Source: Spiroplasma clarkii
GTDB lineage: Bacteria > Bacillota_I > Bacilli_A > Mycoplasmatales > Mycoplasmataceae
NCBI RefSeq assembly: GCF_002795265.1
Contig: NZ_CP024870.1
Location: 1,054,001 to 1,118,000, forward strand
Length of the DNA: 64,000 nt
Reading direction: 5' to 3'
Shown: one piece after another, positions 1-64,000 of the stretch
How the letters are laid out: each line of letters opens with the position of its first letter
How positions within the stretch are numbered: position 1 is the first letter of the stretch
Position numbers and translations under genes: made by a program
Notes under the pieces: generated by a model
What the model was told of the DNA's origin: nothing
Databases searched by the model: none
What the model saw: the letters and a program-made list of their open reading frames with translations, nothing else

Positions 1-1
1 T

Positions 2-355
2 GGTCACTTTGATACAGTCTTATCAACAGACTGTTTAGTTAAGGGAAGTAATCCTAATGGATCAATTTCTAAACAAGAGAATTCACCAATTGTTATTTTT
101 GATGAAGAAAATAGCACTGGTTTAAACTACCACTGGTTTGTTAACTTTTTCAATGCAATCTATGAAAAAAACAGCAAATTGAAAAAAGAAGAAATTGTAA
201 AGTTGTTCCAAAATGCAGAAAGTTTCATTTCACTGCAAGATTACTTTGGATTGTTCCCGAGAAACTACGATGTCTTTATGAAAATCTATAACAAGAAAAT
301 TTTTTCTGTACGAAAAACAAATTACAAAAAGAAAATTAAAAATGACCTTGAATAA
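2..355 (+). CDS. Unidentified protein, C-terminal part (possible restriction enzyme)
   Basis: Only the last 117 codons are inside the window; the frame is open from the left edge and stops with TAA. I do not recognise the family. The fragment is mixed alpha/beta with a Phe/Tyr-rich stretch around HWFVNFFNAIYEKN and a very basic tail (KTNYKKKIKND). It ends 4 bases before the convergent end of the cytosine methyltransferase gene, a common arrangement for the two halves of a type II restriction-modification system. That context is the only reason to suspect an endonuclease; no catalytic motif is visible in the fragment. Confidence 0.6.
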   Translation, partial: GHFDTVLSTDCLVKGSNPNGSISKQENSPIVIFDEENSTGLNYHWFVNFFNAIYEKNSKLKKEEIVKLFQNAESFISLQDYFGLFPRNYDVFMKIYNKKIFSVRKTNYKKKIKNDLE

Positions 356-359
356 GGCA

Positions 360-1544
360 TTAAGTGAAGATCTTTTTAAAAATATTATACAAAACATCAA
401 CCACAATTGAGTTGCCAGCCAGGCTTCTGATCTTCTCAGTGGTGATTTCTTGTTTGAGCATTTTAGCATAATCACGTTTATCAAAGCCCATTAAGAGAAG
501 GTTTTCTTTTGCTCCTAAATTTAGGACTCTAAATTTACCTCTTTTAATGGTTAAAATTCTTTGTCGGGAATTTTCTCCTGAAAAAGTAATTGTGGCAATG
601 TTGTGGCAATCTAAACCTGTGACAATATTTGCTTGATTAAACGTTGGATAAACATTTAAATTCTTGTATTTTACTTTAAGTGGTTCAGTAATCTTTTCTC
701 TATCGATTTGTGCTTTAATGGCAGCAACATAAAGTTCATGACGATTTGTTGGAGTCATTGCTTTTAAATCAATATATTTTGCAAATGGAGCAGATTTAAT
801 ATTAAGATCATTAAAATTAAGGTTAAAACTTGGATCATTCAACTTAGAAATTAAAAAGTACCTTTTACGGGACTGAGGAATACCAAAATCTGCAGCATCT
901 AAAATAAATTCAAGATTAGTATATCCTAAATTGTTCAAACTAGATTTAAAAAATTCTAAGCTTTCTTTGTGTTTTTTATGGGTAATGGCAGAGACATTTT
1001 CCATCAATAAATATTGGGGAAGATTTTTTTGTTCATGTAATTCAGACAAAATCCGTTCAATATGTCACAAAAGACTTGAACGTGTATTCGAATCAACAGC
1101 CATTCCCTTTCCTTTACCAGCAATTGAGAGATCTTGACAAGGAAAAGAATAAGTCAATAAATCAATGTTATTATCAGCAAAACTTGTCCCAGAAACAGTG
1201 GTAATATCTACTAAATTTTTATTAACTTTAATTGAGGCATAAACCCTTCTCTGCCTCTCTTCTGAGAGACTACCAATTGCTCTTAATGGTTCTTTGGAAT
1301 TTTGAGAAATATTCAACCTTTTTAACTCAAGGGTTATTTTTTTAATATCTTCATTATAATATTTTAAGTATTCAGGTGATTTTAAGTTGTTATGAATTGC
1401 AGCATAACCAATAATTGCATCAACAAACCATTCGCATGTATGGGTAATTTCATAATCAAACTTAGGAAAATCTTTTTTTAATCGTTCCAATGCCTTTGCC
1501 TGAGATCCAATTCCAGCAAATGTTTCCACAATTTTTTTCTTCAT
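360..1544 (-). CDS. DNA (cytosine-5)-methyltransferase, M.SssI-like
   Basis: A 394-aa C5-cytosine methyltransferase that transfers a methyl group from S-adenosylmethionine to cytosine in duplex DNA. All key motifs are visible: motif I FAGIG (residues 9-13, AdoMet binding), motif IV SFPCQ with catalytic Cys136, motif VI ENV (182-184), motif VIII around GIPQSRKRYF, and motif X GNS near residue 377. Trp160 (LLW-HIER) is a TGA codon, so the gene looks split under the standard code. From memory, stretches such as NIDLLTYSFPCQDLS, YLLMENV and the N-terminal EW..AI...AIHNN resemble M.SssI, the Spiroplasma CpG enzyme; the target here cannot be read from sequence. The Shine-Dalgarno GGGAGG precedes the ATG. 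A convergent unknown gene ends 4 bases away. Confidence 0.95.
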
Positions 1545-1578
1545 GACAACCTCCCGAAATAATCGAAATAACCCCTTA

Positions 1579-1608
1579 ATTATACTTGAATTACACCCTA
1601 AAATTCAA
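1579..1608 (-). promoter_or_regulatory. Promoter of the methyltransferase gene
   Basis: Minus-strand TATAAT (1579-1584) with a TTGAAT-like -35 (1603-1608) at 18-bp spacing, about 35 bases upstream of the methyltransferase ATG. Confidence 0.5.
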
Positions 1609-1852
1609 ATATATTTACTATTATCTGTACCTATTGTTATAGTCTACAAAAAAATAATTCATCTAAATAATGAAATGTTAAAAAATTTGAGTATTAATAG
1701 TGCTCAAAAAATACATAAATTAATTTGAAAATGTAAGTGATCATTTAGACAAGTGAATCTTTTTGTATGAATATTATTATACATATAAAAATTAAAATCT
1801 GTAAATAATTTTAAAATCATAACAATAAACTACATTTTTAATGTATAAAGTA
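1609..1852. other. Non-coding AT-rich spacer
   Basis: The spacer between the methyltransferase start (1544) and the PTS gene end (1873) is about 330 bases. Apart from the methyltransferase promoter on one side and the PTS terminator on the other, I see no gene, repeat or stable hairpin. A short plus-strand open stretch (1543-1728) has no ribosome binding site and reads like chance. Confidence 0.6.
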
Positions 1853-1875
1853 TAAAAAAAGCAGTTACCTGCTTA
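1853..1875 (-). terminator. Intrinsic terminator of the EIICB gene
   Basis: Minus strand AAGCAG-GTAA-CTGCTT followed by a T run. The stem starts inside the TAA stop of the PTS gene. Confidence 0.85.
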
Positions 1876-3591
1876 ATTGCTATTTCAATTGTTGTTGATT
1901 TTTTCAGCTAAAACAATAGCTTCGCCACCAAAAATAACTTGGACATTGTTTTGCTTCACAATAACCCCAGATGCTCCTAGTTGTTTCAACTTCTCTTTGT
2001 CAACTAAAGTTCCATCAAGTAAAACTACTCGCAGTCTAGTGGCACAACTAGTGACTGATTTAAGGTTCTCATAACCTCCTAAGGCTGTTAAAACCTCAAT
2101 TGTTCTTGGTTCTAAGCCTGTTGGTTCAGTTTTGTTGACAGTTTGTTTATAAGTTTTTTTAGTCATTAAAACAACATCATTGCCATTTCTTCCTGGAGTT
2201 GCTAGGTTTTTCTTCTTAATTACAGAATAAAATATTAAGAAAATTAAACCACCTTCAAGTGGTGCAAACAGAAAGGCTCAGTAAAATCTGGTTCCCTTCA
2301 TTACAGGTAATGCACCATATACCATTAAGTCAATAAACCCTCTAGCAAAGCCAACTCCAACATGGGCTCCAACTAATTGCATTAACATATAACTTACCCC
2401 ACTTAAAGGCACATAAACTGCATAGTACAGTACTGGTGCTACAAATAAGAAGGTAAACTCTAATGGTTCAGTAATTCCTGTTAAAAATGCTACAAAAACT
2501 GCACTACCAATAACTGAAGCAGTTATTTTTCTCTTATCTTTATCTGCTGCTAAAATTAAAGCAGCTCCAATTCCAACACATAATCCTAAATATGTTGGGT
2601 AATCTTGTGTAAAACGCCCAGCATAAATATTAAAGTTTTGGTGAAATCATTCAAAAATTGGGATGCCATTAATTTGATTTAAAGGAATTGAATTGATGAA
2701 ATTTCAAAGATTTTGATCTCCTTCAATAATAATTGCTCCTTTTGAGAAGTTTAAAAAAGCTTCAAGTAAAGTTAAATGTACCATTGGAGCTACATTTTTA
2801 AGATTTAACAATTGTTCTAATTTTAAACTTCCTCCAAATGGAGTTTGATAAGCCACTGCAACTACAATTTGGTGCAGTCCAAAGGGCATTAAAGCTCTTG
2901 TAATGATTCCATAAATGAAACCATCCACCCCAACTGGTGCTAACATTGCTTTTGCTCCTAGTCAATAAATTCCTAACCCAATTCAAGGTCAAAAAATTAA
3001 AAACCCAAGTGCTGTTGCGAATGCTAGGGGAATGATTAAGAATGGTAAAAACCTAATTCCTGAAAAGAAACTAATTAGATTTGGCAACTGTATATATTTG
3101 AACTTGTTATAAATTCAAGCCACTAAAAACCCAATTAAGATCCCTCCAAACAATGAAGTTTGTAATGATTTTATTCCTAAATTTTGCCCAACAAGTGATG
3201 CTAAACCTGGTTGATTATGAAATCAAAGAATGTTTAAAAAACCACCATTGGGAGCAGAATGAATAAAGACAGTTTGTGAAGAGGTAAAAACCAAATACCC
3301 AATTATTCCCATCAGTGCTGCACTTCCTGATTCTCCAGTGAAAGTAATTAATACTGCCACACAAAATAAAATTGGTAAATTTGAAAAAATAATGCTGCTC
3401 ATTCCATTGAATACTCCAGCACTAATTTCTCCAGCAAGTGAATGAACATTGCTGCCAATTGCTCCCCCAATTCCCAATAATAATCCAGCAAAAGGTAAAA
3501 TACTGATTGGTAGCATTAAACCCCTACCAAATTTTTGTAGAAATTCCATCATTGTACTTTTAAAATTTGTACTTTCTTTGTGTTTTTTCAT
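1873..3591 (-). CDS. PTS EIICB permease, glucose/GlcNAc superfamily
   Basis: A 572-aa membrane permease that imports and phosphorylates a hexose or amino sugar at the expense of phospho-HPr. The EIIC domain (about residues 1-450) starts with a typical MLPISILPFAGLLLGIGGAIG helix and has many hydrophobic segments. The EIIB domain at the C-terminus carries the phospho-cysteine motif SVTSCATRLR and a GASGV...VQVIFG block. No EIIA domain is present, so it needs a separate Crr-type EIIA. Several TGA codons are Trp, and the last codons run past one (NNN-W-NSN-stop). Its ATG overlaps the stop of nanE by one base (TAATG), indicating translational coupling. With nanE and an RpiR regulator next door, N-acetylglucosamine or ManNAc is a likelier substrate than glucose (inference). 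Confidence 0.9.
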
Positions 3592-4289
3592 TATGCATCT
3601 TCCTTTTTCTCTGCAAAGATTTTTTCCAATCAGTGTTTAACAATAAGTTGAGGTCGGGTTATTGCACCCCCAACAACAATAGCATGAACTCCAAGTTGTA
3701 AAATTTCTTTGGCAGTTTGAGGATCTCAAATTCCTCCCTCAACAATTAAAGGAATTTTTATAACTTTTTGAGCTGCTTTAATAAATTCATAATCTTTTTC
3801 AATGTTATTTTGATTAATTGTGGCATTTGTGTAACCTCTTAAAGTGGTACTAACAAAGTCAAAACCTAGTTCTTGGGCATTTTGCATTTCTAAAATAGTA
3901 CTACAATCTGCCATTAATAACTGTTTGGGAAATTCTGCTTTAATTTTGCCAAACAATTGACCTAAAGTTTGACCTCCAGCTCTAATTCTTAAAGTGGCAT
4001 CCAAAGCAATTATGTCAACATTTAAGGCAACTAGATTGCGCACTTCTGCTATTGTTGGGGTAATGTACACTTCTGAATCAAGATAATGTTGTTTAATTAA
4101 ACCAATTATTGGGACATTAATTAGTTTTTTAACTTCTTTAATGTGCTCTGCTTGACTTAATCGTAAAACCTGAGCACCTCCCACTTGACAAGCATAAGCC
4201 ATTTTAGCAATAACCAAGCTGTCATTTAAAGGTTCATCATCAACTGCTTGACATGAAACAATTAATTTATTTTTTAGTTTGTTAATCAT
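3591..4289 (-). CDS. nanE: N-acetylmannosamine-6-phosphate 2-epimerase
   Basis: A 232-aa TIM-barrel enzyme converting ManNAc-6-P to GlcNAc-6-P, in the sialic acid/ManNAc degradation route. Recognisable are the N-terminal KLIVSCQA start, the lysine region IIGLIKQHY, the ALDAT strand, STTLRGYT and the phosphate-binding tail VEGGIWDP followed by VGGAITRP; the Trp before DP is TGA. First gene of a two-gene operon with the EIICB permease, transcribed divergently from an RpiR regulator. The Shine-Dalgarno AAAGGAG is 6 bases before ATG. No nanA (lyase), nanK, nagA or nagB is in the window, so the rest of the pathway must lie elsewhere or be absent. Confidence 0.93.
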
Positions 4290-4347
4290 ATTACTCCTTT
4301 CTTTTATATAATAAGCAAAGAATATTATTTATGAGATTTAAAATTGA

Positions 4348-4377
4348 TTGTGTAAACAATTTCCAAAGATGTATAAT
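4348..4377 (+). promoter_or_regulatory. Promoter of the RpiR regulator
   Basis: TTGTGT (4348-4353), 18-bp spacer, TATAAT (4372-4377). The predicted start of transcription is near 4384, only about 13 bases before the ATG at 4397, so the GGTGAT ribosome binding site would sit at the very 5' end of the RNA. This rules out the in-frame ATG at 4331. Confidence 0.7.
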
Positions 4378-4396
4378 CATACTGGTGATAGTGAAA

Positions 4397-5230
4397 ATGT
4401 ATATCGTAAAATATGTCGAAAGAATTAACAAATTAACAAGTTCAGAAAGTTACTTGGTGGATTTTATCAATAACAATCCCCATTTTTTTGTAACTAATAA
4501 AATTAGTGACATTTCCAAACAGGCTAATGTTTCTAATTCAACCATAACTCGGTTGTATAAAAAATTAGACTTCAAAAGTCTAAAAGCATTTCAAATTATG
4601 ATTGCAAAAAAAATAACAAATTTAGAACCAAGTTTGATTCAAACCAATGATTTATCTATCAGTGCAGTGATGAACAATCTTCGAGTTTACCACACCTACT
4701 CAATCTATGAAACTTTGAGTGATGTGCAACAAATCGTTATTTCTCAGTTAGTTGACAAAATTTGTCAAACCAAAAAAATTCAATTGTTTGGTTTGGGATC
4801 AAGTTGAACTGCTTGCAATGAATTAGGGATGAATCTTGAAAAAATTGGCTTTGATGTTATGACAAATCATGACTTTCATATGCAATTGCTGAATTTAACC
4901 AAATTAACAACTGATGATTTAATGATTGTAGTTTCTAAAACAATGACTGCAAAAGAAATTAATTTTTTAGTTGAGAAATGTTTAGAATTTAAAATACCAC
5001 TTTGTGTTTTAACCTCAAACAAACAATACCATTACAAAACAAAAATTAATTTCTTTATTAGTTTTGCAGTTTTTGAACAAGAGAAAAGAATTACAGCAAT
5101 TAGTTCAAAAATCTCTCAGCTTGTTTTAGCTGATTTAATTTTTACTGCAGTTTATCATAATTTGCATGGTTCAAACTCGTCTCTAATTGAAAGAGGCAAC
5201 AACATCATTGATGAATGAAACAAAAAATAG
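4397..5230 (+). CDS. RpiR/MurR family transcriptional regulator
   Basis: A 277-aa sugar-phosphate-responsive regulator: an N-terminal helix-turn-helix domain (about 1-80; ISKQANVSNSTITRLYKKLDF is the recognition region) and a C-terminal SIS domain that binds a phosphosugar (about 105-265, with the GLGSSW turn at its start). Start chosen at 4397 because a TATAAT box sits just upstream and MYIVKYVERINKLTSSE matches the usual family start; the longer version from 4331 would lie upstream of the promoter. The last codons continue through a TGA Trp (DEWNKK). Divergent to nanE-EIICB, hence probably the regulator of amino-sugar uptake. Confidence 0.9.
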
Positions 5231-5245
5231 CTTTTGTCCTGAGAT

Positions 5246-5315
5246 AAAAACCTCACCTGTCTAGCATCTAATAATAAAGAAATTTATTTTGATACTATAC
5301 TTAGTGAGGTTTTTT
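5246..5315. terminator. Long bidirectional terminator hairpin
   Basis: AAAAACCTCAC (5246-5256) pairs with GTGAGGTTTTTT (5304-5315). Inner segments (TAGCATC with GATACTA; TAATAATAAA with TTTATTTT) extend an imperfect stem. It lies between the RpiR gene and the end of the convergent SemiSWEET genes, with T runs on both strands. Confidence 0.7.
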
Positions 5316-5339
5316 GAATATTTATTTAGATTTATCTAC

Positions 5340-5672
5340 TTATTGATTTGTGTTATTTTTTTTAGATTTTTTATGATACTTTAGTATATAAATTCACTTT
5401 TTATCATTAATTTTACTGTTGTCTTTTCAAATAAAGGTTAGTACCAAAATCACAATAACTTGAATTAGTGAAAGTAAAGAACTACTTAACACCATATAAT
5501 CTTTTAATATAATTGCTTGAATACTCCATAAAATGAAAAACAAAACAGTAATTAATAAACTAATTATGGAAATACCCCTCACATTATGAGTTCTAGCAAC
5601 TTTAATTAATTGTGGAACATATCTTACAAATGTAAATATCGATGCAAAAATCCCAATTAGAGTTCAGATCAT
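5340..5672 (-). CDS. SemiSWEET/PQ-loop half transporter B
   Basis: A 110-aa protein with three predicted membrane helices and a single PQ-loop repeat: helix 1 holds RYVPQLIKVARTHNVRGISI and helix 3 follows LWSIQAIILKDY. This is the size and layout of bacterial SemiSWEET sugar facilitators, which work as dimers. The frame is interrupted only by TGA (Trp) codons. The C-terminal tail (residues 80-110) is basic and cytoplasmic-looking. It starts 10 bases after the stop of a paralogous half transporter and is the last gene of the beta-glucoside operon. Substrate is inferred only from context (glucose). Confidence 0.75.
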
Positions 5673-5682
5673 TTGTTAAAGT

Positions 5683-6016
5683 TTACCTTGCTGCAATTTC
5701 TTTCTCACTCAACTCATTTAAAAACAAGTATTTATCTGCAATTAAAAGATATTTTTTGTAAGCAATTGTATAATAAATTTTTAATCCTATCAGCAAAATA
5801 TTTAAGATAAATATTGAAATATTATTAACTGACAGGGGCAAATTTTTAAAATGGATCCCATAAATAGTTCATAGAATTGATGAGAAGAATATGCAACCAA
5901 GCATAAATAGACTTAAACTAAGGGCATCTTTCTTTTTAAATGTTAAATAAATTTGAGGTATTAAGAAAATGGCACTCATTGATGTTGCACATCAACCAAT
6001 AATGTTTGCTCACACT

Positions 6017-6027
<11 letters not shown>
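5683..6027 (-). CDS. SemiSWEET/PQ-loop half transporter A
   Basis: A 114-aa three-helix protein with one PQ-loop repeat. FLIPQIYLTFKKKDALSLS is the PQ motif and loop, and LWTIYGIHFKNLPLSVNN is the segment leading into helix 3, both close to the SemiSWEET pattern. Its ATG lies inside the last codons of the 6-phospho-beta-glucosidase gene (11-base overlap), so the two are translationally coupled. With gene B, which is paralogous but clearly different, it could form a hetero-dimeric sugar channel; homodimers are equally possible. Expected role: bidirectional, energy-independent movement of a free mono- or disaccharide (family knowledge), probably glucose released by the glucosidase (inference). 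Confidence 0.8.
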
Positions 6028-7486
<1,459 letters not shown>

Positions 7487-7560
7487 TTCTATTTTCTCCT
7501 TTGACATTATTTTATAATTGATTTATTAATTAAAATTCATAGCCTTAGGTCTGTAAAATT

Positions 7561-8280
7561 TTACTTTCAACTTTTGATTGCCACTCATTTTAGTGATAGT
7601 TCATACAGTTCAACACAGTGAAAGACTCCAATTAGTTTAAACATTTGTCTTTTATAACGATCTGAAGTTGTAATTCATTGAATGTAAGCGATTAAGTATA
7701 AAAAGCTTTTATTTAAGTGGTATTCTAAAAAGAAGTTGTAAAGTATTTCAAAATACACCGAGACTCGTTTAAAATAATATTCTTCTTCAGCATAATTAAA
7801 ACCATCCATGCATAAAAATAATTTTCTCCTGATTTCTCTAATATATTTTTTTGTTTTCTCATCAGTATACCATTTTTTTCTTCAACTATACATTTCATAT
7901 AAAACATTATCGACATGATAATTATGTGAAAATAGTCAGTAAAGATCTCTATCAGCAAAGTTTGTGTCCTGGTATGATTGAGCATAACTATTTTTAAACA
8001 GCACCAACCCTTTTTCACAAGACTCAACATAATGTTCAAACATATTTTTTGTAGCTTGTTCAGTTAAGTTATTGTCATACAATATTTTAATCTGTTTTGT
8101 TGAAAAACAAATTTCTTGTAACATTTTTATTTCAAATAGTTTTTTAAGCTGTAAATCATTCAAACATAATTTACCTTCACCATTATAAATATCATCTCCA
8201 AGTAATCCTGAACTTTGATAAACTTTAATTTGTTTAAGCGATGTTCTAGTAATTCTTGAAATGTCTTTTGTAAAGTACAT
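7561..8280 (-). CDS. MerR-type transcriptional regulator with long helical C-terminus
   Basis: A 239-aa protein. Residues 1-75 fit a MerR winged helix: DISRITRTSLKQIKVYQSSGLL is the helix-turn-helix with the Tyr-x-x-x-Gly-Leu signature, followed by the wing and FSTKQIKILYDN. The remaining 160 residues are Tyr/Lys-rich helices without a recognised sensor domain and no cysteine cluster, so a metal or redox role is not indicated. It sits between the EIIABC gene and the 6-phospho-beta-glucosidase gene, where BglG/LicT-type antiterminators are often found; I infer that it controls this operon. Shine-Dalgarno AAAGGAG. Confidence 0.75.
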
Positions 8281-8342
8281 TATTACACTCCTTTCAAATG
8301 TAAAAAATATTTAATGAAATTGTATCACTAAATATTTATTTG

Positions 8343-10847
8343 CTACTTTTTATTTAATTTAAATTCAATTGGTAATGCTTCAACCATTTGATAACTAATT
8401 GGGAATGAATTTATGACATTAAAATAATTATTAACTAAAGGTTTGAAAATCTTTGAGTTAGTTCTATCATTTAGTTTTTCAAGAATACTTTCAACATCCT
8501 TTAAATAATTTGCTTGTAAAGCATTAAATCAATTTTCTAATTCTTTCATTTCTTGATTTATGTTATTTAACTCAGCATTCAATTGTAAGTATTTTTTTTT
8601 AAAATCAACTTGGTGATAAAGGTTGTTATATTTAACAACATTTGCTTGTCGACCTTTAACATAGTTTTTATTAGCAAATGTTGCAAACTTCTCTTTGATT
8701 TTATCTTCATTGCTTTGAACTTTTGTAATCAAAATCTGAATTTTTACTTTTTTATTAAACAAGGTGTCTAGCTTTTTAATTTTTTTGCTATTTTCACCAC
8801 TAACGCAGTCAGTCAATTTATTTAAATCTAAAGTTAGAGTTTCAAGATCTTGATTTTTTGAAAAATTAAATTTTTTTACTAAAACTTTGTAAACTAAGTT
8901 ATTTAGTTTTTTTGTTCCTTTTAGTTCAGCAACTCTTTCTTTATAAAAAAGAATCACTAATCCCAATGGTACTAAGATGGCCACCAACATTGAAGCAACA
9001 TATCCTAAAACATTTTTTACTAACATTGCTGACGTTAAAGTTGAGTCATCAGTTGGAAACATTCCAGTAAAAAATAAAACCCCTTGACCTGCTCCTGAAT
9101 AAGCATTAACTCCAATAATTCCAGCAACTAATCCAGCACAAGCAGCACCAAGACATCCAAAGAAAAATGGTCTTACTTTTGGAAGATTAACCCCATAAAT
9201 AATTGGTTCAGTGATTCCAAAGACAGCTGCTGGTAATGCTCCATATGCTGCAGCTCTAATATTTGAGTTTTTTGTTCTAACAACAACCCCAACTCCAGAT
9301 CCAATTTGACCAAAAACAGCTAATGATACAGCCATCATTAAATTAAAACTTTGTCCACTATATCAACCAGCAGCTCCTATTAGTGAAGTGACTGTTGTAT
9401 GTAAGCCAGTTAAAACTAACATTTGTCTTAACCCTGAATAAACTGCAGTGCCAATTCCTAAAGGTGCAGTTTCTAGGTATTTAACCCCATTTCCAACCAT
9501 AGCTTCAAAGAAACCTAAAATTGGTCCCACAATCATGAAAACAATTAAAGTTGTAAAGAGAACTGAAAGTGCTGGACGAAAGATAATGTCAACACTTTTA
9601 GGCATTCACTTTTGGACTCATTTATCAAAGTAAAAGTAGATAAAAGCTGCACCAACTTGAGGCACCACTGATGAAGTATAACCTCTAATTCCAACTTTTA
9701 CATTTAAAACTGTAAAGTAGATAAAGGCAAATTGACCACTAAATAAAGCTGGTGCTACTAAAGTTAAAGCAACTAACCCACCAACATAGGTACTACCCCC
9801 CAAGTATCTAACTGTTGAGTAGCCAAAAAAGAACCCAATCATTAGTAATCCAACATCTGAAATTAAATACATAATGACAGAAAAGAGATCATAAGCTCCA
9901 AGATTTGCTGCTAGTGTTCCTGAGGGGATGGTTTGGATTGCTCCAGATATTTGCAACACAGAAACAAGTGCTTTTAGTAATCCTGCACCCATCAAGATTG
10001 GTAAAATTGGAGTAACTATTCCTCCCAAAGCAGCCAATATTTTAGCTGAAAATGTTGTACTTTTATTGACCCTGATATTTAATTGTTGATTGTTAAGATC
10101 ATCTAAGTATTTTTCAAGTGCTTCTCTAACTTTGTAAACTTCTCCTCCAATAATGATTTGTAGTTCCTCACCATTTCAATTTATCCCTTTGACAATTGAA
10201 ATTTTTTTAATTTTATCAATAGCAACTGCATTTTTATCTTTGATTATTATTCTCAATCTTGTCATACAGTTATAAAATTTTTTATAATTTGCTTTTCCAC
10301 CAACAAAATTGTTAATTTCCATAGCAACTGTTTCATATTTACCTGTGAAATTTACTGGCATGACTGTTTTATTAGAAGTTTTGTCTTCAACTTCAAAATT
10401 CACTTCACAGATTAAATCACCTTGTTTAACTTTTCCAGTTTTAATCCAAGTTATTTTTAAACCAGGTTGACTTTGAAACACAACTGGAGTTTCAGTTTTT
10501 ATTTTTTGATTTGAAATGTTTGTTAAATCAACTTCAACTAAAACACCGTTTTGGTCAACATGACTTCCTTCAGTTGCAACAACTTGAAAAGGCTTCCCAG
10601 CCAGTTTAACTGTATCAATACCAATATGCATTAATATGTTTATTCCTTCAGAACTTATGTAAAATGCATGTTTTGTATTAAATATTTGGGTTAATTTACC
10701 CTTAACTGGTGAGTAAAACTTATTAGACTCAGGTTTTATAAAAAAACCATCACCCAGTAAACCATCTGCAAATGTTTGATCTTCAATATTTTGAATTTTA
10801 TCAACATAACCATCACATGGTGCATAAACATTAATTTTTTTGCTCAT
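8343..10847 (-). CDS. PTS EIIABC permease, beta-glucoside type, with C-terminal extension
   Basis: An 834-aa permease with domain order A-B-C. EIIA (about 1-155) is Crr-like with the phosphohistidine in NILMHIGIDTVKL. EIIB (about 165-250) has the phosphocysteine in YNCMTRLRII. EIIC (about 270-640) contains ILAALGGIVTPILPILMGAG and FGITEPIIYGVNLP. BglF/BglP-type permeases are usually B-C-A and about 610-650 aa. After EIIC there is an additional 190-residue charged, helical segment (about 642-834; Lys/Glu/Asn-rich, coiled-coil-like near LNAELNNINQEMKELEN) that I do not recognise. All segments are in one frame with TGA as Trp. Shine-Dalgarno AAAGGAA. First gene of the operon with the MerR regulator, glucosidase and SemiSWEET pair. 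Confidence 0.9.
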
Positions 10848-10870
10848 ATTTTTTTATTCCTTTCAACCTG

Positions 10871-10876
10871 ATTATA
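10871..10876 (-). promoter_or_regulatory. -10 element of the beta-glucoside operon
   Basis: Minus-strand TATAAT (10871-10876) 24 bases upstream of the EIIABC start. No convincing -35 at 16-18 bp. About 20 bases upstream lies AAAACTAGTTCTTTT with a palindromic AACTAGTT, a possible site for the MerR-type regulator; this is weak. Confidence 0.45.
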
Positions 10877-10973
10877 TTTTTAAAAGAACTAGTTTTTTTC
10901 CATACCATTGGACAGTAAAAAGTCTAAAATAATTGAATTTTTAAAAAATAATTGTTGAAATGTTTTACAAAAT

Positions 10974-11001
10974 AAAAACAACCCTAACTTAGGGTTGTTT
11001 T
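10974..11001 (-). terminator. Intrinsic terminator of rpsO
   Basis: Perfect stem ACAACCCTAA / TTAGGGTTGT followed by T-rich sequence on the minus strand, 13 bases after the rpsO stop. Confidence 0.9.
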
Positions 11002-11013
11002 GCTTACTATTAC

Positions 11014-11280
11014 TTATTTTCTAATTCCTAGTTTTTCAATAATAGTTTTGTATCTTTGAACATCTTTTTTCAAAATAAAGTTCAATAAGTGTCTTCTTTG
11101 AGCTACTTTTTTTAACAAACTTCTTCTTGAAGTGATATCTTTTTTGTGAACACTTAAATGCTCAGTTAAATTTGCAATATCTGCTGTTAGTAAGGCTACT
11201 TGAACCTCAGCATTACCAGTATCTTGAGGATTTGCCCCAAAATCTTTAATAATTTGTTCTTTTTGTGTTTTTGAAACCAT
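11014..11280 (-). CDS. rpsO: 30S ribosomal protein S15
   Basis: An 88-aa S15, which binds 16S rRNA helices h20-h22 early in 30S assembly. The family pattern is complete: the [13 protein letters not shown] helix, the H.KD..SRR..L..LV-type loop seen as [15 protein letters not shown], and the RRHLLNFI / [12 protein letters not shown] end. Length is standard. The gene is monocistronic with its own strong promoter and a terminator. The start is preceded by GGGAG at 10 bases. Confidence 0.98.
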
Positions 11281-11324
11281 TTTTAGTTTGCTCCCTTTTT
11301 CTAATTTTTGATTGAAAAGCGTCT

Positions 11325-11354
11325 ATTCAAAGCATAAATTTAAAGGGTTTGAAT
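11325..11354 (-). promoter_or_regulatory. Leader hairpin of rpsO, candidate S15 autoregulatory site
   Basis: In the roughly 100-nt leader, a 7-bp perfect stem ATTCAAA / TTTGAAT (11325-11331 with 11348-11354 on the plus strand) encloses a 16-nt loop, with more weak pairing outside. S15 often represses its own translation through leader structures, but leaders differ widely, so this is inference. Confidence 0.4.
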
Positions 11355-11386
11355 CTATGCAACGAGTAAACATCAATACAATAAAA

Positions 11387-11415
11387 ATTATACTCTGGTC
11401 CTAGCACAATGTCAA
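11387..11415 (-). promoter_or_regulatory. Strong consensus promoter of rpsO
   Basis: Minus strand: perfect TTGACA (11410-11415), 17-bp spacer, perfect TATAAT (11387-11392). Confidence 0.9.
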
Positions 11416-11457
11416 GAATAACATATTTAATCTTCAAGTCAGACCAATCTCAAAAAA

Positions 11458-13353
11458 TTAACCTTTTTGCATAAGAGTCTGATTGGCAATTTCTGAAGCA
11501 AGTGAAGCATCAGAATAGTGAAGTATATATGAAATGTCTAAAAAATTTAATTTTAAATTAAAAGCAATTTTGCCAACTTCACCAGAAGATGATTCATGTA
11601 CTAGTTGGTTAAAATTTTTCTCTCCTGAAATTGTATAATTACTAATTGATTTATCAAATTGGACCACATTATTTGTATCTACCCCTCAAATAAGTAGGTT
11701 AAAAACACCCTGATATCCACTTGTTAATAACTGCTGACGCTTATCTGATAATTCATCAATTTGTAAAGAAAGTATATTATTAAGATTATTGTGTTGTTCA
11801 ACATTATTAAGTTGTCAATCTGATTTTAAATAATTTCAAATGTCTTTGCCGGTTTTCCCAGCTCCTGATGCAACCATAAAAACTCGTGGATTACCAAGTT
11901 CAGCATTTTGTATTGTATTACCATATTCTCTAGTTACTCAAACATCTTGAAATGCTTTTATTCCTGCATCAGTGTTGAAAAAAATCGCCTCTCCAAGATA
12001 TGTTTGGTTAATTTCTTTATCCACATCTACTTTATCTGTTGATGTTGCAAGGATTCATTCCATATTAACTGTATTTAAATTAACTGAATACCCATCTTGA
12101 ATTTCTAAACTGACATCTTGTAATGAAACTTTACCATTTGCAAAGTTTTCTCTTTGAATCATTTCATCTAAATCATCATTAGCAAAATGTTCTTGCAATT
12201 GTTCTTGGTAGGTTTTAATTCCATTCCTAATACCTGTGTCTGAGTCTCAATTAAGCAAATCAAAAATAGCCCTATCAATTAAAATTTGGTCGTCTGGACT
12301 ACTATGGAAATGGGTTGTTCCGATATTTCTCTGAATTCTTTTAAAAAGAGAACTGTGTAATCCAGCAGCACCTGGTTTATCTCCATTTGAAGTAGCAGCA
12401 TTCTCATAATTTCTAGTATCTTTATTAGGAGTAATTTTACCAAGGAGTGTATCATCTAAAATATCTGCCTTATCCAAAACTAGTTTTGCATCTTTTAATC
12501 CTTCTTGTTCATGAGTAAGGTTTTCATTTAATAGATTTTGAAATTTTTGACTTCGATAATATGCTCTAAGTTTTCCTTCTCTTATAAAATCATTGTAAAT
12601 TTCAAACATTTTGTAGCGCTCCATCATGTCATAATCCAAGGTTGCATAATCTCATCAGCTTAATTCATTCTTTAACAAGTGTATTTCTTCAAATTGTTTG
12701 TATAAACTTTCAAACTCAAGTTTTAAGCCTTCATCTTCAAATAAAGTTAAAGTTAAATTTGATCTAATTTTTTTAGGTATCAATTCTCCTTTAAAACCAA
12801 CATATGTATATGACACCTCAATTACTGTTTTGATATCTGCCATAAAAAAATCTTTCCCATCTGTATCTCTGGACAATTTTGTATAATTTATGGCAATTTG
12901 GTCTCTATCAAAATCAACATTGGAATCAATGGTTCCATTATTTGTCAAAATACTATATTTATTTGAACCAATTATCAATTGATCAATTGCATCTTTTAAA
13001 TCATTTTTTTGTAATGGACCTGCAATTTTAGCAACAATTTTATCAATGTCATCTTGAGTTAATGTTTCAAGAGGTTCAATTGGTTTTTCATTGTTATCGA
13101 CATTTTTATGACTTTCAAGAGACTCAACTGAAAAAAAACCTACCTCCTCTGTTTGAAAACTAAAATCACTTGCTCGCTTTGAAAAATGGTCTGAAATAAT
13201 TTTACTAATTTCTGCAATAAATTCTGCAATTAATTGACTTAAAATTGAAGTGTTTACATCATTCACTTCATTTTTTGGTGCACATGCTAAAATGTTTGCT
13301 GATAAATTAGCAATAAGACTTGTGGCACCAAAAAAAGCTAATAATTTTTTCAT
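11458..13353 (-). CDS. Lipoprotein B, large surface lipoprotein
   Basis: A 631-aa predicted lipoprotein. The signal peptide runs MKKLLAFFGATSLIANLSANILAC; Cys24 would be lipidated after cleavage at the ILA-C lipobox. Start placed at 13353 because AAAGGGG lies 9 bases upstream; the in-frame ATG at 13362 directly abuts the ribosome binding site and longer versions only add residues before the signal. The mature part is acidic and Asn/Asp/Thr-rich, without a recognised domain. It resembles lipoprotein A (16714-18573) in design and could be of the same large mollicute family, with both flanking an ABC exporter. Its promoter is overlapped by a perfect inverted repeat. Confidence 0.8.
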
Positions 13354-13412
13354 TTTAGACATCCCCTTTACTTTTAATAGCAATAAAACAATATTTTTGA
13401 TTAACTGCTTAT

Positions 13413-13450
13413 ATTATACATAAAATCTACGTTGGTTTTTGTAGATTTTA
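13413..13450 (-). promoter_or_regulatory. Promoter with inverted repeat, candidate operator of lipoprotein B
   Basis: Minus-strand TATAAT (13413-13418). Directly upstream, TAAAATCTAC (13421-13430) and GTAGATTTTA (13441-13450) form a perfect 10-bp inverted repeat with 10-bp spacing that covers the -35 position. It is not followed by a T run, so an operator is more likely than a terminator. Confidence 0.55.
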
Positions 13451-13550
13451 TTATTTTACTACTACTTCTAGAAAAAATTGAATATTTTTAAAAAAAATAG
13501 ATTATCACTAAGATAAACTAGGTAGTAAATTTGCAAACAAAATAGTAATA

Positions 13551-13574
13551 AAAAAATAGGCATGCCTATTTTTT
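13551..13574 (-). terminator. Intrinsic terminator of the lipoprotein/ABC operon
   Basis: AAAAAATAGGC and GCCTATTTTTT pair around GGCATGCC; the stem overlaps the TAG stop of the ABC ATPase gene. Confidence 0.85.
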
Positions 13575-14735
13575 ATCCAAGTTAGTTGGATTTTTTGGTT
13601 TTTTTGGTGGTTCTTCATTTTTTAGTTTTTTTAACTTATGTAATTTAGGTCTTTTTGGGGTATATTCTGTGCCATTTGCAAGAATTAGTTTACCCTCTAA
13701 AATTGTTGCTGGAATTGGTTGATCATTTTCATCAAGAACTTGAACAACTCTATGGTTCAAGGCTTTGTGAATTGATTCCATATTAATTGTTTGTTTAACA
13801 ATGTTTTTAATTGGCACTCCTTCTCTAATGAAAAATAAGAAAACTCAATTTATTGCTAATAAATTAGGAATTGCTAAAACAATATTTTTTGCAACTGGAT
13901 TATACTTAAAGATTTTAATGTTTTTTTCTTTAGCATAAGTTTTGAATTTTTCAAAGTCAAAGTCTTCATGTAAAAAAATCTTGTATTTATCATATAAATC
14001 AAGTTCTTCTTGTGTACCAGAAAACAATAATAAACCGCTTTCAACAATAATGTAACTGTCAATAATGTCATTTACTTCATCAATGTTATGCACTGTTAAA
14101 ATTATTGTTTTACCTTGATTTTTACATTTAACTAATAAGTTTTTTACTTTTTCTCTTCATATTGAGTCTAAGTTAGCTCCAGGTTCATCTAAAACAATAA
14201 TTTTTGGATCATTAATGAAACAAATTATAAAGTTAATTCGGTTTTTCATTCCTCAAGAATAATTTTTTAAAAGTTTATCTTTATTTTCATAAAGATCAAA
14301 AAACTTTAATCAGTAATCTACTTTTTCTTTAATATTTTCTTTAGCAATACCCATAGTTAAACAAATATCATATAAAAAATTATAAGCAGAAATATTGTAT
14401 AAGTTAAAATCAATTTGAGTATAATAACCAAAATCACTATTAGGAATGTAATAATTTCGAGAACTACGATCAACTCCATTAATGTAAATATGACCTTTAA
14501 AAGTTCGCACAATTCCCATTAGGGAATTTAAGATAACTGTTTTTCCACTTCCACTTGAACCTAATATTGCAGTTACTTGTCCCTTTTTAATTGAAAATGA
14601 CAAAGGACCAATGGCATTACTTCTAAATTTTTTGATGAATTTATCAAAAACAATTATTTTACTAGGGGCATCCATAATAGTATAGTTTCTTTTAAGATTT
14701 CTTACCTTTTTTGGTAAATCAACATTTTTGTTCAT
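13566..14735 (-). CDS. ABC transporter ATP-binding protein
   Basis: A 389-aa ATPase, one frame through several TGA Trp codons. Walker A GSSGSGKT (about 56-63), Walker B IIVLDEP and the switch His in TVHNID are intact. The signature motif is degenerate: the position of LSGGQ reads YSWGMKN. The first 30 residues are an N-terminal extension (KKVRNLKRNYTI). After the ATPase fold there is a C-terminal part of about 150 residues, including a hydrophobic stretch (NLLAINWVFLFFI) and a Lys/Pro-rich tail. It follows the broken permease gene by 50 bases with a strong GGGGAG site. Substrate unknown; probably an exporter working with the adjacent lipoproteins. Confidence 0.85.
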
Positions 14736-14785
14736 CAGGATTCTCCCCTCTTTCTTGTAAATTGTTTTTTAAAAAAATTTAGTGC

Positions 14786-16604
14786 TTAGTTAAAGTCTGC
14801 TTTGTTAAATTTATAAATTGACACTCCAAAGGTAAAACAAAGAATAATTGCTTGCAGTCCCACATATCATAAGGGATTGAAATAATTATTATAGGTTTGT
14901 TTATCAATAAATTGCTGTCCAGCAGCAGTAGTGTTTAATTTTAATGTGTAGGTTTTATAAGGTAAAAATAAATTAGTTTGTTCAGTTAAATTAATTGCAT
15001 CAGTTGAACGCAAGTTAAACCAAATGTCATCATAACTAAACCCTGAATAGTAAGTGTAATTTAATAAGAAGTTTGCTAGTAAGTTGAAATGAAAACTTGT
15101 GGCAAACAAGTTTCCCCAGAAATATAACTTTCTCAAGTAGCTCCTGAAGTTATTATCGGGTTATTTGTTGCACTAATGTAGTTTGAAGTATGTCTGTATA
15201 AAAATGATTCAAACATTCGAGCAAACAATGCCACTAGACTCACAAAACCTCCATCAGCAATTTCTTTTTCTAAGAGTGGTTCAACACCAGTAAAAGTAAT
15301 TCCTGGAGAGGACAGTGCTGGGTTAAATCTTGAAGCAACTCAAGTGTTAAAGAAATTATCATCAATAGGCTTAATTCCTTCTTCTGGATACAACAAGTCT
15401 AAATTACTAAAATTTGATTCAGTCCGATCTATAAATAAGAGTTGATTGTAAAATCCTGGCATTTTATTTTTAAATAACTCAAAGTAATCATTTGAATCAC
15501 TATCAATTGAATAACCTCAAGCAGTTAACAAGTCTGTTGAATATTGATAAAATTCTTGGATTAAAGGGTTTTCATCTTTTCTTGCTTTTAATTCAGCCAT
15601 GGTTATAAAGGCTGAATTGAATTTAATATTAACTGCAATGTTATCCCCAATTTTTCAATCACCATATGATTGGGGTTGGGTAATTGAAGCCACTGTTGTA
15701 TCAAAGTTTAAAGTAACTGGGGTATTTTTTAAAATCCCAGTTTCAACTCACATGTCTCTTCTTTTGTCAACTTGATAAGGAAAAGTATCGGTTTTAAATT
15801 CATTGGTGACAAAAAAGTCGCTTACAAATTTTGTTATATTGGGGTACTTAATTTTTTTAGAACCAATTAGTTCTTGTAAATCAAAGGCCGTGTAAACATC
15901 TGTCAATAGCATGGCCCCCTCACTACCTTCAAATTGTAAAACTTTTGCTTCTTCTTTAATTTTTAAAAATTGATAAGGTAAACTTGCAATAAATCCAAAT
16001 GAAGACAATAAAGTTACAAAAACAATTGTCACATTAAACCCAGTTAGAATAATCATAAAGATTACAAAAGACTGTAAAAATATGGCAGATAAAATTTGGT
16101 AAACAAAATATGTGGTAGTAACTCTAAAAATTACTTGATCAAAATTTAGCTTAATTGCCAAGATTACTATGTTAATAATAAGATAGTTAATGGTAAACAA
16201 AAGGATATTTTCAATAAAAATTGTTATAAAAGTTGCTGTGAACAATTTTGTTCGCTTAACTCTTTGGATTACTAAAATATTTATTGTTTTGTCATCTTTT
16301 TTCATTTGAAAGTAAAATCCACATTCTAATAAAATTGCAATAATTAAAATTACAAAAGTATTTATTAGAATAAAATAATTGTAAATCTGAATAAATAAAG
16401 CATTTGCAGTGGTAAAACCTAAAACCAAGGTTAAAACAAGGTTTAAAACATTGACAAAATTGCCACAATAAAGAAGGACTTATGTCTTAAAACTGATTTA
16501 AATTGGTATTTAAATAGAATGAAAAATGAGACATCCTTTACTTTTCTAACTTTTGACACATTTTGCTCTTTTTGTTGAAAATGCTGATTTGCTACTTTTT
16601 CCAT
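14786..16604 (-). pseudogene. ABC exporter permease, disrupted by two frameshifts
   Basis: About 606 codons of one membrane protein in three reading frames. It starts at 16604 (GGAGT site 7 bases upstream) with a cytoplasmic segment MEKVANQHFQQKEQ and reaches TAA at 16443-16445. The reading continues in another frame as FVNVLNLVLTLVLGFTT if one base is restored in the AAAA run at 16456-16459. That frame gives several membrane helices and a long extracellular domain, then runs into TAG. A second single-base change in the CCCC run at 15114-15117 restores the C-terminal GNLFATSFHF... with a final membrane helix ending at 14786. Both sites look like one-base deletions in homopolymers. It lies between lipoprotein A and the ATPase and is evidently their partner. 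Decay, phase variation or assembly error cannot be separated here. Confidence 0.75.
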
Positions 16605-16640
16605 GCTTTTACTCCATTCATAATTTTAAACTTTACTCAA

Positions 16641-16673
16641 AAAACATATCCTTTTTAAACCAGAATATGTTTT
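16641..16673 (-). terminator. Weak hairpin after lipoprotein A
   Basis: AAAACATAT pairs with ATATGTTTT across a 15-base loop, between lipoprotein A and the permease gene, with a T run on the minus strand. It may attenuate rather than stop transcription into the permease and ATPase. Confidence 0.6.
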
Positions 16674-16713
16674 GAATCTATGCATTGAAAAAATGCCAAA
16701 ACATTTTATTGTT

Positions 16714-18573
16714 TTAAACACTTAATATATATGATGATGTTGAAACTTTAGCTGGATCTAGTTTTCCAGTTATTCTAAATGCAAAATATCCAATATTTAA
16801 TCTATAAGTGAAGTTGTTGTTCTCTACAGCACCTGATCCTGCAAATCTTAATCCTTGATCATCTTTTGCAAAAGTGATTTCAGTTGTACCATCAAATCCA
16901 AAGTAATGTTGAACTAAATTTGTTGGTAATCCATAGAAATATTTTAATACATAATCTCTACCAAATGTTGACACTGCAGCAACTTGCTCTTGGTTTGCTT
17001 GCATGTTGAATGTGTTCATTAAAGTATGCAATTGGTCAGCATTTGTCACTGATTCAGGTAGACTATTTAATAAAGCATTGTCATTAAACCCACCAAGTAG
17101 TGCAGAACTTCTTTTACTTGGATCAATTTTGTATAAATCTTGGAATCCTTTTAAGCTTCATGCCATATTTTTCATAAAGGCTTCTTTATAAGAATCACCT
17201 TTTAAAGTTGGGTTACTCATATCTTTTAGGGTTGGTTTATAACTTAAGTACAATGTAATTGTAGGTAAGTCACTGGCAAATCCTTTTTTACCTTCTTCTT
17301 CTTCAATATCTCTTAGTTTAAGATTATTAATAGATGCTAATCCTGCTAAGATTGAATTTTGGTCATCTAAAAATCCATCAGCAATTCCTTCTTTGTTAAC
17401 AAAAGTTCTAAGACTATTTTGGTATAATGTGACATTTTTATCTCAAATCTCATCAACATAATCTCTTAAACTTGTGTATGAAGTAGTTGGGTCAGAATGA
17501 TCAGTTCCTCAAACAGCATTAGCTGCTAATCCTGCTTCAGTATTTGTGTTGCTTAAATCATTAGGATCAGAAATTGCAATATTTTCTTCATCTCTCATAA
17601 ATACTCTTCAACTATGTTTTAAACTAATTTCAGCAGTGTCTACTTCCACATCTTGTTCTGCTAAGTTTAACCCATACTTATCTCTTCAAAAATTTGTAAT
17701 GGTTGCTGGTGCACCTGCATAGTTTGCATGTCTAAATCAGTTTCTTAAAAATTCAAAACTTACATTACCAACATAATCTGCATTAACCAGCTCTTTAAAT
17801 GCAGTTGGTCTTTCTGCAATCTGATCTGCAGTTACATTTAGTATTTTACTTGCAAAATCTTTGTCCATAATTGAGTCATGTTGAAAATTAGTCAAGGCTG
17901 CTTGAACCCCTGCTAAAAATTGTTCATCATTAATAATTGTATAAACAAATTGATAATTTTGTGAGGCGCTTTCTGCATGGGTGGTATTTGGATTATAGTA
18001 ATTGTAATCAATTTTTACATTAAACTTAAAATTACCTCTATAAATTTGAGACCCCTCAAGTTTATGATTACTTCTGGCTATTAAGTATGGTGAGTTTTCA
18101 TCAATTGCAATATCCTCATCTGTTTTTACTTGGTCAGCAATTATTGAAGCACCAGTTATTATATTTCCTTGTAAACTTGATGTAACCAAAGTAAAGTCAG
18201 AACTATTTCTGATTTGTTCTTCTGCAGTTTGAACAATAGTACCAAAACCTAAAAGATTTTTAAATGAATCTAACATTGTGGTTCTAAGTGATGTGTCTAA
18301 AGTTTCTGTTCTAATAATGTCTTCTAAATGATCAATGTTAAAAAAGTTATCGCCTTTAGCACCAGTGCTACCATCTCCACTAAAACTTGTACTAGTTTTT
18401 GAAATTTGGTTTAAAACAATATCATTAATTGCTTCATGCAGCTTTGCTGTGATGGTTCCCATATCAACATCATCTGCTGCTACTGTATTGTTTTTTGGTC
18501 CACAAGCTACAACTGTTGCACTTGAAACTGCCAATAGCCCTGTTGAACCTAAAATTCCTAATAATTTTTTCAT
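16714..18573 (-). CDS. Lipoprotein A, large surface lipoprotein
   Basis: A 619-aa lipoprotein. The signal peptide is MKKLLGILGSTGLLAVSS followed by ATVVAC, so Cys24 is the lipidation site. Shine-Dalgarno AAGGAG 6 bases before ATG. The mature part is rich in Asn, Asp, Thr and Phe; no domain is recognised, though its organisation (signal peptide, CGPKN start, long periplasm-like region with a C-terminal aromatic beta-like segment) matches lipoprotein B. Expected location: outer face of the single membrane. First gene of the lipoprotein-permease-ATPase cluster. Confidence 0.85.
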
Positions 18574-18784
18574 ATTTTTCTCCTTACTATTTTTATAACA
18601 CCTTTTTATTATGTACTAAATTTCCGTTGTTTCAAATTTTTTTTCTTTCATATTTATAATTAACCAAATTAAGCATAAATATGATAAAAAAATACAATAA
18701 AAGTGCTTATACCAAACATATATTGAAGCAAGACCTAAAAACCCTTGATAAAAACTAAACAATTGTCAATTTACAGCACAAACT

Positions 18785-18820
18785 AAAACAAGAACTTACT
18801 AATTAAGTTCTTGTTTTTTT
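18785..18820. terminator. Strong terminator after the ABC-2 permease
   Basis: AAAACAAGAACTTA pairs with TAAGTTCTTGTTTT across a short loop; T runs on both sides make it potentially bidirectional. Confidence 0.85.
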
Positions 18821-18850
18821 ACTATTGTTTACTAGAAAAATGTGGTACTT

Positions 18851-19591
18851 TTAACATCATTTAAAAGTTTTAAAAGCTAAAAATGAAAATAATGCAGTGT
18901 ATAAACCTAAAATTAAGTAAGTGTACCAGATTTCAGCTGTACCAATCCCATTAAACAACCTAGTCAGTAATAAAACCCCACTTCCACTTGGTAAGAAGAT
19001 TTGGATCCATTTTCACCATTCAGGAAACAAGTAAGTTGGTAGAGTTGCTCCTGAAAGAAAGATCAAGATATAAAAAATTATTAATGTCACTAGTAAGTTT
19101 GATTTAATAGTTTTTGAATTACTAGCAATTATAATTGCCATAGCAAAATGAATTAAAAATAAAATTATTGGGACAAGTAACACCACAAAAGTTGTGGCAA
19201 CTGATATTTGTAAATCAAAAGCTGCAAGAGCAATAATAAACATAATTAAAAAATCTGCAAAATAAATTAAATAGTTAAACAAAAATAGACCTAAAAGATA
19301 CTTAAAGATTGTAATTTTTGATAAAGCTAACTGTTTTAAACGCTTTTCTAAGCGATCTGAACAAATAGTTATTGAAACAGTTGTTAGAGTTAAAGTAGCA
19401 ATCACTAGCATTAATAAACCAGGAAAAACAAAGTTCATTGTACTAACTTTGGTGTTACCAAGGTCAACTGTATATTCACCTCAAACTACCCCATCAATTA
19501 CTACTCACATAATTGGAAAAAAAACCCCAAAGAAAACAGATCAAGGATTTTTAAAAAACTTAATTAACTCAACTTTAAATATTGCCATCAT
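18851..19591 (-). CDS. ABC-2 type permease
   Basis: A 246-aa integral membrane protein with about six predicted helices. It starts MMAIFKVELIKFFKNPWSVFFGVFFP, the usual layout of ABC-2 exporters in which an amphipathic helix precedes helix 1, and has a RLEKRLKQLALSKITIFKYL cytoplasmic coupling segment after helix 2. TGA codons encode Trp, including FPEWWKW and the final KWC. The start overlaps the last codons of the ATPase gene. Together they make a two-component exporter; the cargo is unknown. Confidence 0.85.
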
Positions 19592-20252
19592 AATTAAATA
19601 TCTCCTTATCAATTACTGCTAATGCTTTGGTTTTATCTTCAGGTAAACTAAAATCTTTAATAATTTTACCCTCACTTAAAACTATTGCTCTATTACATAA
19701 ACCAGCTATCTCGTCTTTATTATGTGAAACTATTAATAAAGTACATGGATTTGTGTCTAAAAAATTCTTGACTAGTTTAACAATTTTTTCTCTTCAAATG
19801 TAATCTAGTGATGTTGTTAATTCATCTAATAATAGTAAATTGGGTTGATTCATCAAAGTTATTAAAAATCTAAATTTTTGTCTTTGACCCCCTGATAACT
19901 TAGAATACTTTTGTTTTGCAAATTCTAGTAACTCATACTGTGTTAAAAGTTCAACTTTGTTCACTTTAACCTGAAAGGCTGCAGCATAAAAATCAATGAG
20001 TTGAGTTAAATTTAATTCATTATCAAAAGAACCATCTTGAAAAGTGGCATTTCTAACTAAATCTTGTTTTTGGTATTCAATTGTACCTGAAGTTGGTTTA
20101 AAGATTTTTAAAATAATTTCAGACAAAGTTGTTTTACCACTTCCATTTAGACCCATAATAGCAATTCTTTCATTTTCTTGGATTGTGAGATTTATATTAT
20201 CTAAAACTACTTTTTTCCCATATTTTTTAGTAATGTTTGTAACTCTTATCAT
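19575..20252 (-). CDS. ABC transporter ATPase (ABC-2 partner)
   Basis: A 225-aa complete nucleotide-binding domain: Walker A GLNGSGKTT (about 34-42), signature KLSGGQRQK, Walker B LLLLDEL (Leu in place of Pro after the Glu), H-loop IVSHNKDE. The Trp after TTSLDYI is TGA. Shine-Dalgarno AAAAAGGAG. Translationally coupled with the permease behind it (17-base overlap). The short size fits drug, antimicrobial-peptide or lipid exporter ATPases. Confidence 0.9.
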
Positions 20253-20274
20253 GTTTGCTCCTTTTTATTAACAA

Positions 20275-20295
20275 ATTATCATTTTGATAATTATA
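20275..20295 (-). promoter_or_regulatory. Promoter with ATTATC-N5-GATAAT inverted repeat
   Basis: Minus-strand TATAAT at 20290-20295. ATTATC (20275-20280) and GATAAT (20286-20291) form a perfect 6-bp inverted repeat overlapping the end of the -10 and the start of transcription. Candidate operator for the ABC-2 pair; the AT-rich composition makes chance occurrence possible. Confidence 0.4.
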
Positions 20296-20379
20296 ACACT
20301 TTTTATTACCTTAACTTAAGATAGTCCTTGAAAGTTCAATTTTAATCCGTGCCTAATTAATACACAAGATGAAACATAA

Positions 20380-20406
20380 AAAAGGATAGTTTAAACTATC
20401 CTTTTA
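20380..20406 (-). terminator. Intrinsic terminator of the coiled-coil gene
   Basis: AAAAGGATAGTTTAAACTATCCTTTT, a near-perfect palindromic hairpin with flanking A/T runs, 32 bases after the stop codon. Confidence 0.9.
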
Positions 20407-20437
20407 ATGATAAGATTTTTAATTTTTAAAAGTTGCT

Positions 20438-20926
20438 TTAACTTTTAACAGCAGCTAACTGTTGTTGCAAACTTTGTATTGTCAAACGTTGTTCATGTAT
20501 TATGATTCTCTGTTCTTCAATTATTTTCTGTTGTTCTTCAACAATAAGTTTTAATTCTCGAACTTGTTCTTGTAGTTGTTCTATTAAAATAGCTTGTGCT
20601 TTAACTGTTTCTTCTAAGTTTAAAATTTTTTCTTTATAATATTCTATTTCAATACGATGTTTAGCTCTTTCTTCTTCTAGTGCTTCAAGAATTCTTTGTT
20701 TACAACTTTTAGATCTAAACTTGTACTGATTCATAGAACTTCGTCCAAAATCAACTGCATTACTCACTTCTTTCATCTCCTTACTACCTAAATTTTTTTC
20801 AAATCAATCATAATCTAATCTTAGTGTATCATCGAATCTTGAATTTACAACCTCAGTTCTAAAAGTAATTTTTTCTTCAGGTTCAATATCAATGTAATTG
20901 ATCATTGCTATAATAGTTTTTTTCAC
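20438..20926 (-). CDS. Coiled-coil protein of unknown function
   Basis: A 162-aa soluble protein. The start is a GTG at 20926, supported by AAAGGAGA 7 bases upstream; the first ATG with a plausible site is far inside and would remove a folded-looking N-terminus. Residues 1-75 are mixed (KKTIIAMINYIDIEPEEK). From about residue 75 to the end it is one long coiled coil with regular heptads rich in Glu, Gln, Ile and Leu (EEQQKIIEEQRIIIHEQ). There is no membrane segment or HTH motif. It is monocistronic, with its own terminator and an inverted repeat about 45 bases upstream. Family not recognised. Confidence 0.75.
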
Positions 20927-20968
20927 TACTTAATCTCCTTTTTTTGCCATTTATAAATTTTCAAAGGT

Positions 20969-20994
20969 AAACAATTTTTAAATGATAATTGTTT
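20969..20994. repeat. Inverted repeat upstream of the coiled-coil gene
   Basis: AAACAATT (20969-20976) and AATTGTTT (20987-20994), 10-bp spacing, with a further GGTAA...TTACC pairing outside. The position fits a leader hairpin or operator. The rest of the 336-base spacer 20927-21262 holds only this and the nrdG terminator; no gene is seen. Confidence 0.5.
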
Positions 20995-21189
20995 GAATTA
21001 CCTCTGCTGTTAAAAGTTTTCCTTTTAAACATTTATAGATGTTAAGAATCAAAATGTTCTCCTACTTATTTATCGGTTGGTAAAAACAATTTTTGCCAAA
21101 AAAAATAAACTTTTTTTCAAGTAAAGGTTAGAACAACCACCAATGATTTTTAACTATTTTAATTAATGTCAGTAACTAGTTAAGAACCT

Positions 21190-21220
21190 AAAAAAAATCC
21201 CAATAAGAATTGGGATTTTG
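21190..21220 (-). terminator. Intrinsic terminator of nrdDG
   Basis: AAAATCCCAAT-TCTT-ATTGGGATTTTTTTT on the minus strand, 43 bases after the nrdG stop. Confidence 0.9.
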
Positions 21221-21262
21221 GTTGAAAGCATCAACTTCTTTTTAAGATTTTACAAAATAAAT

Positions 21263-21769
21263 TTACAATAAATTTAACTTTTGTAATCATTTTTTGGTGT
21301 CAATTAACCTCTGATTACTACTTCCTCGATATTGTAAAGATGGATCATAAAGTTCACGAACTCAACGACCATCCACTAAGATATCAATGTGTTTTAGCAT
21401 TTCAAATCGGGCAGCTTCTTGCTCGCCATCATTGCGTTGGTCAATTAGTTCATCAATAGTAAAACCTGTATAAACTCAAATGTTTAAACCGGTTTCTGCT
21501 TTGATTTTAAAAATCAAAGCTAATACTTCTTCAGCACTGAACATAGGATCACCACCTGAAAAGGTAACACCAGTTAAAATACGATTGTTTTTTAGATCAT
21601 TAAGAATTTCAGCTTCATAAGCCTCATCAAATTCACGACCATAATTAAAGCTTCAACTGCGGATGTTGTGACATCCCCGACAAGCATGTAAGCAACCAGC
21701 AACATAAATTGAATATCTTCATCCAGGTCCATCACTGATTGTTTCTTTATAGATTTTAAGTATTTTCAT
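21263..21769 (-). CDS. nrdG: Anaerobic ribonucleotide reductase activase
   Basis: A 168-aa radical-SAM enzyme that generates the glycyl radical on NrdD. The cluster motif CLHACRGC (CX3CX2C, about residues 26-33) binds the 4Fe-4S, and FSGGDPM is the SAM-binding GGDP-type motif. The Trp in SDGPGWRYS is TGA (many homologues have an aromatic or Phe here). The ATG lies inside the end of nrdD (14-base overlap), giving coupled translation in a 1:1 module. Confidence 0.95.
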
Positions 21770-23873
21770 TTTTAGATAAATGTTTTACTCTTTCAGCTTC
21801 TTCAGCTTGTTTTCCAGAGTTTCACCCATCTAAATCACCAACTAAATATCCTGTAATTCTTCGGGTTCTTGAGATATCTCCAAACCCACATTTTGGACAA
21901 TTCAATGGAATTAAAGATGTATAATGACATTTTTTACATCTATCAACTGGGTGATTTAAACTACCATAGTTGGTTCCTGCATTTTTCATGGCAACCACCA
22001 CAGACAGAACTGCATGCAGGTTCTTTTTAGCTTCACCATCAAGTTCAATATAACTGATGCTTCCTCCAAGTGTTAAGTGGTGGTAAGCAGCTTCTTTTTC
22101 AATTTTTTCAATTGCAGAAATATTGTGATAAACTGGCACATGGTTTGAGTTTGTAAAGTATTCACGTTCAGTAACTCCAACAATATTTCCAAAACGATTT
22201 TGAGTAACACGAGCCATTCTTCCAGCAACTGATTCTGCTGGGGTAGCAATTACTCCATAATTTAAGTGAGTGGTTTCTTTTCATTTAATAACCACATTGT
22301 TGATTTCTCTAATAATTTCTAAACCAAATTGTTGTGCTTCATCACTTTCTCCATGATGTTCAGCAATTAATGCTTTTAATGCTTCAGCAAGTCCCACAAA
22401 ACCAATAGTTAGGGTTCCTTGTTTGAAAACATCTTCAACATGTTCATTTGGTTTTAAAGTTTCTCCGCCCGCTAAAATGTTATTTTTCATTATAAATGGA
22501 AATTCTCTGGCGATTGCAGATGTTTGAAATTTATAACGATCATAAAGTTGTTTGGCAATGTCTTCTGAAACATTGTTAATTACTTTGATAAATTCTCTTT
22601 TGATTGCTACTTTGTCAATTGCACTATAATCAATGCCCCCATCAGTTAACATTCCTTTATTTTCTAGCAATTCTAATGCTAAATAAGGTAAGTTAATTGA
22701 TGTAAATGAAAGGTTTCCTCTTCCAACACTAGTTTTTTCACCATTAATGTTTTCAAAAACTCTTGTACGACACCCCATTGTTGCAGGTTCATACATTCAA
22801 CGGTTTGGATCATTAATATCTCATTTTTTGTGTTGGTTATAGCTTTGATCTAAGAACATAAAGTTTGGGAATAATCTTAAACTTGTTGTTGCGATTGAAT
22901 CTAATAATAGGTCAAAGTTTGGTGTAGTTCAATCTGTAATTTGATTTCACTCAGTTTGGGGAGTTTGCATTACTCTTGTAACATCAGCATCACTAAAGTT
23001 AATACCCTCTTTAACTTTAAAAATAACAATTGGGAAGATTGAAGTTTCACCATTCCCCAAACCAGCTCTAAGTGCTTTTAGCAATGATTTCATTACTTGA
23101 CGACCTTCATTTGAAGTATCAGTTCCCAAGTTAATTGATGAGAACACAACTTGGTTCCCTCCACGAGAGTGTTGTGTATTTAGATTGTAAATAAATCCTT
23201 CCATTGCTTGATCTGCTTCTCTAATGGTTTTTTGGTTTGAACTGCTAACTAATTTTTCAATTTTAGCAGCACTAAACCCATATTTTTCAAGTTGTTGTAC
23301 CATTCAACTAACATCAGTATCTAAAAAGTTAACTTTATCTGATGCTAAAATATTTTTGATATCCTGGATATTATAGTCAATGCCATCAACATCTAAATAG
23401 GTGCTAATTGCAGTTTGTAATTGCTTTTTGAATGATTTTTTAACTCCATTTGCCATAAAGAAGTCAAATGCCGGTATTGCTTGACCTCCATGCATTTCAT
23501 TTTGTGCTGTTTGGAAGATAATGGCTGCTAATTCAGCATATACTCCAATTGATTGAGGTTCACGAATGTGACCGTTTTTAGTTGTAAAACCACCCTCAAA
23601 TATTTCTTGGATATTGTACTGCACACAAGTTGCAGATTTAGTTGGGTAGTAGTCTAAGTCATGAATATGGATTTGAGCTTTTCGGTGCATATCTGCATGT
23701 TTTTTGTCAACTAAACGACTCAAAGCATATTCTTTAGCACTAATTGAGGCAAATTTCATCATTTTACCTGATGGTGTTTCTCCACTCATATTTGCATTTT
23801 CATTCTTAATGTCATTGTTTTCTATGGAAACAATTGACTGCATTTCTTTTATGATTGATTCTATATCATTCAT
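21756..23873 (-). CDS. nrdD: Anaerobic (class III) ribonucleoside-triphosphate reductase
   Basis: A 705-aa glycyl-radical enzyme that makes dNTPs from NTPs without oxygen. The C-terminus carries the zinc ribbon CKKC...CPKC and the radical site RRITGYLVG. Upstream are IHIHDLDYYP and the active-site region ATMGCRTRVFENINGE. Compared from memory with E. coli NrdD, the protein begins at the helix corresponding to E. coli residue 100 or so, so the N-terminal ATP-cone that carries allosteric control is missing. Shine-Dalgarno AAGGAAGGAG. In an operon with nrdG. Its leader contains a long dyad. A class III enzyme in a mollicute points to growth under low oxygen. Confidence 0.95.
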
Positions 23874-23907
23874 CTGTATACTCCTTCCTTTTAATTTATT
23901 TTTTTAG

Positions 23908-23937
23908 TTGGACAACTTGATATCAATGGTTGTCTAA
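23908..23937 (-). promoter_or_regulatory. Dyad in the nrdDG leader
   Basis: TTGGACAAC (23908-23916) and GTTGTCTAA (23929-23937) are inverted (8 of 9 pairs) around a central TTGATATCAA palindrome. It lies between promoter and ribosome binding site: candidate operator or leader hairpin. Confidence 0.55.
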
Positions 23938-23946
23938 CGTATTCCC

Positions 23947-23975
23947 ATAATAACAAGAAACTGGACAAAAATCAA
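23947..23975 (-). promoter_or_regulatory. Promoter of nrdDG
   Basis: Minus strand: TTGATT (23970-23975), 17-bp spacer, TATTAT (23947-23952). Confidence 0.65.
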
Positions 23976-24088
23976 AGAAATTGTGGAAAACTCCACTCCT
24001 AGAATGCTTTTAACAAAGGGGCAAACAAGAACTTTAAACTTTTCCACAAAGCATAAGTTGCGCTAAATATTCCTTTGTTTAAAGGGTT

Positions 24089-24595
24089 TTACTTCAAGGC
24101 CCCTAATAATTTTGACGAGGCATATTTATGGTTTCTTTTAAATATTATGACATTTTTTTTACCAAAGAAATCAATTAAATCTAAAATTGTTCCCGAAGCT
24201 CGATCTCCAAATCTAAAGTCACTTCCAACAACAATTTTTTCAACCATTAACTTTTCTCTTAAATACTTCATAAAGTAAAGCTTTGATTTTGTGATGGTTT
24301 TCATATTGGTTTGAATTTCAAAAATATAATCAGGTTCAAAGGTTTGAGTGATTAACTGGTAGTTTTCTAAACGAGTCAAAATGTGTTCTTCAGTCTTATT
24401 TAAAAAATTGCGAATTTTTTGAGAAAATGTAACTACTGAAAATAAACAATTATTTTTCTTTGCTAGTTTTTTAGTTTTAAATAAGATTTTTTTGTGCATT
24501 TTGTGCAAACCATCAAAAAAGCCAATTGTGACAACATTCGATTTTTTTAATTTAACTGGGTCTGCTCTTTCTAACTGTATTTTTTCAATTTGCAT
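24089..24595 (-). CDS. ribF: FAD synthetase domain protein (RibF without riboflavin kinase)
   Basis: A 168-aa protein matching only the FMN adenylyltransferase half of RibF: IGFFDGLHKMHKKIL is the nucleotide-binding G-F-D-G-x-H motif, and VVGSDFRFGDRASG is the second conserved block. Bifunctional RibF proteins are about 300 aa; here the frame stops with TAA right after KYASSKLLGALK, where the linker to the riboflavin kinase domain would begin. No kinase domain is seen downstream in any frame before nrdD. It starts directly after truB (ATG overlaps nothing, but its first base adjoins the truB TAA), the usual truB-ribF pairing. Confidence 0.85.
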   Translation of the reverse strand: MQIEKIQLERADPVKLKKSNVVTIGFFDGLHKMHKKILFKTKKLAKKNNCLFSVVTFSQKIRNFLNKTEEHILTRLENYQLITQTFEPDYIFEIQTNMKTITKSKLYFMKYLREKLMVEKIVVGSDFRFGDRASGTILDLIDFFGKKNVIIFKRNHKYASSKLLGALK

Positions 24596-25504
24596 TTAAA
24601 AATCCCTTTCTGCTTCAGATAACTTTTCTAAGATTTCTGGATCTCATAAACCCCGTTGACAATTGTATAAGTTATGAGCAACTCATTTGTAAATTGCCAA
24701 AACAGCTTTGTGAGAATCAATGACAAAAACATAGGGAACATTTTGTTTTGGCAAAGTAATCGCTTTACCTTGAATAATATCAATAGTTTTGTGATATTCA
24801 ATTAGGGTTTGACCATTTTTAAGTAACCCATCATACATAGAAATTAAATCTGAGGTTTGAATTTTTTCAATTGATTTAGTTTCTTTTAAATCAAAACTCC
24901 CACTTGCAGTTCGTTCTAAACTAATAACCGTGGCAATTGTTTCTAAGTCTGTTGCAATATCTTTTACTAAACTCCTAATGTAAGTGCCTTTACTACATGC
25001 TATCTTCAATTTTACTATTCCTGTTTTAGCATTAAATTTTAATAAATTACATTGATTAATTGTCACTGTTCGGGGTTTAATTTCTACATCTTGACCACTG
25101 CGAGCATATTCATAAAGTTTTTTACCTTCAACTTTGACTGCAGAATAAATTGGGGGATATTGCTCATAGATATAACCATTATATTTCGCCACAACACTCT
25201 TAACTAGTTGTTTTTTTAACTTAACAAATGGTTCACTTTTAACAACAATTCCAGTTTTATCACCACTATCTGTTTCTGTAAATAATTGCATTTCTACAAC
25301 ATAGGTTTTGTCACTAGATAACAAAAAGTTTGAAATTTTAGTGGCTTGGTTAACCAGAACCACCATTACCCCAGTTGCCAAAGGATCTAAGGTACCTGCA
25401 TGACCAATTTTTTTGACATTAAACTTCTTTTTAATCTTATAAACCACATCATGAGAAGTGATTCCAACTGGTTTATTGATTAAAAAAATCCCAGATTCTG
25501 TCAT
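24596..25504 (-). CDS. truB: tRNA pseudouridine-55 synthase
   Basis: A 302-aa TruB, which makes pseudouridine 55 in the T loop of tRNAs. HAGTLDPLATGVMVV holds the catalytic Asp; KGTYIRSLVKDI and YPPIYSAVKVEGKKLYEYAR are family blocks. Start at 25504 (MTESGIFLINKP), with AAAGGAGG 8 bases upstream; 16 extra in-frame residues upstream lack a ribosome binding site. The last 29 residues continue through two TGA Trp codons. Operon with ribF. Confidence 0.95.
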
Positions 25505-25588
25505 ATACAGGCCTCCTTTTTTGCTTTTGTAGATACTTATATTATCACACATTGCCCTTTAACTGAGAGGAAAAATTTAATAATTTTG

Positions 25589-25624
25589 TGCTATAATATA
25601 TATGATAGTCCAAATGACTTGGAC
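25589..25624 (+). promoter_or_regulatory. Extended -10 promoter followed by a GTCCAA-N5-TTGGAC palindrome
   Basis: TGCTATAAT (25589-25597) is a perfect extended -10. A few bases downstream, GTCCAA (25608-25613) and TTGGAC (25619-25624) form a perfect palindrome at about +4 to +20 of the transcript, a classic repressor position. The 9-mer TTGGACAAC that ends this site also occurs in the nrdDG dyad. Confidence 0.6.
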
Positions 25625-25653
25625 AACAAGGTAAAAGATTGGGGGCGAATCTT

Positions 25654-26181
25654 ATGCGTATTAAGTCTGATTTTTATAAAGAAATTGAACAAGAGTTTAA
25701 AATTATTACAGAAAGAGAGCATTTAGGAACTGGGGGTAATCCAGCAAGTAATTTAGCTACTAAAATGTTTTACATTTCAAAACACCAATTTAATTCATAT
25801 GATGAATTTGATCAAGCAATTGTTACTGAAATTGCCAACACCCTACAATCACTTGAAGATATTATTGTTAAAAAAGCTATCAATTACCAAAAATTAGCAA
25901 AAGAGACTTACAACCAGAATGTTGACCCCCAAAAATGAGTTGACTATGCTCAAAAACAAGCTGCTAATTTAAGTTATGAAATGTATGATGAAAAAGAAAT
26001 TAAATATTTAAGACATTTTCACATTGTGTGGTTGACTTGAGTGTATTGTGATGAAGAGTTGAAAAAACTGCGTGTCAAAGCAAGTCGTGACTTATATCAC
26101 CATATTGGTAAAGTTGAAAAAGATTATGTGAAAAAAAGAACTGAAATTTTAAAAAACAATACTAGTGATGATGAATGGTAA
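25654..26181 (+). CDS. Unknown protein, 175 aa
   Basis: Family not recognised. A soluble, highly charged, mostly helical protein (KSDFYKEIEQEFKIITERE; QFNSYDEFDQAIVTEIANTLQ), with a C-terminal half rich in Tyr, His and Lys after a TGA Trp at 25936 (HFHIVWLTWVYCDEELKKLR). Start ATG 25654 chosen because GGGGGCG precedes it by 6 bases; a TTG at 25639 is the alternative. Alone on the plus strand, diverging from truB and converging with an unknown minus-strand gene, with which it shares a terminator. Its promoter carries a palindrome, so expression is probably switched. Confidence 0.7.
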
Positions 26182-26198
26182 AAAGTTTTGTCCACAAA

Positions 26199-26226
26199 AC
26201 CCTGGGTTTATTCCCCAGGGTTTTTA
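26199..26226. terminator. Shared bidirectional terminator
   Basis: AAAACCCTGGG-TTTATTC-CCCAGGGTTTTT, strong GC stem with A and T flanks, between convergent genes; its right end overlaps the stop of the minus-strand gene. Confidence 0.9.
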
Positions 26227-27744
26227 ATTATCATTTTTTAGCATTCAATTTTTTTCATTAGTTTTATCAACCATAGTTGTCATCATTAGCAACATTGTTT
26301 TGAAATCAAATTGGGTTGCCAATGGATATTTGCGATCAAAATATGGTGCTAAGTATTTTAATTTTGTTCAGTAACTTGCCAACCAATTATGACCAATAGC
26401 ATTAATTTCAGTCATAGCTTCTCGGGTGCGAAATGATTCTAATTGTTCTTTTACACCCGCTGATAAAGTCATTTTTAAATTGCTCCCAATTTGTTCTAAC
26501 CATTTGCTAAACATTGGATAGTTACTAATCCCTGTCGCAATAAAGGGACTAGCAAAGTAACGATACTCAGCATTTCGAGTTTGGTCATAAATAAATTTTG
26601 AATAACCATACTCATTGCCCATTTTTTCTTGAACAATTGAAAGATGGTCATAATTTTTTAAGTCAAAAATTTGAAAATCTAAAAAGGTGCTGCTTGGTAA
26701 GTTAAAGGTCGAGTTAGTGTTTAGTGAATAGCGAGAAATATCTCGGAATAACTCAAATTCATCAAAACCAACCTCTGCAAAAAAGAAAGTATTCACTTGA
26801 CCAATTTTTGTAAAAATAAAATAATATAAATCATAAATATTAATGTTATCTCGAAATCATTTGCTTAAATTTTTTTCTTTCATAAAATTGTTAATGTCCA
26901 ACTCTTTAGCACTCTTATTAAATTTTTTATCTAAAAAACCATTAATACTTTTTGTAAAGTACTCATAAAATCAAGTTAGCAATAGCATATCAATATTGTA
27001 AGTATATTTAAACTGATTTTTAAAAATATAATTTAGAATTTTTTTAATAGCAATTAAAGTCCCATTAGCAATTTTATCAGCTCTAACAAAAGCTTCGCTA
27101 ACTTGTAAAGCTAAATCTGGTTGGACAATACCATTGCGATTGATTGTATCATTAATAACTTGGTACTGTTTGTCATAATTGTTGATTTTTAACTGCTCTG
27201 CTTCAATCAACATTAGTTGTTTAATGATTTTTGCTCTATCAATTGCATCAACTGCTTTAATTTTTTTTAATTGATTTGTTAATTGATTATGTTCAGCTTT
27301 TAACTTCATTTTCTTTTGTTCAAATTTTTCAAGTCTAGCAACTTCATTGAGATCTCTTCTAACAAAAGTTACTGCTCTAAATTTAATTGTATAGGTTTTA
27401 AATGTTTGAGCAATTATAAAATAGTTTTGATTTTTTTTAACTTCAAACTTGATTGGTAATTTCTCGAGTACTCCTAAGATTTGTTTGTTTAAACTTGTAA
27501 AAGTTAAACCTTTATCACTAGGAAAATATTTAACAAACCCCAAATCTAAATCTATGTTTTTTGTTTTTGAGTAATAACTTTTATATTTAAAATCAGCTAA
27601 CTTGACAACACTTAAATTCAATTCTAAAAAAAGTTTTTTTAACATTAGAAATGTTTCATTAATAACATTTTGTAATTCTTTATCAATTTTAATAACACCA
27701 TTAACTGCCTGGTTAAATTGATTTGTTACATGAATTTTGCTCAT
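26224..27744 (-). CDS. Unknown protein, 506 aa, with DxD nucleotidyltransferase-like motif
   Basis: No confident family. Residues around 50-70 (KYKSYYSKTKNIDLDLGFVKYF) resemble the nucleotidyltransferase core in which a Ser-containing turn is followed by an h-D-h-D strand. A basic coiled-coil segment (EKFEQKKMKLKAEHNQLTNQLKK) follows at about 135-180, then a long aromatic-rich C-terminal region with TGA Trp codons. Shine-Dalgarno AAGGGGGAAG lies in the last codons of the preceding gene, whose stop is 2 bases from this ATG; the two genes form a tight pair. The role is open: RNA or nucleotide modification, or a toxin-like function, would all be guesses. Confidence 0.65.
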
Positions 27745-27746
27745 CT

Positions 27747-28937
27747 TTACTTCCCCCTTCTAAAATAATTTATTGGAAAATGATAATAGGTTAATAAAAT
27801 TAAAAAGACACCAATGTTCTTATCACTTGGATAAATATTTTTGGTAATAAAACCAACATTTAAATTTTCAAATTTCTTTTGTTCTCTTTTTTTTGTAAAA
27901 CTAGAACTACCAATTTTATTTTGTAAATATGTTATTGAGTCATATCAGACAGGAACAAAACCTTGAGTATATTTTTTTTCTTTAACCCAATTTTTTACCT
28001 TATCTAAATAACTCTCTAAAAAAATTCTTACACTAGGAAATGTTCGATTAAAAACTCAATTTAGATTTTTTAATTTTACAGATCGGTAAATCTCTTCAAG
28101 TGGTTTTTGTTTTTTATAGTAAATGTGTTTGGAATCAAATAGATTATCAACTAACTTTTGATTTGGAAAAACATAATAATAAACTCGAGTAATTCATTCT
28201 TTTAAAAAGCGGTTCCGAGTTAATTGCTCTTGAACATCACTAATGACAAAAACTTTCATCATTAGTTTTTCTTTACGAGTACTTGTTTGGTGAAATTGTT
28301 TTTTGATATGCAAAAATAAAATATCTAACTTTTTTACTAAAAGTTTATTAACTAATTTATAATTTTCAACAAACTCAAGTGCAGAACTGCGCAAGTATCT
28401 TTTTTTATCACAAATTACTGGCATGTATTTTGCATGAATTAATCCTGTACGAATAATCATTGTGAAAACAACTTGTTCTTGTTTATAAAAATTTACTTTA
28501 ACTGCATCACTAAATTCTAAAAATCCATCTTTGCTAATTTTTATTTTTGTAGTGTTTCACTCTACATTAACATTTGGATTATTTCTAGTTTTGTGAACAA
28601 GTCTTTGGTAAATGAGCTCGTTTATTTCGCAAACTCAACAATCACTAAAATGATCTTTATTTTGAATTTCTTCATTGTAAATTGCATACATTTGCCGATT
28701 AACATATTTTAAAGCTAACAAATCAACTTCAATTTTTTCATCAAAATTGTAAATGCAGTTGGTGGCATAACTTCCTGTCTTTTTAATTGTTACAACATCT
28801 TTAAGTTCACTTTGAATTAAAAAAACATTTTTATCAATTACTTTTTTTAACTGAGGATTCAACTGCACTAACTCTAGTTGTTGCTTGATTTGTTGCACTT
28901 CACCAGTAACAAGCTTTGAATCTAATTTTTTTTGCAT
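27747..28937 (-). CDS. Unknown protein, 396 aa, nucleotidyltransferase-like N-terminus
   Basis: No confident family. Residues 50-75 (TGSYATNCIYNFDEKIEVDLLAL) match the pattern G-S-x(n)-[DE]-h-D of the minimal nucleotidyltransferase fold, with Glu in the first acidic position. The middle (KVNFYKQEQVVFTMIIRTGLI) could supply the third acidic strand position, but no Asp or Glu is obvious there. The C-terminal half is basic and helical. It needs four or more TGA codons read as Trp. Shine-Dalgarno not strong (GAGGTGAC 10 bases upstream). It follows rsmE by 49 bases and is paired with the 506-aa gene. Confidence 0.65.
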
Positions 28938-28986
28938 AATGTCACCTCATTACTTAATATACTTATTATATCATTTTTAAAAAAAC

Positions 28987-29697
28987 CTAGTTTTTTTCAT
29001 AATTGATAATACTTATTAAAAAAAGACTTGCAGTTTCTGCTCTTAAGATATTTTCTCCTAAACCAACATTTACATAGCCCAATTGGTTAAGTAATTCAAC
29101 TTCTGTTAGGGTGAGACCACCTTCTGGACCAACAATAATGTTAATGGTTTTAAAGTTTGTTTGTAAGTGTTTTTTTACATTTACAGATTGTTCACCTTCT
29201 CAAGCCACTAATTTTAGATCACTTTGATAAAGTTCTAATTCATGTAAATTGCGCACAATTGGAGTAATTTCAGGAATGGTTATTCTTTTTGACTGTTTTG
29301 CAGCCTCTACACAAATTGCTTGTCATCGCGCAATTTTATTAGTGGCTTTTTTAGGATCAATTGTTACTACATTTCTACTAAATTCTACTGGGATAATTTT
29401 ACTAACTCCAAGTTCAGTTGCTTTTTGTAAAACAAAATCTCACTTTTGTTCACGAATAATCCTAGCAATTAGATTGATTTTGATGCTTTGAGTTTGTGTT
29501 GCAAGTTTTGAAACAAGCTCCACTAGACAAAAATCTTCAGCAAGTTCTTTAATTTCTCCCAAGTATTTTTCTGCTTGAAAAATACACAAAATAGTTTCGC
29601 CAACTTTTAATTTCACAACATTTTTTAAATGATGTAAGTCCGGTCCTTCAATTATAAAAGTATTTTGATTTTTTTTATCAACAAAAAAACTATGCAT
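28987..29697 (-). CDS. rsmE: 16S rRNA m3U1498 methyltransferase
   Basis: A 236-aa SPOUT-class enzyme that methylates U1498 of 16S rRNA. MHSFFVD start, HHLKNVVKLKVGE of the PUA-like domain, the central QKATELGVSKIIP, and the AdoMet knot IIVGPEGGLT followed by LGENILRAETA are all present. The Trp after IIREQK is TGA. Promoter TATAAT lies 34 bases upstream of the ATG, with GAGGTAG as ribosome binding site. Confidence 0.95.
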
Positions 29698-29959
29698 AGA
29701 CTACCTCACAGTGCAACTTTCCTTAACTATTATAACTTAAAATGTGTTCAGATAGGGCCTTTTACATGGACTTCTCAGCTAATTTAATGAAAATTCTGCT
29801 TATCTTAAACCAAAAAAAGTAAAGATTTGACTTATTTTAATCAATTTTACTTGGAAAATCTCAAAATATTTATAAAAAATATTATATAATGATAAAGTCA
29901 ATTGTGATTAATTGAATTCCAAGCTGTTTTTTAACTAAAAAAGATTGGAGAATAAAAAA

Positions 29960-30667
29960 TTGAAGATAACTGATGAACTTTCTAAAACTACTCAAGTTGT
30001 TGACACAGTTGAACCACCAGTTCAACCCATCACTTCACTTGATGAAGTAGATCTAGAAAAAGAAATCAGCAAACTATCTAAAACAAACAGACACATTAAT
30101 TTTAAGAGCGAAACACTTAAACTTACCACCGTCAGTTTGTTACTAAGTATGTCTACAGCTGTTAGTTTAATAACTGTGATAATTCCACTAGGAATTACCA
30201 ACATTAATCTAGGGTTTGCCCTAAAATATTATGTTATTGCTATAAGCTTTCAAGTAGTCGGTGTATACTGGGGTATGATAATTGGTTTGTTAGATGGATT
30301 TTTACAATTTATTATTTGAGGGATGAGTCCCTTGTTCAGATTGACATCAGCAATAGGATTAGCCTTATGGGTTTTTCTATTCTGATTATTAAATGAAAAA
30401 ATATTTAGCACTTACACAACAAACAATAAGTTTCGGAGAAATCTAGGCTTAGTCCTAGGTTCAATGATTATTTTAACCATCCAACCTTTTGCAAGTTCAG
30501 TTCTGACCTTGTTTAGGGTGTGGATTGAAACTGGGAGTCAATCTTATGGCTTTGTTTCTTTTGTATCTGCCTGAATTAGTCTTATGATTTTTGACTTGTT
30601 CGCTGTAATATTATTTGCAACTACCACTTGCAGAATTCAATTAATCATATCCAAAATATGACACTAA
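29960..30667 (+). CDS. ECF-type membrane protein (S-component-like)
   Basis: A 235-aa protein: 60 polar N-terminal residues, then about five or six hydrophobic helices. Helix 1 (TLKLTTVSLLLSMSTAVSL) and the block NLGFALKYYVIAISFQVVGVYWGMIIGLLDGF have the look of substrate-binding S components of energy-coupling-factor vitamin transporters (FolT/PanT-like layout), which need the shared EcfAA'T module encoded elsewhere. Start is the TTG at 29960 with TGGAGAA 7 bases upstream. TGA codons give Trp, including the last IWH. Substrate unknown. It has its own terminator; a TATAAT lies at 29885-29890 without a clear -35. Confidence 0.65.
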
Positions 30668-30692
30668 AAAAGGTGAGAAAACACCTTTTTTT
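30666..30692 (+). terminator. Terminator of the ECF-type gene
   Basis: AAAAAAGGTG-AGAAAA-CACCTTTTTTT directly after the stop codon. Confidence 0.9.
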
Positions 30693-30781
30693 GCTATAAA
30701 AGTCAAAAATAAAATCTAACTTAGTGACTAAAACCTCTTACTAGTCTTAGACATTGTTAGATTATTACTTTTGCTTTAATG

Positions 30782-31129
30782 TTACTCTTTAATTTCTTTT
30801 AAGATTTGCTCAATTTTATTTGCATTATCTAATGATTTATCATATTCAAAAATCAATTCAGGAACACTTTTCATTTCAATTTTACTTGCTAATAGCATTC
30901 TAATTTCTTTTAAATATTCTTTAACTTCTGCTTCAACGTCTTTTAAATCTGCATCTGTATATAATAGTGAGTAAAATACTTTTGCTTGACTCATGTCATT
31001 TGTTAATCTTACTTCTCTTATTGTTAAGCCATTTAAATATTCACTGTCAGGAAATTCTCTTTGTAATATTAAGTTTAATTCTCTTAATATTGTTGACTGT
31101 GCTCTTTCTATTTTAATTTCATTTGGCAT
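30782..31129 (-). CDS. rbfA: Ribosome-binding factor A
   Basis: A 115-aa RbfA, a 30S maturation factor acting on the 5' end of 16S rRNA. MPNEIKIERAQSTILREL is the usual start, followed by a KH-like fold (LTIREVRLTNDMSQAKVFYS) and RMLLASKIEMKSVPELIFEYD. Start at 31129 with AGGTGAC 7 bases before; the 69 residues that could be read upstream in frame overlap the promoter. Separated from infB by 209 bases with its own extended -10. Confidence 0.95.
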   Translation of the reverse strand: MPNEIKIERAQSTILRELNLILQREFPDSEYLNGLTIREVRLTNDMSQAKVFYSLLYTDADLKDVEAEVKEYLKEIRMLLASKIEMKSVPELIFEYDKSLDNANKIEQILKEIKE

Positions 31130-31153
31130 AACTGTCACCTCTTCTATATATGT

Positions 31154-31162
31154 GTCTATTAT
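31154..31162 (-). promoter_or_regulatory. Promoter of rbfA
   Basis: Minus strand TGGTATAAT, an extended -10, about 30 bases upstream of the rbfA start. Confidence 0.65.
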
Positions 31163-31338
31163 ACCATTTTTTAGGTGAGTGTTTAAAAAACTACCAAAAA
31201 TTAACAAATTTAACACATGCATTTGGTAACAATAATTTTTAATCTTGTTGCTGAGAAAAGTCAAAAAAATAAAAACATCTAATAAACCTAAACTTAATAA
31301 CTTAAGGGTTGGTGTGTCGATGTTTTTTTTGACCAAAA

Positions 31339-33213
31339 TTATGCTTTGATTTCTTCCATTTTAAATGCTTCAATAATATCTCCTTCTTTTAAATCATTAA
31401 AGTTTTTAATAGTGATTCCACATTCAGAACCTTCACGAGCCTCTTTAATGTCATCTTTAACATTTTTTAGTGAAGAAATTTCACCAGTGTAAATAACAAT
31501 TCCATTTCTTAAAATATGGACTCTTGAATTTCTAGGTATAGTCCCTGAAACTACTCGACAACCAGCAATGGTTCCAACTTGTGAGTGTTTAAATAGGGCT
31601 CTAACTTCTGCTTCACCACTTGTAGTTTCTTCAAAAACAGGATCTAACATACCAGTGGCTGCTTCAGCAATCTCTTCAATAAGTTTGTAAATAATATTGT
31701 GTAAACGAATTTCAATATGGTCTTCTTCTGCTTTTTGTCTAACCTGAGCATTAGGACGCACATTAAATCCATAAATTAGGGCATTACTTGCCAAAGCCAA
31801 AGTTACGTCACTTACTGAAATGGCTCCAACTGTAGCACGAATTACATTAATTTTTACTCCTTCAATGTTAATTTTTAACATTGAGTTACGCACTGCCTCA
31901 ACTGAACCTTGAGTGTCTGCTTTTAAAATGATGTTAATTGATTTAAGTTCACCTGCATCAATTTGATCTTTAATTGAATCCAAAGTAAAGGTCTGATTTT
32001 TTTGTCTAGCTTCATTTGCTTGTTTTTCTGCTTGAGCTTTGGCAATTTCACGAGCTATTTTTTCTTCAGCAACTGCCATAAACTTATCTCCAGCTCTTGG
32101 CACTTCATTTAAACCAACAATTACAGCTGGTTGACCTGGAATAACTTTTTTAATTTTTGACTTGTATTCATTTTCAATGTCTTTAATGGCACCAAAAGTT
32201 CCTCCAGCTACTAAAATGTCTCTTAAATTTAGTGAACCCTGTTGGACAAGGATGGTTGCTACTGCTCCACGAGCTTTATCTAAGTGGGCCTCAATGACCG
32301 TTCCACGAGCAAACTTATTAGGGTTGGCTTTCAGATCTTTCATTTCTGCAATCAATAGCAGTGTTTCTAACAGTGTTTCTAATCCAACTTTGGTTTTAGC
32401 ACTACCTTCAATAAAAGGAATGTCTCCCCCAAATTCTTCTGCCACAATTCCATAGTTCATTAATTCCATTTTAACCTTATTTGAATCTGCATCTGGCTTG
32501 TCAATTTTATTAACAAAAACTACAATTGGTACATTAGCAGCCTTGGCATGGTCAAGGGCTTCTTCAGTTTGAGGCATAACCCCATCATCTGCTGCAACTA
32601 CTAAAATAACAATGTCAGTGACTTCACTTCCACGAGCACGCATTTCTGTAAAGGCTTCATGTCCTGGTGTATCAATGAAAGTAATTTTGTTACCATTCAA
32701 GTTAACTTGGTAGGCTCCAATATGTTGGGTAATTCCCCCAAACTCACCTTCAGTGACATTTGCATTTCTAATTGAGTCTAATAAAGTTGTTTTTCCATGA
32801 TCGACATGCCCCATAATTGTGACAACTGGTGGTTTATTTTTTAAATCTGCTGGGTTATCTGTTTCATCAAATGTTTCAAAGATATTTTCTTTGGTTACAG
32901 CAGTTTCTTTTTTGAAATCATAACCAAATTCTAAACACAATTCCCCCATCTGTTCTTCAGTTAGAAGTTGATTTTGAGTCACCATTGAACCATTAGTGAA
33001 AAATCATTTAACAATTTCAGCTGATTTTTTGTTAATTTTCTCTGCAAAATTTGCAATTGAAAGTGGTTCGGTGTAGACAAACACCCCATCAATTAATCCA
33101 GTTTGTTTGGTTTCTTTCAATTTGCTTTTTAAATTAGCGGTATGAGCTTTGGATTTGTTTTTGGCTTGCTGTCTTGCATCAATTTGTTTTTTGCTTTTTT
33201 TGTTATCCGCCAT
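31339..33213 (-). CDS. infB: Translation initiation factor IF-2
   Basis: A 624-aa GTPase that places initiator fMet-tRNA on the 30S subunit. G1 [11 protein letters not shown] (about residue 131), G3 DTPGHEAF, G4 NKID. A short basic N-terminal region ([21 protein letters not shown]) and the IF2N fragment replace the long N-domains of E. coli. The join VKW-FFTNGSM uses TGA as Trp. Fmt is also encoded in the window, so formylated initiation is likely. Last gene of the nusA operon; 3 bases after ylxQ. Confidence 0.98.
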
Positions 33214-33216
33214 ATA

Positions 33217-33534
33217 TTACATCTCCTTTGCTATATTTTTTTCTATTAATTTTTTAAAGTTAGGGTCAATTACACCCACTGCTTTAGTATTAGTTTTACC
33301 AATTGCTTGGTTCAATTCATCAGTTGAAACCAAACCTTGGTAAATTGGGATTTTGTAAAAATTACATTTATCATTGATTTTTTTTAACTGACTAGGTCCC
33401 ATATCGTTAACAGTTAATACCAAAAGAACTTTGTTCTTTTTAATTTTATCAAATAATGTGGCCCCAGCAACAAGTTTTCCTGCACTCATAGCTAGACCCA
33501 ATGAACCTAATAAATTTTTAATCCCAATTGTCAT
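33217..33534 (-). CDS. ylxQ: L7Ae-family RNA-binding protein YlxQ
   Basis: A 105-aa kink-turn binding fold protein found in the nusA-infB operon of Firmicutes. GLAMSAGKLVAGATL and the NDMGPSQLKKINDKC strand-helix region fit the L7Ae/L30e family. Its ATG is inside the end of rnpM (17-base overlap). Role in RNA metabolism is not well defined. Confidence 0.85.
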   Translation of the reverse strand: MTIGIKNLLGSLGLAMSAGKLVAGATLFDKIKKNKVLLVLTVNDMGPSQLKKINDKCNFYKIPIYQGLVSTDELNQAIGKTNTKAVGVIDPNFKKLIEKNIAKEM

Positions 33535-33790
33535 TAATCTCTTTTAAAATCAAATCATAAATTTCGGGTGTAATCTTTACTTTTAAGCATCTTTCCAATG
33601 CTCTAGTTTTTTTAATTTTTTCAACTGCTTGGGGATCTGGCTTTAAATAAGCACCTCTCCCATTGGCTTTTTTTGATAAATCAATAAAAATTTGTCCTTC
33701 ATTGTTTTTTACAATTCGAATCATTTCTTGTTTAGGATACATCTTGTTTGATGCAACATCTTTTCTCAGGATAATTTGCTTGTTTACCAT
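33518..33790 (-). CDS. rnpM: YlxR/RnpM family RNA-binding protein
   Basis: A 90-aa DUF448 protein; the B. subtilis homologue binds RNase P RNA. MIRIVKNNEGQIFIDLSKKANGRGAYLKPD is the domain core with the invariant GRGAY. The Cys seen near the N-terminus of many relatives is Asp here (LRKDVAS). Start ATG 33790, with GAGG 7 bases upstream, preferred over the TTG three bases earlier. Confidence 0.9.
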   Translation of the reverse strand: MVNKQIILRKDVASNKMYPKQEMIRIVKNNEGQIFIDLSKKANGRGAYLKPDPQAVEKIKKTRALERCLKVKITPEIYDLILKEINDNWD

Positions 33791-33802
33791 CAAATCACCT
33801 CA

Positions 33803-35155
33803 CTAATCTTCATAGTATGAATCATAATCATCATTGATTTCGACTGTTAAATCTTCAGGTTCATCATTTGCTAAGTCTTCAAAGGCATCTGCATACGATT
33901 GAATTTCATCAACCGAAGCCTCTTCAACATATAATTTTTCATCAATTTCATCATGAACTTCTTCTACAACTGGTTGAGCTGGTTTACTTTTATTCTCAAA
34001 GTTGTTAAATTTACTCTTTTGTTTACGCGAGTTTGTGTTGTTGATAAATTCAGAACTTTCCAATTGTTCTTTGGTTATGTTTCCATTTCACAAGTTCTCA
34101 ATGTTTCTTGAACCTGATTCGCTAATCGAAACTATATTTATTTTAACATTAACTAGGTTAGCAACCAAACGTGCAGCCATACCTTTTTTTCCAATTGCTA
34201 ATGATAATTGTTCATTTGGCACAATAACAAAACATTCATTTTCTGTTTCGTCCAAGTCAATACTAATGACTTTTACTGGTGCCAAGGCATTCATAATGAA
34301 TGTCTTTTTGTCCTCATTTCAAAGAATGATGTCAATTCTTTCACCATGTAATTCTTTGCTGACCTCTTTGATTCTTGCTCCTGCAGTTCCAATACAAGCC
34401 CCAATTGGGTCAATATTTTCATCATGAGAAAACACTGCAATTTTCGATCTGTTTCCTGGGTCTCGAGAAACTGATTTAACTTCTACAATCCCTTCTGCAA
34501 TTTCTGGAACATGTAATTCCATTAGTTTTGCTAAAAAATCAGGGTGGATTCTAGAAGCTTGGACTTGCGAATGCTTGCTGTCACGAACAACATCTTCTAC
34601 ATAAAAACAAATTCTGTCACCATCTTCAAATTCTTCACCAGGAATCATTTTTTTATTTCAAATTGAAATTATTGAACCATTTACTTCAACTAAGTAACTT
34701 GTTAAAGTTACATCTTTGATAATTCCAGCAATAATTTCATGGTTTTTTTCTAAAAATTCTTCATAGATTTTTATTTTTTCACCTTCACGAATTTTTTGTT
34801 TGATAATTTGTCCAACTTGTAAAACTGCTAATTTTGAAAATTCAGATCCAAATTCAACTGGTTCATAAACATAATCACCGATTGTTACATCTGCTCCATA
34901 TTTTGCTTGAGCATCACTTAAGGTAATGTCTAATCACTCATCTTCAATTTTTTGTACTACTGTTAGTTCTTTAAAAACCTTGATTTGACCAGTATTTCCA
35001 TCAATTTCAACTTTAACAATTGCTTCTGGATCAAAATACTTTTCATAGGCTTTTTGAAAACCTTCCTTAATACCTTCTATGACAATTTTCTTATCAATTT
35101 TTTTCTCTTCAGTGATATCATAAATTGCTTCTAATAACTTTGCACCATCAATCAT
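33803..35155 (-). CDS. nusA: Transcription termination/antitermination factor NusA
   Basis: A 450-aa NusA that binds RNA polymerase and modulates pausing and termination. N-terminal domain (MIDGAKLLEAIYDITEEKKI), S1 domain (about 130-195), KH1 with GACIGTAGARIKEVSKEL and KH2 with SLAIGKKGMAARLVA. After KH2 an acidic low-complexity tail of about 80 residues (EDLANDEPEDLTVEINDDYD) takes the place of the acidic repeats of Proteobacteria. Four TGA Trp codons. Shine-Dalgarno AGGAGGA. First gene of the operon; no rimP gene precedes it. Confidence 0.97.
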
Positions 35156-35252
35156 GGCCTAATGTCCTCCTAATAATTACTGTCAAGATCTATTTTGTTG
35201 CTACATAAATTGAAAAGAAGACTTCCGCCTTCTTCCTGATTTATGAAACTTG
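35156..35252 (-). promoter_or_regulatory. Leader of the nusA operon
   Basis: About 100 nt of untranslated leader. It contains AGAAG-GCGGAAGT-CTTCT, a small hairpin at about 35215-35236, near where rimP lies in other Firmicutes. A possible cis-regulatory element; no known family recognised. Confidence 0.4.
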
Positions 35253-35260
35253 ACTTTTTA

Positions 35261-35288
35261 ATTATACCCTAAAAAAACTTTTTGTAAA
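35261..35288 (-). promoter_or_regulatory. Promoter of the nusA operon
   Basis: Minus strand TTTACA (35283-35288), 16-bp spacer, TATAAT (35261-35266). A small hairpin AAAACT-GATT-AGTTTT (35289-35308) just upstream may terminate the nicotinamidase transcript. Confidence 0.7.
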
Positions 35289-35322
35289 TAAAACTAATCA
35301 GTTTTTTTGGATTTTTTGTCTT

Positions 35323-35802
35323 TTACTTTACAAGTTCCTCAAGAACAGTTGATTTAAAGCCGTGTTTTAAAGCATCCTGGTGGGTGGCTTCAACACAATA
35401 CTGTTTAACTAAGCCACAAATTTCAACTTCCTCAACTTTTTGTGCTTGCAATCAAACTTCTAGTGGTGGAACACCTTTTATTTGTTCATTGAATCCTGAA
35501 TAACTATCTCAATCTTGATAAACAGCTTTTTTAACTACTAAGTCTGCTAAGTTTTCATCAATTAATAGTTGTGCTCCTGGTGTGTTTTGAATGCAGTGTG
35601 GTGGTCATTCAGTAAATGAACAATGGTTCTCTGGATGTCAATCCATTGTCATAACTACTAAATCTTGATTAGCTTTGTACTCCTTAATTTTTGCTAAAAT
35701 ACCCTCTTGTAGAGTTTCCCCTTCTGGTCAATATAAACTTCCTTGTGGATTGGCAAAGTCATATTGATAATCGACAACAATTAGTGCTTTTTTCTTTTCC
35801 AT
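35323..35802 (-). CDS. pncA: Nicotinamidase
   Basis: A 159-aa isochorismatase-fold amidase that turns nicotinamide into nicotinate for NAD salvage. Seen are the catalytic Asp in ALIVVDYQYDF, the metal-binding DWHPENHCSF, the catalytic Lys in VVKKAVYQ and the nucleophile Cys in LVKQYCVEATHQDA. Six Trp codons are TGA, so it is invisible under the standard code. The ATG lies only 6 bases downstream of a perfect TATAAT and no ribosome binding site is present, so the mRNA may be leaderless. Confidence 0.9.
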
Positions 35803-35808
35803 AAACTA

Positions 35809-35814
35809 ATTATA
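35809..35814 (-). promoter_or_regulatory. -10 box of a possibly leaderless nicotinamidase transcript
   Basis: Minus-strand TATAAT whose 3' end is 6 bases before the A of ATG, so transcription would start at or beside the initiation codon. No good -35 is visible. Confidence 0.5.
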
Positions 35815-35849
35815 CCTAAAAAAAGACAATTGCTAGAAGCAAATCAACA

Positions 35850-35891
35850 AAATAAAATCAACCCCGCAAGGGGTTGATAAGGTTTTATTTT
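35850..35891 (-). terminator. Strong terminator with GCAA tetraloop
   Basis: TCAACCCC-GCAA-GGGGTTGA (35858-35877) inside flanking AAAATAAAA/TTTTATTTT complementarity. On the minus strand it terminates the 59-aa gene, whose TAA is in the lower stem. Confidence 0.9.
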
Positions 35892-36064
35892 GTTTTTTCA
35901 ATTAATACATCTAACTTATCACTAATTTGTTTTAATAAATCAATTAATGGTTTTTCAAAGTTTTCAATTCTTCCAGAATTTCCGCCTGAGTTAGGACGGC
36001 GATTCCCGTCATTATTTGAAAATCTTCTTGGTCTATCTGAACCACGGTTATTGTCAAATCCCAT
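35885..36064 (-). CDS. Small Arg/Gly/Asn-rich protein, 59 aa
   Basis: Starts MGFDNNRGSDRPRRFS with AAAGGTGATG 6 bases upstream (strong site). Residues 1-33 are disordered, rich in Arg, Asn, Gly and Ser (RGG-like, suggestive of nucleic-acid binding); residues 36-58 form one amphipathic helix or coiled coil (PLIDLLKQISDKLDVLIEK). Has its own strong terminator. Family not recognised; length and composition could suit an RNA-binding or oligomerising accessory protein. Confidence 0.7.
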   Translation of the reverse strand: MGFDNNRGSDRPRRFSNNDGNRRPNSGGNSGRIENFEKPLIDLLKQISDKLDVLIEKTK

Positions 36065-36233
36065 ATTTTCATCACCTTTCTACATAATCATTTAAAGGTA
36101 ATAAAAATCTATACACGCTCTAAAGAGATGCCTTTGACATCTAGATGATTATAACTTATTTTTTAAGTAAGTGTTGTGTTTTTGTATAATATCTTATTTT
36201 TTTAATGATTTTAGCGAGTAGTCACTCTATTGA

Positions 36234-36815
36234 TTATTCTTTTAAGTGGGAATAGTCATGGTTGATAACTTTAATGAATTCAAAGTCATCATTTTCATAC
36301 TCAAAAATTAAAATAGAACAATTTGTAAACTTTGGTGCAGTTTGATTTTCTTTAAGATGCTTTCTTAAAAAATATTGAATGGCAGCTCCATGACCCACAA
36401 TTAAAATTTGTGAATCTGCATCAGCTTTTGCAATACTTTTGATTGTTTCAGCAATTCTAGCATAAACTTCAGTTTCTGACTCTCCCCCAGCATATTTAAA
36501 AAAATCATTATATGGAGGTAAAGGACTCAAAAATTCTGGTTGTCCTTCAAATTTACCATAACCTTGTTCTTTTAAACCCTTTAAACGATGATATACTAAA
36601 TTTGGAAAAACATTTTCAATGGTATCTGCAGTTCTTTCAGCAGTTGAGCAATATGCTTTTTGAAAAACAAGTTGGTTATCTTTAAATCACTGTCCGGCCA
36701 CTTTTGCCTGGGCAATCCCAAATTTTGTCAAAGGTGAATCACATCACCCTTGAATTTGTTTTAACTCATTAAATACAGTTTGACCATGTCTCATAAAATA
36801 AATTGTTTTTTTCAT
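36234..36815 (-). CDS. Histidine phosphatase family protein
   Basis: A 193-aa member of the phosphoglycerate-mutase-like superfamily: YFMRHGQT (RHG motif with catalytic His), CSTAERTADT (second Arg), and the distal ILIVGHGAAIQYF with the second His. Trp codons in QGWCDSP are TGA. Start 36815 with GAGG 9 bases upstream. Substrate unclear: could be cofactor-dependent mutase-like or a general sugar-phosphate phosphatase; the latter is more likely given its short length. Confidence 0.9.
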
Positions 36816-36885
36816 TGCTAGCCTCATTAAATTATTCTATAAGTTAATTATAAAATAATTCACTTTAAAAATATTGAAAATAAAA

Positions 36886-36909
36886 AACATTCAATAAGTT
36901 TGAATGTTT
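36886..36909 (-). terminator. Terminator of the DJ-1/PfpI gene
   Basis: AAACATTCA-AACTTA-TGAATGTTTTTT on the minus strand, 17 bases after the stop. Confidence 0.85.
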
Positions 36910-36925
36910 AAGAACCTCTAAAAAA

Positions 36926-37501
36926 TTAATAGTTAAATACTAATTGTTGGTGCAGTTGTAACATTTCTTCAGTTGAAGTGAAGTGATCTACAATTTGTAG
37001 AGCAAACAATAGCGCTCCTCCGATTGAACTACCAGTGATAATATTACCTTCACTGATTGCACTCATATGCGGTTTTTTAATTGCTTTGTCTAAGTATTGG
37101 TCACAACCTGGATAATGAGTAACTTCAATTCCATCAACCAAACCAAGTTTTCCTAAAATTTGGGGTGCAGCACAAATGGCTGCAATGGTTTTATCTGCTT
37201 TTGCATGATTTGTTAGTGCTGTCATTAATGTTTCACAATTCATTAAGTTATCAACTCCTGGTTGACCTCCAGGTAAAACCAAACAATCATAATCTGCAAC
37301 ATTGATTTCTTGCATTGTTTTATCAGCTTGAATAGTGATATTGTGTGCACCTGTGACTTGCTTTACATCAGTAATTGAAACCATTTCAACTATTGAAAAA
37401 CTCCCAGGAAAGGTTTTTTCTGCTCGACGAAGCACATCAACCACACTAATCATTTCGGTTTCTTCAAAACCTGTTGCTAAAAATACTGCTACTTTTGCCA
37501 T
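36926..37501 (-). CDS. DJ-1/PfpI family protein
   Basis: A 191-aa protein of the DJ-1/ThiJ/PfpI superfamily. AVFLATGFEETE carries the conserved Glu; the nucleophile elbow is AAICAAPQIL with the reactive Cys; LPGGQPGVDNL is typical. Start MAKVAVF at 37501 with AGAGG upstream, rather than a TTG 18 bases earlier. Members act as glyoxalase III/deglycase or chaperone-like stress proteins; which one is open. Divergent overlapping promoter region with the plus-strand gene at 37559. Confidence 0.93.
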   Translation of the reverse strand: MAKVAVFLATGFEETEMISVVDVLRRAEKTFPGSFSIVEMVSITDVKQVTGAHNITIQADKTMQEINVADYDCLVLPGGQPGVDNLMNCETLMTALTNHAKADKTIAAICAAPQILGKLGLVDGIEVTHYPGCDQYLDKAIKKPHMSAISEGNIITGSSIGGALLFALQIVDHFTSTEEMLQLHQQLVFNY

Positions 37502-37558
37502 AAAAATACCTCTTTTCAATATATATTATAACCAAAAAATCGGTTATAATTAACTTAG

Positions 37559-37996
37559 GTGATAAATTTGGGATTATTTAAATTAACAAAAGAGCTGTTT
37601 GTGTTATCACAACCAAAACACAAAGACGTCAAAGTCAGAGATGATGGTGCTCCAAGGCAGTTGTCAATGAACAACCAGATCAAAGACATCAATATTTATA
37701 CAATTAAAAACAGTAAACAAAAAATTGATACCTTAGTTTTTAAAGATAGATTTAACTATGATGTTGGTTTTAGAATCATTAATGCTCAAGGTTTTAATTC
37801 ATTTGGTTTAAAAGAAGAGGTTGATCTGATTTTTTGTAACCGTCATCATCAAGTAATTGATACTTATACAAAATTTAAAATAAACAAGTTTACTCAATTT
37901 CATGAAAAGGCTGTTGAAGTCTTTGTGTTAGCAAAAAATATGATTAAATATTTAAATATCAGTATCAATGACCAACTAAAATTAGCAAAATATTAA
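37559..37996 (+). CDS. Unknown small protein, DUF192-like
   Basis: A 145-aa protein. The end VDLIFCNRHHQVIDTYT...FHEKAVEVFVLAKNMIKYLNISINDQL follows the DUF192 pattern (hydrophobic D-h-h-F strand, then an E-h..G-h..h..h..GD segment), though the usual GLM motif is absent; low certainty. The start is either GTG 37559, two bases after the predicted start of transcription from TATAAT (37545-37550), or TTG 37568 with AGGTGAT just upstream. No signal peptide. It has its own terminator. Confidence 0.7.
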   Translation: MINLGLFKLTKELFVLSQPKHKDVKVRDDGAPRQLSMNNQIKDINIYTIKNSKQKIDTLVFKDRFNYDVGFRIINAQGFNSFGLKEEVDLIFCNRHHQVIDTYTKFKINKFTQFHEKAVEVFVLAKNMIKYLNISINDQLKLAKY

Positions 37997-38020
37997 AACT
38001 CTTTTCAAAGAGTTTTTTTG
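37996..38020 (+). terminator. Terminator of the DUF192-like gene
   Basis: AAAACTCTTT-TC-AAAGAGTTTTTTT immediately after the stop codon. Confidence 0.9.
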
Positions 38021-38027
38021 TTAAAAA

Positions 38028-38057
38028 AATCTTTAAAACTCTTTAGTTTTAAAGATT
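38028..38057 (-). terminator. Terminator of the 170-aa unknown gene
   Basis: AATCTTTAAAACT / AGTTTTAAAGATT, 13-bp perfect stem with 4-base loop, T run on the minus strand. Confidence 0.9.
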
Positions 38058-38061
38058 CAGA

Positions 38062-38574
38062 TTAAGTACTACTTGAATAAATCTCTTTTTTAACTTTATC
38101 TCAGAAATTAACTGCTAAAAAACTATCAACCACTCGAGCAGAAACATGTAACCCTTCAAAGTAGAAGTGCATTTTGTTATGTCGTAAAACAATGTGTCCT
38201 ATTGTTACTGCTAAAAAGTCATAACCATCATTGATTAAATCTTTTCCTGATTTTTCTTTAAATTCTGCAAACCCATATTGTTTATACATTGCTTCACGCA
38301 TTGTTTCTACACCAGGATTTCATCATGTTGTTAACACATACTCACGTAACCTAGCAATTTTTGCTTCTCCTTCTGGTCCAAGTTTTAATCATGGTTCAAT
38401 TACACGTTCAATAAAATGTGGAGCAAAATGTTTAATTCCTAACTCTATTGTTGGGAAAAACATTTGAAATGGTTCGGGTTCCTCTTCAATTTCAAAATGA
38501 ACTAAAAACCATGGTGTATCAAATTTAACTACACCAATTTGTTCGGAATTTAATTGATATACTTTTTCAGCCAT
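38062..38574 (-). CDS. Unknown protein, 170 aa
   Basis: Family not recognised. A soluble protein rich in aromatic residues (VKFDTPWFLVHFEIEEEPEPFQMFFP; LRHNKMHFYFEGLHVSARVVDSF), with two adjacent Trp in LTTWWNPG partly encoded by TGA. No membrane segment and no clear catalytic motif; His/Phe-rich beta strands suggest a ligand-binding fold. Strong Shine-Dalgarno (AAGGGAGAT). Monocistronic between two terminators and an AT-rich promoter region. Confidence 0.75.
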
Positions 38575-38685
38575 TGTTACATCTCCCTTAAAATATGTAT
38601 TAATTATAACATAATTTATCTTCTGACTACTAGCGGAATTTCTTGGTTATATTAAAAAATATGCAAAGTCAATGAATTTTTCTGA

Positions 38686-39459
38686 TTATAATAAAAAAAT
38701 CACACAAATTATTGCTGTAACAGCAATAATTGGTATTAAAAGTCATAAAACCCAAAGTTGTGAATGACTTTTAGAACCATACCCTTCATCCCTTGCTTTT
38801 GCTTTGGGCTTTGCTTTTTTTGGTACTTTCTGAATGACTACTACTTTTTCACTAGCAACTGGTGTTTCTTTTCTTCAACCATCAAACTCCTTCATTGGTT
38901 TAATTTCTTCGACTTTTTTTTGAAACTTATGAGGTGGAACCACTGTTGCTTTATTAAGATCCTCATCAATCAATTGCTCTTTTTCATTTTCTGCCAAAAG
39001 TGGGTCATCTGAATCAGGTAAAAATTCAATTGTGCTACCAGTTTTACCCTTTAGAGTATCAATAAAGTGGTTCACAACCTCTTGACTTGGACAAGCAAAT
39101 GTTGTTCCATTACCAAATGAGTCACTTACCAATGATACATAGTTTAACCCAGTCTTTGATTGACTAAATTGAACTTGGATTTTTTCTAAGTTATAGATTT
39201 GAATTGGTGTATATTTAACATGAGTTTGGTTTTCAACACATTCAACAGTAAAACACCTTTTTGAAGTGATAAACACAATCCCAATGTAATCTTCTGTGTC
39301 TCTTTTAAAACTAGCTCATAGTGCTGATTGAACTGTTTCATCTTCATCAAAAAATACTTCAATGTGGGCTCAAACACTAGTTAAAATATTCTTATAATTT
39401 GGTAACCAATTATAACCATTGCTAGCTAAATTTTGTTTTATTTTTGCTGCTTCTAACAT
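38686..39459 (-). CDS. Tail-anchored protein with PH-like domain
   Basis: A 257-aa protein. Residues 35-150 (SALWASFKRDTEDYIGIVFITSKRCFTVE onward) look like a bacterial pleckstrin-homology-like module: 'IGIVFITSKR' then 'YTPIQIYNLEKI' then a Gly-containing strand. A charged linker (165-225; KKVEEIKPMKEF, KKAKPKAKARDEG) leads to one C-terminal membrane helix (LWVLWLLIPIIAVTAIICVIFLL) at the very end. The ATG overlaps the rarA stop by one base (TAATG). Expected topology: cytoplasmic domain held to the membrane by its tail. Function unknown. Confidence 0.7.
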
Positions 39460-40703
39460 TATTTTCCCCCTTCTTGTTGTTCGGTGAATTTAAGATACAA
39501 TTGCATTAATTTTTTTTCATAGGCTGAATGAGGTTTAAAAGTAAAAAAGTTCTGATTTTTTAACTCTTTTGGTAAGTAAGTTTGAGCCACTCAGTCATTT
39601 TCAAAATCATGAGGGTATAAGTAACCAATTCCTGAACCTAATTTGGCAGCACTTTGATAATGTGTGTCTTTCAAGTGTTTTGGAATTGAATAAATCTTAC
39701 CAGTTTGCACATCATTCAGAGCTTGATCTGTTGCAAGATAAGCTGAATTTGATTTTTCACTTAGTGCCATTTCAACAATTGCTAAACCCAAAATTATTCT
39801 ACCCTCAGGCATTCCAATTTGTCGAAAAGCTTGGCAAGCTTGAAAAACTCTTACAGGAATGGCTGGGTTTGCCAAACCTATGTCTTCATAAGCTATAACA
39901 GTCATTCTTCTCATTAAAGTTTCAAAATCTCCATTTTGAACTAAACGAGCTCAATAATATAAACTAGCATTGACATCACTTCCTCTAATTGACTTTTGCA
40001 AAGCACTGAGTAAATCATAGTGCTCATCACCAACTCCAGTACCCTTGGCATAAGCTGTATCATAAATATTTTTTAAAATTGTCTCATCAATTGTTTGGTC
40101 TGCATACAAGTTAACTAAAAGTTCCAAAGCATTGATAGCAACCCTTAAATCTCCACTTGAAAAAGCACACATTTTTGCTAAAATATCAGGTTCAATTTTA
40201 ATTGGGAGTTTTTCTGTAGTAATTATTTTACTTAATCCTGCTGCCATCTCTTCATTTGAGATTTCTTTTAATTGTAAAATAGTGCAGCGAGATCTAATGG
40301 CAGGATTTATGACAAAATATGGATTTTCAGTGGTTGTAATAAAAACAATCATCTCCTTGGTTTCTAAAAACTCAAGTAAAAAATCTTGAATATTTCGATT
40401 CATTCTGTGAATTTCATCGACTATCAAAATAACTCTTGTTTCTTTGTTTTGAGCAACTATTTTTTCAAGTTTTTCTTTTTTATCCCTAGCAGCATTAAAT
40501 TGAGCATAAGCAAACTGCAAGTCATTGGCAAGAGCAATAGCAGTGGTGGTTTTCCCAATTCCAGGTGGACCATAAAAGATCAAGTTTACTGGAAACTTTT
40601 TGGCAATCATTTTAGTAATTATCCCATTTTTATTCAACAAATGGGTTTGACCAATAATGTCAGTTGTGGTTTTTGGTCTAAGTATATAGCTTAAAGAGTC
40701 CAT
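39459..40703 (-). CDS. rarA: Replication-associated recombination ATPase RarA
   Basis: A 414-aa AAA+ ATPase of the RarA/MgsA/WRNIP1 family, which acts at stalled forks. Walker A FYGPPGIGKTTT, Walker B ILIVDEIHRMN, sensor 1 ITTTENP, and the late family block RRMTVIAYEDIGLANP plus TDQALND are intact. Length is near the usual 420-440. Trp codons YYWARLVQNG and DWVAQTYLPKEL use TGA. Overlaps the PH-like gene. Confidence 0.95.
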
Positions 40704-40736
40704 GTCAATTCACCTTCTTATAAATTAATTGTAAAT

Positions 40737-40767
40737 AAAAAATTGGGTTCTTTCACACCCAATTTTA
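40737..40767 (-). terminator. Intrinsic terminator of lon
   Basis: AAAATTGGGT and ACCCAATTTT pair across GTGAAAGA; 10 bases after the lon stop. Confidence 0.85.
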
Positions 40768-40776
40768 ACATTTATT

Positions 40777-43164
40777 TTAGTTTAAATTTTTATTTTTTTG
40801 ACTACTTTCAACTGTGGCAATTGGTAGCTCCTTTGTGAAATCACTTAGTTTTTCACCAAAGACTTGTTCAAATACTTCTGAGTATTTTTGCACAGGTACA
40901 ATTGCTAAAACATTTCTAACTTCTTCAGGAATATCATCAATGTCTTTTTGGTTTTTTCAAGGAATTAAGATTTTTTTCAATCCACTTCTGTGAGCAGAAA
41001 TTGATTTTTCTCTTAATCCACCAATTGGGAAGACAAGTCCTCTTAAAGTAATCTCTCCAGTCATTCCAATGTCTTTTGGTACTGGTTTATTGGTTAGAGC
41101 TGACACAATTGCAGTGGCAATTGTAATTCCAGCACTTGGGCCATCTTTTGGTACAGCTCCTTCTGGCACATGGATATGGATGTCATTTTCTGTAAACACT
41201 TCTTTTGGAATTCCAAAACCTTTGTAGTTTGATTTTACAAAGTCATAAGCAATTGTTGCAGATTCTTTCATAACATCACCAAGTTTTCCAGTTAGGATTA
41301 AACCACCTTTACCTGGGAAATGAGTTACCTCAATTGGTAAAATATCACCACCAAATTGAGTGTAGGCTAAACCAGTGACAACTCCAACTTGTAGTTCTTC
41401 TTTTTCTTTTTCAGTATGTTCAAAAATACGTTTTTTCAACAATTCATTAACTACTTTTGGTGTAACTTCAAGTTTTTCAATTTCTTTGTTTAATAATTTA
41501 ACAATGAATTTTCTTGTGATTGAAGCAATTCAACGTTCAAGTTGACGGACTCCGGCTTCACGAGTATAGAATTTAATAATTTCTTCTAACCCTTGACTTG
41601 TAAAGACTAAGTTTTTAGCATCCACTTCATGTTCTTTTAGAACTTTTGGTACAAGATATTCTTGAGCAATTTTTAATTTCTCAATTTCTGTATAACTTGA
41701 TAATTCAATGATTTCCATTCTGTCATACAATGCTTCAGGAATATTGTCTGGGTAGTTTGCAGTTGCAATAAACACAACATTGCTTAAATCATATTCCTCT
41801 TCTAAGTAGTGATCTGAGAATTTTGAGTTTTGCTCTGGGTCTAATACTTCTAACATTGCAGATGCTGGATCACCTTTGTAATCACTAGCCATTTTGTCAA
41901 TTTCATCAAGTAGGAACACTGGGTTGGTAACTCCAACTTTTTTCATACCTTGAATTATACGTCCTGGCATTGCTCCAACATAAGTTTTTCTGTGTCCTCT
42001 AATTTCTGCTTCATCGCGAATTCCACCAAGAGAAATTTTTACAAATTCTCTCCCCATTGCCTCAGAAATTGATTTTGCCAATGAAGTTTTCCCAACTCCT
42101 GGAGGCCCAACTAAAGTAATAATTTGACCTTTAATTTTGTTGGTATTTTGTTTTACAGCAAGATACTCAATAATTCTTTCTTTAACTTTGTCTAGACCAT
42201 AGTGATGTTCATCTAACACTTTTCTAGCATAAGTTAAATTGGTTTTCTCTTCTGTTTTTTTTCATCATGGTGTGTCCATCATTCAATCAATATATGTTCT
42301 AATGATGTTTGCTTCTGATGATGCAGAAGGCATAGTTTCATATCTTTCAATTTCTTGTAAAATACGTTTTTTGATGTTTTCTGGGAATGGTTCAATTTCT
42401 AAACGTTTTTTGTATTTTTTAATATCGTCGCCTTCACCATCAAGATCTCCCAATTCTTCTTTAATGGCTTTTAATTTTTCTCTTAAATAGTACTCTCTTT
42501 GTTGTTCATCTACTCTTGATTTAATTTTCTTACTAATTGATGATTCTATATCTGCTGATTGTCTTTTTTCATCTAAGAAATCATTGATAATTGCAATTCT
42601 TTTAACTGGATCTAACTCCTCTAAAATTGCTTGTTTTTTATCAATTGGCATAAATGGCATTAAAGTAGCTGCATTATCAACTAAGACACTAGCATTACCT
42701 TCTACCTTTCAATCTTTTAAAATTGAATCCATTTCTGATGGAAATTCATCTTGACTAGTAATCATAGCCTTCATCAGTTTTGTAACTTTTGTCAAGTTTT
42801 CCTTATTGTTTTTTTCATTAGGTTTTTTTTCAGTATATTCTGCTGAATAAAATTCCCCTAATTCAAAATTTTTAAGTTCTGCTCTTTCAAGTGAATTGAT
42901 GTTTACAGTTAAAGTACCGTCTTTTCATTCTTTTTTTACATTAACTTTAGCTAAAACCCCAAAGTTAAATAATTCTTTAATGTCTGGTTCATCATCTAAT
43001 GGTTTTTTTTGAGAAACAATTAGCACCAAACCCTCATTCTTTTCTACTGCCTCTTTTACTGCAGTAGTTGTTTTTTCACGCCCGATTTCAAGCACTTGTT
43101 CAAAAGTAGGAAAAATATAACTTCCCCTTGTAACAAGCACTGGTAACCTATTTTGTGTGCTCAT
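40777..43164 (-). CDS. lon: ATP-dependent protease Lon
   Basis: A 795-aa AAA+ serine protease. N-terminal substrate domain starts [14 protein letters not shown]; Walker A GPPGVGKT (353-360), Walker B VFLLDEID; catalytic Ser677 in KDGPSAG and Lys720 in GLREKS, the same 43-residue spacing as in E. coli Lon. Two or more Trp are TGA. Shine-Dalgarno AGGAGGGGG. A perfect CIRCE site overlaps the -35 region, placing lon under HrcA. As mollicutes usually lack ClpXP, Lon and FtsH would carry most cytosolic proteolysis. Confidence 0.98.
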
Positions 43165-43190
43165 AATAATCCCCCTCCTGTTGGTACAAG

Positions 43191-43235
43191 ATTATAATAC
43201 CATATTTTTTAGCACTTTCAAGTGCTAAGTGCTAA
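43191..43235 (-). promoter_or_regulatory. lon promoter with CIRCE operator
   Basis: CIRCE at 43209-43235: TTAGCACTT-N9-AAGTGCTAA, a perfect inverted repeat. Minus-strand -35 TTGAAA lies inside it and TATTAT/TATAAT follows at 43191-43199. HrcA binding would block RNA polymerase. Confidence 0.9.
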
Positions 43236-43402
43236 AAATTTTAAAAAAATAAGTGTTAAACCCTTATATTTAGGGGCTCAAATGCAATTGGTAAATTTTA
43301 TTAATTAAAATGATTTTAGCAAAACTTGAGTCCAAATTCTAAGTTTTTATTAAAAATTGTTAATTTCTATAATTATAAAGGCAAATTCAACAAAGTAATA
43401 AA

Positions 43403-43426
43403 AATACAAACCCAGGGGTTTGTATT
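43403..43426 (-). terminator. Terminator of tig
   Basis: AATACAAACCC / GGGTTTGTATT with a 2-base loop and a T run on the minus strand. Confidence 0.9.
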
Positions 43427-43431
43427 AAAAT

Positions 43432-44715
43432 CTAACCATTGTTTTGGTACAAGAAATCAATGATTTTTTCTTTAATTAGATCTTCTTTAACTTGATCTTC
43501 AGGTAAAAATCCTTTAATCATTTCAGCTTCAACACCAAATTGTTTTGCCAACACTTCATATTTTGCTGCAACTTCTTCAGGAGTAAATTCAAATTTCTCA
43601 TTATTTCTAACTTTATCAGTTACTAAGTGACTTGAAATACGACGTTTTGCATCATCCACTAATTCCTCTTTAATGGCTGCATCTGTTAAACCAGTTTGTT
43701 TTTTGTAATCTTTCATAGTTAATTTTTGTGAAGCTACTCGGGCTTCAAATTCTTTATATAAATTCTCAACTTCTTTATCAATAGCAATTTTTGGTAATTC
43801 AATTTTTGAATTTGCAATAATTATGTCAATTACTTGGTTAACAAATTGATTTTTTAGGTTAGTAGTTTTTTGCTTAATAATTTCAGATGTTACAAAGTCA
43901 ACTAATTCTTTGTAAGTGTTGATGTTAGGCAGATTTAAATCTTTTGCCAATTCATCATCTTTGGCAGGTAATTCTCTTTGTTTAATTGTTTTAATATCTA
44001 AAATAAATTTAGCTTTCTTACCACTTAATTCAGGAGTGTAATCTTCTGGGAAAGTCACAGCAATTGTTGATTCTCCAATTTTTTTACCAATCATAGCATC
44101 TTCAAAACCTGGAATCATTTGTTTTGAACCAATTACTAATCTAAAGTCTAAACCTTTTCCACCTTTAAAGGGCTTGTCATCAATAAATCCTTCAAAGTCA
44201 AAGACAACAACATCACCAACTGCTACTGTTAGGTCTTCTTTATCTTTTTCTAGTGCAAAACGAGATTGGTACTGTTCAATTGCTCCATCAATTTCTTCAG
44301 CAGTTGCTTCAAAAGTTTGTTTTACCAATTCTTTTGCTTTAATTCCTGTGTATTTACCAATTTCAATTTCTGGTTTTAAATCAAAGACAAAGTCAATTGT
44401 ACATGACTCTTCACTTATTTTTACTGGGGTTGGCACTGGTGAAGTAAATGGTTGAATTTCTGACTTTTGAGCACTTGCAAATTCTCAAGCATCTTCTAAA
44501 ATCACTTGGATTGCTGCTTTTAAGTATTTGGCCGGGGTTAGAAATTGTTCAACTTTTGCTTTTGGAACTTTACCCTTTCTAAATCCAGGGATTTCAATAT
44601 CTGCGGCAACCTTACTTTTTCCTTTTTTAATAGCATTTTTTCAATCATCGCCATTAATTTCAACTGTTCAAACTCCTTGACCTTTTTGAGTTAATTTCTT
44701 AGCATTAAATTTCAT
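43432..44715 (-). CDS. tig: Trigger factor
   Basis: A 427-aa ribosome-bound chaperone and prolyl isomerase. The ribosome-binding loop signature is GFRKGKVPK (N-terminal domain); the FKBP-like domain includes VGDVVVFDFEGFIDDKPFKG and LVIGSKQMIPGFEDAMIG; the C-terminal arms follow. WTVEINGDDW contains TGA Trp. Start 44715 with AGGAGG 11 bases upstream and TATAAT at about 44755. Monocistronic. Confidence 0.97.
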
Positions 44716-44768
44716 TTAATATTTGCCTCCTATATATTTCATACAATTCTTATTATAGCAAAATAAAC

Positions 44769-45401
44769 TTAGTTTTTTTGCAATTTGTTTGCTAACTTGT
44801 CTTCAAATACAGATAAATTAGCTTCCAGGTCTAAAATCTTCTCTTTTGTGGAAGTATGTAGACTGAGATTATACTCTGTTCGGGTTACAGTGATAAACAA
44901 TCTAGTAATTTGGTACAAACTTTCAGAAATACTTTTTGTTAATTGCACCAAATTTTCATACAAAGATCTTGTAAAGTAAGTTTTTTGTAAATCTAACAGT
45001 ACTAAACCTAATTCTAAAATTAGTTGCCATTCATTAGTTTGGTGACGAATTTTATAGATCAAGTTTTGTTCAATTGCTTCAAATAAATCAGGTTCACTAG
45101 TGTTTGGATCATTTAGTTCTACTGTAAAGTCAACACTTTGTAGCTTTTTAAAATTATATCGACTCTCAATTAAATCACTATTAATTTTTTTTATAATCTT
45201 TTTCAATACTCGCAAATGTTTTTCTGTTTTAAATAGCTCAAAAATAGCACTAAACATTGCATTATAAAAATCATATTTTGCCAATTCTTTGCTTCACAAG
45301 TGAAAAAAACAGCACCAACAGCAACTTTGTTCTAAACAAATTGTTTTATAAATTGCACAAGAACAGTTTTGACGATTAGGAGTTTCACAACTACAACACA
45401 T
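44769..45401 (-). CDS. Unknown protein with Cys-rich N-terminus
   Basis: A 210-aa protein. Start at 45401 (MCCSCETPNRQNCSC) is supported by AAGAAGG 7 bases upstream; the shorter TTG start at 45284 has none. Ten cysteines lie in the first 31 residues, ending in a SCCWCC cluster, a density otherwise absent from this proteome. Residues 45-210 are helical and charged (LKKIIKKINSDLIESRYNFKKL; a Leu/Thr-rich end without cysteines). The Cys cluster could bind Zn, Fe-S or haem-like ligands, or anchor the protein; no known motif matches. It follows the 317-aa membrane-anchored gene by 137 bases. Confidence 0.75.
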
Positions 45402-45510
45402 GTGTTTGCCTTCTTTCTAGTTTTCATTAGTGAGTTATGAATCTATTATAAATCAAAAAGATGTAGTAAAACAAAAAATGACCCAATTATCTAATAGATA
45501 GCCTAATAAA

Positions 45511-45531
45511 AAAAATGCCAAAAAGCATTAA
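45511..45531 (-). terminator. Small terminator after the 317-aa gene
   Basis: AATGC-TTTTTG-GCATTTTTTTT on the minus strand, shortly after the stop; weak stem. Confidence 0.6.
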
Positions 45532-45537
45532 TGATCA

Positions 45538-46491
45538 TTATTGACTTTGTTGAATTAAATTGTGAAGACTTGCTTCATCAATCTCTTCCATGTTTTTTAA
45601 TTTTTTTTGTAATATTGACAAGACCTGATGATTATTTTTTAACTTTTTAACATTCATTTTCTTAATTAAATATTCATATTTTTGTCTTAAAAAGAGTTTT
45701 TTTAAAAAATCATCATAAATAAACATTTTCATATATTCTTGACGACTAACTGCATCAATTTTTCAGTCTTTACCTTTACTTGCAATTTCAGCCATACCAG
45801 ATTTTAAAACAGCTTGGTAAAGTTCTGCCACCTCATCAAAAGCTAGTTTAAAAGCATTATTAATTAAGGTCTCAAATTCTTGATTTGGTTCAATTTTATA
45901 AAGTGATTTTTGCTCTTCATCTAAAACTGCAGCAATTGTATATGGGAAAATATAATTTAAACCATAATGGGAAAGAATATTGCGCATTTCTCGCACAAAA
46001 ATGAAAAAGTATTTGTAAAAAAAGTATTCAGGTTCATTTGTTAACTTAAAAATCTTAGCATAACAAGTCTGAGCGATTTTTTTATACTTATTTCATCATA
46101 AGTTCTCCAAAATGTTATTGTATTTTTTTAAATTTGCCATAATTTGCTTGCTACTAGCATAGCTTGTTTTGTCAAAAATAAACTTATTTGTATTGACAAA
46201 GTTAGAGTGGAAAAAACCAATTGCAAAATTTTCTTGATAACCAAAGAATCTCATTTGGTAATCATCAACTTGACCATTCATTCAAAGTTTTTCAAGCTCT
46301 CCAGCTGCAGAAATTCACCATTTTGCCTTCTTTGTGCTGTTATTTTCAGAAGTAATCCCAGCAATTGCAAAACTAGCTTTTCTTTTTTGCTGTTTTTTCT
46401 TAATAATCAAAACAAGTACTCAAATTAATATAAGAACTACTGCTAAAAAGCCACTAAAACTAGCAATAAATATAAGGATTTGATTAGTCAT
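45538..46491 (-). CDS. Membrane-anchored protein of unknown function, 317 aa
   Basis: A single N-terminal membrane helix (about residues 4-30: ILIFIASFSGFLAVVLILIWVLVLII) followed by a KKKQQKRK stop-transfer, so the large remainder is cytoplasmic. It is helical and aromatic (WWISAAGELEKLWMNGQ; EYFFYKYFFIFVREMRN), with a Lys-rich end. Many Trp codons are TGA. Shine-Dalgarno AAAGGAGGTCC 7 bases before ATG is excellent. Family not recognised. Part of a run of four unknown genes. Confidence 0.75.
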
Positions 46492-46520
46492 TTAAGAGGA
46501 CCTCCTTTTATAAAACTATC

Positions 46521-47708
46521 TTACTTTGCTTCATTTTTAGCATTAGCCATTTTTTTAATTGTTTCAGCTTTTGGTGTTGTTCCACCTTTTCTTCTCAATT
46601 TTTTTTCATATTTTTTTCTTTGTCTATTAACTTTTTTCAAAACCCCTTGAGGTTTTTCATGAATTAAAACATAAATACTTGGAACCCCATATTTTGCTTT
46701 AATTGTATTTCAAAATGAATAGCAACGGTTTTTTGGATTTGTAAGTTCTTCAACCAAATAAATATCATTGCCAATTCTAAAATCAGTTGGATCAATTTCA
46801 AACTGCATTGATGGGCGTTTGTCATCTTCTCCTGTTGGTTTGAATTCAGATGCTTTCTTTTGGTCTCTTTCAACTAATGATTCAGTTCTTGTTTTACCAT
46901 ATAATTCCAATCATAAACGTTCTTTTTCTCTTTGTTCTTTTTCATAATCTCGATCAACTGCAGTAATTTTAATGTCTTTATCTTGAGCTTTTGCTTTAGT
47001 TTTGGCATTTTCTTTGGCATCACTTTTTGCCTTAGCTGAGGCTGCTTTTTTAGCAGCAAGTTCTGCTTGTTTTTTTGCCTTAGCTTCTTTTAGCGCTTTT
47101 GCTTCAGCAGCTTTTTGTTTGGCAAGTTGAGCTTTTAATGCTTTTGCTTCAGCTTCTTTTTTTTGTGCCTCTTTAATTGCTTGTCTTTCTCTTTCTTCTG
47201 CTTCTTTTATCATTTTAGTAAAATTTGTTTCTTTCTCTTTAACTACTTTTGGTTTTTTAGTACCTGAAGTTGTTGATTTATTTACCATAGCAACTGGTGT
47301 TCCTAATTCAAGTCTTTTTTCAGTATTTTCAAACTTTACTCGATTTGCTTTTGTAGCACCGAGATTTATTTTTTTAGTATCAGTATTTTCTACTAAAATT
47401 TGTTGAATTTTTAAAACATTTGATTTTTTTTCATTAAACTCCATTTTGCGGCGATCCATCAAAATTTTGTTTCTCACATCATCTGCTTTAACTGCTTGGG
47501 CATTTAGTTGTTCTTCTTCATTTTCTAGTAAAAAGAAAATGTATTCTAAAATTTCTAAGCGTACAGCAGCATCATATGATTCATATTCTTGAGCAAATAA
47601 TGCAATTGTTTGAGTTGTTAAACGTTTTTCAATTAGGCCTTTAATCCTAGCCTTGGTTATGTTTGAAATTAATTTAAAATCCTTCGAAGTTTTTTTAATT
47701 GTTCCCAT
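46521..47708 (-). CDS. Lys/Ala-rich coiled-coil protein, 395 aa
   Basis: Start MGTIKKTSKDFKLIS at 47708 with GGAGG 9 bases upstream; a TTG 36 bases earlier has none. The N-terminal 90 residues may be globular (KARIKGLIEKRLTTQTIALFAQEYESYDAAVRL). Residues 170-260 are nearly continuous Lys/Ala/Glu helix (AEAKALKAQLAKQKAAEAKAL), then a second region (LYGKTRTESLVERDQKKASEF ... IGNDIYLVEELTNPKNRC) and a basic tail. Such stretches fit cytoskeletal or DNA-associated structural proteins; no family match. In tandem with the 594-aa protein upstream. Confidence 0.75.
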
Positions 47709-47782
47709 GTCATATTCCTCCATATATTCAGATAATTTTAGCAAAAAATGGACTAGTTAACTCAAACTTGCCCATCATTTGA

Positions 47783-49567
47783 TTATTTTATATTTTTTGT
47801 GAATTTTCTACTAATTTTTTCAATTCTATTCTTACGTTTCTCATTTTCAATTTTTGCCACTGTTTCTGCTCTCTTTTCTAACTCAATAAATTTATAAGTT
47901 TTTTTAGCAGCAACTAGTGATTCATCAAAAACTCGGTCATCATTTGCTTTGGTAAAGTAGGCTTTCATTTTCAATTCAGTTCTCTTGATCATTTCTTGTT
48001 CATGTCTTATCTGTGCATCAATTGAAGCAATTTCTGATCTGTATTTTGCATCTCTTTCAAAACGTCTTTGCCTTTCTAAACGTAAGACTGATGCCACACG
48101 TTTTTCTTCTGCCCTTTTAATTTGACGTTCTTTCATTAATTCAATTAATCTTTGACGTTCATGCAATCTTCTTAAACGATCTGCTTTTTCAATAGCTTTT
48201 AAGTTAATATCTTCACGTTTTTTAGCACGATTTAGTTCCCTAGCCTCAGCCATTCTTCGTGCACGAGCCACAATGTAACTATTAGATCTTTCTAACTTCA
48301 TCATAGTAATACGGTGGCGACGTTCATTTCTTAATTCTCTTAAGAATTCAATTTTTTCAGTCATTTCATCAAGAGTTTTAATTTCTTGTTGATTATTATC
48401 TAAAATTTCTTGCATTGCTGGTCGTTTGCTTAAATCAACAGAAACTTGGTAGTTCCCAATTGGTTTAATTTCATGATAAGGTTTTGAACCAACTGAAACT
48501 TCACTTTCAAATGCTTGCCCCACTGCAGGCATTTTGTCTGGATTTGTGGTAATTTCAAAACCTTCTTTTGAGTGAATGTTTCGTTTGCTTGGATCAATTC
48601 CTAAATCACCTTCATACATATATTTGTTAATTGGTGAATTAACATATTGGTATTCTGTGGTTTGTGCTTCAGGATTTAAAGCTGATTGGAAAAAATCAAT
48701 TCCCAAAGTTACTTCTGGTTCAGCTAATTCTGAGGTTGGCACTTGTTCAATTTCTGCTTCATCAAAATCAATGTTGTTCACTGTGTTGAACTCTTCACGA
48801 GTCATATCTTCATCAATCACAAAACCATGTTTTGGTGTAGTGTCTGTCAAGGTTGCAGCCTCTCTGACAAATGAATCAGTGTCATTGACAAAATCCTCTA
48901 AACTTGGATCAGGTACTGGACTGCTAGTTAAATTATCAGTTTCAGGTACTTCATTATATCTAAGTGTTGATGAAGTGTCAGTGCTAGCTTTATTTGACAA
49001 GATACTTTCTGGCATTCCAAGACCATTGCTTTCAGCATCATTTAATAAATTTTCAATTTCCATTATATTTTTACCAGTTTTTGGTTGGGCTGTGAAATTA
49101 AATTGCTCAACATCAATATCTGTTTTGTAACCTGCACGATTTAAAATTTCTTCTCTTGTATTACGGTTACTTGATTGAGATGTTGAAAGTCTAGACATAA
49201 AAACTTGACGTTTAGCATCAGGGGTTGTTGGTTCTTGTCTGACATCAAGTCTATCTTTTCAACCACTGATTCCTTTGTCAATTTTTTTAGATTCAGATGA
49301 GTAGTTTTTTCAAAAATGTTTAAACAGTCTGTTAAATTCAACTTCTCATAATTCTACTAAATTAATTTTTCTTGAATCACTATCTGGAAGTGATTCAATG
49401 CGGTCATATGATGAAAGCAACTTTTTGTAGTTTTCATCATTTTGTAAATTATATTTATGCACCAAGGCTAGTGATTTTGGGGTGAAATGTTGTCACACAT
49501 ACCCTTTTTCACTTGTAGATTCACTTGAATTTTTTGTTACTGTGGTTGCTTTTTTTCCCGAAGCCAT
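47783..49567 (-). CDS. Large coiled-coil protein, 594 aa
   Basis: Starts MASGKKATTVTKNSS with GGAGGT upstream. Residues 1-130 are moderately folded with several TGA Trp codons (VWQHFTPKSLALVHKYN); 130-400 are Ser/Thr/Asp-rich, probably disordered; 400-590 form an Arg/Glu/Lys helix (RRLHERQRLIELMKERQIKR). No membrane segment. Architecture (folded head, spacer, long basic coiled coil) resembles structural or scaffold proteins. First gene of the four-gene unknown cluster, 74 bases before the Lys/Ala-rich coiled-coil gene. Confidence 0.8.
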
Positions 49568-49671
49568 AGTTCTACCTCCTAAAAAATTTATTTTAATTTA
49601 TAAATATTATACACTATTTTTCACTTTTTTGCATACCTATGTTATAATCATATGTAATTTCTAGATAAAAA

Positions 49672-49691
49672 AAACAAAACTAAGTTTTGTT
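49672..49691 (-). terminator. Terminator of the efp operon
   Basis: ACAAAACT-TAGTTTTGT-TTTTTTT on the minus strand, after the Asp23-like gene. Confidence 0.85.
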
Positions 49692-49703
49692 TGACATATT
49701 TTC

Positions 49704-49997
49704 TTAATTTTTAATATAAACAAAAGCAATATTTTTAGGCTTAAGCCCAATTGCATTTTCAATTGCAAAAACAATTGAGTTATTTAATTTTAACTCATCA
49801 ATTTCTAATTTCTTGTGGATGTTGGCAAAAAGTTTTACCAAAACAAATAAATGATCATCATGAAGTAAATTAGTTTCGATTTCGAATTTCTCTAAATCTC
49901 TCACATTATTCATAACAACAAATTCAATAACTTTATTAAGAATACGTTGGTCAACCTCTAAATTACCACGAGCATTTCTTTCTAATAAAATATACAT
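49704..49997 (-). CDS. Asp23/Gls24-like small protein
   Basis: A 97-aa protein next to efp. ERNARGNLEVDQRILNKVIEFVVMNN fits the start of Asp23/Gls24 (YqhY-type) proteins, where a G-x-I/L-x-h-x..V-I..h-h segment is typical; LKPKNIAFVYIKN is the final strand. In B. subtilis yqhY lies in the efp-acc-nusB region, supporting the call. YqhY-type proteins have been linked to acetyl-CoA carboxylase control; here no acc genes are near. Low to moderate certainty. Confidence 0.55.
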   Translation of the reverse strand: MYILLERNARGNLEVDQRILNKVIEFVVMNNVRDLEKFEIETNLLHDDHLFVLVKLFANIHKKLEIDELKLNNSIVFAIENAIGLKPKNIAFVYIKN

Positions 49998-50029
49998 TTT
50001 CTCAACCCCTTTATTAGATAAATAATTGT

Positions 50030-50590
50030 TTAACTATTAGCTCTCCCAAAGTATTTACCATCATTTGTGTTGATAATTACCTTGTCACCTTCTTTAATGA
50101 AAAGTGGCACCATTATTTCTAATCCAGTCTCTAAAATAGCACGTTTTTGAGCCCCACTAGTTGTATCGCCTTTAACTGCGGGTTCTGCTTCTCTGATTGC
50201 TAATTCCATTTTTTCAGGAATACTAATACCTAAAATTTCACTATCATATTCAGTGACTTTAACCATAATTCCATCAGTTATAAATTTTAATTCTCAATCA
50301 AGTTTATTAACTGGAATTTCAATTTGGTCATAAGTTTCAGTGTTCATAAAGACACAATTTTCACCATCATTGTATAAATATTGCATGTCTTTTTTTTCAA
50401 TCATGGCTTTATCCACTTTATCTCCACCAGTAAAGGTCATCTCCACACGAGCACCAGTTCTTAGGTTTTTTACTTTAACTGTAACTTTACCTTGTTGACG
50501 ACCTGATTTAGAAAATGAATTTTCTAGTACCACAAAAATGTTTCCATCATATAAGAAGGTACTACCAGGTCTTAAATCGTTTACTAACAT
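50030..50590 (-). CDS. efp: Elongation factor P
   Basis: A 186-aa EF-P that rescues ribosomes stalled at polyproline. KOW-type N-terminal domain LRPGSTFLYDG and the KNLRTGARVEMTFTGGD block, then two OB domains ending NDGKYFGRANS. The tip loop, normally PGKG with a modified Lys, reads KSGRQQGKV, so Arg or Gln takes the tip position; the PGKG motif is absent. One TGA Trp after KLD. Shine-Dalgarno AAAGGAG. Confidence 0.97.
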
Positions 50591-50639
50591 AAGTTTTCTC
50601 CTTTAATATTGATTAAGTTCTATGAATATTATAACAAAA

Positions 50640-51608
50640 TTAGACCTTTTTATATGGTTTTTCACAAAACATTCAAGTGATGCGAAAAGGTGAATTTGGA
50701 AAATCAAAACTTCCAGCACTTGTCATACTTTTACCAGCTCTTTGTAGTTCTAAAATTTTGATGTAACCATCCTTAACTTTGACTGTGATTCCCTCTTTAT
50801 CAACATTTATAATCATTCCAGGACTTGAAGTAATATTTAAAGCACTAACCTTTTCATCACTACTAACCACTCTGGCTTGTTTTATTTTAATTCTTTCTTC
50901 AAATAAATATGTGTAAGCCACTGGTTTAGGGCTTAAACATCTAATAAAGTTAACAACACTTGTAGAATCTTGCTCTCAATTAATAACCTCTTGGTCATTG
51001 GTTAAATTATAAGCAAAGGAAACTTTGGTTTCATCTTGGGGAGTTCCCACAATTGTTTTTTGAAAAATTGCTAACAAGTATTTTGCTAGCATACTTTGTC
51101 CAAGTTTACCTAATTTTTCAAATAAACTTCCTGCATCATCACTTGGAGCAATTGCAATTTCTTCTTGTGCATAGACTTCACCAGCATCCATTTTTTTAAC
51201 CATTTTCATTAATGAAATACCAGTTTTGGCATCACCATTTTTAATTGCATATTGGATAGGACTACCTCCACGATATTTTGGTAATAATGAGGCATGAACA
51301 TTAATAGCATTTTCAAATAAATTTAAAACTTTTTCAGGGATAAACTGCCCAAAAGCACAAGTAATTAAAAAATCTGGTTTTAATGCTGCAAGTTCATCAT
51401 AAATTGCACCAACTTTTTCTGGTTGAAAAACTTGATATCCTTGTTGCTCTGCATATACTTTAACTGGAGTTGGAACTATTTGTTTTTTTCTGCCTTGAAT
51501 TCGATCTGGTTGACTAATTACCCCAACAATTTTTAAATCTAATTGTTCAAGTGCTTGTAAAATCTCTACTGCAATTTGGGGTGTACCACAAAATATTACT
51601 TTATACAT
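50640..51608 (-). CDS. fmt: Methionyl-tRNA formyltransferase
   Basis: A 322-aa enzyme that formylates initiator Met-tRNA with 10-formyl-THF. FCGTPQIAVEIL start, catalytic region NVHASLLPKYRGGSPIQ, and MKKMDAGEVYAQEEI; the C-terminal OB-like domain follows and ends FCEKPYKKV after a TGA Trp. Its ATG lies in the end of the DUF2779 gene (13-base overlap). Confidence 0.97.
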
Positions 51609-53833
51609 TCTTCTTCACCATTAAGTCTTTCTACTGTTTCTTTAAAATCAGGTTTAACTTCTTTTATTAATTTTACTACACTTTGCAGTACCACAACCAT
51701 AGCCAAAGTATCTCGATCACAATATTTTAACATGTCTTCTCTAATAATATTGGTCCAAATTTCAGGAGCAATAACTTTATCCATAAATTGCCTAAAGGTT
51801 GCACTAGCTTTATCACCTTTGTTAATTTTTAGGTCTTGATAACTTAAAGTTGAATCAAGTGCTGGTTGAGTTTTTTTAATTGAGTAACTCCCACAAAACT
51901 CTGGGTCATAAATTAGTCAGTTGTTTTCTTTTAGATTAAAAAAACTCATTAAATCAATTGTGTTTTGATAAATTCATTTTAAAGGTTTATAATACTCAGG
52001 AAATTGTCACATCAACTGTTTTAAAACCATTTTCTCAAAAGCCACATTATATGCCACATAAACCCCAGGTCCACAACTAAAACTATCTTTGATAAAATTT
52101 TGAATGAAATCAACTCGTGGATCTATTAATTCATTAGCAATGAAATTGAAATGCTTCATAGTTTCATTGGGGTGATTAAAATCATAATTTTCATCAGTTA
52201 AGACGTGGATTGAGTATTGAAATGGAATCTGTTGATATGTTTTTGAGCGATTAAAATTTGGAATTGCTCATTTTGCTGTTTCAAAATCATACATGTAAAC
52301 AGGGAATTTATAATAATCTTTAAGTAATTCTAAAATATCTTTCATTTTTGACATTTTTACAATGTCAGTTGGATTTTTTTGATGATTATTTTGCTCATAA
52401 TTGACTGTGACCTTGACAATTCTTTGTGAATTCTCATTGAAATAAAGTTTACCATTTGGTTTATAAAAATCATCAAAGTCAATTTTCTCATAAACATCTG
52501 TCAAATACACCAAACCAGTGTTGTAATAGATTTCAGCTGCATCTTTTTTGAAACGTGTTAATTGAAAAAGATTTGGACGAGTTTTTTCATAATGTCTGAC
52601 CACTGTTTGACAAACAACTTGATCAAATTTGAGATTTTCATTTTTGTAATCAAATTTATATTTGGGGCAAATTGGTTGCAATAAGGTCTCAATGTTATTT
52701 AATTCTAATTGCATTTTATTGATAATTAAATCTAAGTTAATGGTTTTGTTAATGTTTTTAAACATTTCAACAAAATTTATATGTTTGGTTTTAGAACCCA
52801 TATAACACTCACTCACATAAAAAAGTGAATTAATAGCAATATCATCAGGTATTCCAGGTTTGCTGGTGCTTGCAAATTCTTTTTCTAAAAATGGTTCATA
52901 AATCTCAGTTTGAAAGTCAATTTCTTCAAAGTCAGAATTAAAATTAATATCATCAGCATCAAGGATGCCCATTCCGCGATAATAATCAGGATTGATCAAG
53001 CACAATGAAGTCTTAATTACATTATAACCAAGCTTTGTCAGCACATATCATTGGTACATTAGGTCATAAAAATGTTCGGGTTTGTGGTGACTTGAGGCCT
53101 TAACCTCAATGATTTCAACTTGTTTATTGCCATAATTAATTAAAGCATCACATTTGACCCTCATTTTACCTGCTTGATATTCAAAGGTTGGTTCAAATAG
53201 GAGCTTATATTTTTTTTGTTCTAAAATTTTTTGGGTTTTTTCTAAAGCTTCATAGTAAGGTAAACTTTCAAATGAAAATCAACCAAAATCTGTTTTATTT
53301 AAATTGTTTTCTAACTTCAATTGAGAACGTAAATATGCCCTGGCCTCACTACCAACCAAGTTTCCGTCAACAATAGTTTCAGCATCAACATTGTGCATAT
53401 CTAAACCATCAATATTGGCAAACTGAGTTTGCAGCACTTCTTTTTGCATTTGTTCTTCTGGAGTTAAATCAGCTGCAGTTAATAGTCTTTCATAAATTGC
53501 AAATGGATCAAACCCAGTACTTGTATCAAAATCCTCAGCACTATCAAAAACTACTTTCAGATGTGTTTCAATTCTTTGAAAGTGATGCTTAATTTGTAAA
53601 TTGTTTTGTCATGTTCGTCTTGTTGTTAATCGCACAGTGTCATTATGATGTTTGATTTTTTTCTTGATTAAAGCATCTTTTCAAACTGCTCTTAAATTAA
53701 CATTGGTTTTTAATTTTAAAGCAGTTTTAAAATTTTGAAGACTATAAAATATCCAAGCCTCTTTTGGACACTTGACAAAATATCTTTTGAAATCTTCTTT
53801 TGACACCTTATTAGTTAAGACTAAATCTTTCAT
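51596..53833 (-). CDS. DUF2779-family nuclease (RecB/Cas4-like plus RNase H-like exonuclease)
   Basis: A 745-aa protein with two nuclease-like modules. The middle has a PD-(D/E)XK-type pattern: a CDALI strand, then IEVKASSHHK (E-x-K). The C-terminal third has the DEDD-exonuclease pattern: MYDFET (first Asp/Glu), then a PFQYSIH block, AYNVAFEKMVLKQL and YCDRDTLAMV with the last Asp. This matches the DUF2779 family, thought to process nucleic acids. The N-terminus begins FKRYFVKCPKEAW. The second of two tandem ATG codons is preferred for spacing from GAGG. Read through many TGA codons. Operon with fmt, translationally coupled. Confidence 0.8.
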
Positions 53834-53869
53834 CATTCACCTCGAATACTACTTGTTATTATAAATAAA

Positions 53870-53895
53870 AAAACATATTTCTTAAAATATGTTTT
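53870..53895 (-). terminator. Terminator before the DUF2779 gene
   Basis: AAAACATATTTT / AAATATGTTTT on the minus strand, right after the stop of the 201-aa membrane-anchored gene. Confidence 0.85.
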
Positions 53896-53897
53896 GA

Positions 53898-54503
53898 TTA
53901 TTTACTACGACGAGGTACAAATTTGACTGTACCAGCTTTTTTTTCAGGATCAATAACATTGCTAACAGGAGTTTTTTTAGCTTCAATTCTTAGGGCTTTA
54001 AGTTCTTTTTGTTTTTCTTTAACTTTTTGAGCCTCAAGTTTTGCTCTGTGAACTTCATCAGCTTTTAGTGCTTTTTTTTCTTCTTTTGTTAACTTAACCT
54101 TTTTCTCTGCAATAGCAATTCTTCTTTTGGTATCTTCAATATCTGACTCACCATTAACATTTCAAGTGGTAGTAACTGTTTTACGATCTGCTCTTGTGGT
54201 AATTCCTTCAATTTCAAAGGCTTTAATATCCATTAATTTATTGGTTTTAGCATCATACATTTGCACAATTACATCAAAAACATCTCGATATTTGTATTCA
54301 GGTCCTTTGCGGGCAAATACTTTTTCATATTCAATTCTTAGGTTTTTTTGATTAAAATTTGCTGCCAAGTAGTTTTTAATTTCCTCTTTAACTACTTTTT
54401 TACGTTTTGCTTGTTCTTTTTTTTGACTTTTTTTACTTGTTATTTGAGCAATAATAATAAATGCTAATACAACAACAACTGCCACAATAATTACATATTG
54501 CAT
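53898..54503 (-). CDS. Membrane-anchored coiled-coil protein, 201 aa
   Basis: N-terminal membrane helix MQYVIIVAVVVVLAFIIIAQ, then KKSQKKEQAKRKK. The middle (NQKNLRIEYEKVFARKGPEYKYRDVFDVIVQMYDAKTNKLM) could be a small beta-rich domain; the end is a Lys/Glu/Ala coiled coil with a basic C-terminus (FVPRRSK). Start ATG 54503 with AAGGAG 8 bases upstream, preferred over a GTG 9 bases earlier that overlaps the site. Cytoplasmic body tethered to the membrane. Family not recognised. Confidence 0.7.
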
Positions 54504-54562
54504 TAATTTCACTCCTTGTTTCCATTATGATTTTAACTTATTTTTAAGATTTTTTACAAAAA

Positions 54563-55690
<1,128 letters not shown>

Positions 55691-55693
55691 TTA

Positions 55694-56944
55694 TTACTTT
55701 CCTTTTTGTTTTTTTAACATTCTTTTTTTATCTTTTTTTGTCAATTTTCCTAGTTTATCAATTTCTTTTGACTCACCAAATCAAGCTTCATAGTCACTAA
55801 AATCAAAAGCCTTTTTTGCTTTCTTTTGGTTTTTTTCAGCAGCAGAAACAATGTTATTTAGCATAACAGTTGTTTCCCCACTTGATTCAAAGCGTTGTTT
55901 TTTCTTGCTTTTTGTTCTTTTAGCAACTTCACGCTCCATATCATCTGTTTTATCTGAAACTGTGTAATCTAAAAAACTTGTGTTTAGACGGTGTGAAGTT
56001 TGAGATTTAAAATTATCATTTGTGCTTTTGTTTTTATTTGCAAGTTCTGAAGATAATTCAGTTTCAATTTTTTGAAATAGTTCCTCACTAATTGGTTTTG
56101 GCTGCACTTGCAAAGTGTCTGTTGTGGTTGTGTTTAATAAATCAACCTCATGAGTTTGAGTTTGCCCCTTTTTAGGGTTATTGCTGATTTTTTTCTCAAA
56201 GTTTGAAAAAATATCTTTAATATCACCTGTATTAGTAGTCTGTTCATTGGCAACTGCTTTGGGCTTAATGCTTGGAGTTGGTGCCAGGGTTGGGATTGCT
56301 TCTAAAGTTGCTGAATTTTCAAATTCTGAAACTGGTTTGATTGTTGATGCCTCTTCAACCTTAAAGTTTTTGGTTGGAGCTGGTTTGATTAAATTCTCAC
56401 TAACTGGAGTATTACCAATTAAACTCTGACGAATTTCATCAATTCTTTCTTTTGCTAATCCTGAATTTTGCTTTGTTAAAACATAGTTTTTTAAATGAAC
56501 TTCACAATTTGGTTCATTATTAATTTTGTCAAGCAACTCATCTTTTTGAGATTGTTCTTTTGCATAAGAATTCATTCTCAAATTTAAAATGTTTTCTGGT
56601 AATTTTGATTGTTGTTTAATATTTTGACCATCAAGTACTTTAATTGAGGCAAATTGTTTGACATCAAGATCTGCACGATTTAGGTTAAATTCAAAATCTT
56701 CACCATACTTTAAAAAATGAGAATTGGCATTTTGAATTAAAGTAATTTTTGGCTCATTGTTTAAAGTTTTTTTCTTAGCCAAATCAAAAACTTGTGTCTC
56801 ATCAAAATCCATTGTTAATGAAGTTTCTGTTTCTTCTTCAAATCATGGTTCAGCAATTGGACTAAAATGTTTTTTATCAGTAACTGCATTAATTTCATCT
56901 TGGTCTTGACGATTAATTTTTAAAATTTTAATTTTATCAGCCAT
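55694..56944 (-). CDS. Acidic, disordered protein, 416 aa
   Basis: Start MADKIKILKINRQDQ with GGAGGGG 7 bases upstream. Almost entirely low-complexity: Thr/Pro/Glu/Lys-rich, with NATT/TTTTDT and APTPSIKPKAV stretches, flanked by a short folded-looking start and a Lys-rich coiled tail (KKAKKAFDFSDYEAWFGESKEIDK). Such proteins in mollicutes are often cytoskeletal or cell-shape associated (inference only). Operon with mnmA (6-base gap). Confidence 0.75.
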
Positions 56945-56992
56945 AATTGCCCCTCCATTATTTATTTATATTATAAACTATTTACAAAAAAA

Positions 56993-57007
56993 TAGCCGAC
57001 TTGGCTA
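56993..57007 (-). terminator. Terminator of dnaJ
   Basis: TAGCC-AAGTC-GGCTA followed by a T run; the first stem base is the TAG stop of dnaJ. Confidence 0.75.
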
Positions 57008-58153
57008 CTCTTTAATTTCATTTGTAACTTTAAAATCAGTTTTTTCTAAAACATCTTTTAAAGCAGTTTTTTCCTTGTCATTGATTTTGTCTGGTATAAC
57101 AAGGTTTACAACTAATAATAAATTTCCCCGTTTGTGTGACTTCACACCTTGGTACAGCCCATGGTTGTGTAAAGTAATGACATCACCATTTTTTACTTTT
57201 TTTGGTAATTTAACAGCCACTTGTCCATCAAGTGTATCAAGAATAATTTCATTTTCTAAAATTGCGTCTAAATAAGAGACATTAATTGTAGTTCTAATGT
57301 CATAAGAGTTAACAATATTAATTTTTTTAGAAACTTTTAAATTAATATTTCCATAAATATTTCCTTTGGTTTTGGTTTCACTGTTAAAGTGCCCAGAGTT
57401 TCTCAGCACAATTTGTTGACCAGGTGAAAGACCTTTGGGAATTGGGAGAGTCACTTTCTCACGACTTTTTAACTCTCCATCACCCTTACATTTTTTACAT
57501 GGGTTCACAACTATTTTCCCAGCCCCTTTACATTTTGGACAAATTTGTTGAGTTTGAAATTTAGCAATTCCCATATCTTGTAACACAGTGACTGAACCAT
57601 GGCCATTACACATATCACAAGTTTTTACATCATTTTTGTCTAAGGCTCCATAACCATCACAAGTTTCACACTTAGTAATTAAGTCAATTTCAATTTCTTT
57701 TTCAACACCAAACATAATTTCATTTAAAGTTAAATAAAGTTCAACTACAATGTCGCTTCCTCTTTGACTTTTTTTACCACCTCTAAAGCCACCAAAACCT
57801 TGATTGCTTCTGCCAGATCCTCCAAAAAACGATCCAAAGATATCTGAGAAAAAATCATCGCCATCACCAGACATTTTTGAGAAGAAATCACTAAAGCCAC
57901 CAAAACCACTAAAGCCTTGTCCGGCACCGCTTACTCCTTCATGACCAAACTGGTCATATAATTTTCTTTTTTCTGGATCTAATAGAACTTCAGCAGCTTC
58001 AGATGCTTCTTTGAATTTTTCTTCTGCATCAGGTTCTTTGCTAACATCAGGGTGATACTGCTTTGCTAATTTACGATAAGCTTTTTTAATCTCATCTTCA
58101 GTTGCGGATTTACTGACTCCCAGCACTTCATAAAAATCTTTTTTTTTGGCCAT
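57005..58153 (-). CDS. dnaJ: Chaperone DnaJ
   Basis: A 382-aa type I J-protein: J-domain with HPD in [11 protein letters not shown], Gly/Phe-rich region ([12 protein letters not shown]), four CXXCXGXG zinc repeats ([32 protein letters not shown]), then the two beta-sandwich substrate domains. Follows dnaK but is separated from it by a hairpin. Confidence 0.98.
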
Positions 58154-58176
58154 TAGTTTACACCTCTCTTATCAAT

Positions 58177-58206
58177 AAAAACAACTATTTTAGCATAGTT
58201 GTTTTT
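58177..58206 (-). terminator. Hairpin between dnaK and dnaJ
   Basis: AAAAACAACTAT-GCTAAA-ATAGTTGTTTTT: strong stem with T run, so dnaJ may depend on partial read-through or a weak promoter of its own. Confidence 0.8.
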
Positions 58207-58213
58207 AATGCAA

Positions 58214-60597
<2,384 letters not shown>

Positions 60598-60599
60598 AG

Positions 60600-61628
60600 T
60601 TATTTTTCTTCCTCGTTAAACCTTTCTTCAATCATCTGACTTATCCACTCAAGCAGTTTTGATACTTTATTGTATTCAATTCGTTTGGGGCCCACAAGGG
60701 CCAAAGACCCTTGCTCACCCCGATTTGTCAAAAAATTTGTACCAATTACTGCAAAATCATCATTGCCAATACCAGTTTCAAAACCAATTGCAACTGCTGG
60801 TTTACTAATGTTTGTTGATTGAGTTTTAAACCAAGCAAATGGTGATGCATTTTCAATGAACCCAATTAAGGTTTTAATTTTTTCTGGGTCATTAAATTCT
60901 GGATTTTGTAACAAGTTTGACATTCCACTTGTTTTTGATTGAGAAGAATTTGCATGCAAGATTGCATTTATAAAGGTTTGCAGTACAAATTCATATTTTT
61001 TGATCTGTTGTTTTAAAACAGGTAAAATGGCTTGTGATTTGTACTCAATTTCAGAAATCTTAGAATTAATTAATCTGTCATTAAACAATTCAATGGCAAT
61101 TTGCAATTCCTCAAAAGTGACATTATCTAAATCAATAATTTTGTTTTCAATTTTTCCATTAGATAGAACAAATAACACAACTGCATTTCTTTCATCAAGT
61201 CTCACCAATTCTACCTTGGCAAGCAATAATTCATCTGAGTAGTTTGATTTTGAAACTACTGTTGCTAGATTTGTCATTTCACTTAAAATTGCTGAAGTTT
61301 GTTCTAAAATTTCATCAATTGTGGAACCCCTTCTTTTGAAGATATCTTCAATTTGAGACTTATAATCCTCAATATTGTTACTGCTCATCAGGTTATCAAC
61401 ATAATAACGATAACCTTTTGAAGATGGTACTCTCCCTGAAGAGGTATGTGCTTTTTCTAAATAGCCTTTTTCTTCTAAAAACGCTGACTCGTTTCTGATT
61501 GTGGCCGAAGATATTTCAATCTCCAACACCTCTTGGATTCTTTTTGAACCCACAGGAGAAGCTGTTTTAATATATTCTTCAGTAATAGCTTTTAAAATAG
61601 CACTTTGTCTACTGGTCATATAGCTCAC
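60600..61628 (-). CDS. hrcA: Heat-inducible repressor HrcA
   Basis: A 342-aa HrcA. SARQSAILKAITEEYIKTASPVGSKRI-type helix-turn-helix (observed as MTSRQSAILKAITEEYIK) and the SSATIRNESAFLEEKGYLEKAHTSSGRVPS winged-helix block; the GAF-like and dimerisation parts follow. Binds CIRCE sites; three of these are in the window (lon, clpB, its own). Confidence 0.98.
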   Translation of the reverse strand: MSYMTSRQSAILKAITEEYIKTASPVGSKRIQEVLEIEISSATIRNESAFLEEKGYLEKAHTSSGRVPSSKGYRYYVDNLMSSNNIEDYKSQIEDIFKRRGSTIDEILEQTSAILSEMTNLATVVSKSNYSDELLLAKVELVRLDERNAVVLFVLSNGKIENKIIDLDNVTFEELQIAIELFNDRLINSKISEIEYKSQAILPVLKQQIKKYEFVLQTFINAILHANSSQSKTSGMSNLLQNPEFNDPEKIKTLIGFIENASPFAWFKTQSTNISKPAVAIGFETGIGNDDFAVIGTNFLTNRGEQGSLALVGPKRIEYNKVSKLLEWISQMIEERFNEEEK

Positions 61629-61643
61629 TCCCTTACCCTATTT

Positions 61644-61679
61644 AGTTTAACACTGGCACTCTTATTGGTCAAGTGCTAA
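61644..61679 (-). promoter_or_regulatory. hrcA promoter with CIRCE operator
   Basis: CTGGCACTC-N9-AAGTGCTAA (61653-61679; 7 of 9 plus 9-type match). -35 TTGACC (61667-61672), 17-bp spacer, TAAACT (61644-61649). The site overlaps the clpB stop codon by 3 bases. Confidence 0.85.
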
Positions 61680-63823
61680 TTCAATTTTTTTGCACTTGTG
61701 ATAATAAAGTGATCTTTTTCCACATCAAGAACATAATTTCTTTTTTTCTCAATCTCTTCACTAACAATTGCTCTCGCAATTAGGGTTTCAATGTTTTTCT
61801 CAATATAACGCTTAATTGGTCTAGCACCATATTCACGGTTATAACCTTCATTTAAAATCTTCTCTAGAGTTGCTTCTGTAAAGTTAATGATATACTCATT
61901 TGCTTCAAAGATTCTAGTTTTTAATTCTTCTAAGGTTTTTTCAATAATTTCATATACCACTTCTTTTGAAAGTGGGTTGAACTTAACAATGTTGTCAATT
62001 CTATTTAAAAACTCTGGTCTAAAGAATTTTTTCAAAGTTTCAGTAATAACTGATTCATCAATTAATTCTGGCTCAGTTGATGACAAGTACTCTGCTGCAA
62101 TATTTGAAGTCATAATAATAATGGTGTTTTTAAAGTCAATGGTTTTTCCCAAAGAATCTGTAATTCTTCCATCATCTAGAATTTGTAATAATACATTAAA
62201 CACATCTGGATGTGCTTTTTCAACCTCATCAAACAAGACAATGGCATAAGGTTGGCGACGAACTGCTTCAGTTAATCTACCACCTTTTTCATAACCAACA
62301 TAACCAGGAGGAGAACCAATTAGTTTAGAAACTGATTGACGTTCCATGTATTCGCTCATATCAAAGCGAATCATTTTTTTCTCACTACTGAATAATGCTC
62401 TTGCTAAACTACGAGCCACTTCAGTTTTTCCAACCCCTGTTGGTCCTAAGAATAAGAAACTTCCAATTGGTTTAGATGGATCTTTAATTCCACTTCTACT
62501 TCTTAAAATTGCATCTGACACTACACTGATAGCTTCAGGTTGACCTTTAACCATTTTTTTCAAGTTTGTGCCTAATCCCATTAGTCGTTCACGATCTGAT
62601 TCCATTAGGTTTTCTACTGGAATACCAGTTCATCTACCTATAATTGTTGTGATTTCTTTTTCAGTAACTTCTTCTGACATTAATTTGTTATGACTTTTCT
62701 TTTCTTCCTCTTTTAATTTTTTTTCAATAGCAGGTAATAGTGAATACTGAATTTCTCCAGCTCTTTCATACTTACCATTTGATTGAGCAGAATCTAACTC
62801 AATTTTTAGTTGATTTAATGATGAACGTAATTTATTTACTTTATCATGTTCATTTTTTTCATTTTCTCAACGGGTATTCAAATCAGATTGTTTCACCTTT
62901 AGTTTTGATAGTTCTGCTTCATTTAATTTCAAACGATCTTTTGACTTTTCATCAGTTTCTTTACTCAAAGCAGCACGCTCAATTTCAAGTTGCATAACTT
63001 TTCTATTGATGTGATCTAACTCAGTTGGGACTGAGGCAAGCTCAGTTTTAATAGTAGCACTAGCTTCATCAACTAAATCAATTGCTTTATCTGGTAAAAA
63101 ACGGTCTGAAATGTAACGATCACTTAATTGGGCTGCAGCCACCAAAGCATTATCATGAATTCTCACTCCATGGTAGGCCTCATATTTTTCTTTCAAACCC
63201 CTTAATATTGAAATTGTTTCACTAACTGTTGGTTCAGAAATTAGCACTTTTTGAAAACGTCTTTCTAAAGCAGCATCTTTTTCAATAAATTCTCGATATT
63301 CATTTAGGGTTGTAGCTCCAATTGCTTTTAAACCACCTCGAGCAAGGGCAGGTTTTAATAGATTAGAAACATCCATTCCTCCACCAGCACCAGTTTTACC
63401 AGCACCAACAATCAGGTGTAATTCATCAATAAATAAGATGATTTCACCTTGTTCTTTTTGAATGGCATTGACAATTCCTTTTACCCTACCTTCATACTCT
63501 CCTAAATAACTAGCTCCAGCCATAACACTTCCCATATCTAATTCTAGGATTTTTTTGTTTTTTAAGTTACTTGGAACATCTCCTTTAACAATTCTTTGAG
63601 CTAAACCTTCTGCAATTGCAGTTTTACCAACTCCTGGTTCTCCAATTAAGACAGGATTGTTTTTGGTTTTTCGGCTCAAAATACGAATCACTCTCATAAT
63701 TTCATCATCTCTACCAATAATTGGGTCCATCTTTCCATCTTTGGCTACCTTAGTTAAATCTCTTGTATATTTTGCCAAAATATCTGGATCGTTGCTTGGA
63801 TCTGGTTTTTGATTAAATTCCAT
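61676..63823 (-). CDS. clpB: ClpB disaggregase lacking the N-domain
   Basis: A 715-aa two-ring AAA+ disaggregase that works with DnaK. NBD1 Walker A GEPGVGKT (61-68), middle coiled-coil domain, NBD2 Walker A GPTGVGKT (460-467), then ends SAKKLN. Full-length ClpB is about 860; here the first 140-150 residues (the Clp-N peptide-binding domain) are replaced by a short lead ([19 protein letters not shown]), consistent with the short form of mollicutes. The gap between modules uses TGA Trp codons (NTRW etc.). CIRCE-controlled promoter. Confidence 0.97.
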
Positions 63824-63842
63824 AATTGTACCCCCTTTATAA

Positions 63843-63869
63843 TTAGCACTCTCAATGTTTAATTGCTAA
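63843..63869 (-). promoter_or_regulatory. CIRCE operator of clpB
   Basis: TTAGCACTC-N9-AATTGCTAA, in the 5' leader close to the transcription start, 20 bases before the clpB ATG. Confidence 0.9.
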
Positions 63870-63876
63870 TAATTTT

Positions 63877-63904
63877 ATTATATAAAAAAAAATAGCAAAG
63901 TCAA
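63877..63904 (-). promoter_or_regulatory. clpB promoter
   Basis: Minus-strand TTGACT (63899-63904), 16-bp spacer, TATAAT (63877-63882). Confidence 0.85.
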
Positions 63905-63972
63905 CTTTTAAGCGCTAAAAATTAAAAAATCTGACTGAAAATTGGCTTTGAACTCAGGACAGTAGATAATAA

Positions 63973-63997
63973 AAAAACCAAGTTAAACTTGGTTTTC
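63973..63997 (-). terminator. Terminator of the gene upstream of clpB
   Basis: AAAACCAAGTT / AACTTGGTTTT stem with T run on the minus strand; its gene lies beyond the right edge. Confidence 0.8.
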
Positions 63998-64000
63998 AAT

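Follow-up and report, generated by a model that had tools for sequence, protein, structure and literature searches.

On the evidence of sequence comparison, four neighbouring genes on the minus strand of the window (the whole stretch of 64,000 nucleotides of Spiroplasma clarkii DNA that was analysed) are real genes under purifying selection, and the product of one of them, MEM317, derives from, or has common ancestry with, a J-domain co-chaperone family and has lost the HPD-bearing J domain. We propose, tentatively and at somewhat less than an even chance, that the cluster encodes a scaffold or tether linked to the membrane and specific to this lineage, perhaps as an accessory of the MreB/fibril cytoskeleton.

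Results

Gene content and transcription signals

Open reading frames were read with genetic code 4 (TGA = Trp); those of the standard code were rejected, since TGA splits the genes and code 4 restores all four. Read in this way, the region 44769-49567 holds four genes for proteins of 594, 395, 317 and 210 aa, exactly as the first-pass annotation had described them, with same-place orthologues in as many as 28 of the 99 genomes searched. All four lie on the minus strand, with P97 and efp on one side and tig and lon on the other.

49704..49997, minus strand: P97, flanking gene outside the cluster
49664..49692, minus strand: terminator-like hairpin, 9-bp A/T-rich stem and T8, after P97 and upstream of CC594
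49606..49611, minus strand: TATAAT, candidate -10 box of CC594, by consensus only
47783..49567, minus strand: CC594, 594 aa, core gene of the cluster
46521..47708, minus strand: KA395, 395 aa, ATG at 47708
45538..46491, minus strand: MEM317, 317 aa
45508..45529, minus strand: terminator-like hairpin with T8 after MEM317
45445..45450, minus strand: TATAAT, candidate -10 box of CYS210, by consensus only
44769..45401, minus strand: CYS210, 210 aa
44752..44757, minus strand: candidate extended -10 box of tig, TGCTATAAT, by consensus only
43432..44715, minus strand: tig (trigger factor), flanking gene outside the cluster, assigned from sequence and orthologues and named after its established family

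P97 comes near NCBIfam NF045836 (MMB_0454 family; E 4e-9, 36.7 bits, below the 40-bit cut-off), and in cluster-free relatives it usually adjoins tig directly. The segment 49660-49706, around the hairpin between P97 and CC594, folds at -5.7 kcal/mol. Neither this hairpin nor that at 45508..45529 was picked up by the consensus scan, and the promoter scan did not rise above shuffles. The second hairpin suggests that a CC594-KA395-MEM317 unit ends there, and from the candidate extended -10 box before it, tig is probably transcribed separately.

Distribution, selection and decay

Among the 99 genomes searched, matches were obtained in 28 for CC594, 26 for KA395, 22 for MEM317 and 18 for CYS, and the main matches of each family fall at one same locus. 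All 20 genomes of the genus have CC594, as do five further genera, in most cases followed directly by partner genes at this locus; KA395 and MEM317 occur in fewer genera, and CYS was found in the genus only. Where the gene order is kept, it reads CC594-(X)-KA395-MEM317-(Y)-CYS, X and Y being genes present in the clusters of many relatives and absent from this one. A tig+lon+efp tree unites the cluster genera as a monophyletic group (UFBoot 95), and both a Citri-like clade and an MreB-poor sister clade are devoid of the cluster; a profile search of the Citri-like clade with CC594 returned one chance-level match only. The lineage specificity claimed at first pass is thus borne out as one clade and one locus. 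Independent distribution of the genes, named in the annotation as refuting its interpretation, is largely not what is seen: the four stand together at one locus, although KA395, MEM317 and CYS are each missing through loss from certain genomes and the last of them is confined to the genus.

Over seven species pairs, a range that omits the pair with a decayed cluster, dN/dS was 0.07-0.58. In the decayed case (genome G013), only a pseudogene is left of KA395, both MEM317 and CYS have disappeared, and the rate of change of CC594 is higher than in the sister G019, with 18 unique changes against 7, a marginal difference (p=0.04).

The annotation had also pointed to similar proteins at 53898-54503 and 55694-56944. 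Both exist, the first of them at 53898-54512, in families unrelated to those of the cluster. This first protein, MEM204, occurs as well in g11 and in the sister clade that has no cluster, and with this wider distribution the suggested extension to 53898-54503 is not supported; the other, LC416, is encoded by a syntenic gene of its own, flanked by dnaJ and mnmA.

CC594 and KA395

No credible family match was obtained for any of the four proteins in Pfam or NCBIfam, nor for CC594, KA395 and CYS in searches of PDB sequences. Matches to UvrD, PqqD, AcaB, HisB and LAX were dismissed, being far under cut-offs or not common to orthologues. The four proteins, X and Y matched none of the PADLOC models of anti-phage defence.

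CC594 begins with a small helical domain (residues ~44-89), continues with an acidic, low-complexity and variable spacer (121-395, pI 4.3) and ends in a strongly basic region (pI 10.4). In structure models, which are based on two sequences, residues 385-593 are predicted to form a single unbroken charged alpha-helix of ~209 residues and ~31 nm, with a pLDDT of 92-96 across ~400-530. The most conserved part of the protein falls inside this predicted helix. KA395 (pI 9.8) has a conserved N-terminal domain of ~100 aa (A7), a Lys/Ala/Glu-rich linker that varies in length from about 77 to 182 aa, and a conserved C-terminal region. The same N-domain stands at the head of another long, charged protein in every genome of the genus and is found in the non-helical sister clade too, so that it has no fixed link with helicity.

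Both proteins had been described as coiled coils, a label that we do not retain. Heptad (3.5) or hendecad hydrophobic periodicity did not exceed that of shuffles in CC594 396-560 across nine orthologues, nor in KA395 160-250, and the best 56-residue heptad windows scored 4.6 for CC594 and 3.9 for KA395, against 7.8 for a comparison protein picked for its apparent heptads. The broader description of the genes as structural-looking is supported by the predicted 209-residue helix, the length-variable linkers and a membrane segment.

MEM317 and CYS210

MEM317 displays a hydrophobic segment at residues ~4-30 followed by a helical domain; its structure model is poor (pLDDT 52). Its N-terminal half shows homology with a family of membrane co-chaperones that carry a J domain. 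Two J-proteins had been included in profile A3, and its J-domain matches in the PDB were consequently not counted; the homology was re-tested after their removal. With hhalign, MEM317 then matched the J-protein family with a probability of 98.6-98.8% (E 1e-15 to 4e-17) and the J-protein N-domain alone with 98.6% (E 1.2e-15), all other pairs of cluster families staying below 1%. A J-protein query in turn matches two MEM317 orthologues.

The membrane J-proteins of this lineage combine a hydrophobic segment, a helical domain and a C-terminal J domain, which matches the DnaJ (PF00226), DjlA and TopJ models. MEM317 shares with them the helical domain of ~160-220 residues and mostly also the N-terminal hydrophobic segment, which the g12 orthologues are without. 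Unlike them, it has no recognisable J domain: HPD is absent from the aligned position across the family, comparison with a J-domain-only profile gave 0.8%, and no Pfam DnaJ match was obtained. MEM317 is encoded within the cluster, the membrane J-protein elsewhere; in the genome to which the window belongs, no such J-protein was found in full length. The first-pass statement that no member belongs to a known family hence holds for Pfam and NCBIfam and gives way for MEM317 at the level of profile comparison. Known enzymatic folds had been named in the annotation as a second ground for refutation; no enzyme emerged, with the reservation that MEM317 is tied to a co-chaperone family.

CYS210 carries 10 Cys within its first 36 residues, eight of which occupy invariant columns (C2, C3, C13, C15, C22, C28, C30 and C31), and CYS probably binds metal.

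Discussion

In the scaffold that we propose, MEM317 would be an adaptor at the membrane without catalytic activity, KA395 would serve as spacer and the CC594 helix as rod, both binding a partner inside the cell, and CYS would be a later accessory. In wall-less helical cells the likeliest partner would be the ribbon of MreB and fibril or a structure at the pole, since each cluster genome has several strong MreB matches (4-9 MreB-family matches, the best of them scoring strongly). In the sister clade without the cluster there are just 1-3, and weaker ones, and fib and mreB have been reported lost there (PMC6117150). This association between cluster and MreB amounts to one phylogenetic event. We also rejected a correlation of cluster absence with loss of helicity, since the sister clade is again a single event, sister to the cluster clade and not nested inside it. 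Moreover, the Citri-like clade keeps MreB without the cluster, which is therefore unneeded for MreB-based helicity in general.

Comparison with known systems offers several partial likenesses. A clade-restricted Spiroplasma protein is already known in the '7th protein', a Citri-clade lipoprotein missing from the Apis clade and proposed to accompany MreB motility (PMC10074174). Our cluster occupies the complementary clade and lies apart from the MreB matches of this genome, whereas the '7th protein' is encoded beside mreB3. By analogy only, the terminal organelle of Mycoplasma pneumoniae, with its HMW2 rods and TopJ (PMC4669176), also brings together long helical and J-domain-related proteins in a wall-less mollicute. 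However, HMW2 has predicted coiled coils and CC594 shows no heptads; no NCBIfam terminal-organelle model, TopJ included, matched the four proteins, and the TopJ models match only the separate J-protein, through the J domain that MEM317 lacks. Bacterial coiled-coil or intermediate-filament-like proteins are likewise long, helical, charged and of low complexity, but the helical segments of CC594 and KA395 are without heptad periodicity. With respect to fibril and MreB themselves, no cluster protein matched actin-like or nucleosidase-derived families, and a PF01048 search of this genome gave no fibril-length ORF.

We consider unlikely, though not far-fetched, a bolder form of the proposal: an Apis-clade-specific apparatus, accessory to the swimming cytoskeleton, in which CC594 as a single-helix rod of ~31 nm and KA395 as a strap of variable length would link the MreB/fibril ribbon or cell-tip core to the membrane by way of MEM317.

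It is also unlikely, in our view, that the cluster is a proteostasis- or translation-linked membrane complex working alongside trigger factor, Lon and DnaK in support of nascent chains, chaperones or proteolysis at the membrane. In nearly all of the cluster genomes read, tig and lon follow immediately on the cluster, and efp/P97 usually precede it. The relationship of MEM317 to a membrane J-domain protein would suit such a role, and charged basic helices of pI about 10 could bind ribosomes. Nevertheless, the sister clade normally has the same neighbourhood without the cluster, and tig and CYS have -10-like boxes of their own. The HPD motif is required for activating DnaK, so MEM317 should not stimulate it.

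Rather improbable, too, is the absence of any joint function, the P97-tig interval being a hotspot that collects fast-evolving lineage-specific genes. Its content does vary: X and Y are gained or lost, CYS is genus-only, ABC-transporter-like genes are inserted in G024, and CC594 is the one gene that no cluster genus lacks. On the other side, the gene order is kept with short gaps in many species, the genes remain under purifying selection, and in G013 the loss or breakage of KA395, MEM317 and CYS goes with a loosening of CC594. The least probable reading is a nucleoid or division complex, in which basic helical proteins would bind DNA, RNA or FtsZ-type machinery with MEM317 as membrane tether: the strongly basic CC594 C-terminus and KA395, and the recurrence of the KA395 N-domain described above, would fit it, but basic composition by itself is weak evidence and no known DNA-binding, SMC or divisome family was matched.

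To our knowledge, reconstitution work has relied on MreB and fibril taken from Citri-side species, and we know of no settled account of what fixes the Spiroplasma ribbon to the membrane and the polar tip. If the swimming-cytoskeleton version of our scaffold proposal were true, the cluster would be a previously unrecognised apparatus and MEM317 a co-opted chaperone relative devoid of a J domain. Conserved, clade-specific genes for a putative rod, strap and membrane adaptor provide named candidates, and in MEM317 we see a relative of co-chaperones that lacks the catalytic domain and has its place in a new gene cluster.

Organization and distribution of the cluster

The genes of the window are readable only if TGA is decoded as Trp. 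Four adjacent minus-strand genes are flanked by P97, efp and fmt on one side and by tig and lon on the other:

47783-49567, minus: CC594, protein with a long predicted helix
46521-47708, minus: KA395, protein with a K/A/E-rich linker
45538-46491, minus: MEM317, putative J-protein relative
44769-45401, minus: CYS210 (CYS), Cys-rich protein

Hairpins with a T8 run follow P97 and MEM317, and TATAAT boxes lie upstream of CC594, CYS and tig. These positions suggest that CC594, KA395 and MEM317 are transcribed together and CYS separately; a scan for promoter-like sites was not above shuffles.

Of 99 genomes searched, 28 gave a CC594 match: each of the 20 from the window's genus, plus eight from five other genera. 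Matches to KA395, MEM317 and CYS occurred in 26, 22 and 18 genomes, respectively, those of CYS being confined to the genus. Two of the 22 MEM317 matches (genus g3) are J-domain proteins encoded at other chromosomal sites, and a few of those to KA395 represent another protein that shares its N-domain. The remaining partner matches adjoin CC594, except in G024, where a KA395-like match lies elsewhere. The cluster proposed in the first-pass annotation is real and lineage-specific.

From reading 12-18 kb around each locus, the common order in relatives is (mnmA-MEM204-DUF2779-fmt-efp-P97)-CC594-(X, about 355 aa)-KA395-MEM317-(Y, about 455 aa)-CYS-tig-lon; in a few genomes other genes replace those ahead of CC594. 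Orthologues of X (L108:8241-9314), between CC594 and KA395, and of the well conserved Y (L108:11718-13082), between MEM317 and CYS, occur in roughly half of the genus; the window, like about half of its genus, lacks them. Genus g11 retains CC594 alone (about 507 aa). In three close species (L116, L117, L136), MEM317 was not detected and KA395 is enlarged to 565-590 aa, with a much extended charged linker, as if in compensation.

The first-pass annotation had also likened two nearby proteins to the cluster, but both proved separate:

53898-54512: MEM204, a basic protein with a membrane anchor, flanked by mnmA and DUF2779
55694-56944: LC416, of low complexity, flanked by dnaJ and mnmA

MEM204, which has no family name, is also conserved in the cluster-free sister clade. 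LC416 is syntenic in every g1, g9 and g12 genome read at this locus; at its position g3, g5 and g10 carry a gene of about 500 aa without detectable similarity to it, and g11 (one genome read) has none. Also conserved in the cluster neighbourhood is a 746-aa DUF2779/UU173-family protein (51596-53836) with a weak Cas4-like nuclease segment.

Phylogeny and selection

"Citri-like", "Apis-like" and "sister clade" are labels that our own reading put on genera g1 to g29. The cluster genera form a monophyletic group (95) in a tree of tig, lon and efp, with g2-5/g10 as sister (98) and g8 outside. The data fit either an origin of the cluster within its present clade or an older gain followed by a single loss. 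In the MreB-poor sister clade, P97 usually lies directly upstream of tig. A CC594 profile search of the Citri-like clade (g8), of g20 and of the other families tested gave nothing convincing.

The window's relatives belong to the MreB-rich type of Spiroplasma. All cluster genomes hold 4-9 MreB-family matches (best E 2e-127 or lower) and g2-5/g10 hold 1-3 (best E between 1e-19 and 2e-61), counts that include some DnaK or other actin-like proteins in every genome. The low numbers in g2-5/g10 are consistent with the loss of fib and mreB reported there (PMC6117150). Since the MreB-rich Citri-like clade lacks the cluster, helicity cannot depend on it in general.

In keeping with real genes, dN/dS in seven species pairs was 0.07-0.58 for the cluster genes versus 0.02-0.14 for tig, lon and efp. 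An eighth pair, involving G013 (L121:8339-10131), was kept apart; there the cluster is decaying, with KA395 a pseudogene, MEM317 and CYS gone and CC594 still open. CC594 dN/dS was 0.37 in this pair, and CC594 carries 18 unique changes in G013 against 7 in its sister G019 (p=0.04); tig, lon and efp displayed no significant difference between the two. This joint decay suggests, on statistically thin grounds, a linked function.

Anatomy of the proteins

In CC594, residues 25-120 near the N-terminus are conserved (64% identity across the genus), the acidic middle is variable (38% for 226-395), and the C-terminal part (396-560) is conserved best, with 78% identity in the genus and 46-67% in other genera except g11. 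AlphaFold2, given two sequences as input, predicts one helix over 385-593 (pLDDT 92-96 over about 400-530), about 31 nm long at 0.15 nm per residue. The first-pass annotation had called both CC594 and KA395 coiled coils, a view we abandon; in CC594, hydrophobic periodicity at 3.5 or 3.67 was not above shuffles in nine orthologues. The C-terminal segment is predicted to be a charged, possibly single helix, not a canonical coiled coil.

KA395 is conserved over its first 105 or so residues (47%) and again at 251-300; its linker spans about 77-182 residues. Its N-domain gave exactly two matches per genus genome, KA395 and a second, larger, charged protein with the domain at its head, of 571-848 aa where read through (one of these in g7); the copy encoded by the window's genome has 845 aa. 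Several g3/g5 genomes gave one weak match, where the domain heads acidic proteins of 393-837 aa. Loci of these further N-domain proteins, of both kinds, are:

L262:3032-5569 (own genome, about 784031-786568): second N-domain protein
L222:4678-6870: further N-domain protein
L223:2930-5476: further N-domain protein
L256:3436-4617: further N-domain protein
L258:3446-4930: further N-domain protein
L259:2916-5429: further N-domain protein

Neither Pfam nor NCBIfam names these proteins, and the domain looks like an unnamed lineage domain.

The MEM317 query weakly matched a g3 J-domain protein. This protein in turn retrieved a family across the clade, with an N-terminal hydrophobic segment, a helical domain and a C-terminal J domain, as well as the MEM317 orthologues of G019 and G014. 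With J-proteins left out of the MEM317 alignment, profile comparison gave 98.8% over 223 columns (98.6% for the N-domain alone) and below 1% for all other cluster-family pairs. No J domain was recognisable in MEM317 by this comparison (0.8%), and the HPD motif is absent. MEM317 is thus paralogous to a membrane co-chaperone but lacks its catalytic domain, the simplest reading being that this domain was lost. The first-pass annotation could not have seen this J-protein relative. X and Y gave no family match. The g12 orthologues lack the hydrophobic segment; membrane anchoring of MEM317 is therefore not universal. In CYS210, eight Cys in invariant columns, grouped at the N-terminus, suggest metal binding.

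Possible function

Our literature search found no paper describing these genes. A role in proteostasis is possible, in view of the J-protein kinship of MEM317 and of tig and lon as neighbours. Nucleic-acid or division roles are also possible, as is a mere gene hotspot. Our preferred reading, at slightly less than even confidence, is that the cluster forms a membrane-linked scaffold or tether, in which CC594 would be the rod, KA395 the spacer, MEM317 the membrane adaptor and CYS210 a Cys-rich accessory. As a clade-specific protein, the "7th protein" that adjoins mreB3 in the Citri clade (PMC10074174) offers a parallel. For such a scaffold, the ribbon of MreB and fibril or the "dumbbell" at the pole (PMC8432965, PMC5289999) would be natural, though only candidate, partners.
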